A stretch of DNA of 64,000 bases from Acidimicrobiaceae bacterium (GCA_026706815.1 JAPOYA010000041.1:1-64000), one strand, 5' to 3'; counted from the stretch's first letter, positions 1 through 64,000 are shown. Translations and numbers: made by a program. Notes: generated from the sequence alone by a model not told the origin.

Positions 1-197
<197 letters not shown>

Positions 198-291
198 CAT
201 TCCAATTATTGACAGCTCGTGCTCGCTATGGAGTTCTGAAGAGGCAGGAGTTCGCCGACTCCGCTTCGTTCTGCACAAGCAGGACTCAACA

Positions 292-411
<120 letters not shown>

Positions 412-432
412 TCGTTATTGTTCAAGATTATT

Positions 433-464
433 CAAGCCCCGCCGATCGGCGGGGCTTGATTTCG
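433..464 (+). terminator. Rho-independent terminator of the rRNA operon
   Basis: Perfect inverted repeat caagccccgccgatcggcggggcttg followed by a T-rich run (atttcgtttt). Confidence 0.85.
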
Positions 465-538
465 TTTTGGCCGCGGATCGCTGGCTTGCTACCTTGAGCG
501 GGTCAGTCAGGTCAGCGATCCGACCAGGGGACCCTCCA

Positions 539-1789
539 TTGAAGTCAGCCTTCGAGTATTCTCCCGAATCGTCGCTGGGGTGGCTGGATTTCGACAGTGC
601 AGCGAGCGAGCGGGTCGGGGAACTGCTGCGAGCCTTCGAGGAGCCGGGGACGCTCGACGTTCTGGGTCTGGGCACCGTGCGCGGCGCCTTCTCAGAGATG
701 CTCAGTCCCGGAACGTCGACCGTGCAGACTCGGCTCCGATACTTCATCTTCGTGCCTTGGATCTGCCAGTGGTTGGAGAGTCAGCGGCTGCGCCCGGCTG
801 AGTTCTCTCGCAGACTGCGCGGCGACGAAGCGCGGTTGATCGAATGTCTGCGCCATCTTGGACGCGACCGGGGAGTGATCGGCTACCGCTCGGGCCGCAC
901 GCTCAAGACGATGCCGAGCGCGCTCTACTGGAGCGGTCTGCGCAAGTGGGGCATACGGCGGCTTGACTGGAGCATCGGCGAGTACGCGCGGAGAGCCGCG
1001 ACTCTCCGCGGCGCGCGGCCCGAACGCGATGACGACGGCAATGCCGCCAGGGGGTCGGTCTCCATGTGGGCTGAATTGCCGCCCGCTCCCGACGATTTTC
1101 TTCGTGCCGAACTCAGCTTCGATCTCGGAGCGGGCGAGGCGCAGGTGCTGGTGGATCAGATCCGCTGGAACCATCCAGGAACGCTGCTGGCGGTGCTGTG
1201 CGCGACACCTTGGACGGCGGCGAAGGCTGACTATCCTTGGGAACTGCCGGAACAGACCATGCGGGCGATGTCGCCGCGACTTGCCGACATACTGCATCAC
1301 GCGCGGAACTTCTCCGAAGTGATTTTCGGTCCTCAGCTCGTTTACAACCTGCTGCTGGCGCGTCGCGCCCGTGTGGAGCTGGACTGGGAGACGGAGGAGC
1401 TTGAATCGGACTTGTCGGAGAAGTCGATGATTTGGGCTGAGGGGATGGTCGAACGGCTGGACGAAGTCCGCTCCTGGGCAGCTGGGCTGCCGGAGTTCTG
1501 GACGTTGTTGAGCGATTGCAACATCGGCCCTGGAGTGAAGAAGTTCGTCGATGCCATGGTGAAACGCATCGCGGACGATCCAGAAGGTTTTGCGGACGAT
1601 CCGTGGGTAGGAGACAGGATTCGCGCCCGAGAGCTTCGCCTGAAGTCCAAGAGGGCCCGGCTGACGAACCGCTCCGTTTTGGAGAACTGGAACCTTACGG
1701 TCGTTGGCGCGCGGCCGTTCGACTTCCGCTGGGGTATCACTCAGAGCTACTTGGCCGACATCGCGGCAGCACCGGAGAGTGTTGCCTGA
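539..1789 (+). CDS. DUF6361-like protein; first gene of putative defence cassette (TTG start chosen over track start 467, which abuts the terminator)
   Basis: Translation has the family-like pattern SSLGWLDFDSAASERVGELLRAF...LGLGTVRGAFSEMLSPGTSTVQTRLRYFIFVPWI; AGGGGA about 8 nt before TTG at 539; overlaps the next gene. Confidence 0.75.
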   Translation: MKSAFEYSPESSLGWLDFDSAASERVGELLRAFEEPGTLDVLGLGTVRGAFSEMLSPGTSTVQTRLRYFIFVPWICQWLESQRLRPAEFSRRLRGDEARLIECLRHLGRDRGVIGYRSGRTLKTMPSALYWSGLRKWGIRRLDWSIGEYARRAATLRGARPERDDDGNAARGSVSMWAELPPAPDDFLRAELSFDLGAGEAQVLVDQIRWNHPGTLLAVLCATPWTAAKADYPWELPEQTMRAMSPRLADILHHARNFSEVIFGPQLVYNLLLARRARVELDWETEELESDLSEKSMIWAEGMVERLDEVRSWAAGLPEFWTLLSDCNIGPGVKKFVDAMVKRIADDPEGFADDPWVGDRIRARELRLKSKRARLTNRSVLENWNLTVVGARPFDFRWGITQSYLADIAAAPESVA

Positions 1790-3642
1790 TGCTTCAACCC
1801 GCCAACAGGTTCACCTTGATCGACGCGCTGCGACCTCCGGTCGGATTTGGCGTCGATTCGGCGATGGCCGTCACCTTCACTCTCGATCTTCGGGCACTGA
1901 CGACCGTTCCGGTCGCTTTCGCGCTCAGCGGCGGAGAGAGCACCGACGGCGGCACTGAGCAATTTGAGAGCATTGAGCTGCTGCACGCACTGCGCTCCCA
2001 CGCCGACAAGATCAGCGTCTTCTGTCAAGCGGGCTACACGGCGGTGCCGCCGTCCCATCGGGTGTTCGCCTTCCTTGAGGGGGCGGTTGTCCCGGTGGAG
2101 GCGCCGCTGGGTGGAATCGTACACCCCAAGGTGTGGGTGCTTCGCTACACCGCTGAAAAAACGGAACGGGCCGCGCAGCCCGAGCAGAGTCGGCTGCGGG
2201 TGCTGGTCGCCAGCAGGAACCTCACGTTCGACGCGAGTTGGGACACTGTGCTCCGATTCGACGAGTGCCACGACGGGGGCATCCGGCTTGAACCGGTCGG
2301 GGCGTTGTTCCAAGGACTGCTCAAATCGACCACCAGCACGGTCGACCAGGCTCACCGGCGGCGGGTGGACTCGCTGGCGGCGGCGCTGCAAACCGCGACC
2401 TTCGCGCCTCCTGTCGGGGTGGACGACCTGGTGGTTCACGTGATGGGTTTGGGCGAAGGGCGTTCGCCGTTGCCGACTGCCGCGCAACGTTCACTGATCA
2501 TCTCTCCGTTCGTGCATGACCGGTTCTTTGATGAAATACACCCCCACAGGATCGACGAACTGGTCAGCAGGCAGGAGTCGCTCGACAGCCTTGGGTCGCA
2601 AGCCCTGGCGAAGGTGGGCGCTGCCTACACGTTCGACGACGGCGGCGTGAGCGATCCCGACGACATCGATGATCAAAAAGACCGGACCGATCCGCATGAC
2701 CCCGGCCGGCCGCTGGTCGGGCTGCACGCCAAGGTGTTCGCGTTCGAGGAGGCGGGCCGGGCTCGGCTGTTCGTGGGTTCGTCGAACGCTACGGGTGCGG
2801 CGTTCGGCTCCAACATCGAGATCTTGGTGGAGTTGATCGGCGCGCTCTCCACGCTCGGGATCGACCGACTGGTTGGTAGCGTTGAGGAGGAGAGCGAAGA
2901 GCGCAGCCTGCGCGGCTTGTTCCACAAGCATGTCCCGCTCGACGAGCCGCCCGAGATGCAGGATGCCTCGTCCCTCGAAAGGGCTCGCAGGGCGCTTGCG
3001 AGCCTTCCGATTGAGGGAATTGTGGAACGGAGCGGGAGCGACTGGGCCGTCACCTACTGCAGCGCGGAGCGAGTGCCGAGATTCGAGGGCGTCGAAGTCC
3101 GCTGTTGGCCGCTCGGTTCGGCGGGTCACCGGCACCCCGTCGTCGGGAGCGCTGTCTTCGATGAGCGGTTCGAGACCAGCCTTGAAGCGATGAGCGGTTT
3201 CTTGGTGTTCGAGCTGACGCAGCACGACGGAACCCGAACCGAGTTTGTGCTGCCTGTCGCTCTGATCGGCGTTCCAGAGGAGCGTGAACGGGTGCTGATG
3301 CGCGCGCTCGTCGGCAATGCGGAACGCTTCCTGGCGTACCTGCTGGCGATGCTGGACGACGACCCGTCGCAACTCGGTCTGCCCGATGCGATCGAGCGGA
3401 TCGGTGCAGCATCTTCAGCCGACGGGCATCCCCAAACGGGTCGGCCGGTGCTGGAGAAGCTGCTGCGAACCATGCGGCGCGACCCGGCGAAGCTGAACGG
3501 ACTTGACCCGCTGGTGTCGGATCTGGCCGACGACGGTGCGCTGCCGGACGGTTTCGCCGATCTCTGGGAGGCTCTGTACAGCGTGACTACTGCGGCGACA
3601 ACAGACGCTCCTGACGCAACACCGACAGGAGCGGCAAGGTGA
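1789..3642 (+). CDS. Phospholipase D-family (HKD) protein; putative nuclease
   Basis: Two HxK motifs: VHPKVWVLRY...RVLVASRNLTFD and GLHAKVFAFE...RLFVGSSNATGAAFGSNIEI; ATG at 1789 overlaps the upstream TGA (TGATG). Confidence 0.82.
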   Translation: MLQPANRFTLIDALRPPVGFGVDSAMAVTFTLDLRALTTVPVAFALSGGESTDGGTEQFESIELLHALRSHADKISVFCQAGYTAVPPSHRVFAFLEGAVVPVEAPLGGIVHPKVWVLRYTAEKTERAAQPEQSRLRVLVASRNLTFDASWDTVLRFDECHDGGIRLEPVGALFQGLLKSTTSTVDQAHRRRVDSLAAALQTATFAPPVGVDDLVVHVMGLGEGRSPLPTAAQRSLIISPFVHDRFFDEIHPHRIDELVSRQESLDSLGSQALAKVGAAYTFDDGGVSDPDDIDDQKDRTDPHDPGRPLVGLHAKVFAFEEAGRARLFVGSSNATGAAFGSNIEILVELIGALSTLGIDRLVGSVEEESEERSLRGLFHKHVPLDEPPEMQDASSLERARRALASLPIEGIVERSGSDWAVTYCSAERVPRFEGVEVRCWPLGSAGHRHPVVGSAVFDERFETSLEAMSGFLVFELTQHDGTRTEFVLPVALIGVPEERERVLMRALVGNAERFLAYLLAMLDDDPSQLGLPDAIERIGAASSADGHPQTGRPVLEKLLRTMRRDPAKLNGLDPLVSDLADDGALPDGFADLWEALYSVTTAATTDAPDATPTGAAR

Positions 3643-6600
3643 CCCGGAAGCAGGTCGACGTCGAGGTGGTTCTAGGTGAACTGAAGGAGTTCCAGCGGCG
3701 AACCGCTAGTTGGGCATTTCAAAGAATGTTCGCCGAGGAGAATCCAGCCCACCGGTTTCTGGTGGCCGACGAGGTGGGCCTCGGCAAGACCCATGTGGCA
3801 AAGGGCGTGATCGCTCGGGTCATCGATCACCTCGGTGAGATCGGTGATGAGCGACACGACATCGTCTATGTCTGCTCGAACCAGGCGATAGCCCGCCAGA
3901 ACGTCCGCAAACTCGCCCCCGCCGGTGTCGAACCGCACAAAGGCGTCGAACGACTCACCATGCTCCCGCTCGCCAGGCTCGACGAGGGCGACGGTCACGG
4001 TTCAGGCGTCAACCTGATTCCGATCACGCCTAAGACTTCGCTCGACTTTGGACGGAACACTGGCCGGTTCAACGAACGCTGCCTGGCGTACACGTTCCTG
4101 CGAGCGACGTGGGGTCCCGAGGCATTTGACGACGCCCGCGCCCGCAGGATCCTCTGGGAACCCGTCAAAGCCGGTGACCTGCGTCTTCAGAACAAAGCGA
4201 GCGAGTACGGCCCGCAGATCGCCGGATCGGTCGATGACTTCGCCGCAGAACTCGACGAAGCCGAGCAACGACGCCGACAGCTCGGCCAGTCGACGCTGCG
4301 CGAGATCTTCGACGGTCTGGTCGACGGGTTGAAATCGAAACGGGACTTCCCGTGGGAACTCAAGAACGACCGCAAGGACCTGATCGGCGAGGTGCGACGC
4401 ATCATGGCGACGGTCGGCATCAAAGCGCTCGAACCGGACTTGGTCGTGCTCGATGAGTTTCAACGGTTCAAAGACCTGTTGTCGCCCGAACCCGACAATT
4501 TCGCGGCACAGATGGCGCATCGACTGTTCGATTACGCAGACAGCGGCACTGGTCGAGGCACGCGCACACTGCTGCTCTCGGCCACCCCGTACCGGATGTA
4601 CACGACGACAGACGAGATCGAAGGCGACCACTACGAGGATTTTCTGCACACGTGCAGGTTCCTGTTCCAAGACGATGAGCGGGTCGGCCGGCTGGGGCGC
4701 CGTTTCGCCGATCTCCGCGCGGCGCTGACTTCTGCTGAGACCCTGCCCGAAGCCGAGGCGATCTGCGCGGAGATCGGCACAGATCTGCGCGATGTCATGG
4801 CACGAACGGAGCGCTTGGCGACCACGCCGAGCCGTGACGGCATGCTGAAGGAATCTGAGTGTGCCGTGACCACGACCGCCGACGACCTCCGTGCCTACCT
4901 TCGTTTCGGGAATCTTGCCGATCTGGTGGACCATCGCGAACCGACCGAGTACTGGAAGTCGGCGCCGTACCTCGTCAACTTCATGGACGACTACAAGCTG
5001 AAGTCGGACCTGCGGCAGGCGCTGGAGGAAGGCTGGGACCTAGAGGAGGGAGCGCTGGACGCCGGCCCCGGTCTGCTGAGCTGGGACGACGTCGAGGAGT
5101 ACAGCCGCATCGACCCGCAGAACGGGCGGCTTCGCTGGATGCTCGAGGACCTGGAACAGCACCGGGCCTTCGAGATGCTGTGGGTGCCGCCGTCGCTTCG
5201 CTACTACGACACCGGATCCGTCTACGAGTCGCCCGAGGCGGGCAACTTCACGAAGCGGCTTGTGTTCTCGGTCTGGAAGGTGGTGCCGAAGGTCGTCTCG
5301 GCACTGGTGAGCATGGAGGCGGAGCGGCACGCGTTCGCCGGCCGCAACCACAACTACACCGCTGAGTACCACCGGCGGGGAGGCTCGCGTCTCGACTTTC
5401 GTACCAGCGAGCGAGTCGGGGGAGAATCCCGGGCCGGGGAGGCAGCGGGTGCTCGCAGAGCTGCGGCGATGACGACGTTCCTGTTGGTTCTGCCAAGTCC
5501 CAGCCTGGCCGAACTCGGCGATCCCAGAGCGTTGGCCGTCGGCGGCCCGCGTGACGTGGCAGACGTGCTCGCCGAGGTGGCGGCCCGGATTGCCGACGCC
5601 ATTGCGCCCCTAGTCCGCTCGGCCCCCGGAACTGGTCCTGTGGATCAACGCTGGTATTGGGCGACACCTCTGTTGCTGGACCAGCAGCGGCACCCCTATG
5701 CGGTCGAAATGCTGGCGGCCCGTGACAGTGGTTGGTGTTGGAGCGATGAAGTGCCCAAAGGCTTGCGCGCTCACTTGACCGAGGCGCGGTCAATGGTCGA
5801 CGCCGGTGGGTCAACTCTGGGGCGCCCGCCCAAAGACCTCGCCAGGGTGCTCGCCGAAGTTGCACTCGGCGGTCCAGCGCAGTGCGCGTTGCGTGCGGTG
5901 AGCTCGACAGTCGGACTACCGCTCTCAGAGGAGTACACGCTGTGGAATGCGGCTTGGATCGCGGAGGCGTTCCGTAGATTCTTCAACGCTCCCGAGGTCA
6001 CGGGTGTGGTCGTCGGCGGAAGTCTGGGGGAGTCCGATTCCGAACGCGGAACCGAGAGGTACTGGCGCGATGTTGTGCGCCACTCGATCGACGGCAATCT
6101 CCAGTCGGTGCTCGACGAGCACTGCCATGTGTTGCGTGACTGGCTGGGTCGCCTGAACCTGAGCAACGACGAGCAGCGCCGAGAGGCGGCTGACGAACTC
6201 GGATACAAGGTCGCTGACGCGCTGAGTCTTCGCAGTTCGCAATACCGCGTCGACATTCCGGTTCGGTCCGACGACGATCACCGATTCTGTTTTGAACGGC
6301 ACAGGATGCGCACCCGCTTCGCCGTCCCCTACGGAACTCAGCGGCTCGATGACGACAGCGGTCAGCAACGTGTCGGCTTGGTTTCGGGAGCGTTCAATTC
6401 GCCGTTCTGGCCGTTCGTGCTCACCTCCACATCGGTCGGGCAGGAGGGCCTCGACTTCCATCTGTGGTGCCACGCGGTCGTGCATTGGAACCTGCCGACC
6501 AACCCGGTCGACCTTGAACAGCGCGAGGGTCGGGTACACCGCTACAAGGGTCACGCCGTGCGCCGCAACCTCGCTGCAAAGCTCGGCGGCGACCTGCTCA

Positions 6601-6932
6601 CTGACGGCGTACCGACCGGTCGCGACCTGTGGGACGTCCTCTTCGACAGGGCGGTTGTGTCGAGTCCGGATTCAGACGGGGCGATTGTGCCCTACTGGGT
6701 GTTCAACGACGGCCCGGCCAAGATCCAACGTCATGTGCCTGTACTGCCGTTCAGCCGGGATGAAGCCACCGTGTCGCGGCTGCGGAAATCACTTGCGGCC
6801 TACCGGCTCGCGTTCGGCCAACCACGTCAGGAGGAGCTAGTCGAGTTCCTCGGCACGGACCGCACCGACGAGGAACTGTTTCAGCTGACCTCCCGCCTCA
6901 AGATCGACCTGTCCCCACCTGCCGACGTCTGA
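3639..6932 (+). CDS. Large SF2/SNF2-like helicase, 1097 aa
   Basis: Walker A VADEVGLGKTHVAKG; LDEFQRFKDLL (motif II); LLLSATPYRMY (motif III); TSVGQEGLDFHLWCHAVVHWNLPTNPVDLEQREGRVHRYKGH (motifs V/VI); GTGA overlap with upstream stop. Confidence 0.85.
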   Translation: MTRKQVDVEVVLGELKEFQRRTASWAFQRMFAEENPAHRFLVADEVGLGKTHVAKGVIARVIDHLGEIGDERHDIVYVCSNQAIARQNVRKLAPAGVEPHKGVERLTMLPLARLDEGDGHGSGVNLIPITPKTSLDFGRNTGRFNERCLAYTFLRATWGPEAFDDARARRILWEPVKAGDLRLQNKASEYGPQIAGSVDDFAAELDEAEQRRRQLGQSTLREIFDGLVDGLKSKRDFPWELKNDRKDLIGEVRRIMATVGIKALEPDLVVLDEFQRFKDLLSPEPDNFAAQMAHRLFDYADSGTGRGTRTLLLSATPYRMYTTTDEIEGDHYEDFLHTCRFLFQDDERVGRLGRRFADLRAALTSAETLPEAEAICAEIGTDLRDVMARTERLATTPSRDGMLKESECAVTTTADDLRAYLRFGNLADLVDHREPTEYWKSAPYLVNFMDDYKLKSDLRQALEEGWDLEEGALDAGPGLLSWDDVEEYSRIDPQNGRLRWMLEDLEQHRAFEMLWVPPSLRYYDTGSVYESPEAGNFTKRLVFSVWKVVPKVVSALVSMEAERHAFAGRNHNYTAEYHRRGGSRLDFRTSERVGGESRAGEAAGARRAAAMTTFLLVLPSPSLAELGDPRALAVGGPRDVADVLAEVAARIADAIAPLVRSAPGTGPVDQRWYWATPLLLDQQRHPYAVEMLAARDSGWCWSDEVPKGLRAHLTEARSMVDAGGSTLGRPPKDLARVLAEVALGGPAQCALRAVSSTVGLPLSEEYTLWNAAWIAEAFRRFFNAPEVTGVVVGGSLGESDSERGTERYWRDVVRHSIDGNLQSVLDEHCHVLRDWLGRLNLSNDEQRREAADELGYKVADALSLRSSQYRVDIPVRSDDDHRFCFERHRMRTRFAVPYGTQRLDDDSGQQRVGLVSGAFNSPFWPFVLTSTSVGQEGLDFHLWCHAVVHWNLPTNPVDLEQREGRVHRYKGHAVRRNLAAKLGGDLLTDGVPTGRDLWDVLFDRAVVSSPDSDGAIVPYWVFNDGPAKIQRHVPVLPFSRDEATVSRLRKSLAAYRLAFGQPRQEELVEFLGTDRTDEELFQLTSRLKIDLSPPADV

Positions 6933-6981
6933 GACCGGCCTGCAATTCGCAGCCTGAAGTTCCCAATGCACAAAATAAGGA

Positions 6982-7090
6982 CTGTTATGCTAACGCTCCG
7001 AACGCTGCTATGCTAACGCTCCGAACGCTGCTATGCTAACGCTCCTAAAACTGTTATGGTAACGCGCCTAACACTGCTACGCTAATGCCG
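6982..7090 (+). repeat. Five tandem 23-bp iterons with core GTTA-N3-TAAC; putative operator/promoter of the downstream ATPase gene
   Basis: ctgttatgctaacgctccgaacg / ctgctatgctaacgctccgaacg / ctgctatgctaacgctcctaaaa / ctgttatggtaacgcgcctaaca / ctgctacgctaatgccg, starting at 6982, 7005, 7028, 7051, 7074. Confidence 0.9.
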
Positions 7091-8344
7091 GTGGACTACA
7101 TCCCTCGACTTGTGGACAGCCAGTTGTCGCGGAACCTGCGGACGCACCCCGTGGTGTTGGTGACCGGTGCCAGGGGTGTTGGAAAGACCACGACGGCCGG
7201 TCGGTACGCCACCTCCAGTGCGTTCTTCGACGACTTGGCAACTCTCACCGTCTTTGAGGATGACCCGGAGGCTGCGCTCGGTCAGTACCAAGAGCCTCTG
7301 CTCATTGATGAATGGCAGCGGACGCCCGAGGTTGTGCGCGCGATCAAGCGGACCGTCGACAGGGACCGACGGCCCGGGCGGTTCATCCTCACCGGCTCTC
7401 CTGATCCGCAAAGCCGTTCGGAGTTCCAGGCGCTGACCGGTCGTGCGGCGGTCTTGCGACTCAACCCGATGACTGTGCGGGAACGGATTCTGCGGGTTTC
7501 CGGCCCGAGCCGAGCCACGGCGGTCTCGGTGTTGTTGTCGGGCAACCCGCCCGAAGCCGTGCCGGAGCACACGCCCGACGTCTTCGGATACCTTGACATC
7601 GCGGCAGAAGGAGGCTTCCCGGAGTGCGCGCCGGAAGCGGCCGCCGCCGAAGCGCAGGACTGGTACCGCGATTACCTGAGGGTGCTGTTGCGGCGTGATC
7701 TGCCGTTGTTCGGACGCAGGCGCTCGACTTCGCATTTTCGCAGGTATGTCACCGCAACAGCGCTGCACACGACCGGGTCGCCAGAGGATGGAACCGTGCG
7801 CTACGCCGCTGGGGTCAACCCCGGAACGCACCGGGACTATCGCCACATCCTGCTCGACTTGGATCTGACGGTTGAGGTGCCCGCCTTCGCTGGAGGGGAC
7901 ATTCCCAGTTCGGGCAGCTCGCCAAAGATGTTGTTCAGTGATTCGGGTCTCCTAGTCGCAGCGACGAATATTCCGCTGACGCAGTTGAAGCGGCGGGGCG
8001 ACCTGTACGGCAGGATCATTGAGACGTTCGTGCTCAACCAGATTCGAGCAGAACTCGAGGCTCTAGACATGGACGACTGCCTGACCCATCTGCGCACCCA
8101 TAAGGGCGTTCACGAAATCGATGCCGTCATCGAAACAGCCGATGGAGGCATCGTCGCAATCGAGGTCAAATCCGCCAACCGACACCGACCCGGCGACGTA
8201 CGCCACATCGAATGGTTGGCCGACAAGCTCGGGGACAGGTTCAAGCTGGGACTGGTGCTGACAACCGGCACCCACATCAGCAATATCCGAAGCGCGGCGA
8301 ACAGAAATATCTGGGCCGCGCCGATCAGCATTCTCTGGCACTGA
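7085..8344 (+). CDS. AAA_14/DUF4143-type ATP-binding protein
   Basis: VVLVTGARGVGKTTTAGRY...LLIDEWQRTPEVVRAIKRTVD...FILTGSPD; C-terminal VIETADGGIVAIEVKSANRHRPGDVRHIEWL (nuclease-like fold motif of this family). Confidence 0.88.
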   Translation: MPVDYIPRLVDSQLSRNLRTHPVVLVTGARGVGKTTTAGRYATSSAFFDDLATLTVFEDDPEAALGQYQEPLLIDEWQRTPEVVRAIKRTVDRDRRPGRFILTGSPDPQSRSEFQALTGRAAVLRLNPMTVRERILRVSGPSRATAVSVLLSGNPPEAVPEHTPDVFGYLDIAAEGGFPECAPEAAAAEAQDWYRDYLRVLLRRDLPLFGRRRSTSHFRRYVTATALHTTGSPEDGTVRYAAGVNPGTHRDYRHILLDLDLTVEVPAFAGGDIPSSGSSPKMLFSDSGLLVAATNIPLTQLKRRGDLYGRIIETFVLNQIRAELEALDMDDCLTHLRTHKGVHEIDAVIETADGGIVAIEVKSANRHRPGDVRHIEWLADKLGDRFKLGLVLTTGTHISNIRSAANRNIWAAPISILWH

Positions 8345-8406
8345 TTCTGCTGTTCGCGGAGGTTGTCGACGTTCAGCCGGTCGGTGCGTGGCTAGAGTTG
8401 ACCGCT

Positions 8407-9165
8407 ATGGGTTCTGCGGCGTCCTCGTCAAAGCGGAACTCGCCCGACGCTGAGGCCCTGTCGCGCACGGCGTCGGCCGCGGTCGGCCGTGCCCGATCGC
8501 CGGCGGTGCGCAAACGCAAGCCTCTCCGGCGCCGCGCGCAGGCCCCAGCAGATCCGGCAGCGGTGCTCAAGCGAGCGGTGGGCGAACCTCGGGACCGCTG
8601 GCTGCTGAAGCGCTTGAACAAGGCTGCCCGAGACTTTGAAGCCGAACGGTTCAGCGACGCGCGCAAACAACTCCAGCCGGTGGTCCGGGAGGCCCCTGAG
8701 CTCGTAGACGCCCGAGAGCTGATGGGGATCGTGTTGTATCGCCTGGGACTTTGGAAAGAAGCCATCGAGCAACTGGAGATGTTCCGTGAGTTGACATCGT
8801 CGACCGAACAACACCCGGTCCTGGCCGACTGCCATCGCGCGCTCGGCCGCTGGGCCGATGTTGAAGAGTTGTGGGCTGAACTCGGTCAGGAGTCGCCCCG
8901 TCCCGAGATAGTCACCGAAGGACGCATAGTGCTCGCAGGCGCCAAGGCCGACCAGGACGACCTGCCCGGTGCCATAGCCACGCTCGAGCATCGCTGGAAA
9001 CGTCCCAAGCACCCTCGCCCCGATCAACTTCGCCGTGCCTACGCGCTCGCGGATCTCTACGACCGCGCGGGCAAGACCGCGCGGGCGCGCGAGTTGTTCA
9101 AGTGGGTGGCCCACCACGACTCCGCGTTGGCCGACGTAGCAGCGAGGGTGCGGGCATTGAGCTAG
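8407..9165 (+). CDS. TPR-repeat protein
   Basis: ARDFEAERFSDARKQLQPVVREAPELVDARELMGIVLYRLGLWKEAIEQLEMF; start moved to ATG at 8407 because the track ORF begins inside the previous gene. Confidence 0.72.
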   Translation: MGSAASSSKRNSPDAEALSRTASAAVGRARSPAVRKRKPLRRRAQAPADPAAVLKRAVGEPRDRWLLKRLNKAARDFEAERFSDARKQLQPVVREAPELVDARELMGIVLYRLGLWKEAIEQLEMFRELTSSTEQHPVLADCHRALGRWADVEELWAELGQESPRPEIVTEGRIVLAGAKADQDDLPGAIATLEHRWKRPKHPRPDQLRRAYALADLYDRAGKTARARELFKWVAHHDSALADVAARVRALS

Positions 9166-9272
9166 GTGCGGGACAGCACGCGTGAGGTTCGGCGGCCGAC
9201 CCAAGTCGGGGCCGCGGCTGTAACCTCACTGTGGGTTCACCTCGCTACACTCTAAGTAGCCAAGGGGGCAAT

Positions 9273-11141
9273 GTGATTCACACTGAGGAGCTACTGCCGG
9301 AGGTCCGCGAGGTCGAGCGCATAATCGTTCGGTTCGCGGGTGATTCCGGCGACGGCATGCAGCTCACCGGAGACCGCTTCACCTCCGCTAGCGCCCTGTT
9401 CGGCAACGATCTGGCCACCCTGCCGGAGTTTCCCGCCGAGATCCGCGCTCCTGCCGGCACGCTCGCGGGAGTTTCGGCCTTCCAGGTCCACATCTCGGAC
9501 CACGACATCACGACTCCCGGAGATGCGCCCAACGTCCTGGTCACGATGAACCCGGCTGCGATGATGGCCGAACTGCCGCGTCTGGAGTCAGGCGGCACGA
9601 TAATCGTCAATACCGACGCTTTCAATGAGCGCAACCTCGCCAAAGCCGGCTACGAGGCGAACCCCCTCGAAGACGGCTCGCTAGACGGCTACTCGGTGAT
9701 CACGGCGCCGATGACAGATCTGACGAAACAAGTTTGCAAGGACCTGGGGGTAAAACCCCGTGACGCTGAACGGTCCAAGAACTTCTTCGCCCTGGGTCTG
9801 GTGTCGTGGCTCTTCAGCCGTCCCACGGATCCCTCGTTGCACTGGATACGAGAGAAATTCGCCGGCAGGGATGCGGTGATCGCTGCGAACGAAGCGGCGT
9901 TCAAAGCCGGGCATGCCTTCGGGGAGACCGCAGAACTCTCTGCGAGCCGGTTGGCGGTGCGTCCCGCTCGATTCGAGCCGGGCACCTACACCAACATCAA
10001 CGGCAACACCGCACTGTCGTGGGGTTTGGTGGCCGCCTCTCAAAAGGCTGGAATACCGATCTTTTTGGGCTCATACCCGATCACGCCGGCCAGCGACATC
10101 CTCCACGAACTGGCGAAACACAAGAACTTCGGGGTTCGCACCCTGCAAGCCGAAGACGAGATCGCCGCCATAGGCGCAGCGCTCGGGGCCTCCTACGGGG
10201 GCCATTTGGGCGTCACCACGACCAGCGGACCGGGGTTGGCCTTGAAGGGTGAGACTCTGGGCTTGGCGGTAAGCCTCGAATTGCCGCTTGTGGTCATTGA
10301 CATCCAGCGAGGGGGTCCGTCGACGGGCCTGCCGACCAAGACCGAGGCGGCCGATCTGCTGATGGCCCACTACGGCCGCCACGGGGAGGCGCCACTGCCG
10401 ATCGTGTCGGCCAACTCGCCTTCTGATTGTTTCCGCGCCGCCTATGAAGCGGTGCGGATCGCGGTGCGATATCGCACGCCGGTGATCTTGCTGTCCGACG
10501 GTTACTTGGCCAACGGCACCGAACCGTGGCGTTTGCCCTCGGTGGAGGATCTTCCGGACATCTCAGTCGATTTCGCCTCGGTGGCCAATGCGCTCAACGA
10601 AGACGGCGAAGAGGTCTTTTGGCCGTACATCCGCAACGACGACCTGGCTCGCCCCTGGGCAGTCCCGGGGACTGAGGGTCTGATGCACCGCATAGGCGGA
10701 ATAGAGAAGGAAGACGGCACCGGCAACATCAGCTACGACCCCGAGAACCACGGACGCATGGTCGCCATTCGCGACGAGCGGATCAAGAAGGTGGCCGACT
10801 CCTATCCGCCGACGGTCGTCGAAGGCGATGCAGAAGCTGATGTGGTCATTGTGGGCTGGGGTTCAACGTGGGGTGCGATCACCAGCGCCATGGGACGCAT
10901 GAGACGCGCCGGACGCAAGGTCGCTCGGGTGCATCTGACCAACCTTTGTCCGCTGCCCAACGACCTCGGCGGCATTCTCCGGCAATACGACCACGTGATC
11001 GTCCCTGAGATGAATCTCGGTCAGCTCTCCAAGATCTTGAGAGCCGAATACCTGGTTGACGCCAAGTCCATTTGCAAGGTCGAAGGGCAGCCGTTCACTG
11101 CCGCAGAACTTCACCACAAGTTTCAGGAGACGACCCAGTGA
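9273..11141 (+). CDS. korA: 2-oxoacid:ferredoxin oxidoreductase subunit alpha (2-oxoglutarate type)
   Basis: IIVRFAGDSGDGMQLTGDRFT...; GTTTSGPGLALKGE; adjacent beta subunit; GTG start after AAGGGGGC. Confidence 0.9.
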   Translation: MIHTEELLPEVREVERIIVRFAGDSGDGMQLTGDRFTSASALFGNDLATLPEFPAEIRAPAGTLAGVSAFQVHISDHDITTPGDAPNVLVTMNPAAMMAELPRLESGGTIIVNTDAFNERNLAKAGYEANPLEDGSLDGYSVITAPMTDLTKQVCKDLGVKPRDAERSKNFFALGLVSWLFSRPTDPSLHWIREKFAGRDAVIAANEAAFKAGHAFGETAELSASRLAVRPARFEPGTYTNINGNTALSWGLVAASQKAGIPIFLGSYPITPASDILHELAKHKNFGVRTLQAEDEIAAIGAALGASYGGHLGVTTTSGPGLALKGETLGLAVSLELPLVVIDIQRGGPSTGLPTKTEAADLLMAHYGRHGEAPLPIVSANSPSDCFRAAYEAVRIAVRYRTPVILLSDGYLANGTEPWRLPSVEDLPDISVDFASVANALNEDGEEVFWPYIRNDDLARPWAVPGTEGLMHRIGGIEKEDGTGNISYDPENHGRMVAIRDERIKKVADSYPPTVVEGDAEADVVIVGWGSTWGAITSAMGRMRRAGRKVARVHLTNLCPLPNDLGGILRQYDHVIVPEMNLGQLSKILRAEYLVDAKSICKVEGQPFTAAELHHKFQETTQ

Positions 11142-12151
11142 CCGACGCCGGAGTCACCACCAAGAAGGACTGGACCAGCGACCAGGAAGTGCGCTGGTGC
11201 CCGGGTTGCGGGGACTACTCGATCCTCACCGCCATGCAACTGCTCATGCCTGAGCTCGGCACCCGTCGCGAGGACACCGTGTTTGTCTCCGGCATCGGCT
11301 GCGCGGCCCGCTTCCCCTACTACATGAACACGTACGGCCTGCACGCCATCCATGGCCGCTCACCGGCGATCGCCACCGGGTTGGCGATGGCTCGCCGCGA
11401 TCTTGACGTCTGGGTGGTCGGCGGCGACGGCGACATGCTGTCGATCGGAGGCAACCATCTGATCCACGCGTTGCGGCGCAACGTGGATCTGACGATCCTG
11501 TTGTTCAACAACCAGATTTATGGGCTCACCAAGGGCCAGTACTCGCCGACGAGCGAAGTCGGCAAGGTGACCAAGTCGACGCCCATGGGTTCGCTTGACA
11601 CGCCCTTCAATCCCATCTCGGTTGCGTTGGGGGCTGAAGCATCGTTTGTGGCCCGAACCCACGACATGGATCGGGCCCACATGCAGGAGATCTTCCGCAG
11701 GGCCCATGACCACCGGGGCGCCGCCATCGTCGAGGTCTACCAGAACTGCAACGTCTTCAACGACGGCGCCTTCGCGGCTCTCACCAAGAAGGACGCGCGT
11801 GCGGAGATGTTGATCCCTCTCGAGCACGGCAAGCCTGTTCGTTTTGGGCCGGACGGAGAACGGGGCGTGATTCTCGATGACGGAGTGGCTCGCATTGTGT
11901 CGGTCGCCGAAGTCGGCGTCGACGCACTCCATGTACACGACGAAACCGCTGCTGACCTGTCGGTGGCGTTCGCGCTGAGCCGCTTGGCCGACGACCGGGA
12001 GAGCCCGACTCCCATCGGCGTTTACTGTGCGGTGGACCGGCTCGAGTACGGCGGGGGTATCGACGCTCAGATCGCGGCTGCGCAAGCTGACCGCGGGCCC
12101 GGTGATCTTGAAGAGCTGCTTCACAGCCTGCCGACCTGGGAAGTCACCTGA
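11138..12151 (+). CDS. korB: 2-oxoacid:ferredoxin oxidoreductase subunit beta
   Basis: VRWCPGCGDYSILTAMQ...FVSGIGCAARFPYY...GDGDMLSIGGNHLIHALRRNVD; GTGA overlap with korA. Confidence 0.92.
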   Translation: MTDAGVTTKKDWTSDQEVRWCPGCGDYSILTAMQLLMPELGTRREDTVFVSGIGCAARFPYYMNTYGLHAIHGRSPAIATGLAMARRDLDVWVVGGDGDMLSIGGNHLIHALRRNVDLTILLFNNQIYGLTKGQYSPTSEVGKVTKSTPMGSLDTPFNPISVALGAEASFVARTHDMDRAHMQEIFRRAHDHRGAAIVEVYQNCNVFNDGAFAALTKKDARAEMLIPLEHGKPVRFGPDGERGVILDDGVARIVSVAEVGVDALHVHDETAADLSVAFALSRLADDRESPTPIGVYCAVDRLEYGGGIDAQIAAAQADRGPGDLEELLHSLPTWEVT

Positions 12152-12900
12152 ACGCCTGGGCGATCGATCTCGACGGTGTTGTCTGGCGGGGCCGAGTCAC
12201 CGTGCCGGGAGCGCCCGGAGCGGTAGCGCGGCTTCGCGCTGCGAACGAGCGGTTGGCATTCGTCACCAACTCGTCCGCTCGGTCGCCTGCCGAAGTTGCC
12301 GAGAAGTTGGCCGGCCACGGGATAGGCGATGCTGCGGGCCTGGTTGTCACCTCGGGGATGGCAGCTGCGTCGATGGTTCCCGCCGGGGTTCGGGCATACG
12401 TCATTGGCAGCCCCGGATTGCGTGCTGAGCTGCGAGTTCGCGATGTCGAACTGGTTGGCGACCGAGCGCCGGCCGATGTCGTGGTCGTCGGCATCAGCGC
12501 CGACTTCGACTACGAGGCATTGACGGGTGCAATGCGAGCAGTGCGAGCCGGAGCGCGGTTTATCGCTACCAATGACGATGCGACCTTTCCCGACGCGAAT
12601 GGACTGCTGCCGGGCAATGGGGCGATCGTTGCCGCGGTCGCGACGGCCACCGGAGTTGAGCCTGAAATCGCCGGAAAGCCGCATCAGGCGATGGCTGATC
12701 TGGTGTGTGCCAAGTTGGGTTCCAGCGGAATTGTGGTGGGTGATCGTCCTGAGACTGACGGCATGTTCGCCCGGTCGATGGGCTATCGCTTCGGGCTCGT
12801 GCTGAGCGGTGTCACGTCGCTCGAAGATCTACCGGTAGACCCCGCCCCGGACGTTGTTGCCGACGACTTGGCGGACTTGTTGACAAAGGTTCAGCGATGA
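12148..12900 (+). CDS. HAD-superfamily hydrolase; apparent CTG start
   Basis: In-frame extension upstream of track start 12202 encodes (L/M)NAWAIDLDGVVWRG, HAD motif I; VTNSSARS is motif II; GDRPETDGMFARSMG downstream. Confidence 0.8.
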   Translation: MNAWAIDLDGVVWRGRVTVPGAPGAVARLRAANERLAFVTNSSARSPAEVAEKLAGHGIGDAAGLVVTSGMAAASMVPAGVRAYVIGSPGLRAELRVRDVELVGDRAPADVVVVGISADFDYEALTGAMRAVRAGARFIATNDDATFPDANGLLPGNGAIVAAVATATGVEPEIAGKPHQAMADLVCAKLGSSGIVVGDRPETDGMFARSMGYRFGLVLSGVTSLEDLPVDPAPDVVADDLADLLTKVQR

Positions 12901-12952
12901 TCTTCTTGGCCGATTTTGGATTGACGATGTGTTTTGACTTGGCAGAGCGCTG

Positions 12953-13780
12953 ATGGTTCGGCGCCGTCTCGATACCGAGCTGGTGAGGCGAGGGCTGGCC
13001 GAAAGCCGCACCCGCGCTCAACAGCTCATTGCACAGCGTCGGGTCACAGTGAGCGGTGCGCCCGCAGAGAAGGCAGCCCGACAGGTGGACGCGGCCGAAC
13101 CGGTCGAGGTCGCTGGCGACGCTCCGGAATTCGTGTCCCGCGGCGGCCGCAAACTTTCTGCAGCGTTGGACCGGTTCGCGCTTGACTGCAATGGTCGGCG
13201 AATAATCGATGCGGGTTCTTCGACGGGTGGATTCACCGACTGTGTCCTGAATCGCGGTGCCGCGTCGGTGGTTGCGGTCGATGTCGGCAGAAACCAGCTG
13301 CATGAGAGAATCCGCGCCGACTCGCGGGTGGAGGTGCATGAGCAGACCAACATTCGCCATGTTCAACCCGGCGATGTCGGAGGGGTCGCCGATGTCGTGG
13401 TCGCCGACCTGTCCTTCATCTCGTTGCGCACGGTCGCTGAATCCCTGGTTGGACTGGTGCGTTGTGACGGTGACCTGGTGGTACTGGTGAAGCCTCAGTT
13501 CGAAGCAGGAAGGACCGAAGCCGACAAAGGCCGGGGGATTGTCCGCGACCCTGCGATATGGCGTCGGACACTGAGTGAGGTGAGTGAAGCGCTAATGGAC
13601 CGCGGAGCGGCCATCATGGGTGCTATGGCTTCTCCGATCACGGGTGCTGACGGCAACGTCGAGTTTCTCCTTCATGCCAGAAACCTTGGCCTTGGCCCGC
13701 TCGACGTTGGCGGACTCGACGCTGGTTTGCTCGACGCGGCGGTAGAGCAAGCCGTGGCTGACCAAAGGCTGTTGCGGTGA
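12953..13780 (+). CDS. tlyA: TlyA-family rRNA (cytidine-2'-O)-methyltransferase
   Basis: S4 domain RLDTELVRRGLAESRTRAQQLI; FVSRGGRKLSAAL; IDAGSSTGGFTDCVLNRGA. Confidence 0.92.
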   Translation: MVRRRLDTELVRRGLAESRTRAQQLIAQRRVTVSGAPAEKAARQVDAAEPVEVAGDAPEFVSRGGRKLSAALDRFALDCNGRRIIDAGSSTGGFTDCVLNRGAASVVAVDVGRNQLHERIRADSRVEVHEQTNIRHVQPGDVGGVADVVVADLSFISLRTVAESLVGLVRCDGDLVVLVKPQFEAGRTEADKGRGIVRDPAIWRRTLSEVSEALMDRGAAIMGAMASPITGADGNVEFLLHARNLGLGPLDVGGLDAGLLDAAVEQAVADQRLLR

Positions 13781-14646
13781 GTGTTGTCGGTCTGATCGTT
13801 CACCTTGGAAGAGGTCAGGCTTCGGTGCATGCGCGCGATCTGGCGCGATGGCTCAGCGCCGAAGGCCACGAAGTGCGCGTGCCGCCCGATGATGCGAGCA
13901 CTTTGACTGATACAGGCAACGCGGCTTTGGACTCTCAGGTTGTCGCAGGGCCGCAGTTCTGCGAGGGCCTCGACTTGGTAGTGACTCTGGGCGGCGACGG
14001 TTCGATTCTGCGTGCCGTGGAGTTGCTGGCCGGCAAGGAGATTCCGATCCTGGGCGTGAACCATGGCAGGCTCGGGTACCTGACCGAGGTTGCTCCCGAT
14101 GAGGCTCAGAGCGCGATTGCCAGGGCGCTGGGCGGCAGCTACGACATTGAAGAACGGATGCTGGTGCGAACCGAGTTGACGGTCGCCGGCAAGACGAGCA
14201 CGCATTTGGCTCTGAACGAGGCGGTGATCGAACGAACCTCTGAAGCGAACACCGTTCGGCTGGCCGTGTCCATCGACGGTGAGTTCTTCACCACCTACGC
14301 GGCTGACGGTCTCATCGTTGCAAGCCCGACGGGTTCGACGGCGTACGCCTTCTCAGCGAGAGGTCCGATCATCGACGCGACCCACCGAGCGCTTCTGCTG
14401 ACGCCGGTGGCGCCGCACATGCCCTTCGACCGCGCCTTGGTTCTTGCTGCGGAGACCCGGTTGCGCCTGTCCATCGACGGCCACCGCCCGGCGGCTGTAT
14501 CGGTGGACGGCCGGAGGCTGACGGTTGTTGGCGACGGTGACGCGATCGAATGCACAGCAGCGGACCGAACGGCTCATCTCGTAACTTTCGGTCCCCGGCG
14601 ATTCCAGCGGGTGCTCAAAGCAAAATTCGGCCTCAATGACCGTTAG
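13777..14646 (+). CDS. nadK: NAD kinase
   Basis: LVVTLGGDGSILRAV...LGVNHGRLGYLTEV...DGLIVASPTGSTAYAFSARGPI. Confidence 0.95.
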   Translation: MSVVGLIVHLGRGQASVHARDLARWLSAEGHEVRVPPDDASTLTDTGNAALDSQVVAGPQFCEGLDLVVTLGGDGSILRAVELLAGKEIPILGVNHGRLGYLTEVAPDEAQSAIARALGGSYDIEERMLVRTELTVAGKTSTHLALNEAVIERTSEANTVRLAVSIDGEFFTTYAADGLIVASPTGSTAYAFSARGPIIDATHRALLLTPVAPHMPFDRALVLAAETRLRLSIDGHRPAAVSVDGRRLTVVGDGDAIECTAADRTAHLVTFGPRRFQRVLKAKFGLNDR

Positions 14647-14732
14647 GGCATCGTTTTGAAATTCGATTCTGATATGAATACCGGTGTCCCGGGCGGTGAA
14701 GGCCGAGTAGGCGAACCAGGCGGAGAGCAGTT

Positions 14733-16316
14733 GTGTTGACCGAGTTGGTTGTACGAGACCTTGGCGTTATCGACGAGGTGACGCTGCTCCTGGGACCTGG
14801 GATGACAGCAGTCACCGGCGAGACGGGCGCAGGCAAGACCCTTGTCGTCAGCGCGATCGACCTGCTGACCGGGGGCAGAGCGGACGCATCGCTGGTACGG
14901 CCCGGTGCCGCTGAAGCGGAGATTGAGGGTCGATTCGTTGACGGTGACAGGGAACTCGTCGTGCGACGGGTGATTCCCCGCGATGGCCGTTCCCGCGTCT
15001 ATATCGACGGTCGACTCGCAACGGTGGGCGCCTTGGCCGACCACGGCGTCGATTTCGTCGACCTCCACGGACAGCACTCGCACCAGTCCCTGTTGAAAGG
15101 CCCGGTTCAACGAGCCGCGCTTGATCGTTTCGGAGGTATCGACACGGCCTCATTGGCCACGCTTGTGGACGACCTGCGAGCTGCCGATGCGGCATTGGCC
15201 GAACTGGGAGGCGATGAACGAGACCGCGCGCGGGAGATCGATCTGCTCACCTATCAGCTCAACGAGATCGAAGCGGCTGACATCGCCGACGCCGACGAGG
15301 ATGTCCGCCTCGACCAGCAAGAAGACCTCTTGGCCGCGGCGAGTGCCCACCGCGAAGCCGCTGCGAAAGTCAGCGGCTTGCTCGACTCCGACTCGGCGGC
15401 GCTCGAAGCGGTCTCAGCAGCGCTCGTGGAGGTGCGGGGTCGTGGACCATTAGCCGATCTCGAAGAACGTCTTCATTCTCTGATCGCAGAGCTCACCGAC
15501 ATAGCCGGCGAGGCGCGTGATCGTGCCGAGACAATCCAGGACGACCCGGAGCAGCTCGCGGTCCTGAGGCGACGGCGGGCGTTGCTGCGGGAGTTGCGGC
15601 GCAAATATGGTGCTGACTTGGCTGAGGTGAGCGACTACGGCCGGTCTGTTGCGCAACGCCTCGAGGAGCTTCAAGGACGCGATGAGCGTGCCGCGGCGCT
15701 TGACCGGAGACGTGCCGTTCTGGCTGAGGAACTGGCGTTGGAGCAGTCTAAGGTACGGAGCTCCCGGTGTGCCGCGGCGCCTGAGCTGGCGCGCTCGGCA
15801 GAAGAGAATCTCGCCGGTTTGGCGATGCCTGGAGCGAAGCTGGAGGTGAGAGTCAGCGGACCGGCCGGTGATGACGTCTCGTTGTGGCTGGCGGCCAACC
15901 CCGGCCATGATCTGCTGCCTTTGGCCAAAGTCGCGTCGGGCGGCGAGTTGGCGCGTGCCATGTTGGCCCTGCGGATGGTTCTCACGGTCGGACCGCCGAC
16001 GTTGGTGTTCGACGAGGTTGATGCGGGCATCGGCGGCCGAGCGGCGAATACGGTTGCTGAGTCTCTGGCTTCTTTGGCGCGCGATCATCAGGTGCTGGTA
16101 GTGACCCATCTGGCGCAGATTGCCGCAGTCGCCGATCAGCATCTGTCTGTGAGCAAAATCGAGGTGGAGGGTGCGACGGTCAGCGTCGCCCGACTTCTCG
16201 ACCGCGAATCGCGGATCATCGAGTTGAGCCGCATGCTCTCGGGCTCTCCGGATTCCGAAGCGGCTCAGGTCCACGCTGTCGAACTTCTCGAGGGTCGCGC
16301 CCGTCGCAGACAGTGA
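14733..16316 (+). CDS. recN: DNA repair protein RecN
   Basis: MTAVTGETGAGKTLVVSAIDLLTGGRA...KVASGGELARAMLALRMVL...LVFDEVDAGIGGRAA...VLVVTHLAQIAA. Confidence 0.93.
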   Translation: MLTELVVRDLGVIDEVTLLLGPGMTAVTGETGAGKTLVVSAIDLLTGGRADASLVRPGAAEAEIEGRFVDGDRELVVRRVIPRDGRSRVYIDGRLATVGALADHGVDFVDLHGQHSHQSLLKGPVQRAALDRFGGIDTASLATLVDDLRAADAALAELGGDERDRAREIDLLTYQLNEIEAADIADADEDVRLDQQEDLLAAASAHREAAAKVSGLLDSDSAALEAVSAALVEVRGRGPLADLEERLHSLIAELTDIAGEARDRAETIQDDPEQLAVLRRRRALLRELRRKYGADLAEVSDYGRSVAQRLEELQGRDERAAALDRRRAVLAEELALEQSKVRSSRCAAAPELARSAEENLAGLAMPGAKLEVRVSGPAGDDVSLWLAANPGHDLLPLAKVASGGELARAMLALRMVLTVGPPTLVFDEVDAGIGGRAANTVAESLASLARDHQVLVVTHLAQIAAVADQHLSVSKIEVEGATVSVARLLDRESRIIELSRMLSGSPDSEAAQVHAVELLEGRARRRQ

Positions 16317-16324
16317 CGCCGACT

Positions 16325-16361
16325 GCTCCGGCTGCGCCCGGTCGGCTCCGGCTGCGCCCGG
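16325..16361 (+). repeat. Two copies of the dispersed GCTCCGGCTGCGCCCGG motif
   Basis: gctccggctgcgcccgg at 16325 and again at 16345; related copies at 42951 and 42990. Confidence 0.7.
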
Positions 16362-16411
16362 CATTGACAATGCGCGCCTTTGAGTCTGAACCTGGATAAG
16401 TTGAGTTCCCG

Positions 16412-18142
16412 ATGACGAAGCACATCTTCGTAACCGGAGGAGTGGTCAGTGGGCTCGGCAAGGGACTCACCGGGAGTTCTCTCGGTCGCCTTCTGAAGGC
16501 CAGAGGCCTTCGGGTCACCATGCAGAAGCTGGACCCCTACCTCAATATCGATCCGGGCACGATGAATCCATTCGAGCACGGAGAGGTGTTCGTCACAGAC
16601 GATGGGGGAGAGACCGACCTGGACCTCGGGCACTACGAGCGGTTCATCGATGAGAGCCTCACCCAGGACTCCAACTCCACCACTGGATCGATCTACTCGT
16701 CGGTGATCGCCGCGGAGCGCCGCGGCGACTATCTGGGCCGCACGGTCCAAGTGATCCCCCACATCACTGACGAGATCAAAGCACGCATCACCCGTCTTGC
16801 CTCAGATGATGTGGATGTGGTGATCACAGAGGTCGGCGGCACTGTCGGCGACATTGAGATTCTCCCGTTTCTTGAAGCGGTCCGGCAGTTCCGTCTGGAC
16901 GCGGGCCGTGAGAATGTGCTCTACGTTCATGTCACCCTCGTTCCGTTCATTGGCCCGTCGTCGGAGCAGAAGACCAAGCCCACGCAGCATTCTGTGACTG
17001 AGCTCCGGAGCAGGGGAATCCAACCCGATGCGATTGTGTGCCGCTCTGACGACCCGATCAGCATTGATCTGCGGCGCAAGATCTCGAGCTTGTGCGATGT
17101 TCCCTTGGAGGGCGTCGTCAATGCAGCAGACGCGTCGAGTCTTTACGAGATTCCCCTGGTGCTTCACAACGAGGGCCTCGACGCCCATGTCTGCAAGCTT
17201 CTCGACCTCACCGATCATGTTTTGGACCTGGAGCCTTGGAGCCGGCTGGTAGCTCGGGTGCAAGCGGCTGCGACTCCGGTTCGGATCGGCGTTGTCGGCA
17301 AGTACGTCAGCCTTCCCGACGCTTATCTGTCGGTTGTCGAAGCACTCAACCACGCAGGGATCCATCACGGTGCCGAGATCGCTCTCGAGTGGGTGCAGGC
17401 CGAAGATGCGGAGGGTCTGCTGGCGGCCGGTCGATTGAGAGGCTTGGACGGCATCGTCATTCCCGGCGGGTTCGGCGAGCGGGGCATCGAAGGCAAGATC
17501 GCTGCCGCGGGCTACGCCCGCGAGAACAACGTGCCTTGTCTTGGCCTGTGCCTCGGTATGCAGGTGATGACCATCGAATACGCTCGCAACGCGCTCAACC
17601 TTGCTCGTGCGAACTCCACAGAGTTCGATTCACGCACTCGTCATCCAGTCATCGACCTCATGGACAGCCAGCGAGACGTGACCGACATGGGAGGCACAAT
17701 GCGCCTGGGGGCCTACGTCGCCCAACTCAAGAGCGGTTCCAGGGTTGCTGAGGCCTACGGCGAAGAGGTCGTGTCGGAACGGCATCGGCATCGCTACGAG
17801 TTCAACCCCAGGTACCGCAAGCGCTTTGAACAGAGTGATCTGACGCTGAGCGGTGAGTCTCCCGATGGTCGACTCGTTGAGTTCGTTGAATTGGAGAATC
17901 ACCCGTTTTGGATCGGCACGCAGGCCCATCCTGAGTTCAAGAGCCGCCCGGATCGTCCTGCGCCGTTGTTCCGCGCCTTTGTCGCCGCTGCTCTGGAGCG
18001 CGCTGCAGGCCGCAACCCGCAACTGCCCGATGTTGATCTGCCCAGTGTTGATTCACCCGGTGTTGATTCACCCGGTGTTGATTCACCCGGTGTTGATTCA
18101 CCCGGTGCCGGCGCCGATCTGACCGCAACTGAGACGTCGTGA
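16412..18142 (+). CDS. pyrG: CTP synthase
   Basis: [51 protein letters not shown]...; GATase [10 protein letters not shown]. Confidence 0.97.
18031..18105 (+). repeat. 15-bp in-frame tandem repeat at the pyrG 3' end
   Basis: One diverged unit (tgttgatctgcccag) plus four perfect tgttgattcacccgg units, encoding (VDSPG)n. Confidence 0.95.
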
Positions 18143-18702
18143 CCGATCCGGGGCCACGGTCCCCATCGGGATTCCGCAGTCTGGGTGAACGGGTCATTCA
18201 CGAGGGCGCTGTCTTCTCAGTCGTTGTCGGAGAGTTTGAAACTCCTGATGGCCGGGTGGTTCAGCGCGACATTGTGCGCCATCCCGGTGCGGTGTGCGTC
18301 GTGCCGGTTGTCGGTGACGACGTGATCTTGGTGCGCCAGTATCGAGCAGCTGCCGACCGTGAGATGTTGGAGCTTCCCGCAGGGAAACGGGACGTTCCCG
18401 GTGAAGCCCCAGAAACGACCGCTGAACGGGAACTGATCGAGGAGATCGGATATTCGGCCCGCTCGTTGGTGCAATTGGCCACTTTCTACAACTCGGTCGG
18501 CTTCTCCGACGAATACTCATACGTCTTTTTGGCCACTGGCCTGACAGAGGCGCGAACCGATCGGCAGGGTCCGGAAGAGGAGCACATGACCATCGAGCGT
18601 CGGCCTCTCAGCTCGATACCCGGCGCTATCGACTCGCAAGAAATTGAGGACGCCAAGACCGTGATCGGCCTGATGGCGGCTCTGCGGCATCTGGGCAGGT
18701 GA
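18139..18702 (+). CDS. NUDIX hydrolase (ADP-ribose pyrophosphatase-like)
   Basis: [26 protein letters not shown] = NUDIX box-like; GTGA overlap with pyrG stop. Confidence 0.88.
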
Positions 18703-18705
18703 GTT

Positions 18706-19656
18706 GTGGCCGCGCCCGTTGACGCCGACGAATCGGTGGTCCTCGACGAGTGCGCTGAGGATTTTCTGACCTGGCTGGTGATCGAGAAGGGTCGGGCGGC
18801 GAACACCCTTGAGTCGTATCGCCGGGACCTTCTTCGGTATCAAGATCACCTCAGTCGCCGCGGGGCGGACCCGCTCTCAGCCACTGGCGACGACATCGTG
18901 GCCTTCATCCAGGTCTTGCAGGGGTCGGGGTTGGCGGCTGCCTCTGTGACCAGGACTCTGGCCGCGGTGAGGGGGCTGCACCGGTTCTTGGCTGCCGAGG
19001 AGAAGCGGCTCGATGATCCCGCTGTCGATGTGGAGATACCTGCTGTCCCGCGGGGGTTGCCCAAGGCGTTGACCGTCGCCGAGGTTGCTTCGGTTATCGA
19101 CGCGGTCGTGGGCGACGATCGTGTGGCCCGTCGTGATCGTGCGATCCTCGAGACGCTCTATGGCACCGGCGCGCGTGTCTCGGAGCTCGTGAGTCTGTCG
19201 TTCGCCGACATTGATCTGCACGATGGGCTCATCCGCCTGCTGGGCAAGGGAGGAAAAGAACGCATCGTGCCGGTTGGACGACACGCCGCGTCGGCCTTGC
19301 AACAGTGGTTTGAACCCCAGGGGCGCCCGGCGATGGAACCGGGGCGTTGGGCTCGGCGCAGCGATGCCGATGCGGTGTTTCTCAACCAGAGGGGCTCTCG
19401 GCTCTCGCGGCAGGGCGCTTGGGGGGTTGTGCGCCGTTACGGGACCGAGGTGGGTCTTGGCGCCGAACTCTCGCCCCATGTGTTGCGCCATTCGTGTGCT
19501 ACGCACATGTTGGATCACGGTGCGGATATCCGAACCGTGCAGGAGTTGCTCGGCCATGTGTCGATTTCCACGACCCAGGTGTATACGAAGGTCTCCGTCG
19601 AGCGTTTGATGAACGTGTATCGCGCGGCCCATCCGCGGGCCACAGGCGCAGGCTGA
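18706..19656 (+). CDS. xerD: Site-specific tyrosine recombinase XerD
   Basis: SAM-like N-terminus; ETLYGTGARVSELVSLSFADID; HVLRHSCATHMLDHGADIRTVQELLGHVSISTTQVYTKV. Confidence 0.92.
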   Translation: MAAPVDADESVVLDECAEDFLTWLVIEKGRAANTLESYRRDLLRYQDHLSRRGADPLSATGDDIVAFIQVLQGSGLAAASVTRTLAAVRGLHRFLAAEEKRLDDPAVDVEIPAVPRGLPKALTVAEVASVIDAVVGDDRVARRDRAILETLYGTGARVSELVSLSFADIDLHDGLIRLLGKGGKERIVPVGRHAASALQQWFEPQGRPAMEPGRWARRSDADAVFLNQRGSRLSRQGAWGVVRRYGTEVGLGAELSPHVLRHSCATHMLDHGADIRTVQELLGHVSISTTQVYTKVSVERLMNVYRAAHPRATGAG

Positions 19657-19663
19657 TGGGCGC

Positions 19664-20200
19664 GTGATGGGCGAATTCTGGCATCTGGCCAGCCGCTTTT
19701 TTGCGGCGTTGCCGAACCGCGGTCCTCGCGAAGCCGACCGCGTCTGGGTTGAGTCGGTGTTGTCTCAGCGGGAGTACGACTTGTGGGTGCGCCAATACCC
19801 TCCCGATCGCCGGCACAGCGCCTCGGTGGCTCGTCGAGTTGAGCGTCGGCTTGCCGGCGGACCGGCGCTGGAGGAGGGCGCACGATGGGTGCTGGCGTCG
19901 GCTCTGTTGCACGACATCGGCAAGATTGAGGCCGGCCTCGGTACCTGGGGCCGAGTGTTCGCCACCGTGATCGCCAAGATCGCCGGATCTGAGCGTGTCC
20001 TCCGATGGGTTCACGATGATGGCTGCCGGGGCAGGGTCAGCAGCTATCTGAGGCATCCCGGGATCGGTGCGGAACTGTTGCGCGGCGCGCGCAGCGACCC
20101 TCGCACCATCGCTTGGGCCGCCGAGCACCACGAACGACCCGACAAGTGGACGATCCCGCCCGAGTTCGCACAGGTGCTTCAGGAGTGCGACAACGATTGA
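19664..20200 (+). CDS. HD-domain protein
   Basis: RHSASVARRVE...ALLHDIGKIEAGLG...AAEHHERPDKW. Confidence 0.75.
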   Translation: MMGEFWHLASRFFAALPNRGPREADRVWVESVLSQREYDLWVRQYPPDRRHSASVARRVERRLAGGPALEEGARWVLASALLHDIGKIEAGLGTWGRVFATVIAKIAGSERVLRWVHDDGCRGRVSSYLRHPGIGAELLRGARSDPRTIAWAAEHHERPDKWTIPPEFAQVLQECDND

Positions 20201-20231
20201 CGCGCCGGTTCGGGGACCTGCGGGTTCAAGC

Positions 20232-21215
20232 TCAAGATCCGGGGAGGAAGCCGATGTTGGACTTGGCGCGGGTCAAGGTCGCAGCTGCGATCGAGCGGGC
20301 CTTGTCGGCGCCGGTGCGCAGTAGCCGCGTGGTCTCGCCCGGGTCCGCTTCGAGTTCGGCGAAACGAGCCTGCAGAGGAGCGAGCAGATCCACGACCGCG
20401 GCGGAGGCGTCTGCTTTGAGCGGCCCGTATTGGGAGTACTCGCCCGCCAGTTCTTCGGGGTCTGCGTCGGTCGCGGCGCCGAGGATCGACAGGAGGTTGC
20501 TGACACCAGGTTTTCGGCTCACATCGAAGCGCACCTCGCCATCGTTGTCGGTGACCGCGCTGCGGATCTTCTTTTCGATCTGCCCAGGCTCGTCGAGCAG
20601 GTCGATGGTTCCCTTCGGCGAGTCAAGCGATTTCGACATCTTGTCGGTGGGTCGCTGGAGATCCATGACCCGTGCCCCCGCGCTGGGAATGACCGCGGTG
20701 GGCAGCACGAAGGTTTCGCCGTAGCGGTAGTTGAAGCGTTCGGCGATGTCCCGGGTCAGTTCGATGTGTTGACGTTGGTCTGCGCCTACGGGGACGTCGT
20801 TCGTGTCATAGAGCAGGATGTCGGCCGCTTGCAGCGCCGGATAGGTGAACAAACCGGCGGAGATGAACTCTTGACGGTCGGATTTGTCCTTGAACTGGGC
20901 CATTCGGGACAGTTCACCGAAAGACGCGGTGCACTCGAGCAGCCAGGCGCATTCGGTGTGCTCGCGCACATGGCTCTGCACGAACAAGGTGCAGACCTCT
21001 GGGTCGAGCCCGGCGGCTATCAACATCTGGGCGAGTCGCAGCGACTCTCTGCCGATCGCGCCGGGTTCTTGGGGGATGGTGATCGAGTGAAGGTCGACTA
21101 TGCAGAAGAAGGCGTCGGCGTCGTGTTGCACCTTGGCCCAGTTGCGGACCGCGCCGAGGTAATTTCCGAGATGGAGCCGGCCCGTGGGCTGAATGCCGGA
21201 CAAAACGCGCCTCAT
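20232..21215 (-). CDS. trpS: Tryptophan--tRNA ligase
   Basis: MRRVLSGIQPTGRLHLGNYLGAVRNW...; KMSKSLDSPKGTIDLLD (KMSKS); track ORF start 21740 is an over-extension. Confidence 0.95.
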   Translation of the reverse strand: MRRVLSGIQPTGRLHLGNYLGAVRNWAKVQHDADAFFCIVDLHSITIPQEPGAIGRESLRLAQMLIAAGLDPEVCTLFVQSHVREHTECAWLLECTASFGELSRMAQFKDKSDRQEFISAGLFTYPALQAADILLYDTNDVPVGADQRQHIELTRDIAERFNYRYGETFVLPTAVIPSAGARVMDLQRPTDKMSKSLDSPKGTIDLLDEPGQIEKKIRSAVTDNDGEVRFDVSRKPGVSNLLSILGAATDADPEELAGEYSQYGPLKADASAAVVDLLAPLQARFAELEADPGETTRLLRTGADKARSIAAATLTRAKSNIGFLPGS

Positions 21216-21306
21216 TCCAGCGAAGGCTACGCGCCGAAGTCGTCTTCGCCATGCCATCTCGCGGTATACCCGCTTATCGGCGGGGTCGTCTTCTAAGCTG
21301 ACGCCG

Positions 21307-22086
21307 ATGGCGTACGAGGTGCAGACTCCCATTTTCGAAGGCCCGTTCGACCTGTTGCTCCATCTGATCCTGAAACAGCAGGTCGAGTTGTACGACGTCA
21401 ACCTGAGCGAAATAGTCGATGCGTACCTGCAGCAGATCGAAACGATGGAAGAACTCGACCTTGAGATCGCAACGGAGTTTCTGTTGATTGCTGCGACGCT
21501 TGTGGAGTTGAAAACCCGTCGCTTGCTCCCCGAAGACGCCGAGGTCGACCTCGACGACGAGTTCAGTCTCTGGGAGGAGCGGGATCTGCTGTTGGCTCGG
21601 CTGGTCGAGTGCAAGGTGTTCAAGGACGCGGCGCTTGTTCTGCGCCGACTTTCTGCTGAGGCCGCTCGGTCGTATCCCCGCAGCGTCGGACCGGTGGAGG
21701 ACCATTTCATCGGACTCGCTCCCGATCTGTTGCGCAACACGACCCTTGAGGACCTGAGGGAGGCTTATGGGAGGGCCACCGCTCCCGAACCAGTTGCGCG
21801 AGTCGACCTGTCGCATGTCAGCCCGATCAAGATCACGGTTGCGAAAATCGTCGGAGACCTTGTTGAAGAGCTGCCGCGGCATGGTCGCATGACGTTCCGT
21901 CGACTCACCTCGGAACTGGTCGACCGCATCGAGATCGTCGTCTATTTCCTGGCGGTGTTGGAATTGTTCAAACGGGGCTTCGTTGAACTCGAGCAACCAG
22001 AGGCCTTCGGCGACATCGCGGTGGTTTGGGCAGGCGGCGCAGCGGAGTCCGTCGGCGTCATCGGCATCGATGACTACGAGGGTTGA
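21307..22086 (+). CDS. scpA: Segregation and condensation protein A
   Basis: YEVQTPIFEGPFDLLLHLILKQQVELYDVNLSEIVDAYLQQI. Confidence 0.92.
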   Translation: MAYEVQTPIFEGPFDLLLHLILKQQVELYDVNLSEIVDAYLQQIETMEELDLEIATEFLLIAATLVELKTRRLLPEDAEVDLDDEFSLWEERDLLLARLVECKVFKDAALVLRRLSAEAARSYPRSVGPVEDHFIGLAPDLLRNTTLEDLREAYGRATAPEPVARVDLSHVSPIKITVAKIVGDLVEELPRHGRMTFRRLTSELVDRIEIVVYFLAVLELFKRGFVELEQPEAFGDIAVVWAGGAAESVGVIGIDDYEG

Positions 22087-22108
22087 AGATGGTTGAGCAA
22101 GGTTGAAC

Positions 22109-22738
22109 ATGGTCGCAGAACACGTCCCGGGAGCTGTCGAGGCAATACTGCTGGTGGCAGAAGAGCCCCTGTCGCCCGAGCTGCTGGCGGAATTGGTCGG
22201 GTCCACGCCATTCGAGGTCGAAGAACTGTGTGCAGATCTGGCTGAACAGTACGCAGAGGCGGGCCGAGGTTTCACCGTCAAGCGAGTGGCGGGGGGATAC
22301 CGTTTCCAGACTGCTGCTGAACAGACTCCCTATGTCGAGCGTTACGTGCTCGAGGGTCAATCGTCGCGCCTGTCGGCGGCTGCGCTCGAGACCCTTGCCG
22401 TTGTCGCCTACAAACAGCCGGTGTCCAGAAATCAGATAGCGGCTATTCGAGGCGTCAACGTCGACGGCGTGGTGCGCACGCTGCAAGTACGGGGTTATAT
22501 CGATGAAGTTGCCCGCGACCCGGGGCCGGGTCAGGCGGTCCTCTATGGGACCACCCCTGCCTTCCTTGAGCGGATGGGCATTGACTCGGTGAGCGAACTG
22601 CTGCCGTTGGGGGAGTTCTTTCCGGCCCCGGAAGTCGTCGAGGCCCTTGAGCGGGGCCTTCACGTCGTGCCGGCCGACGAGTCGCTTGATGATGACGGCG
22701 CGCCGTTCCGTGAAGCGGGCGATGCAGAAACCACATGA
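22109..22738 (+). CDS. scpB: Segregation and condensation protein B
   Basis: AIRGVNVDGVVRTLQVRGYIDEVARDPGPGQAVLYGTTPAFLERMG; adjacent to scpA. Confidence 0.92.
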   Translation: MVAEHVPGAVEAILLVAEEPLSPELLAELVGSTPFEVEELCADLAEQYAEAGRGFTVKRVAGGYRFQTAAEQTPYVERYVLEGQSSRLSAAALETLAVVAYKQPVSRNQIAAIRGVNVDGVVRTLQVRGYIDEVARDPGPGQAVLYGTTPAFLERMGIDSVSELLPLGEFFPAPEVVEALERGLHVVPADESLDDDGAPFREAGDAETT

Positions 22739-22762
22739 TGCCGGTCACATGTCGGCGACCAC

Positions 22763-23500
22763 ATGAACCAGGGCGGTGAGCGACTCCAGAAGGTCTTGGC
22801 CCGTCACGGGTTCGGCAGCCGACGAGCTTGCGAAGAATTGATCGCTTCGGGTCGTGTGACGGTGGACGGTGACGTTGCGGTGCTCGGCCGCCGAGTCGAC
22901 GTCTCCTGCGACGAGGTCGCTGTCGACGGCGTCGCGGTCGGTGTGCGACCCGGCCTGGTGCACTACCTGTTGAACAAGCCCGCAGGAGTCATCAGCACCG
23001 CTGATGACACGCATGGTCGGCGGACTGTGGTCGATCTGGTTCCTTCGGAGCCGCGTGTATTCCCTGTCGGCCGCCTTGATGCCGATACTGAAGGCCTGCT
23101 GTTGTTGACCAACGACGGTGAGATGGCCCACCGGCTCAGTCACCCGTCATTCGGAGTGGACAAGGAGTATCTCGCGCAGGTCCAAGGCAGCCCGAGCCGC
23201 GCGGCCGTCCGCCGACTGCGTGAAGGTGTGACCCTCGACGATGGACCGACTGCGCCTGCCCGGGCCAACATCGTCGAAGCCAACCTCGTCAAGATCGTCA
23301 TCCATGAGGGTCGGAACCGGCAGGTCAGGCGAATGTGCGAGGCGGTCGGCCATCCGGTGGTTCGCCTGGTTCGCACTCGAATCGGGCCCTTGGTGGATCG
23401 TTCCCTCGCCCCCGGTGAGTGGCGGAAGCTGTCTGCGCTCGAGGTTAGGAGCCTGGAAGTGGCAGTCGACAGCGCCGGCGAGCAGTCCCGGAGGGCTTGA
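22763..23500 (+). CDS. RsuA/RluB-family pseudouridine synthase
   Basis: ERLQKVLARHGFGSRRACEELIASGRVTVDG (S4); FPVGRLDADTEGLLLLTNDG. Confidence 0.92.
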   Translation: MNQGGERLQKVLARHGFGSRRACEELIASGRVTVDGDVAVLGRRVDVSCDEVAVDGVAVGVRPGLVHYLLNKPAGVISTADDTHGRRTVVDLVPSEPRVFPVGRLDADTEGLLLLTNDGEMAHRLSHPSFGVDKEYLAQVQGSPSRAAVRRLREGVTLDDGPTAPARANIVEANLVKIVIHEGRNRQVRRMCEAVGHPVVRLVRTRIGPLVDRSLAPGEWRKLSALEVRSLEVAVDSAGEQSRRA

Positions 23501-24606
23501 TGGATGCTGAAGCACAGTCGCCACGGGTAGCATCGCGGTCCGTGAACAGGGCGAGGACTGCGACGGTTGTCGGCGTGGGGCTGATTGGCGGCTCCGTTGC
23601 GCTGGTGTTGCGTCGTTCGGGTTGGCATGTCATCGGAGTCGACAATGACGAGACCCGCGCCCAGGAGGCATTGGCGGCCGAAGTCGTGGATGAGATGGGC
23701 GAATTGGGGACGTGCGACCTGGCAGTGATTGCCACGCCCGTCAACTCCATCGCGGAGCTGGCCCGGGCTGCGCTCGACGCTGGGGCTGCGGTGGTCACCG
23801 ATGTGGGCAGCGTGAAAGCGCCGATAGCCGAAGCGGTGGCCGACGGGCGTTTTGTTGCGGGTCACCCGATTGCGGGCAGCGAGCAAGACGGCGTGTTCGG
23901 GGCCTCAGCAGACATGTTCAGCGGCGCGGCCTGGGTGTTGTGCCCCACCGCAGCAACCGATGACGCCGCGTTCTCCCAGGTCAAAGAGATCGTCACCGCA
24001 GCAGGCGCGCAACCGATGGTGGTTTCGCCCGAGCGCCACGACCGGTTGGTCGCGGTCGTGTCCCATGTGCCGCATCTGACTGCGGCCACGCTGATGCGGG
24101 TGGCGGTCGGGCGCACGGACCGACAGAACGGACTGCTTCGCTTCGCCGCCGGGGGGTTCCGTGACATGACCCGTATTGCCGCGGGGCAACCCACGATCTG
24201 GCCCGCGATCTGTGCACAGAACTCAAGCGCGATAGTCGGCGTTCTCGACGATCTGATCTCGGAACTGGCCTCCTTGCGCGAGATCGTGGCTGAGGGCGAC
24301 GAGTTGCAGTTGTTGGCCCATCTCGAGGGAGCGCGGGTTGCCCGCCGGAATCTGCCGACAACAGCGCCTGCTCCTGAAGCACTGTCGGAGATGCGGGTTC
24401 CGGTGTTGGACCGTCCCGGTGAGTTGGCGGCAATCGCCATGCTGGCCACCGAGCTCGACGTCAACATCTACGATCTGGAGATCGCTCATTCGCCCGAGGG
24501 GCCACGCGGTGTTGTGGTGTTGCTGGTCGAGTCCGAGACGGCTGAGAGGCTGCAAAGCGCTCTGAGCGAGCAGGGTTACCGTCCGTCGATACAACCGCTG
24601 GGTTGA
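23500..24606 (+). CDS. tyrA: Prephenate dehydrogenase with C-terminal ACT-like domain
   Basis: VVGVGLIGGSVALVLRRSGWHVIGVD...FVAGHPIAGSEQDGV; VPVLDRPGELAAIAMLATELDVNIYDLEI. Confidence 0.88.
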   Translation: MDAEAQSPRVASRSVNRARTATVVGVGLIGGSVALVLRRSGWHVIGVDNDETRAQEALAAEVVDEMGELGTCDLAVIATPVNSIAELARAALDAGAAVVTDVGSVKAPIAEAVADGRFVAGHPIAGSEQDGVFGASADMFSGAAWVLCPTAATDDAAFSQVKEIVTAAGAQPMVVSPERHDRLVAVVSHVPHLTAATLMRVAVGRTDRQNGLLRFAAGGFRDMTRIAAGQPTIWPAICAQNSSAIVGVLDDLISELASLREIVAEGDELQLLAHLEGARVARRNLPTTAPAPEALSEMRVPVLDRPGELAAIAMLATELDVNIYDLEIAHSPEGPRGVVVLLVESETAERLQSALSEQGYRPSIQPLG

Positions 24607-24622
24607 AGCCATTCGAGAAGCG

Positions 24623-25933
24623 TTGCGAGAAACCGTGCCTGCCGATCCTCTGAACATCAAGCCCCTCGACCGACCGCCCGATACGACGGTGGTGCTGCCG
24701 GGATCAAAGAGCATCACCAATCGCGCGTTGGTGACCGCGGCATTGGCACGCGGCACGACTCGGCTCTCCTCGGCGCTGTTTGCCGACGACACTCTGGCGA
24801 TGATCGACGGGCTTGGCGCCATGGGCGTGGGCTGCGTGCCCGACAGTGCTGACGGCTCGATGACCGTCGAGGGCTGCGGTGCTGAGTTCGCCGAGCGCGC
24901 CGGGTCTGGTGAAGCTCGTGTGGACGCGAGGCGTTCTGGGACCACGAGCCGTTTCCTGATGCCCGTGGCAGCGCTGAGAGGTGCGCCGACGGTGATCGAC
25001 GGCGACCGCCAGCTGCGGGGCCGGCCCATGGGCCACCAGATCGATGCACTGCGTCATTTGGGTGTGTCGGTCGAGGAACTGGGGCTCGCCGGTCGTCTGC
25101 CGGTGCGTGTCGCCGGACCGATCATTGGCCGCAGTTGCAGTATCGAAGGCGGCGCCAGCAGCCAGTTTGCATCTGGTCTGCTGCTGGCCGGCGGGGTGAG
25201 CGGTTTGTCGCTTGAACTCGCCGCAGACCCGGTCAGCTGGCCCTATCTGGAGATGACTGTCGCGGTGATGCAATCGTTCGGCGCGCACGTGGATTCAGCT
25301 GAGCCGCAGCGTTCGGCGCAGGGCCGAGTGTTGACCGCGGGCGGCGGCTACGAGAGTCCCGGCACCTACAACATCGAACCCGACGCCAGCACGGCATCGT
25401 ATTTTTTTGCCGCGGCCGCCATCGCCGGAGGCAGGGTGCGGGTTGAGGGACTCGGCAACTCATCGATTCAAGGCGATGTCGCCTTTGTGGATGTTCTCGC
25501 CCGGATGGGCGCGGAAGTGAGAATCGACGACAACAGCATCGAAGTGTCGGGCGGGGAGCTGCGGGGGGTCGATGTCGACCTCAGCGACATCTCCGATACC
25601 GCGCCGACGCTTGCGGTCGTCGCTGCTTTCGCCTCCGGAGTCACCACCGTGTCGGGAATCGGGTTTGTGCGTCACAAGGAGAGCGATCGTGTGGCCGGGC
25701 CGGTCAACGAACTCCGCCGTTGCGGCATCGACGCAGAGGAAACCGCTGACGGGTTCGTGGTGCGGCCTTCGGGCCTGCCGATCGGGGCTGCATTCGAGAC
25801 CTATCAGGACCATCGAATGGCGATGGCGTTCGCGTTGATCGGGTTGGTTGTCGAAGGAGTCTCGATCTGTGATCCTGGCTGTGTGGCCAAGACCTTTCCC
25901 GGCTATTTCGGCACGCTGGAGCAGCTTCGATGA
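24623..25933 (+). CDS. aroA: 3-phosphoshikimate 1-carboxyvinyltransferase
   Basis: VVLPGSKSITNRALVTAALARG...DARRSGTTSRFLMP...RHKESDRV...YQDHRMAMAFALIGL. Confidence 0.94.
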   Translation: MRETVPADPLNIKPLDRPPDTTVVLPGSKSITNRALVTAALARGTTRLSSALFADDTLAMIDGLGAMGVGCVPDSADGSMTVEGCGAEFAERAGSGEARVDARRSGTTSRFLMPVAALRGAPTVIDGDRQLRGRPMGHQIDALRHLGVSVEELGLAGRLPVRVAGPIIGRSCSIEGGASSQFASGLLLAGGVSGLSLELAADPVSWPYLEMTVAVMQSFGAHVDSAEPQRSAQGRVLTAGGGYESPGTYNIEPDASTASYFFAAAAIAGGRVRVEGLGNSSIQGDVAFVDVLARMGAEVRIDDNSIEVSGGELRGVDVDLSDISDTAPTLAVVAAFASGVTTVSGIGFVRHKESDRVAGPVNELRRCGIDAEETADGFVVRPSGLPIGAAFETYQDHRMAMAFALIGLVVEGVSICDPGCVAKTFPGYFGTLEQLR

Positions 25934-25979
25934 CTGTGCTGGACGGCTCTTCTGTGGTGCGCCTGGTGCGGGTGCGGCT

Positions 25980-26630
25980 GTGAGAGTGATCGCCATCGAC
26001 GGTCCTGCAGGGTCCGGGAAGTCCACCGTGGCCCGCGCGGTCGCGGACCGCCTAGCTCTTCCGTATCTCGATACCGGGGCGATGTATCGGTCGGTTGCCT
26101 TCACGGTCCTGCGCGCGGCCGGCGATCCGGACGATCTTGAATTCTCAGCCAACGCGGCCCGTTCGATGGAACTCGACCTCAGCGACGATCGGGTTCTGGT
26201 GAACGGAGTCGACGCAACGCTGCAGATTCGAGGCCCCGAGGTGACCAGAGCGGTGAGCGCGGTGGCCGCCAATCCACTGGTGCGCCGCGAGATGGTCTCG
26301 CGTCAACGCGAGTGGGTCGAACGGCGAGGCGGCGGAGTGCTCGAGGGCCGCGACATAGGCACCGTGGTCTTTCCTGGCGCCGAGTTGAAGGTATATCTCA
26401 CTGCTGATGAGAGTGTCAGGGCGCAGCGGCGAGCCAAAGAGGTCACCGACCTCGACTACCAGACCGTTGCGGCGGACATCACAAGGCGCGACACAGTGGA
26501 CTCGACCCGGGACGTCGCTCCGTTGACCGAGGCCGATGACGCGATCATCATTGACACCACGAGGCTTACGATCGAAGAGGTTGTCACTCTGATAGTGGAA
26601 TTGTTGCCTTCGAGCGACGCGGAGCAGTGA
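25980..26630 (+). CDS. cmk: Cytidylate kinase
   Basis: VIAIDGPAGSGKSTVARAVADRLALPYLDTGAMYRSVAF; start moved to GTG at 25980. Confidence 0.94.
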   Translation: MRVIAIDGPAGSGKSTVARAVADRLALPYLDTGAMYRSVAFTVLRAAGDPDDLEFSANAARSMELDLSDDRVLVNGVDATLQIRGPEVTRAVSAVAANPLVRREMVSRQREWVERRGGGVLEGRDIGTVVFPGAELKVYLTADESVRAQRRAKEVTDLDYQTVAADITRRDTVDSTRDVAPLTEADDAIIIDTTRLTIEEVVTLIVELLPSSDAEQ

Positions 26631-27367
26631 TCGCCCAGAAGATGGGCAAAGAAGCGACTTACGGATCCCAACAGGGGGAGACGCCGGCCCGTAGTCGCCA
26701 GTCATGGCCCGGCCGCCTCTTCTATCGCTGTTTCTGGGTGGTTGTCTATGTGTCGATCAAGCTGCTGTTCCGCCTGAGGGTCGAAGGCGCCGAGAACTTG
26801 CCCGACGGCCCGTTCGTGTTGTCTGCGGTCCATCGTTCGTTCGTCGACACTCCGATTGTCGGGGTCATCACGGGCAGGCGACTGCGATTCATGGGCAAGG
26901 AGAGCCTCTGGAACTCGAGGCTGCTGGGAACATTCCTGACAGTCATGGGCGGGTTCCCCGTTGAGCGGGGATCCGCGGATCGCACGGCTCTTCGGGCTGC
27001 GGGGGACGTGCTGGCCCTGGGTGAACCGCTGGTGATGTTTCCTGAGGGAACTCGTCAAGTCGGCCCTCGGCTTGATCGCAAGCTGGTCCTCGACGGCCCC
27101 GCTTTCGTAGCAGCCCGTGCCGGTGTGCCGATAGTGCCTCTGGGCCTCGGGGGCACGCCGAGCGCTCTGCCGGTGGGAGCGAAGATCCCCCGACCGGCCA
27201 AGGTGGTCGCGATCATCGGCGAGCCGATCGCACCGCCGGCCAAAGTCGACGGGAAGGTTCCTCGTCGGGCTGTGCGCGAGCTCTCCGAAGTGCTGTACCG
27301 CGAGCTGAGTGATCTCTTCATCGAAGCCCGCGTGGCCGCCGGCGACGAGCCGCCCCCAGCCGACTAG
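26627..27367 (+). CDS. plsC: 1-acyl-sn-glycerol-3-phosphate acyltransferase family
   Basis: FVLSAVHRSFVDTPIVG (HX4D); MFPEGTRQVGP; GVPIVPLGLGGT. Confidence 0.88.
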   Translation: MIAQKMGKEATYGSQQGETPARSRQSWPGRLFYRCFWVVVYVSIKLLFRLRVEGAENLPDGPFVLSAVHRSFVDTPIVGVITGRRLRFMGKESLWNSRLLGTFLTVMGGFPVERGSADRTALRAAGDVLALGEPLVMFPEGTRQVGPRLDRKLVLDGPAFVAARAGVPIVPLGLGGTPSALPVGAKIPRPAKVVAIIGEPIAPPAKVDGKVPRRAVRELSEVLYRELSDLFIEARVAAGDEPPPAD

Positions 27368-27456
27368 GCGCCGGTCTGTTCCCAGACGGTGCGGGTGTAG
27401 GCGGTGACTGCGCCGCGCCGGCAACAAGTCCCGTGCCGGAACCTGTTCGGCTGCGC

Positions 27457-28545
27457 TCACGCGTCGCTGACGGCTGCCGGAAGCGACTCGAGCACCTCGC
27501 TAGCGTCGATGTCGCGGTCGTCTAAGGGAAGCCGGTCCCCGCTGAGCCCGAGCGTCACCGTTGCCGCCGCGTCGATCGCGCGCAAGAGTTGACGAAGGTT
27601 GCGGGGCGGCGGGAAGTATTCGTCCTCGTCGGTCACCCGCACCTCTTCGACTCCGCCTGTGGGAGCGAGCCGATCGATTACCGAGAGCACAAGGTCCTCG
27701 GGTGCTGAAGCTCCCGCGGTCACCCCGACAGCGCCCGTCAGGTCGTCGGGCAGTTCGTCTGCGGCGTTGACGCGGAACACATGCTGACATCCTGCTTCTC
27801 GGGCCAGCGCTGCGAGTGCTTTGGTGTTGGAGGAGTTGGATGATCCGATCACGACCATTGCGTCCACCCTTGGAGCGATCTTCATCAACGCCGACTGGCG
27901 GTTGGTCGTGGCGAAGCAGAGGTCGGAGCGTTCGGGTTGCCAGAGCTGTGGGAACCGTTCGCGTGCAGCGTCGAGCACTCCGGCCCATTCGCGGTGCGAC
28001 AGTGTGGTTTGGGCCAGAACCGCGATGGGGGAGTCGAACTCGGGAAGGTCCGCCACGTCGTCTGCGGTCTCAACACGGTGGATGGCAGCGGGCGCTACCG
28101 CCATCGTGCCGACTGCCTCCTCATGCCCTTCGTGGCCGACGTAGACGATCTGGTAACCCTTGCCCGCCCGGGTCTTGACCTCGTGATGCACCTTTGTCAC
28201 CAGCGGACACACTGCGTCGACGACGTAGCCGCCTCTATCCATGGCCGCGGCCACGACTTCGGGGGCCGATCCGTGAGCGGAAAGCATGATCGGGCGGCCT
28301 TCGGGCACTTCAGTTATGTCGTCGACGAACACCACGCCCGAAGCTTCGAAACGCTGAACCACCAACTGGTTGTGGACAATCTCGTGGTAGCAGTACACAG
28401 GTGGTTCAAAAGCCCTGACCATCCAGGCGAGCGCCTTGATGGCCATCTCCACACCGGCACAGAACCCCCGAGGCGCTGCCAGCAGGACCTTATCGACAGT
28501 CGGCACAAGACTGAGGCTAGTGCCGTGGTGCTGTTCCCGGCCCAT
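27457..28545 (-). CDS. ispH: 4-hydroxy-3-methylbut-2-enyl diphosphate reductase
   Basis: [20 protein letters not shown]...[14 protein letters not shown]...CFATTNRQ. Confidence 0.94.
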
Positions 28546-28624
28546 TCAGAGGCCGACACAGGGTGGAGGCAGCAGCCGGCGCTGGTACAGTTTCGTGTCC
28601 AGTTTCGCTCAGGAGCCAGCCACG

Positions 28625-28861
28625 ATGTCCAAGATTTGCCAGGTCACGGGTCGCAAGCCGCGCTTCGGCAAGCAGCTCTCGCACTCGCATCGTCGGTCGA
28701 GCCGTCGTTGGGATCCCAACGTTCAGACCAAGCGCTACTACTTGGCGAGCGAACGGCGTTGGATCAAGCTTGAAGTGAGCGCCAAGGGCATCAAGACGAT
28801 CGACAAGCGCGGCATCGAGAGCGTCGTGGCGTCCATGCGCCGCGAAGGCAAGAAGGTCTGA
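28625..28861 (+). CDS. rpmB: 50S ribosomal protein L28
   Basis: [65 protein letters not shown]. Confidence 0.95.
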
Positions 28862-28866
28862 GTCAG

Positions 28867-29028
28867 ATGGCCAGCGACAAGCGTCCGATCATCAAACTGC
28901 GGTCCACCGCGGGAACCGGATACACATACGTGACCACGAAGAACAAGACCAACACGCGTGAGCGCATCGAGATCAAGAAATACGATCCGGTCGTCCGCAA
29001 ACACGTTGTGTTCAAAGAAGAACGCTGA
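28867..29028 (+). CDS. rpmG: 50S ribosomal protein L33 (below the ORF-track size cutoff)
   Basis: Own translation: [53 protein letters not shown]. Confidence 0.95.
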
Positions 29029-29104
29029 GCGTCGGCGTCCCGGCGATCACCGAGGCCCAATATCCATCTCGTCTGCTAACGGCGAGGGGCCGTAGACTCG
29101 TCAG

Positions 29105-29917
29105 ATGGTTTCAGACTCTCGCGATCGCCCGATCGCCATGTTCGATTCGGGGTTCGGCGGGTTGACCGTTGCGAGGGCTGTGATCGACCTTCTGCCCAAC
29201 GAGAACGTTGTCTATTTCGGCGATACCGCGCGCTATCCCTACGGCTCCAGGCGTCACGGCGAAGTGGCGGGATTCGCGCTGCAGATCACTGATCTTCTGG
29301 TGGAACGGCACGACCCGAAGATGATCGTCGTCGCTTGCAATACGGCCTCCGCGGTTGCGTTGGACGACTTGGCCGCTCAGGTTGAGATTCCTGTTGTCGG
29401 GGTTCTCAGGCCGGGGCTGGAATCCCTGCTCAAAGCCACGCTTGCGTCGCGGGTGGGAATGATCGGCACGGTGGGAACCGTCGCTAGCGGCGCGTACCAG
29501 CGGTTGGCGGCTGAGATCGCGCCACGAGTGGACTTCAGATGTGCAGCCTGCCCGGGATTCGTGGAGTTCGTCGAACGCGGCGAAACGGGATCGGATCAGG
29601 TTCGCGTGCTTGCCCAGCGGCTGCTGGCACCGCTGATCGAAGAGAAGATCGATGCTCTGCTGCTTGGTTGCACCCATTATCCGTTCCTGGCCCGCACCAT
29701 TGCTGAGGTGATGGGACGTGACGTGGTATTGGTGTCCTCGGCTGATGAGACCGCGTTCGAGGTGAGGCGTGCCCTTGAAGCCTCGAACGATTGCCGCACG
29801 GGGGGCGGTCAAGGATTGCGCCGTTTCGTGTCCAGCGGCGATGTGGCGACGTTCGCCCGGCTCGGCAGAGACCTCTTCGGTCCCGAACTCAACCATGTCG
29901 AGTGTCACAACTGGTGA
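29105..29917 (+). CDS. murI: Glutamate racemase
   Basis: IAMFDSGFGGLTVARAV...YFGDTARYPYGSR...VACNTASAVAL...LLGCTHYPF. Confidence 0.94.
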   Translation: MVSDSRDRPIAMFDSGFGGLTVARAVIDLLPNENVVYFGDTARYPYGSRRHGEVAGFALQITDLLVERHDPKMIVVACNTASAVALDDLAAQVEIPVVGVLRPGLESLLKATLASRVGMIGTVGTVASGAYQRLAAEIAPRVDFRCAACPGFVEFVERGETGSDQVRVLAQRLLAPLIEEKIDALLLGCTHYPFLARTIAEVMGRDVVLVSSADETAFEVRRALEASNDCRTGGGQGLRRFVSSGDVATFARLGRDLFGPELNHVECHNW

Positions 29918-30006
29918 ATCGACAGTGCCCCCTCAAAGACATCGCCCCCTCAAAGACATCCAATAGACATCCCCGTCAAAGTTGACTCGACCCCACTGGA
30001 GGACTC

Positions 30007-30744
30007 GTGACCATTTCCCGCCACGACGGCCGCATGTTCGACGAGCTGCGACCCCTGTCGTTCGTTCGCGACTATACGAAGATGTCGATGGGCTCGGCGC
30101 TCGTCTCGTTCGGCGACACTCAAGTGTTGTGCACGGCCTCGGTCGCGCCGGACACACCCCGTTGGATACGCGGTAGGGGAAGGGGCTGGGTCACCGCGGA
30201 GTATTCGATGCTGCCGGGGTCTTCCCCAGAACGGATTCGGCGCCGCACATCGGGGCGTGACCAAGAGATCCAGCGCCTCATCGGGAGGTCGCTGCGCTGC
30301 GTGATCGACATGGCCGCGTTGGGTGAGCGCTCCATCACGGTCGATTGCGATGTGCTTTCGGCTGACGGCGGCACTCGCACAGCCTCGATTTGCGGTGGAT
30401 ACGTGGCTCTTCACGACGCTTGTGAGCGTCTCGTCCTGGCGGGGGACATACCTGCCAACCCGTTGTTCACTGAGTGTGCGGCGATATCGGTGGGGATTGT
30501 CGATGGTCAGCCGCTGCTCGACCTGCCCTATCTGGAAGACTCGACCGCTGACGTCGATTTCAATGTGGTGATGACTGGTGACGGGGCGCTGATCGAGGTA
30601 CAGGGCACCGCTGAAGGCAAGGCTTTCAGCCGTGACGAGTTGACTGCGATGCTCGATCTGGCTGCCGAGGGGATCGCGGAGATCAACGAAGCCCAACGAA
30701 CTGTGCTGCGCACGCCCCCTGAACCGCGCGCAACCGCGCCCTGA
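30007..30744 (+). CDS. rph: Ribonuclease PH
   Basis: [18 protein letters not shown]...[15 protein letters not shown]...[18 protein letters not shown]. Confidence 0.95.
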
Positions 30745-30748
30745 AGAG

Positions 30749-31369
30749 ATGTCAGATTCGCCTCGGCTCGTGTGCGCTAGCGCCAATCCCGACAAGGTGG
30801 CCGAGATGGCTCTGGTGCTCGACGGAATCGTCGAACTGCTGCCGCGTCCGCATGCATTGGCAGATGTCGTCGAAGACGCAGGCGACCTGGAGGGGAATGC
30901 CCGACTCAAGGCGGTGGCGGTGTCTGCTGCCGCCGGAGCAGCGGCGGTCAGCGATGACACGGGCTTGGAAGTGGATGCGTTGGACGGGGAACCGGGAGTC
31001 CGGTCGGCCCGTTACGCAGGCGAGGGCGCCAGTTACGCCGACAATGTAGACAAGCTGCTTTCAGAACTCGCACGGGTCGGCGCCGGCACCCCTGAGGCGC
31101 GCACGGCGCGGTTCCGCACCGTGGTGATGGTGGTGTGGCCCGACGGGTCGGAACTGTCGGCGCAGGGGAGCGTTGAAGGTTGGATCGCCGAGCAACCCGA
31201 AGGAACGGGTGGTTTCGGATACGACTCGGTCTTTGTCCCCACCGAAGGCGACGGTCGTTCCTTTGCTGAGATGGGCGACGAGAAACACGCCATCAGTCAC
31301 CGTGGACGTGCTCTGCGCTCTCTCGCGGAGGCACTCAGCGCCCGGGCGTGCGAATCGCAAGGGGCGTGA
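30749..31369 (+). CDS. rdgB: XTP/dITP diphosphatase (RdgB/HAM1)
   Basis: VCASANPDKVAEM...AVSDDTGLEVDALDGEPGVRSARYAGEGASYADN...GGFGYDSVFVP. Confidence 0.94.
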   Translation: MSDSPRLVCASANPDKVAEMALVLDGIVELLPRPHALADVVEDAGDLEGNARLKAVAVSAAAGAAAVSDDTGLEVDALDGEPGVRSARYAGEGASYADNVDKLLSELARVGAGTPEARTARFRTVVMVVWPDGSELSAQGSVEGWIAEQPEGTGGFGYDSVFVPTEGDGRSFAEMGDEKHAISHRGRALRSLAEALSARACESQGA

Positions 31370-31371
31370 CG

Positions 31372-32274
31372 GTGACCGAGCGGCTGAGGTTGCATGGCCG
31401 GAGCCGTGGCTGGCTCTACGCGGGATGCGGCATGTTGGTCGTGTCGACCGACTCCTTCTTCGTGCGCTGGTCGCGCGCGGAGGTCTGGGACCTGGTGTTC
31501 TGGGTCTCTTTGATCTCCCTGGCGACTTATTTCGCGTCCGGTTCGCGCTTTGTGACGGGTTCGCTCCTCGTGTCCGGTTCGCGAAGGGAGTCGATGAGCC
31601 CGATTCGGTCGTGGCGCCGCTTCCCGGTTCCGTTGACGGCAATCGCCGTTCTCTCCACGGTCAGTCAGGTCTCCTACATCACCGCGGTGACCCGCACCAC
31701 AGTCTCCAACGTGGTTGTGATCGTCGGCGCTTCGCCGGTGATGGTCGCGCTTGTCGGCCGCGGTTTCTTCAGTGAGAAGACTGCTCGGAGGGTCTGGACC
31801 GCCATTGTCGTCACCTTCGCGGGCATGACTGTGATCGTTGCGGGTTCGGTCGGCGAGCCCAACCTCGACGGTGACCTGTTGGCAGTCGCGGCTGTTCTGG
31901 CGTTCTCGATCGGTGTGAACATCTGGCGGCGCTGGCCCGAAATGAGCCGGATCGTCGGATTGTCTATGGCTGCGGTCTTGTCGGTGTTTGCCGCGTCCTT
32001 CTTCGCGTCGCCGCTGTCTTTGGACGGACGCGCCTATCTGGCCTGTGTGGGCATGGGCCTGCTGAATCCGCTGGGACGGTTGCTGCACACCAACGCTCCC
32101 CGGTATGCGCCCGCTGCCGAAGTGGCGTTGTTCACGCCGGTTGAAACCGTCGCAGCGTCTCTGTGGGCCTGGTTGGCCTTCTCCGAGGTGCCCAAGGTCG
32201 GCACCGTCGTCGGCGCGGTGATCATTATCGGAGGGGTGCTGTACGGGACTGTCACAGCCCGCGAACACCGCTGA
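31372..32274 (+). CDS. EamA/DMT-superfamily transporter
   Basis: Multiple hydrophobic segments; TTVSNVVVIVGASPVMVALVGRGFFSEK; VALFTPVETVAASLWAWLAFSE. Confidence 0.75.
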   Translation: MTERLRLHGRSRGWLYAGCGMLVVSTDSFFVRWSRAEVWDLVFWVSLISLATYFASGSRFVTGSLLVSGSRRESMSPIRSWRRFPVPLTAIAVLSTVSQVSYITAVTRTTVSNVVVIVGASPVMVALVGRGFFSEKTARRVWTAIVVTFAGMTVIVAGSVGEPNLDGDLLAVAAVLAFSIGVNIWRRWPEMSRIVGLSMAAVLSVFAASFFASPLSLDGRAYLACVGMGLLNPLGRLLHTNAPRYAPAAEVALFTPVETVAASLWAWLAFSEVPKVGTVVGAVIIIGGVLYGTVTAREHR

Positions 32275-32342
32275 CGGAACTCGACCGCAGGCTTCTCTAC
32301 ATGCGCGCATGATGGCGGCCTGCTCTCAGGTACGGTTGGAAG

Positions 32343-34034
32343 GTGCGCCAGCTCATCACCGACGCCCTTGTCGTCACCGGCGACGGGGTGACCGACTCCT
32401 ACCGTGGCGACGTTCTGATCGAGGGCGACCGGATCACGCACCTGGGGCAGGTCCCCGCCAGTGCTGCGGATGGCGTGGACCGCGAGATCGACGCGGGCGG
32501 CCGAGTGCTGGCGCCCGGATTTGTGGACACGCACAACCACGGCGCGCTCGGTGGCACGCGTCTGGGAGACCACGGCATCCCGTTGAGTTGCGAGATGGCG
32601 CTGCGGGGCGGCGTCACGAAACGCATCTGCGGGGTCGACGGGCTGTCGCCGGCTCCTGTCGCGTCAGACCAGCGCGCCGAGTACGCCATGCAGCTTGCTC
32701 CACTCGACGGGGCTATCGACTCATCGGGCGGCGGCCCCTCGGACAGCGACGACCCAGCTGGAGGCGCTGAGTGGACTTGGAGTTCTACCAGGGAGTTCTT
32801 GGACTGGCATAAAGGCCGGTCGGTCACCGACATGGGTCTGCATCTGGGCCACAGCGCGGTGCGGCGGGTTGTGATGGGCAACCTCGACCGCACTGCCGAC
32901 GACCAGCAGATCAGGGACATGGCGGAGGTGGTGCGTCGCGAGGCGCCGTGGTGCCTGGGGTTGTCGACCGGTCTTGTGTACAACCCTGCGGTGTACTCCG
33001 ACCAGCGGGAGATCACCGCGCTGGTGCGAGCGTTCAACGAGGTGAAGCCCGGTGCGCTGTATCCGCATCTGCGTTCGGAGAGCGACGACATCGAAGATGC
33101 GCTCAACGAGGTGATCACCGCGGCGACCGACGGCGGCGGCGGATACTGCAGTGAGCACACGAAGATCGCCGGGCGACGCAACTGGGATCGTTATGAGCAG
33201 GTGGTGGGCCGTCTCGACGACGCCGCCGGTTGCGTGCCGACGATGGGCAACATGTACCCGTACACCGCTGGAAGCACGACCGCCGATGCCCTGTTCCCTC
33301 CCGAGGTGCGGTCGGGCACTCGAGCGGAGTTCATGGCCCGGTTGAGCGACGCCGATGTGCGCGAGTTCGCCTTTCAGAAGATTTACGGTGATGACGCCGG
33401 GTGGGACAACTTCGTGGCGTTCTGCGGTGGTTTGGAGGGCATCCAGATAGCCGGCGTGCTCAATGGCGTAGGCGACGAGTTCTTGGGAAAGCGTTTCTCT
33501 GATGTCGTGCTGGCCGCCGGTGTGACCGACATGACCTCGATCGAGGCCCACGACGCGGTCTGCGACTTCTTCCTTCACAACCGGGGCGAGGTGTCCATCA
33601 TCAGCCACTACGGCAACGAGGCCACGGTGGAGCGTTTCTTTCGTCGCTCGAACATGGCGATATGCACTGACGGACTGATGCCGGGACCTGGTCAGAAGCC
33701 CCATCCGCGTTTGCTGGGGGCGTTTCCCAAAGCCCTGCGCATGGCCCGCGAGCTGGGGGTGCCTCTGGTTGAGATCGTCTATCGGATGACTGCTCTGCCC
33801 TGTGGGTTCATGGGCCTTCCCAGCCCGGTTCTGCGGCCGGGCGCCGACGCCTCGTTGGTGTTGTTCGACTGGGATCGAGTCACCGAGCACAACAGCTACA
33901 CCGACCCGATGGTCCACCCCGAGGGGATCGACGCCGTGTGGGTTCACGGCGAGTTGGTGCATTCCGAGGGCCGCATCCATGCGCCCGAGGCCTTCGCTGG
34001 CCGCCACCTCCTCACACCCCCCACGCCAACCTGA
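32343..34034 (+). CDS. Amidohydrolase, N-acyl-D-amino-acid deacylase-like
   Basis: LITDALVVTGDGVTDSYRGDVLIEGDRIT...RVLAPGFVDTHNHGA; C-terminal GADASLVLFDWDRV. Confidence 0.82.
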   Translation: MRQLITDALVVTGDGVTDSYRGDVLIEGDRITHLGQVPASAADGVDREIDAGGRVLAPGFVDTHNHGALGGTRLGDHGIPLSCEMALRGGVTKRICGVDGLSPAPVASDQRAEYAMQLAPLDGAIDSSGGGPSDSDDPAGGAEWTWSSTREFLDWHKGRSVTDMGLHLGHSAVRRVVMGNLDRTADDQQIRDMAEVVRREAPWCLGLSTGLVYNPAVYSDQREITALVRAFNEVKPGALYPHLRSESDDIEDALNEVITAATDGGGGYCSEHTKIAGRRNWDRYEQVVGRLDDAAGCVPTMGNMYPYTAGSTTADALFPPEVRSGTRAEFMARLSDADVREFAFQKIYGDDAGWDNFVAFCGGLEGIQIAGVLNGVGDEFLGKRFSDVVLAAGVTDMTSIEAHDAVCDFFLHNRGEVSIISHYGNEATVERFFRRSNMAICTDGLMPGPGQKPHPRLLGAFPKALRMARELGVPLVEIVYRMTALPCGFMGLPSPVLRPGADASLVLFDWDRVTEHNSYTDPMVHPEGIDAVWVHGELVHSEGRIHAPEAFAGRHLLTPPTPT

Positions 34035-34140
34035 GCTGCCTAGGTTTCGTCCAGCGCAGCCGCTCGGAGCGGCGGAACTGCTCTGGCGTGATCGACGCTG
34101 GACGGGTTCGCAGGACTCTCAGTTCGGTTACGATGCTGGT

Positions 34141-35007
34141 GTGCGGAACGACTTGAACATAGATCAATCCTTGTCGTTGATTCACGAGACCGAGACGGCC
34201 ATCATGCTCTTGGACGAGGGTATAAGGGTCATCTCGGAATGGGACGGAGGTCAAGACCACCGGATACGAGGCTTGTTCTCGACATCGCAGGGCTTTGAAC
34301 GTCTACTCAAACTAACGATGACGCTGATCCTTACGGGCGAGGGGAAGCCACCTTCCTCCAAGGATCTGAAGAGGGAGTACGGACACCACCTCTTGCAGTT
34401 GCTTGACGACATTCTCAACAAGGCGAAAGACGATGCGGAGTTTGCAAAAACGCAGAGGCTTCTTTATGACATTCCTACTATCGGGATGACGAAGACCGAA
34501 ATCCGGAACCGGCCACCGTTTCAGGACGACATTGCGTTTTGCAGATCGGACAGGGTCTTAAGAGAGATGTTCGACATCTTTGGAGAGTTTGGCACTGGAG
34601 GGCGTTACCACAATTTCGACGTTTTGTTGGACAAGCGCTCGCGAGCGGGCGATCCGATGGAAAGATGGGAAGCGCTCGAGATGGCGATTTTCGACGAGGA
34701 ACCAAGGTGGTTAAAGATGATGGTGTCTGACACCGCACAGTTTTCTCGGCGTTGGTATCCGTATCTTGCATCGAGGCAAGTCGAGACCTTGCAGAGGGCC
34801 GCGCGTTTTCTTGTGAGACTGTGGACGCTTGGACCAGCACAACAGCATGGCAAACGACTCTCAGGCCTAGTTAGCAGATTTCTGTCGATCACCGACGACA
34901 AACTGAGTTCGGTTCCCAGTTTGCGCTCGGCTGGTCCGGGGTGGTTGGCTAATCTGGTTCGGGGAGGACGGCCATCCAGCAGACGACCCCGATGTCTTCT
35001 TCGGTGA
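34141..35007 (+). CDS. Hypothetical protein with possible HEPN-like helical region
   Basis: GTG at 34141 in frame with the track ORF; GFERLLKLTMTLILTGEGKPPSSKDLKREYGHHLLQLLDDIL resembles HEPN-type helices; lower GC than neighbours. Confidence 0.6.
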   Translation: MRNDLNIDQSLSLIHETETAIMLLDEGIRVISEWDGGQDHRIRGLFSTSQGFERLLKLTMTLILTGEGKPPSSKDLKREYGHHLLQLLDDILNKAKDDAEFAKTQRLLYDIPTIGMTKTEIRNRPPFQDDIAFCRSDRVLREMFDIFGEFGTGGRYHNFDVLLDKRSRAGDPMERWEALEMAIFDEEPRWLKMMVSDTAQFSRRWYPYLASRQVETLQRAARFLVRLWTLGPAQQHGKRLSGLVSRFLSITDDKLSSVPSLRSAGPGWLANLVRGGRPSSRRPRCLLR

Positions 35008-38000
35008 TTGAACCGGGCGGCGTTGGCGGGTCGACAGGACGTAGGCCGTAGAAAGCCACCGTGTCTACAATTCCCTGAGCGGCTTGGGTAATGTCGATGA
35101 CCTCGTTGCTCAAATTGCGTCTGATGGTTCCGAGGCCTTGTCTAACCTGGCTTCCCCGTTCCACTCCTAGAGCTTCGTAGGCCTCGCTCGCGTTTGGGGG
35201 AGTGGAGATGGAGGGGTTGGTGAGAAGCGCTCGCGCCCATCTTTGGATCGGCCCGAGGGACTTGTCGTTCGTCCCAATATCGGTTTCTTGCTCGTGTTCT
35301 TCAATGATCGACGCAGCGGCTATCGACCACGCCGTGTCTAAGTCAATGGGAGGGTCGTCTAACCCTGCTGTCAAACCGGGGTTGATCCGGCGCAAGAGAG
35401 TGGGTGGTGCCGACGCGATATCACCTTCGTCAGTCACAAAGCGCCAGTGACGCTGACCGTCCAACATCCGGCAGGCAAAGAACACTCCGGGTGGGCCTGT
35501 CGAAGGAACTCCGGGTCCCTGAGCAAAGGCTGCGCCCACTCCCCACGGAAGATCGTTCACTCTGTCGATCTCGCCTTCCCCGGCTGCCCTCCGGAGTTCG
35601 GCTCGCAACAACTCGGCGCTGAGAGCATGCGGTCCGTCCGGAGTGTCAGCCTCATCCAAAAGGGATGCATCCCCTGAGGTCAAGCGGCGGGCGTAGGCCT
35701 GGATCTCTTCGTCAGCTAAACCTTCCACCACCTCAATCTCCATCCCGTAGGGTTGGGCGGCAACGATTTTGCGACGAATGGCTGTCTCAAGTTGCAGGAT
35801 CATTTCAAGATCGCCCTGCTCGGGGAGCATGGTGACGAGGAACACGCTCGGGTGGGGACTCTTTAGTCGAACAACGCGGCCATACCGCTGTACCACCCGC
35901 TGTGGATTCCAGGGCATGTCGTAGCTGATCACCGCGGCGGCCTGTTGCAGATTCTGACCTTCGGAAAGCACATCGTTGCTCAAAAGCAGATCTACCTCGC
36001 CATCAAGTGGAACGTAACCGGGGTCCACCACGGATTCAGGACAGAAGCGTGCCAACATCCGTGTCCGCTCGTCTGGACTCGTCTCCGCTCCAACGACGGT
36101 TACTCGGTCACGTCCGTTGATCGGATCGGGAAGATGCTCATCCAGATAACGCACCGTGTCGGCAAACGCTGAGAAGATGATGACCTTCTCTGAGGGCACC
36201 CCTTCCAGCAGACGCTTGAGCAGATCCAGTTTGGGATCGTTCTTGGCGCTGAGCTCTCGCAAGGCTTCGGCTGTGGCCACCAAGCGACGCCTGTCGTTGA
36301 GCACTTCCTCGCGGAAGTTGGGATCGAAGCGGTCTGCCGATTCGACATCGGTTTCGTCCAGGTTCTCCTCGGCCCACTCGGCCAATCCGGTCTCATCAAG
36401 ATCCAGGACCGCCGCTTCTCGCAGCGCGTCTCCGCTCAGAACCTTCCCTTGGTCCCACGAGTCCAAGAACACGGTGTGGGCGTTGATCATCCGGTCGAGG
36501 GTGAGAAGACAGGCGTTCCAGCACGACTCGAACCGTTTCAGAACAGCCGATTGCAGCAGGGCGCTCAGGACCGCTTCTTGCCGGGTTTCCTCACGGTCCA
36601 ACCGGTAGGAGCTGGGCCGATAACGGGCCATGGACAGGCTGGCGATGTGCGTGGTTATGGTTCGAACTAAGCCGGGGTAGGCCGTGTCGAGGTCGTAGCG
36701 CTCTGTGGACAACTCGGGTGCGGGGAACGAGACCGGGGTGCCGTCGGGGAAGGTTTCATTGGGGTAATGCAGTTCAATAAATCGGCGGTCTCGGCGGACG
36801 CTCACCATGTCGGCCAAGGAGAACAGCACATCGGGGTTGAGGTTCTCGGGATCGCGCTCGTTGGCCCCTGCACGCAGGAACAAGCGCCGTAATGATGGGA
36901 TGCCATGGGATGCGAACGCCCGGTCATGGTGGGCGAATGTCATGACTAGGTGGTAGAGGTCCCAGAGGCCATTGTTTATTGGGGTAGCGGTGAGCAGAGC
37001 AAGATCCTTCTGTCGCCCGCCCAGCAGCCGCGAGACAGCTCGGTACCAGGTGGTCCCCGGGGTTCGCAGGGCGTGCCCTTCGTCCATGACCACAAGCCGA
37101 TATGCGTCCTTGTCGCTGTGCAGGTATCGGCGGGTGCTTGGGGTGCCCGGGCTCGCTAGTTGCTCATCGTTAGCTAGTTGGTGATAGCTGATGACCTGGG
37201 CCGGGACTCGTGCTTGGTCAAGTTTCTGCTTCCAATAGTCCACGAGTTGGGCGGGAGCTACTGCGAGTGCGTGGACCCCCCGGCGGAGTGCGTATTCCTC
37301 AATGAGAGCCACACCGATTTCGGTTTTGCCGGTGCCCACCCCGTCGGCATAGATCACTCCGTGGTGTCGTTCGAGGATTCCGAGCGCTCTGCGGAAGCCG
37401 TCTCGTTGGAAGGAGGCCAACTCCACCGCTGTCGGGGTCGGCCCCTCTGCTTGTTCATCCTCGGGGTCCAACAGTTCCAAAAGAGCCCTCAGGTATATGT
37501 CGCGTGGGCTGAGCAGGCCGACTTCGGGGAAGAGCAGCCCGCGCAGCTCGTGCTTGAATTCCTCGGCAGAGTCCCACAGGCAGTCGAACCAGGCCACGGC
37601 TTGCTGAGCTACTGGTGGGTCGTATTGCACCAGCCCCAATTCCAGGTTGGAAAACAGGCCGGCGCCGGTGAGATTGGCTGAGGTAACCAGAGCGGCTCGG
37701 GCGTCGTCTTGGTTGCCGAATAGGTAGGCCTTGCCATGGAGGAACTGGCTGGTGTAGCGCCGCACCTCCACATTGGGCCGGTCCAGCCAGGCGTCGAGAG
37801 CCACCAGCTTTGTCGCGGCGCGGCTGGGCGGGAAGCGGGCTAGGTCGCGGTCGGCTCGGAGTCCTTCCAGTGCCAATTCAAATCGGGATACCGGTAGCTG
37901 GTGTCCCAAGCCGGGTTCGGGAGCAACTCCTAGCAAGAGCCGGGTTTTGCGGTCGTCGGACACCGTTGTCGCCACATGGTGGAGACCGCCTAGGTTGACG

Positions 38001-38119
38001 TAGCCACTGGCGATAGACAACCCATGTCTCGCGGCCACATCGCCGAGCAGGTACGTCAGAGCGTCAGCGTGACGTGTGCCGTCGCTCAGATTGTCGAGCA
38101 GGTAGGGGCGCCCCGCCAT
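34949..38119 (-). CDS. PLD-like nuclease domain fused to SNF2-family helicase, 1056 aa
   Basis: N-term QFLHGKAYLFGN...ALVTSANLTGAGLFSNLELGLV (HKD motif); GVIYADGVGTGKTEIG; LVVMDEGHALR; LLTATPINN; SNDVLSEGQNLQQAAAVISYDMPWNPQRVVQRYGRVVR. Confidence 0.9.
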   Translation of the reverse strand: MAGRPYLLDNLSDGTRHADALTYLLGDVAARHGLSIASGYVNLGGLHHVATTVSDDRKTRLLLGVAPEPGLGHQLPVSRFELALEGLRADRDLARFPPSRAATKLVALDAWLDRPNVEVRRYTSQFLHGKAYLFGNQDDARAALVTSANLTGAGLFSNLELGLVQYDPPVAQQAVAWFDCLWDSAEEFKHELRGLLFPEVGLLSPRDIYLRALLELLDPEDEQAEGPTPTAVELASFQRDGFRRALGILERHHGVIYADGVGTGKTEIGVALIEEYALRRGVHALAVAPAQLVDYWKQKLDQARVPAQVISYHQLANDEQLASPGTPSTRRYLHSDKDAYRLVVMDEGHALRTPGTTWYRAVSRLLGGRQKDLALLTATPINNGLWDLYHLVMTFAHHDRAFASHGIPSLRRLFLRAGANERDPENLNPDVLFSLADMVSVRRDRRFIELHYPNETFPDGTPVSFPAPELSTERYDLDTAYPGLVRTITTHIASLSMARYRPSSYRLDREETRQEAVLSALLQSAVLKRFESCWNACLLTLDRMINAHTVFLDSWDQGKVLSGDALREAAVLDLDETGLAEWAEENLDETDVESADRFDPNFREEVLNDRRRLVATAEALRELSAKNDPKLDLLKRLLEGVPSEKVIIFSAFADTVRYLDEHLPDPINGRDRVTVVGAETSPDERTRMLARFCPESVVDPGYVPLDGEVDLLLSNDVLSEGQNLQQAAAVISYDMPWNPQRVVQRYGRVVRLKSPHPSVFLVTMLPEQGDLEMILQLETAIRRKIVAAQPYGMEIEVVEGLADEEIQAYARRLTSGDASLLDEADTPDGPHALSAELLRAELRRAAGEGEIDRVNDLPWGVGAAFAQGPGVPSTGPPGVFFACRMLDGQRHWRFVTDEGDIASAPPTLLRRINPGLTAGLDDPPIDLDTAWSIAAASIIEEHEQETDIGTNDKSLGPIQRWARALLTNPSISTPPNASEAYEALGVERGSQVRQGLGTIRRNLSNEVIDITQAAQGIVDTVAFYGLRPVDPPTPPGSITEEDIGVVCWMAVLPEPD

Positions 38120-41100
38120 CAGTCCAGCTCGCGTAGGCGGTCGATCAGAACGGTTCGATAGTCTGTAGACACCGCATCGGTCGTGAAGTCGCTGAACATG
38201 ATCTCAAGGTCTTTCGCAGTGAGGTGCCAAGTACGTGCCACTCTGGCATCAATGTCCACAAGCAGGCGCTGCCGCTCATCGGCTGTGAGCGGTCCGCACT
38301 CGACTTCTGTGGCTACAGCGAAATCAGCGAATCGTTCGTCGATTGCCGACAGACGGGCAGCCGATCGAGCGATCTCACAATAGTCCTGATCGTTCAAGAT
38401 AGGAACGGTCAGTGCTTCAAGGATGAAGAAGTTGAGGTGAATCTCTACAAAGCGGCGAGCTTGCCAGTCAAACGGCAGGCTGTTCATGATGCCGAGACAT
38501 GCGGCTTGATCCAGTTCACAGCCGCCAACAAAGGCTAGATATGGTGCGGTGTTGGTCAACAACACTTCAGGAGGAACCAGGCAGGCCCGTACCGTCCTAC
38601 TGTCGTCTGAGCGAGAGACATCCCGGAAGGCCACACGGGCGCGTTTCAACTCGGCCAAGACTGCTTGTTGTCGGTTCTTGAGAGGGACGGACTCGGCCAG
38701 CATCGATTTCAAACCTGGTCGAGACTTTCGGATTTTGATGGAGACGCTGTCGCTGGCGGGACACTTTCGCGCCTCGGACCCGTGGGGATCGTACTGATCG
38801 AAGCTCTCGCCCTTCCATAGGGGCAGACCCGATGTGGCGTCGCGCCACAGCTGTCGATCATTGGTTTCGTCCAGCTCTCTAACCGGAAAACACTGCGAAC
38901 GTCCTAGCGGGAACTGGGATCCGACCTGTAGCTTCGCCAGCAGACCGGCTTCCTCTTGTGATCGGAGTCTGGGAGTCATCCAACCGGGCAGAAATGAAGC
39001 CGGAGCCACTGGTATCCCCGGCGATGAGGACTGGCCCAGCCATGCCTGAGCTGAATCGGCTGTCCCCGCGATTGCGACACGGTGTCCGTCACCTGGCGCA
39101 CACCGCTCGGCCATGATCAGTGCAATTCCGTACTGGGGATGTGTGTCGAACATCCAGAGCCGTTTGTTCACCAGAAAGTCGATCCGTTGGGTGGACATCT
39201 GGGTGTAGAGCCAATCCCGGAAGCCCTCCGAACCCTGGCTCACGAACGCTCCCCGGGGCAGCACCACTCCGATCGATCCGTTGGGGCGAACTAGGGTGCG
39301 GTAGCGTTGGCAGAAATACTTGTAGAGGTCAGGGTCACCAACTGTGGATTGGTACTCGCCCATAGCCAACGCCTGCCGCTCTGCTTGAGCCCTCTCTCGT
39401 CCCGCATCCAGAATTTCAGCCAACTCGGGCCGCTTAGCAATGAGATCGGCGACAGCGGCTGCACGATCGACCTCACGAAGACCGTGCAGTCCGGGTAAAT
39501 GGAGCCCATACAGTGACAGTTCCTCGAGCGTCACTTCCTCCCATGGAGGGTTGCCCACGACCACATCGAATCCGGGGCTCTCGCGAAAGAACACTCTCGG
39601 AAACTTCAACGGCCAGTGAAGGAAGCTGTGTTCTTCGCCCAAAGCGGTTGCCTGTTCAGTGATCTTCTGGGTATTGGCTTCACCGTCGTCGGCAATCACC
39701 TCGAGGCCGTTTGTCAAAGCGCATTCTTGAGCACCGCTCAGCTTGAATCCCTCGGAAGTCCAAACGTCGAAGAGACGCTGCAAGCCGCGTGTTGCCAATC
39801 GGGCTTCATCGTCAGCCACTTTGCTGGCTTGTACTTCATCAGGGGTCAGGTCGTCTATGTCGGCTAGACGGGCGGCTGCCTCGGCTGCTTGGTGCAGAGC
39901 GGTTCTCAGAGAATCAGCCTGCAGCGTCCCCTCCGGCACCACGGCATCAGCATTCGCTACTCCGATCAACGAGTTACCCACGATTACATTGCGGTCAAGG
40001 TAGGCCAATGACAGCCCGGGCACGAACGACGTCAGCCATAGTGACAAGGTGGCGATCTCCGCTCCCATCGGACTCAGGTCAACCCCAAAGACGCAGTGTT
40101 TGAGAATAAGTCTCCGGAGAAGAGCGACATCGGTGATCTCCGCTCCCTGCCGTGTCTTGGCTCGTAGTCGGTCGAGCCTTTTCCGAATGGCTGGAAGCGG
40201 TCGATCGGCGAGAAACGTCACCGTTCGGTCGGCGAGTGCCTCGGTCACTTGTACGAGGAAGTGAGCACTACCACAGGCCGGATCGAGTACCGAGAAGCTG
40301 AGCAGGTCGCGAGCTGCTTTTGCCGGATCGGAGATACTGGTTTTGCGTACCTCTTCTAGGTGTCGTTCGAAAGCGGGAAGAACGGTGCGGCGCACCAGAT
40401 GCTCCACGAGTGAGACCGGCGTGTAGTACACGCCACCCGCTTTGCGTCCGCCCTCGTTGGTTTGCCACAGCAGCGACCCCGCTAGGACTTCTGGTTGCTG
40501 ATGGTCGGGAACGAATCGGTCCCTTCGGTTGTCATAGCGTAACGGCTGGCGGGTCAGCGAGAGCCGCAGGCTCAGCAGCGCCTCGTAAATGTGACCTAGG
40601 TGGCCGATTTCAAGAGAGGAGTAGTCGACTCCATGCCCTGTGGTGGCGTCTCTCCCGACGGCCGTCAACACGTCGGCAAAATACGGATCGGCCAGTTCCA
40701 AGCGTTCCAGCAACTCTGCACCCTCAAAGTCGGCGGACGCGAAGAGGGCACCGTTGTACGCGGGCACGCCCCAGGCTGGGTTGCCCGTGCGAAGAGCCCG
40801 AACCAGCGTGTTGAAGCTCGACCACAATGAGGTGGAGTTCTCACTCAATTTAGGTTTGGTCTTTTCGGCTTCGGCCACTAACTCAGAGAGCGACCGACGC
40901 CGGTAGGTGTCGTTGTCTACCGGCAAGAAGTGGGAACTTTCCGCGTAGAGCACAAACAGCAGTCGGAACAGCAGGGTGAGCGAGGCCCGTTCCAGTTCCA
41001 ATCGTTGATTGTCGTCGGCCAAGTCGAGGCCTTGGTCGTTCGCCCAATGCTCCACCCCTTTGGCCAGAGAGGGCAGCGCCTCTTGGCGGATGGTGTGATC

Positions 41101-42048
41101 CAACCGGAGTCGCAGTTCAGCCCCGAAAGCCTGAGCGTCAGCCTGGAGTCTCGCGAGTCCTCCGTCGGCCAGATACTGGGGAGCCAGCAAAGCCAAGTAA
41201 GGTCGGTCGTGTTCTCCCAGCAAGTCAGCGTCTAGATCCAGCCATTCGGCGGTAGTGGCAGCTTGGTCGCAGTCGAACAACCGGTACCGGTTGCGGTAGG
41301 CAAGTATTCCGTAGCGGGCGCCGTGCTCGTGGCAGTCGGAGGCCAGCACTCCCTCGGCAGGTCGGCCCATGTCGTCAAGGCGTATGAAGTCCTGTGGCTT
41401 GGCCCTGGGGTGGATTACGGCTACCCGTCGACTGCCGTAGCGGGCCAAGTAGCCGCGCTGGGGGAGTTGCTCGACCTCATATCCCAGCCCGCGCATCATG
41501 GTTCGCCAGTCGCCAATGATCGATAGTTCCGCTGTTGCTTGCGAAGCGGCTTCCCAGGTGCCCGGCTCGCCGCGGAAGCGGGATTCGAGTGTGTGGTGGG
41601 TCAACAGCCCGTGGACGACCTTGCCCCGGCCGTCCAAGCGGGTCACCTCGCCTGCCAAGTAGCGGACAGCATCGAAGTCGCTCATCGGCGCGGTGGCCTC
41701 GATTGTGTCGGCCAATCCAGCGCAGTCCACCGAGCGAATGGGATCTTCGTGGGTTATGGGCCCGAGTGTGCGGACGCTGTTGGGGCGCTCAGGGTCGTCG
41801 GAAATCAACAAGTACCAGAAGTCCTTGTTCTTCACGCGCTCTCGCCACCGGGACCGCATGTTGCGCTCGACAGACTTCTCAGCTATCGCCAATTCAATAG
41901 AATTGATCCGCACCGCTCGACTGATGTGCGGCTGGGTTGGCATCTCTCGGGCGATGCCGCGGGCCAACAGCCGGTTGAGCAGGTCGTCGGCGTTCACGGA
42001 CCTCAACTGTACTCGGCACCCTCTGACTGCTACTGCATTTGCCGACAT
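38119..42048 (-). CDS. Large Eco57I-like class I N6-adenine DNA methyltransferase, 1309 aa
   Basis: SVLDPACGSAHFLVQVTEAL (motif I); FDVVVGNPPWEEVTL (NPPW motif IV); TGA/ATG overlap with downstream helicase. Confidence 0.9.
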   Translation of the reverse strand: MSANAVAVRGCRVQLRSVNADDLLNRLLARGIAREMPTQPHISRAVRINSIELAIAEKSVERNMRSRWRERVKNKDFWYLLISDDPERPNSVRTLGPITHEDPIRSVDCAGLADTIEATAPMSDFDAVRYLAGEVTRLDGRGKVVHGLLTHHTLESRFRGEPGTWEAASQATAELSIIGDWRTMMRGLGYEVEQLPQRGYLARYGSRRVAVIHPRAKPQDFIRLDDMGRPAEGVLASDCHEHGARYGILAYRNRYRLFDCDQAATTAEWLDLDADLLGEHDRPYLALLAPQYLADGGLARLQADAQAFGAELRLRLDHTIRQEALPSLAKGVEHWANDQGLDLADDNQRLELERASLTLLFRLLFVLYAESSHFLPVDNDTYRRRSLSELVAEAEKTKPKLSENSTSLWSSFNTLVRALRTGNPAWGVPAYNGALFASADFEGAELLERLELADPYFADVLTAVGRDATTGHGVDYSSLEIGHLGHIYEALLSLRLSLTRQPLRYDNRRDRFVPDHQQPEVLAGSLLWQTNEGGRKAGGVYYTPVSLVEHLVRRTVLPAFERHLEEVRKTSISDPAKAARDLLSFSVLDPACGSAHFLVQVTEALADRTVTFLADRPLPAIRKRLDRLRAKTRQGAEITDVALLRRLILKHCVFGVDLSPMGAEIATLSLWLTSFVPGLSLAYLDRNVIVGNSLIGVANADAVVPEGTLQADSLRTALHQAAEAAARLADIDDLTPDEVQASKVADDEARLATRGLQRLFDVWTSEGFKLSGAQECALTNGLEVIADDGEANTQKITEQATALGEEHSFLHWPLKFPRVFFRESPGFDVVVGNPPWEEVTLEELSLYGLHLPGLHGLREVDRAAAVADLIAKRPELAEILDAGRERAQAERQALAMGEYQSTVGDPDLYKYFCQRYRTLVRPNGSIGVVLPRGAFVSQGSEGFRDWLYTQMSTQRIDFLVNKRLWMFDTHPQYGIALIMAERCAPGDGHRVAIAGTADSAQAWLGQSSSPGIPVAPASFLPGWMTPRLRSQEEAGLLAKLQVGSQFPLGRSQCFPVRELDETNDRQLWRDATSGLPLWKGESFDQYDPHGSEARKCPASDSVSIKIRKSRPGLKSMLAESVPLKNRQQAVLAELKRARVAFRDVSRSDDSRTVRACLVPPEVLLTNTAPYLAFVGGCELDQAACLGIMNSLPFDWQARRFVEIHLNFFILEALTVPILNDQDYCEIARSAARLSAIDERFADFAVATEVECGPLTADERQRLLVDIDARVARTWHLTAKDLEIMFSDFTTDAVSTDYRTVLIDRLRELD

Positions 42049-42219
42049 GACTCTCCGTCTCGTTTTAGTTCAACATGGGGAAAGTCAAAATTGATTGTAA
42101 ATCTATGAAAACTGGTTTTCAAGCGGATTCGCTGTTGTGTAGCTCAAGCCGGGTCCTCAGTGCGTCGACGCTGGACTCGCCACGAACTGCCTAGCTGCGG
42201 TCCCACGCTTCGACAGGTG

Positions 42220-42306
42220 TGGTGCGGACGGGGGGAGTCGAACCCCCACACCCTTTCGGGTACCAGGACCTAAACCTGGCGCGTATGCCAGTTCCGCCAC
42301 GTCCGC
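42220..42306 (-). tRNA. tRNA-Leu (anticodon UAG) with encoded CCA end
   Basis: Reverse complement GCGGACGTGGCGGAACTGGCATACGCGCCAGGTTTAGGTCCTGGTACCCGAAAGGGTGTGGGGGTTCGACTCCCCCCGTCCGCACCA; anticodon loop TTTAGGT; long variable arm. Confidence 0.95.
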
Positions 42307-42345
42307 GTGGATGGCACCAGCCTAGATGGCGGTAGCCTACGAGCG

Positions 42346-42936
42346 ATGACCCAGCCCCCGAATATGGCCACCAACCTCGTCGCCAACCCGCAGGCCGATA
42401 TTTTCCACCGGCTGCTGCAGGACCGGATCGTCGTGCTCGGCACAGACGTCAACGATGAGATCGCCAACTACATCACTGCACAGCTTCTCTACCTTGAAGG
42501 CCAGGACAAGGAGAAGCCGATCTGGCTCTACATCAACTCACCTGGCGGATCAGTGACCGCCGGGATGGCCATCTACGACACGATGCAGTTCGTCGAGCCC
42601 GAGGTCGGCACGATCTGCATGGGCCTCGGAGCGTCAATGGGTCAGTTCTTGTTGTGCGCCGGCGCGCCCGGCAAGCGCTACGCATTGCCCCACGCCCGGA
42701 TCATGATGCACCAGCCGCTCGGCGGCGTTGAGGGCCAGGCAACCGATATTGCCATCCAAGCCGAGCAGATGGCTTACACCAAGCGCCTGCTGCAAGAACG
42801 CATCGCGTTGCACACCGGCCGTACGTATGAAGAGATCGAAGCGGACTCCGACCGTGACCGCTGGTTCACCGCTGAACAGGCCAAGGAGTACGGCATCATC
42901 GATCATGTGATCGTCAAGCGCGGAGAGATGCTCTAG
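42346..42936 (+). CDS. clpP: ATP-dependent Clp protease proteolytic subunit
   Basis: [35 protein letters not shown]...[32 protein letters not shown]. Confidence 0.95.
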
Positions 42937-42950
42937 AGGCTCTTGCCCAA

Positions 42951-43008
42951 GGCTCGGGCTGCGCCCGGCAGCAGCTCCGCGCTCCCGCGGCTCCGGCTGC
43001 GCCCGGCA
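42951..43008 (+). repeat. Two further copies of the GGCTC(C/G)GGCTGCGCCCGGCA motif between clpP and rpe
   Basis: ggctcgggctgcgcccggca (42951) and ggctccggctgcgcccggca (42989). Confidence 0.7.
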
Positions 43009-43013
43009 ACGAC

Positions 43014-43685
43014 TCAGTTGCGGGCGGCTTCGGCGAGCGAGCGCAGTTCGGCCGTACCGGCAGCACGGTTGTCGTATTTGAACAGGGCCGATCCGCTGAC
43101 GAAGACGTTGGCACCCGCCGCCGCGCACTCGCCGATGTTGTCAGCGTTGATCCCGCCGTCGACCTCGATGTCGATCTCGCAGCCGCTGGAATCGACCATC
43201 TCCTTTATCTCCGAGATCTTGTCGAGCAGGCGAATGTAGGTTTGGCCGCCGTAGCCGGGGTTCACGGTCATCACCAAGATATGGTCGGTCTGGTCCAGGA
43301 CGTGGGCGATAGTGCTCGCCGGGGTGTGGGGATTGAGGACCACACCAGCACGCGCTCCCTGCTTGCGGATGTTGTCCAGTGAGCGGTGAAGATGTGTGCA
43401 TGCTTCGACGTGGACCATCACCGTCGAGCATCCAGCTTCGATGAACAGCGGAGCGAACTCGTCGGCGTTGACGACCATCAAATGGGCCTCAAAAGGAATC
43501 GTGAGGTGGCTGCGCAGACTCCCGACGATGTCGGGGCCCATGGTGATGTTGGGAACGAACACGCCGTCCATCACGTCCCAGTGGATGCGGTCGACGCCCG
43601 CCTTCTCAAGATCGACACACTCCTGGCCCAACCGCGAAAAGTCTGCAGGAAGGATGGACGGAGCAATTTCAATAGGGCGCTGCAC
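43014..43685 (-). CDS. rpe: Ribulose-phosphate 3-epimerase
   Basis: IAPSILPADFSRLGQE...VDRIHWDVMDGVFVPNITMGPDIV...MTVNPGYGGQTYI...EVDGGINADN. Confidence 0.95.
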   Translation of the reverse strand: MQRPIEIAPSILPADFSRLGQECVDLEKAGVDRIHWDVMDGVFVPNITMGPDIVGSLRSHLTIPFEAHLMVVNADEFAPLFIEAGCSTVMVHVEACTHLHRSLDNIRKQGARAGVVLNPHTPASTIAHVLDQTDHILVMTVNPGYGGQTYIRLLDKISEIKEMVDSSGCEIDIEVDGGINADNIGECAAAGANVFVSGSALFKYDNRAAGTAELRSLAEAARN

Positions 43686-43726
43686 AACAGCGACACTAAT
43701 CGCTGAAGCGCCGATACCGTTCCATT

Positions 43727-44896
43727 ATGAGATTGCGGGTGACCGCCACCGCCCGGGACGGCGCCGGGGTAGCTCGGGCTGATGACGGCAGAATCGTCTT
43801 TGTAGAAGGTGCGCTCCCCGGTGAGGTGGTCACTGCCGAGATCCTGCGGGTGGACCGCCGCTGGTCCAGAGCGAGGATCATTTCGGTGATTGAAGCGTCG
43901 CAGGACCGCGTGCCGGTGCGTTGCTCCCATCAACTCGAGGGCTGTGGCGGTTGCGACCTCTTGCACGTCGCGCCGGACGCGCAGCTGCGGATGAAGCAGT
44001 CGATGGTTGTCGACCAGCTGGTGCGAGCGGGCGTGGTGGCGCCCGACCCGTCTCTGCGCTCACTGGACAATGACCAGGGACGCACAACTGTGCGGGCCGC
44101 GGTCGTGGGGGGTCGAGCCGGTTATCGGGTTCGATCATCGCACGATGTGATCGTGCCGGACGTGTGCGATGCGGTCGACCCTGCGGCGGAGCAACTGCTC
44201 GTCGATGGACGTTTCGGCGAAGCAACCGAGGTCACGATCCGGATCGGCAATCGCACGGGCGAACGCATGGTCATGCTCAAAGGCAGCGACTTCGGGGTCT
44301 CGCTCCCGGAGGACGTCTTGGTGGTGACTGTGGCCGAGTTGCGCAGCGGCAGACGTGCCTGGATTCATGAGGAGGCCGCAGGCCGCCGTTGGCGTGTATC
44401 GGCGCGGTCGTTCTTCCAGAACCGTCCGGCCGGAGTCGACGCGCTCGTCGATGAGGTGGCCACGATGGTGGACGAGCTTGTCGACGACGGGGTGATGGTG
44501 GACGCCTATGCCGGAATCGGGATCTTCGCCGGCACCGTGGGAACGGGTCGCAAAGTTCATGTGATCGAGCGGACCAGGGACTGCACTGCCGACGCCCGGG
44601 TCAACTTGGACGGCAGCGATGCGAAGGTCGTCACCGCTTCAGTGGAGAATTGGCGTCCTTCTCCAGCGGCGGTGGTGGTCGCTGATCCAGCCAGAGAGGG
44701 TTTGGGCGCCCGCGGCGTGGCGTCGCTGCTTCGAGCCGAGCCGGAGGTCTTCGTGCTGCTCAGCTGCGATCCGAGTTCTTTCGCCCGTGACGCCAGGCTG
44801 CTTGAAGACGCAGGCATGAGCCTCGACCGCTACACGGTGATCGACATGTTCCCGGAAACGTCTCACGTAGAGACGGTCGCCGCTTTTGTAGCCTAG
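43727..44896 (+). CDS. TRAM-domain class I SAM-dependent RNA methyltransferase (TrmA/RlmD-like)
   Basis: N-terminal TRAM-like segment; CSHQLEGCGGCDLLHV cluster; MVDAYAGIGIFAGT; LLSCDPSSFARD. Confidence 0.87.
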   Translation: MRLRVTATARDGAGVARADDGRIVFVEGALPGEVVTAEILRVDRRWSRARIISVIEASQDRVPVRCSHQLEGCGGCDLLHVAPDAQLRMKQSMVVDQLVRAGVVAPDPSLRSLDNDQGRTTVRAAVVGGRAGYRVRSSHDVIVPDVCDAVDPAAEQLLVDGRFGEATEVTIRIGNRTGERMVMLKGSDFGVSLPEDVLVVTVAELRSGRRAWIHEEAAGRRWRVSARSFFQNRPAGVDALVDEVATMVDELVDDGVMVDAYAGIGIFAGTVGTGRKVHVIERTRDCTADARVNLDGSDAKVVTASVENWRPSPAAVVVADPAREGLGARGVASLLRAEPEVFVLLSCDPSSFARDARLLEDAGMSLDRYTVIDMFPETSHVETVAAFVA

Positions 44897-45266
44897 AGCC
44901 AACCGGTGACCGGCAAGTAGAGGGGCGAGTCCGCTTCGTGCTGGCTGCTCGTGACCGCGCTAGGTTTGCTCGTGAGCCTTCCCGACTCTGTTGGGGACGC
45001 GCTGGTTCTGTTTCAGGTCATGGTGGGCCTGATGTTCAGCTTCGTGCGCTGGTTCTCCTATAGATGGGTCTTGCTTATGGCCGGGCGCTCAGAAATACGC
45101 ATCCGGGAGCGATGGACTAGCCGAATTGACGACCGCCTGCGTTGACGAGACGGCAAGGCAAGGAGAAGAACGAACGGAGCGCTCGTGAGCGCCGCGTTTA
45201 TCCGTCCTCGGATCTCAATCCTGCGGACGTGAGAGCGCGGTCCGAATACACAACAAGGAGAAAGAC

Positions 45267-46238
45267 ATGACCCCGACATTGACAGGCTCGACCAACATAG
45301 AGGCTCCGCCGGCACCTTCTGCTGCACCGGTTCGTGGGGCTTCCACGGTGCCCACAGTGAGAGAGGCCGTTGAGCGCTTGGGAGTGTTGAAAGAGCACCA
45401 ATTGAAGCATGAGAGCCAGGCGCGCAGCTGGTCGGCGATGATGCGCCGCCATTGCTCGGGCATATGGGAGAGGCCTGTCAACGAGCTCATTCGCTCTGAG
45501 GTTCTGGACGTGCTGGGAGAGCTCCAGCACAAACCGTCGACCATGAAAAAGGTGCGGACTGGGCTGAGGCAGGCGATCACGCTGGCGATGGGTAGAAACG
45601 AGGCCATACGGACCAACCCCGCGGGCGAGGCCATCGACTTCGAGGTCAAGTTGATGCACGGCAAGTACGAGCACCGGCACCACCGCAGTCTGCCCCACGG
45701 CGAAGTCGGTCGGCTCCTCAACGATCTCAGCAGCGGATCAAGCGCCGACGCGGTACGGTTGGTCGCGCTGACCGCTGTGCGGTTAGGGGAGGCGGCAGGG
45801 GCCAAGTGGGAAGAGTTTGACTTGGATGCCGGCGTCTGGACGATCCCCGCCGCAAGGCGCAAGACTAACGAGCCATTGCGCGTGCCGCTCAGCCGTCAAA
45901 CCTTGCGAGTGCTGCGCGGCGCACGCTTGCGCTCTTTGGCGTCGGCGAGTTCGTGGGTGTTCCCCCGAGAGCGCGAACCCATAGCCAACCATGTCACCCA
46001 CTCGGAAATTCGCCGAGAAGTCAAGACGGCCGGCTATGATACAACAGTTCACGGGTTGCGGAGTTCGTTCAAGGCGTGGGCACTTGAGGCGGGAGTGCCC
46101 CGCGAGGTCTCCGAATTCGCATTGGGGCATCGTGTGGGTTCAGCCGTGGAGAGGGCTTACAGTCATGGCACGGACCTGTTCGACAGGCGCAGAGAGGTCA
46201 TGCAACTCTGGTCCGACTACCTGCTGCGCGCTGATTAG
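45267..46238 (+). CDS. Tyrosine-type recombinase/integrase
   Basis: ALTAVRLGEAAGAKWEEFDLDAGVWTIPAARRKT; VHGLRSSFKAWALE; HRVGSAVERAYSHG (R...HGLRSS...Y pattern). Confidence 0.85.
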   Translation: MTPTLTGSTNIEAPPAPSAAPVRGASTVPTVREAVERLGVLKEHQLKHESQARSWSAMMRRHCSGIWERPVNELIRSEVLDVLGELQHKPSTMKKVRTGLRQAITLAMGRNEAIRTNPAGEAIDFEVKLMHGKYEHRHHRSLPHGEVGRLLNDLSSGSSADAVRLVALTAVRLGEAAGAKWEEFDLDAGVWTIPAARRKTNEPLRVPLSRQTLRVLRGARLRSLASASSWVFPREREPIANHVTHSEIRREVKTAGYDTTVHGLRSSFKAWALEAGVPREVSEFALGHRVGSAVERAYSHGTDLFDRRREVMQLWSDYLLRAD

Positions 46239-46239
46239 T

Positions 46240-47655
46240 GGGTCTTCGCGTTTTAGGTCGGGGTGAGGGTGTTGAGTAGGTTCCAGTTGGGTTTGCCGGC
46301 GTACAGGAGTGACCGGATCCGGTGGTTGTCGAAGTTCGTGAACCCGAACGCGGCGCGTTTGACTCGTTTGATCAGGTTGTCAGCGGCTTCGGTGGCGGCG
46401 TTGGACACGCGGGCGTGGTGCCAGTTCGAGATTTGGGTGCGCCGGCGCCAGATGGTGCGTCCGAGCCGGTTGACTTCTTTGGGAAGATAGGGGTCTTGGA
46501 ACTCGGTAGCTAGCTGATCGACGGTGGTCTTGCCGAGTTCGGGGTCTGAGATGTCGTAGATCCCGCGCAGGGTCTCTTCAGCGGTGCCAGGCGTTGCGGG
46601 CTTCCCCGTGGGGGTCGCCGGCCTCCAACAGGTTGAGCAGTTTCGCCTCGGCGGCAGTGTTGATGGTTTCGTGGGCGCACAACAGCAGTTTCCGGCTGCG
46701 ATACAGGGGGTCGTGTTCGCGGCCCCGATGTCTCAGAGTCTGGTTCTGCACCCGGCGCCGCACTTCGTCAAGCGTGTTGTTGGCGAGCCTGATCACATGG
46801 AACGGATCCGCGACTTGATCTGCGTGCGGCAGCGCGGTGTCCAGCGTCGCCCGATACGGCCCGGACAGGTCCAAAGCGGCCCATCGAACGCCATCACGCC
46901 AGCTCTGTGGCTGGTCAAGCAGCCACTGTGCGGGCGCTGCGGCGGTTCTGCCGGCAACGATGTCCAACAACTTGCCCCCGGACACGTCAACGATGCCGGT
47001 GCGCCACTCTTTGCGCCTATAACGACCCTCACGGCAAAACAACGTCTCGTCAAGACCCACCGCGTTCGTTGCGCCGATCCGTTCTACATCAGCGTCGAGC
47101 AAACCTCGACCCCACACCAGAACTGATTGGTTCACCGCTGACCAGCAACACCCCAACTCTGCTGCGACATCGCTGACAGGGCGACCCTGACCGACTTGGC
47201 GGGTCGCCCACCTCGCGGCCCGCGTCGCCAACAACGCCCGCCGCGGCGCGATCTGAGGGTTCTGCTGTGTCACCGAGCCCGTCTCGCAGTCTTCGCTGGG
47301 GCATCTCCATCTGTGCTTGTGCCACACCAACCTCACCGGGCCGACCGAAGCTCGGCAGATCCACCAGCACCACCGCCCGGCCGCCGTCGGACCACAACCC
47401 TCCCCCGCACCCTGCACACAACGGCCGCGGTGCCCGGCAACGCACATGCAACATCAACGGCTCGCCACCCACACCGTGGCCGATGCCCAACACGTCGACC
47501 TCGCCGAGCCCCACCAACAACTCACACATACGCACAGGGCCGCACTCCACAAGGGTTCCTCCAGATTCAGGCGTGCTTACAACCCCGATTCTGGAGGACC
47601 CCGCCCCACCGCCAACACCCCACAACCCCTACCCCGACCTAAAACGCGAAGAGCC
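46240..47655 (-). mobile_element. ISL3-family insertion sequence, 1416 bp, ~25-bp inverted repeats, perfect 8-bp TSD TGATTAGT
   Basis: Left end GGGTCTTCGCGTTTTAGGTCGGGGT; right end reverse-complements to GGCTCTTCGCGTTTTAGGTCGGGGT; TGATTAGT at 46232-46239 and 47656-47663. Confidence 0.93.
46253..47529 (-). pseudogene. ISL3 transposase interrupted by two single-nt frameshifts
   Basis: Frame switches near 47338-47340 (VDLPSFGRP|VRLVWHKHRWRCP) and near 46580 (NAWHR|EETLRGIYDISD); remainder reads NLIKRVKRAAFGFTNFDNHRIRSLLYAGKPNWNLLNTLTPT*. Confidence 0.88.
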
Positions 47656-47825
47656 TGATTAGTCGGCTGTGTGAAGCCGCAAAATTGCTGCGCAATCGTT
47701 GATATTGTCAACCATAGTTGGACCACGATCTTGGTGTCGACAGGGAAGTCATCGTACGATGTCGTTGCTGCGCTCCAAACCTCATTGTCAACAGAAGAAC
47801 GCCTACATGGCTTACCTCCTAATTG

Positions 47826-48806
47826 GGGCCTGCGCGTAAGCGTGGGGTTGGGGGTTGTTGGTGTCGGTTGGCGGGTCGTGCTGTCAGGAGTCCTCGGGCG
47901 GCGGGGTTGGTGGGGTTGGTGAAGCCGTGGGCGGTTCGTCGCAGGACTTGGAGGAGGTTGTCGGTGTCTTCGGTTCTGCCGTTGGACACGCGGCCGGTGT
48001 GGTGCCGGTTCAGGATCTCGTTTGGCCATGCGATGACAGTGTCGACGATGTCGTGGTATTCGGGTGGTTGGCAGGTGGCGTAGAGGTTGGTGAGCCTGTC
48101 GGGGGCGTCGAGGGCGCTGTGGTGGTCGTCGGCTTGGTAGGCCGTGGAGTTCTTGGAGGGCTTCCCGTCCGGTTTTGGGCCGGGGGTGTTTGTCCAGGGC
48201 GTCGAGTTGGTCGTCTCGGCGCATCAGCAAGAACCTCAATCGGAACACTTCTGGGCCGAAGACGGGTTTGGCGCTTTGGGGATCTCGGCGTTGGGCGTCG
48301 CGGCGCACCGCGGTCGACCCGGCGCAGAGCCATCTGATCACGTGGAACCGGTCGAGCACATGACGGGAATGGGGCAGACAGGCGTCGATAGCGGCTTTGT
48401 GGGCTTTGGAGCCGTCGGTGACGGCGACTTCGGCGCGCCGGCGGTGGGGCTGCGACGTCAAAAACCCTGCTAGGGCCGCTGAGCTGCGGTGCTCGACCAT
48501 CGCCGGGGTGTGTCTGGCGTCGCCGTTGACGACCACCGTCGCATAACGGTGACGTTTGCGCATCGACGTCTCAACGCCGGCACCGCGGACGCGTCACCGT
48601 CGAAGCCACCTCGACGCGCAACTCCTGAGACGCGCCGGCCAACACCCCCGACACGCGTGTCCGACGCAATGCAACCGCACCCGCATAACACCTGAACCCA
48701 TCGGGGTCCCCTGGACAGGCGACACAGACATCACCGATACCAACAGGGCCCCGACCCCCCACTCAGGGACCCTCAACCACCCACCCCCACAATTACGCGC
48801 AGGCTC
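47826..48806 (-). mobile_element. Second, shortened ISL3-family element, 981 bp, with imperfect IRs and near-perfect 8-bp TSD (cctaattg/tctaattg)
   Basis: Left GGGCCTGCGCGTAA; right reverse-complements to GAGCCTGCGCGTAA; internal RKRHRYATVVVNGDARHTPAMVEHRSSAALAGFL and VTDGSKAHKAAIDACLPHSRHVLDRFHVIRWLCAG are ISL3 transposase-like. Confidence 0.82.
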
Positions 48807-48891
48807 TCTAATTGAGGTGTCAAGCTACGGAGGGAACCCCATCCGCGGATGCCTCAGCCCCAGTTGTAGCGAACCGTCGTCCAGCGGCGGT

Positions 48892-49182
48892 TTATCCGCA
48901 CGCTTGCCGCGTCGCCTCGGTGGCAACAACCAGATCAACGCGAGTAACCGTCAGGCGCTCCTCTAGCTCAAGATGATCTCCAAACGTAGCGGTTGGAGTG
49001 TGGTCGGCGTGGCCAGCCTGTTCATGGGCGGCGTTGTGGTCCTCTATAGCCAAACCCCAAGCCTGTTCGGCCTTGACCTGAGCTGTGGCGGCGGCGCGGC
49101 ACGCTTCTGTGTCCGCACCGTCACCGCACCCGCTTAAGAGCGTTAGCACCACCACGGCACACGCTGGTCTAAGCGGTGTCAT
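48892..49182 (-). CDS. Hypothetical lipoprotein
   Basis: N-terminal signal with lipobox: MTPLRPACAVVVLTLLSGCGDG. Confidence 0.6.
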   Translation of the reverse strand: MTPLRPACAVVVLTLLSGCGDGADTEACRAAATAQVKAEQAWGLAIEDHNAAHEQAGHADHTPTATFGDHLELEERLTVTRVDLVVATEATRQACG

Positions 49183-49700
49183 TCGACTTCGAAAGCCGAG
49201 ACTTCACCGTCAGACGGCATCGTGGTGCGGCGCTTCTTCCACACATACTGAAGGGGTATGCAAACGAATAGCACCGCGGCGCCCACCCTACGAACTCCGT
49301 CTGGCGCGTTCATCACGACCCATACGGTCCCGACTGTTGTGAGTGCTGCCCCGGCAAGAAAATCGAGAGGGCTTGCTTGAAAAGCGCGCCATCTTTTCTG
49401 TCCAAGTGCGCGCAGCTTCGAAGCCGAGACTTCACTGTCAGACGGCATCGTGGTGCGGCGCTTCTTCCACACATACTGAAGGGGTATGCAAACGAATAGC
49501 ACCGCGGCGCCCACCCTACGAACTCCGTCTGGCGCGTTCATCACGACCCATACGGTCCCGACTGTTGTGAGTGCTGCCCCGGCAAGAAAATCGAGAGGGC
49601 TTGCTTGAAAAGCGCGCCATCTTTTCTGTCCAAGTGCGCGCAACTTGATTGGTATAGAGTCCACGGCAAATCCCTTAGTACCAAATGATTCGGTTGACAT
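49179..49700 (-). CDS. Small membrane protein made of two nearly identical 76-aa repeats
   Basis: KLRALGQKRWRAFQASPLDFLAGAALTTVGTVWVVMNAPDGVRRVGAAVLFVCIPLQYVWKKRRTTMPSD occurs twice; hydrophobic segments in each copy. Confidence 0.65.
   Translation of the reverse strand: MSTESFGTKGFAVDSIPIKLRALGQKRWRAFQASPLDFLAGAALTTVGTVWVVMNAPDGVRRVGAAVLFVCIPLQYVWKKRRTTMPSDSEVSASKLRALGQKRWRAFQASPLDFLAGAALTTVGTVWVVMNAPDGVRRVGAAVLFVCIPLQYVWKKRRTTMPSDGEVSAFEVE
49203..49650. repeat. Direct tandem duplication, period 228 bp
   Basis: cagacggcatcgtggtgcgg at 49211 and 49439 with near-identity across the unit. Confidence 0.92.
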
Positions 49701-50094
49701 ACTGACAGTACTCGTAGGCTACCGCCGCGCCAACCGCCGCTCCAATTGGAGCGGCCGCGACAGCTCCACCGAGGGCCGCCGCTGTCACGCCGTAAAACTG
49801 GCAGTCCTCCACGCTGATGTGAGCGTGTCGTCTTGGTTGCCAAGTGAGGACGTTTACGCGCGTGCAGACGGTGCGGGTCTCGGTCCTCCAACCCCAGATG
49901 GGTTGCCGGAAGCGACCTGCGCCGCTATAGCCGACGATCACCTGGAATGGTCTTGTGACCTCTTCGCAAACTTGTTGCGGTCGGCCGACCTGTTGCATGA
50001 CGGTGTGTGCGCTCGCCGAGTTCGCATAGAACCCGATGGATGTTGCGAGAACAATAGCAGCGTTTTGGCGCTGCTGAGCGTTCTCAGATGGCAT
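49675..50094 (-). CDS. Hypothetical exported protein with C-terminal glycine-zipper-like segment
   Basis: Putative signal region AAIVLATSIGFYANSASAHT; several Cys; AAALGGAVAAAPIGAAVGAAVAYEY. Confidence 0.5.
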   Translation of the reverse strand: MPSENAQQRQNAAIVLATSIGFYANSASAHTVMQQVGRPQQVCEEVTRPFQVIVGYSGAGRFRQPIWGWRTETRTVCTRVNVLTWQPRRHAHISVEDCQFYGVTAAALGGAVAAAPIGAAVGAAVAYEYCQYVNRIIWY

Positions 50095-50255
50095 TCGCCA
50101 AGGGAACGCACTGTATCAGCCCAAATTGGGGTGATCAAGTACCAGGGTCGATTTCTTGCCCCGGGCAGAACAGCCGCCTGGTCAGTCAGCCACACCAAAA
50201 CACTCCGCAACGACTGCCCCACTGTGTTTTCTATGTGATCACTATACTTTCAATG

Positions 50256-50292
50256 CAATCACCTAACCGCTGGGCAATCACCTAACCGCTGG
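50256..50292. repeat. 19-bp tandem duplication
   Basis: caatcacctaaccgctggg followed by caatcacctaaccgctgg. Confidence 0.85.
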
Positions 50293-50433
50293 CAATCCTC
50301 GTTCGTCGCCGCCGTTGGAGGAGTTCTATGCGAACTAGATCCCCGGGCGTTCCTTCGGCTTGGTGATTCTGAGGCCGTTCTCCTGCATTTCGGATCCGCT
50401 CGAATGCTGCGCGCCTGAGCCTCAGTTTTAGCT

Positions 50434-50718
50434 TCAGCGCAGCTTGAGGAGGCGGGCGACCGCGCGGGCGATCCGGATTATCGGGCTGCGTCCCAACTCG
50501 ACGTGGAGCGCTTGGTTGAGGTCGTTGAGTTCGGCGACGGTGCCCTCGAGCTGCTCATTTCTGGATTCCAGGTCGGCCACCCGCTCGCCCAGCACCTCGG
50601 CGTGGCTCGTCAACCCGATGCCCAGATCGCGCAGCCTCAGTATCTCAGCGCGGAGTTCGGCCGGGTCGGTGCTGTCGATCGGGTCCGGCCCTTCGGGAGT
50701 CACTTGTGGTTGCGGCAC
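50434..50718 (-). CDS. Short coiled-coil protein
   Basis: AELRAEILRLRDLGIGLTSHAEVLGERVADLESRNEQLEGTVAELNDLNQALHVEL. Confidence 0.5.
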   Translation of the reverse strand: MPQPQVTPEGPDPIDSTDPAELRAEILRLRDLGIGLTSHAEVLGERVADLESRNEQLEGTVAELNDLNQALHVELGRSPIIRIARAVARLLKLR

Positions 50719-50727
50719 TGCGAAACC

Positions 50728-52137
50728 CTACGTCGAGTGATGGCTGATGCGCGGGCGATGCACCCCGCCTCTGACGGTCGTGTCACGGGGGTCGAAATGA
50801 TCGCAGGGTTCGGTCGGCTCGAGATGGTCGGCGTTGAGGCGGAGGTTCTCCGGGTCGTCGGGCCGTCTGTATCCGGGGTGATACCAAGGGTCGGTCACTT
50901 CGCCCCAGCGGTCGATCCATCGGTCCCACTCCCAATCGAAGATCCGGGCGACTCGACTGAGGGATTCGCGATGAATGAGGGTCGCTGCGGGCTCGACGAT
51001 CACCCGGTGTCCCGACCGGCGGATCTTCAGACACAGATCGACATCGTTGAAGGAGAGCGGGAAGTGGGTGGACATAGCGCCCAGAGCCAGCAGCAACGAT
51101 CGGCGCGACATGAGACAAGCGCCGGTGACCGAGATCACGTCACGGGCGACAGTCCCGCCGTACCGTCGAGAGTCTTCGATTGGCCAGCCGACGAACGGAT
51201 GGAGGGGACGGGCGTTGTCCATGACCATCCCGGCGTGCTGGATCGTGCCGTCGGGGTAGCGCAGCAGCGCGCCCACACCGCCGATCGAGGGGTCGCCGAA
51301 ATGGACGGCCATAGCGTCGATAGCGCCGGGGTCCATCTCCGTATCGTCGTTGAGCAGCAACACGAGCTCGTTGCGCGCCGCGAGGATCCCCTGGTTGCAG
51401 GCGGCCGAAAAGTCGAACTCTCCGGGCGGGCGCCGTTCGAGCCGTGTCGGCAGCCCGGCGCCGGCGATCTGTTCCGGGTCCCCCTGGTATTCCTCGCCCA
51501 CAACCAGGATCACCTCGAGATTCGAGCGGCCCGTTCCTGAGATGCGCTCCAAGCAGCGCTCTACAGCGAGTTCAGCGCCGGCACCATCGCTGAGAGGCTT
51601 GCCGGCGGTGGGGATGATTATCGAAACAGGCGGTTGCCCAGACGGATCCGGAACCAGTCGAAATCGGCCTGCCCGGCTGTCTTCGACTGCGCTGGCGGCG
51701 ATACCGACCTTGGCCAGGTGGCTGTTGAGGTCAGCGACGTCGGCGCATGCAGGCGGTTGCGGATGCCTGCTCAACACTGCAGGCACATGAAGCACAAGCG
51801 AGTCGTGCTCGGCCAAGCGCAGCGGCAGCGCCGGGTCGGTGATCTCACAGTCGAGTTCGGCGAGAGTTGAGCAGCGCACTGCCAGGGGGAGACAGGCTCC
51901 AGGCTCGCTGAGCAGGCGTGTCGGCGACCAGGCCGCTCGCCGCTCGACAACCCCCGAAATCTCAATGTCGCCGTACACCGCGTCGGCATCGGGGTGCCGG
52001 CAAAAAGCGTCGAGAACGGCACGCTCGCCGATTTCGCTGAGCCGCCCAGAGCCGTTCAGATTCATTGCAGCGCCCTCACAGTTCCGGTCACACGGTGACC
52101 CGTCGGCAGGCGAGGAGACGACATGAAGCAAACGCAT
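50728..52137 (-). CDS. Glycosyltransferase family 2
   Basis: PPVSIIIPTAGKPLSDG...NLEVILVVGEEY...NQGILAARNELVLLLNDDTEMDPGAI. Confidence 0.85.
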   Translation of the reverse strand: MRLLHVVSSPADGSPCDRNCEGAAMNLNGSGRLSEIGERAVLDAFCRHPDADAVYGDIEISGVVERRAAWSPTRLLSEPGACLPLAVRCSTLAELDCEITDPALPLRLAEHDSLVLHVPAVLSRHPQPPACADVADLNSHLAKVGIAASAVEDSRAGRFRLVPDPSGQPPVSIIIPTAGKPLSDGAGAELAVERCLERISGTGRSNLEVILVVGEEYQGDPEQIAGAGLPTRLERRPPGEFDFSAACNQGILAARNELVLLLNDDTEMDPGAIDAMAVHFGDPSIGGVGALLRYPDGTIQHAGMVMDNARPLHPFVGWPIEDSRRYGGTVARDVISVTGACLMSRRSLLLALGAMSTHFPLSFNDVDLCLKIRRSGHRVIVEPAATLIHRESLSRVARIFDWEWDRWIDRWGEVTDPWYHPGYRRPDDPENLRLNADHLEPTEPCDHFDPRDTTVRGGVHRPRISHHST

Positions 52138-52166
52138 GGGTTGCGGCGACGATAGCGTGCGCGGCC

Positions 52167-54905
52167 ATGGTCAAGGTTTTCTCGGCTTTTCGACTGCCTG
52201 GCTCAGTTGCCGTAGGCTTGGTTCTTTTTGCCTTCTGGCCAGCGCTTCTGGGTGGTGGAAGCCTGATAGCCGGAGACTTCGTCTACAACTACGCGGCGCC
52301 CTTCGAGCACTACCAGTCGGATAATTTCTCCCTCGAGACCGGTTCAACGGATCCGATCAACATTCATTCCCATTGGGCCCCGTTGGCCGCAGACGTCCGT
52401 TCCGGCGAAGTCGGCTGGTGGACGTCGGACCTCGCCGGCGGGCAGCCGACGATGAAGGGCGGGCTGCCGGTCTTCAACCTCGGCTACCTGGTGGCCCCCG
52501 GATGGTTTGCGCCGGGTCTGGTTGCTGCGATCCGCGCTTTGACCGCAATCGGGCTGACGTACGGATTCGTGAGGTCGTTGGGCCTGATGCGGGTGTCTGC
52601 GCTGGCGAGCGGAATCGCTTTCGCGTTCAGCGGATTCATGGTGGGCTGGATGAACTGGCCGCACTCCTCGATTGCCGCGCTCGCACCGGGATTGTTGTGG
52701 GCGGTCGAGCGGCTCATACGTGATCCCAAGTTGTGGCGGGCGGTTCCGTTGGGCGCTGTCTTTGCCGCGATGGTCTGGTCGAACTTCCCTCAGGTGACGA
52801 TATATGTGCTGTTGGCAGCGGTGATCTACGCGGCAGCGCGGCTGGTCGCGGAGTTGCAGCTGTGTGCCGACGACCGGGCCGCCAAACTGAAGTCGCTGAC
52901 GATCACCGGGCTTGTTGCAGTGCTGTTGGGGGCTTTGCTGGCAGCACCGCACCTGATCGGCTTTGTCGAGTACCTCGACTGGATCGACACCAGCGATCGT
53001 GGATGGGGGAGCATCGACTCCTCGGCCGGGGTCAAATACCTGCTCACTGCCGTCGCTCCGGCGATCTGGGGGCATGGAGCGCTCGGTCCGGGCTGGTTCG
53101 GAGAGGTGAACTGGACTGAGCACAATGCCTATGTCGGGGCCTCGGTGTTGATGCTTGCTGTAGTCGGGTTGTTCACGGGCCTCGCGAACGGTGATCGACG
53201 GCACCGGTCTGCGTTGGCCGCGTTCGCGGTCATCGCCGCTGTGGGTCTGTTGATCGCCTATATCGGCGGTCCGCTGTCGTTGCCGCTGAGGGAGCTGACC
53301 GGTCCGGTGAGCGGAGCGATGACGAGGGGCAAAGTACTGTGGAATCTCGGCGTCGCTCTGATCGCGGCTTTCGGTGTGGAGCAGATCGTTCGGCAGGCCA
53401 CGGGATCCGAGAGATGGTCGTTTCGAAGAGGGATCGGCGTCTCGACAGCGGCCGCGGCAGTCGTCTTCATCGCGTTCCTGCCGTTCCTGGCTGACTGGTT
53501 GGACGCGGCGCGATCCCGCGGTCTGGTTCGGGAAGTGGCGGCGGCGTCGGTCGTCCCGGCGCTGTGCGCGCTCGGTGTGGCCGTGGTGATCCTCGCCCGG
53601 CTCCGCGGCTGGTTGAAGGGCGCCGCGGTCGGGTGGGCATTCGTGGCCGTCATCGGCTTCGAACTCTTGAGTTTCGCCATGCCGGTGCCGACGATTGTTG
53701 AACCGGCCGATCAGATCACCGCAACCCCCGCTCACGCCGAGGTCAAAGAGCTGCTGGCGCCCGGCGAACGGCTCAGCGGGGAAGGCTGGACGTTCTTCCC
53801 GTCGACCACTGCGCTGTTCGATATCGATGACGCGCGGGGGCAGTTGTTCAAGTCGCGGGGGTACACCGCTCTGCTGCGAGCCGAGGTTCCCAATTCGATC
53901 ATCTTGGGCTGGCAAAGAGCCACTGCGACCTGGCCTTACATACCGTTCGACGCCGACATCGCTTCTCCGGTGTGGGATGCGATGGCTGTCGGCGTGTGGG
54001 CGCAGTTTCCTTACAGCACGCCCCCGGGCACTCTGATCGAGACTGCACCGGCGGTTGAAGGCTCCGATCCAGCGGTTGAGCCTCTCAGGACCACATTGGC
54101 ATCCCCCGAAGGGGGTTTGCGCGCGGTTCTGCTTGAGGTGGCCTCCAGTGTCGGCGGTTCTCTGGATGTGCGCATTGGGGCCGGCGGTGAAATGAGCACC
54201 GAGAGCCGTGACATACCACCGCAGCACACGGGTCTGGCGTCGTTCGCATTCGCCGGAGAGGACATGCCTGCGGGAACGTCGGTTGCGGTCGAGGTCTCAT
54301 CGCCTTCGCCGAAGGGCGCGCTCCTGGTCGGGGCTGACGAGTCCGGGGGACTTGCGGCAGGGATGGTGGCTGGTGACGACGAGTTCCGACTGGCGCGTAC
54401 GGGCGACGTCTTGTTGATCGAGCGCCCCCATGCGGCGTTTGTCCGTATCGCCGATGCGGCTGTGGTCGAGATCGAGTCGCAACGGGCCGCCGACGCGGTA
54501 GCTTCGAGGGAGGCAGGTGAGCGCTCGGTTGTGGTCGACGCTGATCTGGGGCTGCCGACAACACCATCGGCAGATGCCGAGCTTGAGGTTGTGAGCGTGT
54601 CTCTGGGTCGGGATCGCGTCGAGACTGTCGTGCGCAGCGACCGGGACGCGGTGGTGGTTGTCTCGGTGTCCGACTATCCCGGATGGTCGGCGACAGTCGA
54701 CGGCAGATCGGCGGAGATCGTCACCGCCGACGCCGCGTTCATGGGGGTTGCGGTGCCCGAAGGCGAGCATTCGGTAATTTTGACGTTCAGCCCGCGGCAC
54801 CTTGGCGTCAGCCTGCTCCTCGCGGCGCTTGGAATTGTGCTGGCGGCGGGGTTGCTCGTGTTTGCGCGCCTGCGGGCGATCCTCTCAGGTTCTGAACCTC
54901 GCTAG
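52167..54905 (+). CDS. Large polytopic membrane protein, YfhO/GT-C-like
   Basis: Many TM segments; LFAFWPALLGGGSLIAGDFVYNYAAPFEHYQ...; FVRSLGLMRVSALASGIAFAFSGFMVGWMNWPHSSIAALAPGLLW. Confidence 0.72.
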   Translation: MVKVFSAFRLPGSVAVGLVLFAFWPALLGGGSLIAGDFVYNYAAPFEHYQSDNFSLETGSTDPINIHSHWAPLAADVRSGEVGWWTSDLAGGQPTMKGGLPVFNLGYLVAPGWFAPGLVAAIRALTAIGLTYGFVRSLGLMRVSALASGIAFAFSGFMVGWMNWPHSSIAALAPGLLWAVERLIRDPKLWRAVPLGAVFAAMVWSNFPQVTIYVLLAAVIYAAARLVAELQLCADDRAAKLKSLTITGLVAVLLGALLAAPHLIGFVEYLDWIDTSDRGWGSIDSSAGVKYLLTAVAPAIWGHGALGPGWFGEVNWTEHNAYVGASVLMLAVVGLFTGLANGDRRHRSALAAFAVIAAVGLLIAYIGGPLSLPLRELTGPVSGAMTRGKVLWNLGVALIAAFGVEQIVRQATGSERWSFRRGIGVSTAAAAVVFIAFLPFLADWLDAARSRGLVREVAAASVVPALCALGVAVVILARLRGWLKGAAVGWAFVAVIGFELLSFAMPVPTIVEPADQITATPAHAEVKELLAPGERLSGEGWTFFPSTTALFDIDDARGQLFKSRGYTALLRAEVPNSIILGWQRATATWPYIPFDADIASPVWDAMAVGVWAQFPYSTPPGTLIETAPAVEGSDPAVEPLRTTLASPEGGLRAVLLEVASSVGGSLDVRIGAGGEMSTESRDIPPQHTGLASFAFAGEDMPAGTSVAVEVSSPSPKGALLVGADESGGLAAGMVAGDDEFRLARTGDVLLIERPHAAFVRIADAAVVEIESQRAADAVASREAGERSVVVDADLGLPTTPSADAELEVVSVSLGRDRVETVVRSDRDAVVVVSVSDYPGWSATVDGRSAEIVTADAAFMGVAVPEGEHSVILTFSPRHLGVSLLLAALGIVLAAGLLVFARLRAILSGSEPR

Positions 54906-54908
54906 GCT

Positions 54909-55898
54909 TTGCGCGTGCTGAACGATGCGACTGATGCTCGCGAATACGTAGCCCGCATTCAAGCGGAGATCTCACAGGAGGCCCGCCGGCGCAGAGAGAG
55001 CGACCCGACGCTCGCGACACTGGAACGGGAGATCGGCCAAGCATGGACGCGGTCGGCGCCTAGCGGTGGTGCTGCTGCGGCGAGTAGCGACGCGACAGCA
55101 CCCGCCGAGGTGAAGGCGCATGCAGAGCATCTCCTTGGTTGTGTCGACGACTTGTCGCTGATCGACGTCGACGCGCCAGATGGCGCCCGGCGAGGTGTTC
55201 GGCAGGTCAAGAGTGCAGTCCGCAGGCTGACACGCTGGTATCTGCGCTATTTGGCCGACCAAGTCAATGCCTTCAACCATTTCTTGGTCGGCTTTCTGCG
55301 CTCGACAGAACAGCGCTTGGCGCGGCTCGAAGACGATGCCGGCGCCGCTGAGCGTCTGAGCGCATTCGTCGATCCGGTACCGGAGGCAGACCACGCCTTG
55401 GGGCGATCGGTGGCCGATCAACTGTCACAGTGCAGTGGACCAGTAGCGGTTGTGTCGTGCGGCAGCGGGCTGATCGTTTCGGCGTTGCTTCAGGCGGGAA
55501 TCGCCGCGCATGGCGTAGACGACTCGGCTGATGCGATCAGCGATGGCGTGAACGAAGGCTTGGACCTTCGGGTGGCGGCGCCCTTGGAGCACTTGAGCCG
55601 GATCGCCGACGGCTCGCTCGCCGGTGTTGTGCTGACGCGTTCTGTCGAGCGCCGCCGACCCGTCGAACTGTCGTCTCTGATCGACGAGGCGCTGCGCTGC
55701 GTCACACCGTCGGGCCGCATTGTCGTCGCGGTCGCGGATCTGAGTGCCCGCTCAGGCCCGGAGGCGGAGCTGTTGCGCGGTATGGGATTGTCTCCGCAGA
55801 CATGGGCCCATTTGCTGCGCAGACGAGGTTGTGCAGTCGAGGTGTCTGCGTCGACCGGTTCCCGAGTGGCGACTCTGGTCACGGCTCGTCCACAGTGA
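54909..55898 (+). CDS. Hypothetical methyltransferase-like protein in glycan cluster
   Basis: PVAVVSCGSGLIVSALLQAGIAAHGVDDSADAI resembles SAM motif I/II; helical N-terminus. Confidence 0.55.
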   Translation: MRVLNDATDAREYVARIQAEISQEARRRRESDPTLATLEREIGQAWTRSAPSGGAAAASSDATAPAEVKAHAEHLLGCVDDLSLIDVDAPDGARRGVRQVKSAVRRLTRWYLRYLADQVNAFNHFLVGFLRSTEQRLARLEDDAGAAERLSAFVDPVPEADHALGRSVADQLSQCSGPVAVVSCGSGLIVSALLQAGIAAHGVDDSADAISDGVNEGLDLRVAAPLEHLSRIADGSLAGVVLTRSVERRRPVELSSLIDEALRCVTPSGRIVVAVADLSARSGPEAELLRGMGLSPQTWAHLLRRRGCAVEVSASTGSRVATLVTARPQ

Positions 55899-56983
55899 GT
55901 CGAAGGCCGGTCGTCCACCAGTTCATACCTTCGCTCGCCGAGCGCGACGCGGTCGGCTTCCACACTTTCGCGGTCGACGGGATACTGCGCGAACTCGGCG
56001 CCGATTCCACCATCTACACGGCGCACATCAAGTCCGAGACCAAGGACCTTGCCCGCCACTACCGAAACCACGTCAAGGACCCCAACCCCGACTTGATCAT
56101 CTATCAGGCCTCGATCGGCTCGCCGATGGCTGACTATGTGATGGGACGTTCAGAACCGTTGATGTTGAACTACCACAATATGACGCCGCCGGAGTTCTTT
56201 TACGGCTGGGACGCAACTCTGGGCGCGGAGCTCGACCATGGGCGCCGCCAGTTGGCCCGGCTGTGCCGCCGGGCTTTCGCCGCGGTCGCAGATTCCGACT
56301 TCAATGCCCGCGACCTCACAGAGTTGAAATTGAAGCGTGTGGAAGTGATCCCGGTGCTCACCGACGACGCCCTGTTCCCGACCGACAGGCCTCTCGCACC
56401 CGGTCCAATTCCGGACCGCTCCGCTTTGACTGTGTTGTTCGTCGGACGTCTGGCGCCCAACAAGTGCCAGCATGATCTGCTGGCTGCGATGGCAGTGGTG
56501 TGTCAGCGGATGCCGGGCTCCGAGCTGGTGTTGGTGGGTTCTTCGTCGTCGGACAGATACGAGCAGTCGCTGCGAGAATTCGCGGTGGAATTGGGGATTG
56601 CTGACGCAGTCAGGTTCGAGGGCTCGGTGTCAGCCCGGGACTTGGGGTCCTGGTACCGCCGCGCCGATGTGTTCGTGTGTCTGTCAGAGCATGAGGGATT
56701 CTGCGTTCCGATCTTGGAGGCGATGGCCTGGGGGGTGCCGGTGATCGCCTTCGATGCTGCAGCGGTGCCCGACACGGTGGCCGGTGCGGGCGTGGTTCTC
56801 GACGACAAGTCTCCGGCGGTTGTGGCCTCGGCCGTTGAGCGGGTGGTCAGCGACGAATCGCTGCGACAGCTTCTGTTCGAACTCGGATCGGCTCGCGCCA
56901 AAGAACTGCGAACCTCGGTGGTGCGGCCCCGGTTTCGGGACTTCCTTGTGGAATTGCTCGAGTCGGCGGAGATCCGGCGATGA
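55895..56983 (+). CDS. Glycosyltransferase family 4
   Basis: LTVLFVGRLAPNKCQHDLLAAMAVV...VFVCLSEHEGFCVPILEAMAWGVPVIAFDAAAVPDTV; GTG start at 55895. Confidence 0.9.
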   Translation: MSRRPVVHQFIPSLAERDAVGFHTFAVDGILRELGADSTIYTAHIKSETKDLARHYRNHVKDPNPDLIIYQASIGSPMADYVMGRSEPLMLNYHNMTPPEFFYGWDATLGAELDHGRRQLARLCRRAFAAVADSDFNARDLTELKLKRVEVIPVLTDDALFPTDRPLAPGPIPDRSALTVLFVGRLAPNKCQHDLLAAMAVVCQRMPGSELVLVGSSSSDRYEQSLREFAVELGIADAVRFEGSVSARDLGSWYRRADVFVCLSEHEGFCVPILEAMAWGVPVIAFDAAAVPDTVAGAGVVLDDKSPAVVASAVERVVSDESLRQLLFELGSARAKELRTSVVRPRFRDFLVELLESAEIRR

Positions 56984-58155
56984 GCGATATCACCTTCGTC
57001 GTGCCTCGCTACGGTGCTGATGTGGTCGGTGGCGCCGAGTTGGGCGCCAGGGCGCTGGCGACTCGACTCAGCGCGGACGGAATGGACGTCTCGGTACTCA
57101 CCTCACGAGCCCGTTCCTTTGACACTTGGGCTGACGACTATCCCGAGGGCACCACGATTGAAGAGGGCGTCTCTGTCTCTCGATTCAGTGTCGACCATCC
57201 CCGTTCCCCGAATTTTGCAGCCTCGTGTGATCGCCTTCTGCGTCATCCCGAACAGGCGAGCATGCAGGACGCCTGGCAGTGGATAGACGAGCAGGGCCCC
57301 ACCAGCAACGACCTGCTCGAAGCCATCGCGGAGGTCGACAGCGGAGTGCTCTCATTAACCCCGTACATGTACCATCCCGCGGTTCGGGGTGTGAGTCTGG
57401 CTCGGGTGCCAACCGTGTTGCACGCCGCTGCTCATCCGGAGCCGCCGTTGCGGTTGCCAGTGTTCGACGGCCTGTTCAATTCGGTGTCGGGTATCGCGCA
57501 CTACAGCCGGCTCGAGCAGCGGTTGGTGCTCGATCGCTTCCCCTCCACGATTCCCACCCCGCAGGCAGTGATGGGGCTCCCGGTGGAGGCGCCGGACTTC
57601 GAGATCGATCCGGACGGGGCGCGCCGCGCCTTCGGGCTCGGAGACGAGCCGTTCGCAGTGTTTCTGGGAAGGGTGCTCCGCAGCAAGGGCACTCATGAAC
57701 TGGTCGATTTCTTCAATGCGGCACGAGAGCGACGCGGCAGCGGCAAGCTGGTGATCGTGGGTCCCGTGGTCGATGAGATTCCCGAGAGCGAGGGGATCGT
57801 GTGCGTCGGCCCCGTGAGCGAGCAGCACAAGTTCGGGTTGCTCGCGGCTGCTGATGCGCTGATCAACCCCTCGCCGCTGGAGTCCTTCTCGCTGGTGGTG
57901 CTCGAAGCCTGGCTGGCGGGTACGCCGGTGCTGGTCAACGGCTGGTGCGGCCCGACCCGCGATCATTGCGAGCAGTCCGGGGGCGGTCTCTGGTACAGCA
58001 ACTTCGCCGAGTTCGAGGTGTCGCTGAATCGCCTCTTGGACGACGCCGGTCTGCGCTCCGGACTGGCCCGAGCCGGCCGTGCATACGTGGAGGACTCCTT
58101 CAGCTGGCCAGCAGTTCGCCGCCGCTATCAGAGACTGCTCTCGCAGATCAGCTAG
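56980..58155 (+). CDS. Glycosyltransferase family 4
   Basis: PRYGADVVGGAELGARALATRL...FAVFLGRVLRSKGTHELVDFF...ADALINPSPLESFSLVVLEAWLAGTPVLV. Confidence 0.9.
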   Translation: MSDITFVVPRYGADVVGGAELGARALATRLSADGMDVSVLTSRARSFDTWADDYPEGTTIEEGVSVSRFSVDHPRSPNFAASCDRLLRHPEQASMQDAWQWIDEQGPTSNDLLEAIAEVDSGVLSLTPYMYHPAVRGVSLARVPTVLHAAAHPEPPLRLPVFDGLFNSVSGIAHYSRLEQRLVLDRFPSTIPTPQAVMGLPVEAPDFEIDPDGARRAFGLGDEPFAVFLGRVLRSKGTHELVDFFNAARERRGSGKLVIVGPVVDEIPESEGIVCVGPVSEQHKFGLLAAADALINPSPLESFSLVVLEAWLAGTPVLVNGWCGPTRDHCEQSGGGLWYSNFAEFEVSLNRLLDDAGLRSGLARAGRAYVEDSFSWPAVRRRYQRLLSQIS

Positions 58156-58195
58156 CGGCCTTTCGTCAGATGGCCTTGTCAGATGGCCAGTCGGC

Positions 58196-59119
58196 TCAGG
58201 CTCTGGGAGATTCCTCGACGTCGCCTGGAGGGAGCAGTTTCGTCGGACGGTTCAACCGCACCACCAAATCTGCGAGAAGTCCCACGACCAATACCTGGAG
58301 CACAGCGAAACCGAGAAGCAGAGTGTTGGCGGCGGGCCGGAAGTCCTTGTCGACGATGTCGTATCCGAGTTTGGCGCAGAAGACGGCCCCGAGTACCGCG
58401 GTGACAGGCAGAGCAACCCGCAGCGGGTCGTAAGTCAGGATCATGCGGATGACCTGCAGCACATAGCGGCTGGTGTCGTGGAACCAGTGGAACTTCGATC
58501 GTCCGGCCCGTGCCTTGTAGGGGATGGGCACGTAGCGGACTTCATAGCCGTTCATCAAGAAGGCCATGGTGATTGTAGTGACGCACGAGAACCCTGCCGG
58601 CAGTTGTCGGGTGAACTGAAGGCCCACATCGCGCCGGAATGCTCGGAAACCCGAGTTGAGGTCTGGAATCTCGGTGCGTGTCAGATAGGAGGCGAGACGA
58701 CGGACTGCCCACTTCGCCGGAACTCGAAAGATCTTGAACGTGCCCTGTTCGGAGGTTCTGGCGCCGACTATGTGATCGCCGTTGCCGAGTTCTGCTACCA
58801 AGGTGGGAATCTGGTCGTTGGGGTAGGTCATGTCTGCGTCGGACCACACGACGACGCGTCCCCGAGCGGCTTCGGTTCCGATGCGCCGCGCCGCCCCGGA
58901 GCCTTGGTTCCGCCGAGTCTGCAACAGTCGGACTTTGGGGAGGCCTTTGCAGAGCTCAGCTGATCCGTCCGTCGAACCGTCGTCCACAACCACCAACTCC
59001 CAGGTGTAGGGCGATTTCTCCATCGAGGCGCTGATGCGGTCCAGTTCGTCGGCCAAGTGCCCTGCTTCGTTGTGGACTGGCAGGACGATGCTGACGTCGA
59101 GTGTCGGTTCATCGGCCAC
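58196..59119 (-). CDS. Glycosyltransferase family 2, dolichol/polyprenyl-phosphate sugar transferase-like, with C-terminal TM helices
   Basis: LDVSIVLPVHNEAGHLADELDRI...WELVVVDDGSTDGS...RGRVVVWSDADMTYPNDQIPTL. Confidence 0.9.
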   Translation of the reverse strand: MADEPTLDVSIVLPVHNEAGHLADELDRISASMEKSPYTWELVVVDDGSTDGSAELCKGLPKVRLLQTRRNQGSGAARRIGTEAARGRVVVWSDADMTYPNDQIPTLVAELGNGDHIVGARTSEQGTFKIFRVPAKWAVRRLASYLTRTEIPDLNSGFRAFRRDVGLQFTRQLPAGFSCVTTITMAFLMNGYEVRYVPIPYKARAGRSKFHWFHDTSRYVLQVIRMILTYDPLRVALPVTAVLGAVFCAKLGYDIVDKDFRPAANTLLLGFAVLQVLVVGLLADLVVRLNRPTKLLPPGDVEESPRA

Positions 59120-59129
59120 GGTGCTGAGT

Positions 59130-60275
59130 TTATGCCTGAATGCCGCGGTAGACCTCTGCCATCTGTTGGGCCGCCGCTTTCCAGGTCATCGCATTGACAC
59201 GGGCCTGAAGCTCTGCGGGCACTGTCGGCGGCTCTGAGGCTGCCGCGCGGAGCTGGTCTGTGAATGCCCCGTCGTTGTCGGGGGGAGCCAGGCGTACGAC
59301 ATCGCCGATCAACTCCGGCAATGCGCCCACCGCAGTGGCCACGACAGGAGTTCCCACCGACAGAGCCTCGAGTGGCGGCAGCCCGAATCCCTCGTAACGA
59401 GAAGGAAAAGCCAGCACCGTGGCACCGCGCAACAGTGCTGCTTTCTGTTGCTCGTCGACCACGGGGAGCCTCACGAATCTGCGGTCGCCGGCCGCGGTGC
59501 GCAACGTCGACTCGGCGTTGCCCGGCGGCCCTGCCACAACCAGCGCGACGTCGTTGGGCAGTGAGCTCAAGGAATCTGCAACCGCGGCGACGTTCTTGCG
59601 GTGTTCAACGGTCCCCAGTAGGAGCACGTATTTCTCGCAACCAGCGAGGCGCCGTCCCAGTTCGGCGCCGTCGGCGGCGATGGGACTGACCCCGTGAGGG
59701 ACCAGGGCAACTTGCTCTTCTGGCACATCGAAACGGCTGTACACCTCCTCAGCAACCGCCACTGACGAAACGTGTATCTTCGCTCCCGCGGCAATGGCGG
59801 CCCGCAGCGGCTCGGCCATGGCAACAACTTCAGGCCGACACCATTGGGGGTAGCGAACGAAGGAGAGATCTTGAACGGTGATCACCGAGCGAGGCGTGGG
59901 TGGAGCGGTGAAGTTCGGTCCGTGTACGACGTCAACGGATCCCACGATCAATCGATCCAGCGTGGTGAGGTTCTGCCGCCACAGACGATGGGCGACTCGA
60001 GCGGGAACGCGGGACCGGCGCACGGCAGCGGGTGTGTCCGGTCGTGCCCCGCGAAAGCTCAGGAGCCAACCTCGGACGTCAATGCCGGCGGTGTCTGTGA
60101 GCGCGTCGACCAGACCTCTGGTCGTCTGGTGGATTCCACCGGGTGGTCCGACCAGTGCGGTCACGTCGATGCCGACCCGGATTGTGTTGTCGCCGGGCGC
60201 TGTGTTGTCGCCGGGCGCTGCCGGAGCCGTGTCTGCGGGTGCGGGGGGGTCGGGGATTTGGCCGGCTGGTTTCAT
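59130..60275 (-). CDS. Glycosyltransferase family 4
   Basis: VGIDVTALVGPPGGIHQTTRGLVDAL...YVLLLGTVEHRKN...LAFPSRYEGFGLPPLEALSVGTPVVATAVGALPEL. Confidence 0.9.
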   Translation of the reverse strand: MKPAGQIPDPPAPADTAPAAPGDNTAPGDNTIRVGIDVTALVGPPGGIHQTTRGLVDALTDTAGIDVRGWLLSFRGARPDTPAAVRRSRVPARVAHRLWRQNLTTLDRLIVGSVDVVHGPNFTAPPTPRSVITVQDLSFVRYPQWCRPEVVAMAEPLRAAIAAGAKIHVSSVAVAEEVYSRFDVPEEQVALVPHGVSPIAADGAELGRRLAGCEKYVLLLGTVEHRKNVAAVADSLSSLPNDVALVVAGPPGNAESTLRTAAGDRRFVRLPVVDEQQKAALLRGATVLAFPSRYEGFGLPPLEALSVGTPVVATAVGALPELIGDVVRLAPPDNDGAFTDQLRAAASEPPTVPAELQARVNAMTWKAAAQQMAEVYRGIQA

Positions 60276-61369
60276 GGGACGTAGACGCCGTTGAGGGCCA
60301 GGATGGTGAAGACCGTCAGCGCGACAGCGGAAGCTGTGGGCAGCCGGCGCCGCAGGAACGATTCATAGTTCACGATCCCAGCGGCGAGAACAAGCGGGAA
60401 AACGGCCAAGGCGTAACGCTCCATCGAATTCAGGTTCTCGGCGGCGAACAGCAGCAGCGTTGAAGGAACCGAGTACACCCACAAGTCGGTTGACAATCTG
60501 CGCACCGCGACCACCAGCAAGAAGACCAGAACGACCGCGGCGGCCCCATGCAACAGCTCGCCCGAGTCGCCTTGAACGCCGTCGGCTAATGCTGTGATGA
60601 TCCGGGTCACGGGTTCACGCACGGCGCCACGGAGTTCTTCCTGCGCGTCGATCGGGACGCGCCAACCCCCCTGGGCGCGTTCGGCCCAGACGAGAAAGGC
60701 GAGCGTGCCCAAGGGTGCTGAGAGCACGGCCAGCCATGCCTTTGAAGAGCTCCGGTCCCGATCACTTGAGAGGGCTCTGACGAGCGCGGGCAGGGCCAGC
60801 AGACCGCCGACCGGTCGTGTCAAGCCGGCAAGAAACCCCAGCACCGCCGCTGCCAACCAGTTGCGAGACCTGGCAAAGAGGACGAATCCCAAAGCCAACG
60901 TCAAAAAGAGCGCTTCGCTGTAGCCGAGCACCAAGACGAAGGCCGAGGGGAACAGCGAGAAGATTCGCACGACGTGCCTGGAGACTTCTGGGTCGTCGGT
61001 CTCTTGCATCGCCAAGCGGTACATCAACACTCCGGCGACCAGAGCGAGCAGGTTGGCGGCGACCACAAGTGCGATGTCGGGTCTGTCGCCGACTGCCCCG
61101 AAAAACCTACCCAGAAGGGGCCATAGCGGAAAGAAGCGAATTCCCCCTTCGAGTTCGGGCGAGTCGTAGCCTTGGCCGGCCAGGTCGCGGTACCAGGTTC
61201 CGTCCCAGGGGATCAACCCATCGTCGACCGGAGAGAACGCGGGCTGCGGCTCAAGTCGATCAACGACGGCCAGAGTGGTGATATACGCGACCGCAACGTA
61301 GATTCTGGCCTCAACCCAGCCGGCCAGTGCGGCTTTGAAGTCTTGGCCAAGATTCAGTGAAGGTCTCAC
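60272..61369 (-). CDS. Integral membrane mannosyltransferase-like (PIG-V/GT-C-like)
   Basis: LIPWDGTWYRDLAGQGYDSPELEGGIRFFPLWPLLGRFFG; multiple TM helices. Confidence 0.72.
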   Translation of the reverse strand: MRPSLNLGQDFKAALAGWVEARIYVAVAYITTLAVVDRLEPQPAFSPVDDGLIPWDGTWYRDLAGQGYDSPELEGGIRFFPLWPLLGRFFGAVGDRPDIALVVAANLLALVAGVLMYRLAMQETDDPEVSRHVVRIFSLFPSAFVLVLGYSEALFLTLALGFVLFARSRNWLAAAVLGFLAGLTRPVGGLLALPALVRALSSDRDRSSSKAWLAVLSAPLGTLAFLVWAERAQGGWRVPIDAQEELRGAVREPVTRIITALADGVQGDSGELLHGAAAVVLVFLLVVAVRRLSTDLWVYSVPSTLLLFAAENLNSMERYALAVFPLVLAAGIVNYESFLRRRLPTASAVALTVFTILALNGVYVP

Positions 61370-63018
61370 TGCGGGGCCTTGTAACGAGTGAGCGACATCG
61401 GTTCAAACACGTCGCTGGGCTCAAGCAGTCGCTGTGCTTGGCGGGTTCGCCCCAACTCGTTGATCATCGTTTCGCAACGATTGCCGAAACTCTTGTAGCC
61501 GAATCCGCTGACCAACCAGACATTGTGGTCGCCGGCTTCGGCGAGCACTTCGGAGGCGAAACCCTCCACCTGCGTGTTTGCGATCGTCTCCGCGTAGTCC
61601 TGCCAGTCGACGAATTGGCCGTCGCCGCGTGGATAGGCGAACGAATCGGCCGGCCAGCTGATCGAGCGAAGAGTCGCCGGCCCCACCTGATCGGGGCAGA
61701 AGACAACCACATCGCCGGCTTCAAGACCTTCGTCGATCAGTGCTGCGACATCGGCGCCCTGGGTTCGGTCGCGTCGTGCCTCGTCGACGCTCACCGCGAG
61801 TCCGAAGGCCACGACGAGCACCAGCACCACGAGCCGCGGCCGTGCCGGGAGCATTGCGATCCCCCTCGCTGCCAGGACCAGCAGGAAGCCGACCACGACA
61901 GCTGAGTAGCGCGCTTCGAACGCGCCCGCCATGACCAAGGCAGCACCGCCGCCGATACCGAGCGTCAGCAGCACCCCCAGCCATGCGCGATCGAGATTCC
62001 CGGGTGCGAACCGAAGCATCAGCCTGCGTTCGTCGACACGGTGGGCGAGCACGCCCAGGATCGCCAGGACAGCCAGCACGATCCCCAGGAGCTCACCCTC
62101 GAATCGGTTGTTGCCACCGATCGCTTGAATCGTCTCCACAACTATTTCAGCGGGGCGCGCTCGGTCTGCCCAGGGCGTTCCTGTGGTGCGAAGTTGTTCT
62201 GAGAAAACGCTTGACCAAACCAGCAGCGTGGCGCTGCCGGCAATGACCGCAGCCGCGATGCGCAGCGCGACCGCACGAGTGCTGCCATCTCCGGAGGCGG
62301 CGCTTGTTCCCGCCATGATCAACGCGGCGCCGATCAGCCAGAGACTCCAGTAATGGGTGTGGACCAGCGCGGCGGCGGCGAGCGCCAGGAGTGTGAGCCG
62401 AACCGGCGACGCGCGTTCGATCGCACGTTCTGCGCAGAGCCATCCGACGCAGCACAGCAATGCCAGCAGGGCATACATCCGAGCTTCAGTCGCGTAGCGG
62501 ATCAGAAACGGTGAAGTGGCCGTGAGCAGCAGCGTTGCCTGCGCCGTCGTCGAGCCATGGCGGCGGGAGATCCGGTAGAGCACCCAAACTGTGAGCAGGG
62601 AGAACACCGCGGACAACGAGCGCACGGCCGCGTCACCGTCGCCGACGACGTCAATCCACCAACCGAGCAGCAGGTAGTAGAGAACTGGGTGGCCGTCATG
62701 TCGCAGTGCTTCGACCATCTGTTCGAAATCCAACTGTGCGATGTTGACCGAGAGCGCCTCATCGAGCCATAACGGCGAGGGGGCGACGAAGCGCAGGACC
62801 ACGCCGGCAGCGAGAGCTGTCGCGCCCAGTGTCAGCGCAACACGGTTCCATTCCAGTGGCGCAGGCGCGTGGTCGTCGGCGGGGCCGTCAGAGTGGTCAG
62901 CTTCACAAGCGGCGGGGGCCACAGCCGCTGAATCTAGCCGTAGGCGGCGGTAGCGCCCCATACAGCGACTGTTCAGGCCACGGTACGTCTCGAGCCATAC
63001 TCGGATTCGGGCTGACAA
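61366..63018 (-). CDS. GT-C/GT39-like membrane glycosyltransferase
   Basis: PLWLDEALSVNIAQLDFEQMVEALRHDGHPVLYYLLLGWWIDVVGDGDAAVRSLSAVFSLLTVWVLY. Confidence 0.78.
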   Translation of the reverse strand: MSARIRVWLETYRGLNSRCMGRYRRLRLDSAAVAPAACEADHSDGPADDHAPAPLEWNRVALTLGATALAAGVVLRFVAPSPLWLDEALSVNIAQLDFEQMVEALRHDGHPVLYYLLLGWWIDVVGDGDAAVRSLSAVFSLLTVWVLYRISRRHGSTTAQATLLLTATSPFLIRYATEARMYALLALLCCVGWLCAERAIERASPVRLTLLALAAAALVHTHYWSLWLIGAALIMAGTSAASGDGSTRAVALRIAAAVIAGSATLLVWSSVFSEQLRTTGTPWADRARPAEIVVETIQAIGGNNRFEGELLGIVLAVLAILGVLAHRVDERRLMLRFAPGNLDRAWLGVLLTLGIGGGAALVMAGAFEARYSAVVVGFLLVLAARGIAMLPARPRLVVLVLVVAFGLAVSVDEARRDRTQGADVAALIDEGLEAGDVVVFCPDQVGPATLRSISWPADSFAYPRGDGQFVDWQDYAETIANTQVEGFASEVLAEAGDHNVWLVSGFGYKSFGNRCETMINELGRTRQAQRLLEPSDVFEPMSLTRYKAPQ

Positions 63019-63050
63019 ACCGCGCGATGGACATGTAGCATCTGCGCTTG

Positions 63051-64000
63051 ATGACGACTCGCATGGTGATAATCGGCGGGGGTCCCGCGGGCAATAGTTG
63101 CGCTACCACAGCGGCACGACTGGGTGCAGAGGTGGTTCTCGTTGAGCGTGACACGATCGGCGGAGCCGCCCACCTCTGGGACTGCATACCTTCCAAGGCT
63201 ATGGTCGCAGCAGGCAACGCAAGATCCTTCGTGCAGCGGTCCATGCGCATGGGGCTTTCGGAGGTTGCCACCGATGTCGATCTCGAACTGCTCCGGGACC
63301 GTTTGTCAGCCCTTGAACATCGGCTCGAATCTCAGATCCGGAGCCTGCTTGCCAGCCAGCAGGTTCAGTTCGCCCACGGAACAGGCACGATGCTCGACGC
63401 CCATACAGTAAGGGCGTCCACTGCGGACGGGGACATCGACTTCGAAGCTGATGTGATCGTTCTGGCAACTGGGAGCCGGCCTCGTGTTGATGATTGGGCA
63501 CAGGTCGACGGCGTCCGAGTGCTCACCACTCGAGACGCGTACCCGCCGCCGACGATGCCTGAACACCTCGTCGTGATCGGCTCGGGCGTTACCGGCGTGG
63601 AGTTCGTCCACATGTTCGAGTCGATGGGCTCTGAAGTCACCTTGGTCGTCAGCCGTCAACAGGTGCTGCCGGCCAAGGATCCTGAGGTGGCGGCCGCTCT
63701 GGAGGAGGATTTCTTGCGCCGCGGAGTCCATCTTCTGAAAGGCGCGCGCGCCGTCAGCATCAGCAAGGACGGTGAGGAAGTGACTGTCAGTTGTGACGAT
63801 GGGCGGGTGGTGACGGGTTCTCATGCACTTCTGGCTATCGGCTCGGTTCCCAACAGCCAAAAGCTCGGGTTGGACAATGCCGGTGTGCGCGCAGAGGGAG
63901 GTTATGTGCCAGTCGATGTGAACCTGCGCTCCAACGTGAGCCACATCTACGCAGCCGGTGACCTCAGCGGTCGCCTCCCGCTGTCATCGGTGGCAAGCAT
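63051..64000 (+). CDS. FAD-dependent pyridine nucleotide-disulfide oxidoreductase, LpdA-like (runs off window end)
   Basis: Own translation: MTTRMVIIGGGPAGNSCATTAARLGAEVVLVERDTIGGAAHLWDCIPSKAM...LVVIGSGVTGVEFVHMFESMGSEVTLV...HIYAAGDLSG. Confidence 0.88.
   Translation, partial: MTTRMVIIGGGPAGNSCATTAARLGAEVVLVERDTIGGAAHLWDCIPSKAMVAAGNARSFVQRSMRMGLSEVATDVDLELLRDRLSALEHRLESQIRSLLASQQVQFAHGTGTMLDAHTVRASTADGDIDFEADVIVLATGSRPRVDDWAQVDGVRVLTTRDAYPPPTMPEHLVVIGSGVTGVEFVHMFESMGSEVTLVVSRQQVLPAKDPEVAAALEEDFLRRGVHLLKGARAVSISKDGEEVTVSCDDGRVVTGSHALLAIGSVPNSQKLGLDNAGVRAEGGYVPVDVNLRSNVSHIYAAGDLSGRLPLSSVAS

What the first reader, a model, noticed from the sequence alone, without database searches (positions are those of the whole stretch)
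539..6932. DUF6361 - bipartite PLD - large SF2 helicase cassette directly behind the rRNA operon: candidate under-described defence system
Seen: three ORFs in one direction with TGATG and GTGA start/stop overlaps, so almost certainly one translationally coupled unit, beginning just past the 5S terminator. Product 1 matches DUF6361 by eye; product 2 carries two HxK phosphodiesterase motifs; product 3 has a full SF2 motif set. Established: PLD nuclease plus helicase is the core logic of NgoAVII/CglI-type restriction and of DISARM (drmC with drmA/drmD). Inference: this cassette lacks a DUF1998 (DrmB) gene and a methyltransferase, so it is neither of those as described. DUF6361 may be the specificity or regulatory component.
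Basis: partly seen in the sequence, partly recalled or inferred. Interest (0 to 1): 0.78.

Follow-up and report, generated by a model that had tools for sequence, protein, structure and literature searches.

The report
An Azaca (ZacABC) anti-phage operon
The three genes behind the ribosomal RNA operon are an intact copy of Azaca, an already named three-gene bacterial anti-phage system whose working mechanism is still unsolved; the locus itself is ordinary for its kind.

Summary
ORFs 539-1789, 1789-3642 and 3639-6932 match the PADLOC models ZacA, ZacB and ZacC over their whole length (E = 3.6e-103, 2.7e-138 and 0). This is Azaca, not an undescribed cassette. The genes are inseparable: all 70 of 70 fetched loci with enough downstream DNA carry A, B and C in this order, nearly always with overlapping start and stop codons, across bacteria and archaea. 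ZacB has two complete HKN phosphodiesterase half-sites, invariant in 61 of 61 relatives; its predicted fold is closest to the bilobal Tdp1/PLD3 enzymes, not NgoAVII. ZacC keeps its SF2 motifs and is most like RapA, DpdE and DrmD. ZacA is all-helical with no match in the PDB. In three congeners the 5S gene runs straight into the gene at window ~8390, so 466-8387 is a roughly 7.9-kb insertion. Best mechanism (inferred): an ATP-driven translocase (ZacC) delivers a PLD nuclease (ZacB) to invading DNA, with ZacA as recognition or control subunit. Interest is low for the locus, moderate for the unsolved mechanism.

The parts
539..1789 (+). zacA (DUF6361), 416 aa, TTG start
   Evidence: PADLOC ZacA E=3.6e-103 over residues 11-411; PF19888 E=2.7e-51; AlphaFold2 model all-helical, pLDDT 90.5, no PDB or viral fold match
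1789..3642 (+). zacB, bilobal PLD-superfamily phosphodiesterase, 617 aa
   Evidence: PADLOC ZacB E=2.7e-138; HKN half-sites H112/K114/N144 and H313/K315/N333 plus E344 invariant in 61/61; model pLDDT 88.1 matches Tdp1/PLD3
3639..6932 (+). zacC, SF2/SNF2-like ATPase, 1097 aa
   Evidence: PADLOC ZacC E=0, 1021.6 bits, residues 6-1093; Helicase_C; motif residues invariant in 50 relatives; nearest solved relative RapA
1787..1791 (+). TGATG stop/start overlap zacA-zacB
   Evidence: overlap or near-overlap conserved in relatives
3639..3642 (+). GTGA start/stop overlap zacB-zacC
   Evidence: overlap possible in 66 of 70 relatives
432..459 (+). intrinsic terminator of the rRNA operon, upstream of zacA
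   Evidence: similar hairpin after 5S in congeners L124 and L125
466..8387 (.). approximate extent of the insertion (zacABC plus the DUF4143 gene) relative to empty sites in congeners
   Evidence: in G444, G442 and G443 the 5S is followed at about 50-75 bp by the homologue of window ~8388 onward
7085..8344 (+). AAA_14/DUF4143 ATPase (PADLOC candidate PDC-S01); co-inserted neighbour, not a core part
   Evidence: 91% identical copy beside Azaca in G441, but the family has 12 copies in this genome

Best explanation
The locus is an intact Azaca (ZacABC) anti-phage operon, carried on a roughly 7.9-kb insertion behind an rRNA operon of an Acidimicrobiaceae-type actinobacterium. Identity is near certain (about 0.97). 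Proposed mechanism: ZacA, ZacB and ZacC form one complex. ZacC is an SNF2/RapA-like ATPase that moves along double-stranded DNA. ZacB is a single-chain, two-lobed PLD nuclease with one complete active site. ZacA is a helical, non-catalytic recognition or gating subunit. When the complex meets foreign or aberrant DNA, ATP hydrolysis by ZacC drives or licenses ZacB cleavage, much as the ATPase does in SauUSI and CglI. Shown here: identity, conserved catalytic residues, fold class, obligate linkage, mobility. Inferred: complex formation, DNA as substrate, division of labour, ATP-gated cleavage. The confidence given is for the mechanism.
For: Full-length ZacA/B/C model hits. 70 of 70 complete loci carry ABC in order, with overlapping genes and correlated divergence (r = 0.90-0.96), as expected for subunits of one machine. 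All HKN and nearly all SF2 motif residues are invariant, so both enzymes are under catalytic selection. The ZacB fold matches the DNA phosphodiesterases Tdp1 and PLD3, then BfiI, SauUSI and NgoAVII. ZacC is nearest to RapA, DpdE and DrmD. The family is patchy (13 of 51 genomes), sits at an insertion site, on plasmids and beside other restriction and defence genes. ATP-driven PLD-nuclease restriction is established for SauUSI (PMC7913695) and CglI/NgoAVII (PMC4267653).
Against: No biochemistry exists for any Zac protein in the papers I could read; PMC10482375 and PMC12926258 list the mechanism as unknown. ZacB TM-scores to Tdp1/PLD3 are only about 0.3, so the match gives fold class, not substrate. 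ZacA has no fold match and is acidic (pI 5.7), so a DNA-reading role is a guess. No methyltransferase is conserved nearby (2 of 98 neighbours), so how self DNA is spared is unexplained.
Confidence: 0.55

Rival explanations
1. [quoted passage not shown]
For: No cognate methyltransferase is conserved, so selective self-protection has no visible basis. The ZacB fold resembles enzymes acting on DNA ends or ssDNA, Tdp1 and PLD3. Hachiman is a precedent for a helicase-gated nuclease acting this way (PMC12278908).
Against: ZacC is SNF2/RapA-like, not Ski2-like as HamB is; no direct data either way.
Confidence: 0.25
2. ZacB is a phospholipase or another non-DNA phosphodiesterase, so Azaca acts on membrane or RNA.
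For: The HKN superfamily includes lipases; PLD1 also appears among fold matches, at rank 43.
Against: The nearest folds and profile hits are DNA phosphodiesterases and restriction nucleases, and the partner is a RapA/DrmD-like DNA-type ATPase.
Confidence: 0.07
3. It is a housekeeping DNA-repair operon, not defence.
For: Tdp1-like nuclease fold; position beside the rRNA operon and core genes (tlyA, nadK, recN and pyrG by eye; pyrG).
Against: Present in only 8 of 396 genomes of the phylum (DUF6361) and 13 of 51 of the family; empty site in three congeners; plasmid-borne in 45 records; independently classed as anti-phage.
Confidence: 0.04

Closest known systems
Azaca (ZacABC)
   Same: All three genes, their order and full-length profile matches to every component
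   Different: Nothing structural. The host lineage adds a DUF4143 ATPase gene downstream in some Acidimicrobiaceae loci
SauUSI (ATP-dependent PLD restriction enzyme, 7clg)
   Same: PLD nuclease coupled to an SF2 ATPase; ZacB profile and fold hits
   Different: SauUSI is one polypeptide that forms a dimer through its nuclease domains and has a methyl-DNA-reading domain (PMC7913695); Azaca is three genes, with both HKN half-sites in one ZacB chain and no recognised reader domain
NgoAVII / CglI restriction systems
   Same: Separate PLD nuclease and helicase-like ATPase genes
   Different: Those have a methyltransferase gene and homodimeric R proteins (PMC4267653); ZacB is bilobal with the best fold match to Tdp1, and no methyltransferase is adjacent
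DISARM (DrmC, DrmD)
   Same: PLD protein plus SNF2-like ATPase; weak local similarity to DrmC and DrmD
   Different: DrmC 16 bits against cut-off 133, DrmD 49 against 610; no DrmB, no methyltransferase
DpdE (7-deazaguanine DNA system) and RapA
   Same: Closest characterised relatives of the ZacC C-terminal ATPase lobe
   Different: Similarity is confined mainly to about 45 residues around motifs V-VI

Membership tests
Azaca (ZacABC) | ZacA homologue (DUF6361) | tested here: met
   PDLC03828 E=3.6e-103, profile 3-393/396
Azaca (ZacABC) | ZacB homologue with PLD-type catalytic motifs | tested here: met
   PDLC03829 E=2.7e-138, profile 1-581/586; both HKN sets intact
Azaca (ZacABC) | ZacC homologue, SF2 helicase-like ATPase | tested here: met
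   PDLC03830 E=0, profile 4-1016/1019
Azaca (ZacABC) | three genes adjacent, in order A-B-C, same strand | tested here: met
   same in 70/70 relatives
Azaca (ZacABC) | protects cells from phage | not testable with these tools
   needs a plaque assay in a laboratory strain
DISARM | DrmA/DrmB/DrmC core with a methyltransferase | tested here: not met
   No DrmB or methyltransferase among 539-8344; DrmC and DrmD matches far below cut-off
NgoAVII/CglI | linked DNA methyltransferase | tested here: not met
   Neighbours are 5S rRNA and a DUF4143 ATPase; N6_Mtase in only 2 of 98 neighbours of relatives
NgoAVII/CglI | R protein with one HxK per chain, working as a homodimer | tested here: not met
   ZacB carries two HKN half-sites in one chain; best fold match is bilobal Tdp1; the one-HxK-per-chain feature of R proteins is from my own knowledge, homodimers from PMC4267653
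SauUSI-type IV restriction | PLD, SF2 ATPase and modified-base reader fused in one chain | tested here: not met
   Functions split over three genes; no reader domain found by Pfam

The most novel reading that the evidence does not exclude
Azaca works by a mode not yet described among PLD-helicase systems: a Tdp1/PLD3-like, end- or ssDNA-directed bilobal PLD nuclease is gated by a RapA-like translocase and a new all-helical subunit (ZacA), discriminating phage DNA without any methyl mark.
Probability: 0.3. Interest if true: 0.5.

Novelty: already known. Interest (0 to 1): 0.22.

Why it matters
It removes a false 'new system' lead by naming it. It also adds usable facts about a mechanism still listed as unknown: the exact catalytic residues to mutate, a Tdp1/PLD3-like fold for ZacB, the lack of any known fold for ZacA, obligate three-gene linkage across bacteria and archaea, and an empty-site comparison showing the cassette as a discrete insertion.

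Tried and rejected
DISARM and NgoAVII membership: tested and failed. DUF4143/AAA_14 gene as a fourth component: rejected as core, because the family has 4-28 copies per congener genome and lies directly downstream only in a few Acidimicrobiaceae loci, in two diverged forms. ZacA function by fold: no PDB or viral match better than E = 1.4. A promoter between the 5S terminator and zacA: no sigma-70-like site. Flanking direct repeats or an integrase at the insertion ends: none seen. ZacA in viral contigs: none; one unannotated phage record with a 27% match, not followed. Literature searches for ZacA/ZacB/ZacC and DUF6361 gave nothing relevant; the name Azaca led to the papers. The founding paper is not held, so its experimental details were not checked.

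Full report
OBSERVATION. The window opens with the 3' end of a 23S rRNA (1-196) and a 5S rRNA (294-410), followed by a 12-pair terminator hairpin at 432-459. Three ORFs follow on the + strand: 539-1789 (416 aa, TTG start that is shared by the sister genome), 1789-3642 (617 aa, TGATG overlap) and 3639-6932 (1097 aa, GTGA overlap).

IDENTITY. PADLOC-DB models match all three products over essentially their whole length: ZacA (PDLC03828, 3.6e-103), ZacB (PDLC03829, 2.7e-138) and ZacC (PDLC03830, E = 0, 1021.6 bits). Pfam agrees on DUF6361 (2.7e-51) and Helicase_C, with only a sub-threshold PLDc_2 hit for ZacB. That ZacA, ZacB and ZacC are the three components of the system named Azaca is from my own knowledge. 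PMC12278908 lists 'Azaca (ZacC)' among helicase-bearing defence systems. PMC10952713 lists a PLD-like domain in Azaca and cites Millman et al. 2022. PMC10482375 and PMC12926258 class its mechanism as unknown. The original paper is not held.

LINKAGE. A scan of one genome per species found 471 relatives of ZacA; the best 80 were fetched. In every one of the 70 loci with at least 5.2 kb of sequence from the start of zacA, zacB and zacC follow in the same order and strand. Choosing the start nearest the upstream stop, 58 of 70 A-B junctions and 66 of 70 B-C junctions overlap, so the coupling noticed by eye is a family trait. Hosts include Actinomycetota, Chloroflexota, Pseudomonadota, Bacillota, Cyanobacteriota, Planctomycetota and archaea (Natronomonas, Methanothrix). 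Pairwise divergences of A, B and C are strongly correlated (r = 0.90-0.96, 47 loci), consistent with inheritance as one unit.

CATALYTIC ANATOMY. ZacB has two complete PLD half-sites in one chain: H112/K114/N144 and H313/K315/G330-S331/N333, plus E344. H, K and N of both half-sites are identical in 61 of 61 relatives that share as little as 27% identity with the window protein. Its AlphaFold2 model (pLDDT 88, pTM 0.90) matches Tdp1 and PLD3 best (E down to 7e-7), with BfiI, SauUSI and NgoAVII further down. TM-scores are about 0.3, so this supports the bilobal PLD fold class and not a specific substrate. ZacC keeps DEVGLGKT, DEFQ, SATP and GQEG...QREGR..R in 50 relatives, with key residues invariant. 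Its nearest solved relative by profile is RapA, and its nearest named families are DpdE and DrmD, mainly by about 45 residues around motifs V-VI. ZacA gives a confident all-helical model (pLDDT 90.5) with no acceptable match in the PDB (best E = 1.4) or among viral proteins.

SURROUNDINGS AND MOBILITY. In three genomes of the same genus (G444, G442, G443) the 5S gene is followed after some 50-75 bp by the homologue of the TPR gene that starts around window 8390. Window ~466-8387 is therefore a discrete insertion (or was lost elsewhere) holding zacABC and a DUF4143 ATPase gene. The sister genome G441 has the same gene order, though its contig ends just upstream of zacA. G442 has an empty site here but carries Azaca on another contig, which favours mobility. 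No flanking repeats or integrase were seen at the ends. Within the family 13 of 51 genomes have ZacC. Relatives occur on plasmids (45 records). On a Cronobacter plasmid the operon follows a tyrosine recombinase. On an Agrobacterium Ti plasmid it lies beside a multiubiquitin/ThiF cluster and a UvrD/PD-(D/E)XK pair. Neighbours of relatives often include UvrD helicases, Mrr and PD-(D/E)XK nucleases, but N6-methyltransferases occur in only 2 of 98. No background rate was computed for these counts.

MECHANISM. Shown: two conserved enzyme centres, a third conserved partner without an enzyme-like fold match, obligate linkage, and a patchy, mobile distribution. Inferred: the three proteins form one ATP-driven nuclease; ZacC translocates on DNA, ZacB cuts, ZacA recognises or gates. 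The precedents are SauUSI, whose ATPase powers translocation and whose nuclease shreds DNA (PMC7913695), and CglI/NgoAVII, where a helicase-like ATPase must hydrolyse ATP for the nuclease subunit to cut (PMC4267653). The main rival is a Hachiman-like, whole-genome-degrading response (PMC12278908). The absence of a conserved methyltransferase leaves self-sparing unexplained under the restriction model and is natural under the rival.

VERDICT. The finding is real and correctly read at the sequence level, but the system is already known as Azaca. What stays open, and is worth an experiment, is how Azaca works.

Noticed in passing
window 34949-42048 (-): A second, separate restriction-like pair: a PLD plus SNF2 helicase fusion (1056 aa; PADLOC C3a139 'HKD+Snf2' 3.5e-38) overlapping an Eco57I/type IIG-like methyltransferase (1309 aa; 4.5e-117), next to tRNA-Leu (42220-42306) and a phage-type integrase gene (45267-46238).
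   Followed up: partly
window 6982-7096: Four to five tandem copies of a 23-bp unit (CTGYTATGSTAACGCKCC...) between zacC and the DUF4143 gene; in six congeneric genomes it occurs only here, with one degenerate copy in the sister genome.
   Followed up: partly
window 7085-8344: AAA_14/DUF4143 ATPase listed by PADLOC as candidate PDC-S01, but the family has 12 copies in this genome and up to 28 in a congener, so the candidate label looks unspecific here.
   Followed up: yes
L128:8998-15129: On Agrobacterium pTiL-11 the zacB position is annotated as two separate hypothetical ORFs, suggesting a broken or split zacB in an otherwise intact Azaca operon.
   Followed up: no
L033:6138-6923 and L035:7517-7783: Short DUF6361 N-terminal ORFs without zacB or zacC nearby in two other genomes of the phylum: remnants or solo genes.
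   Followed up: no
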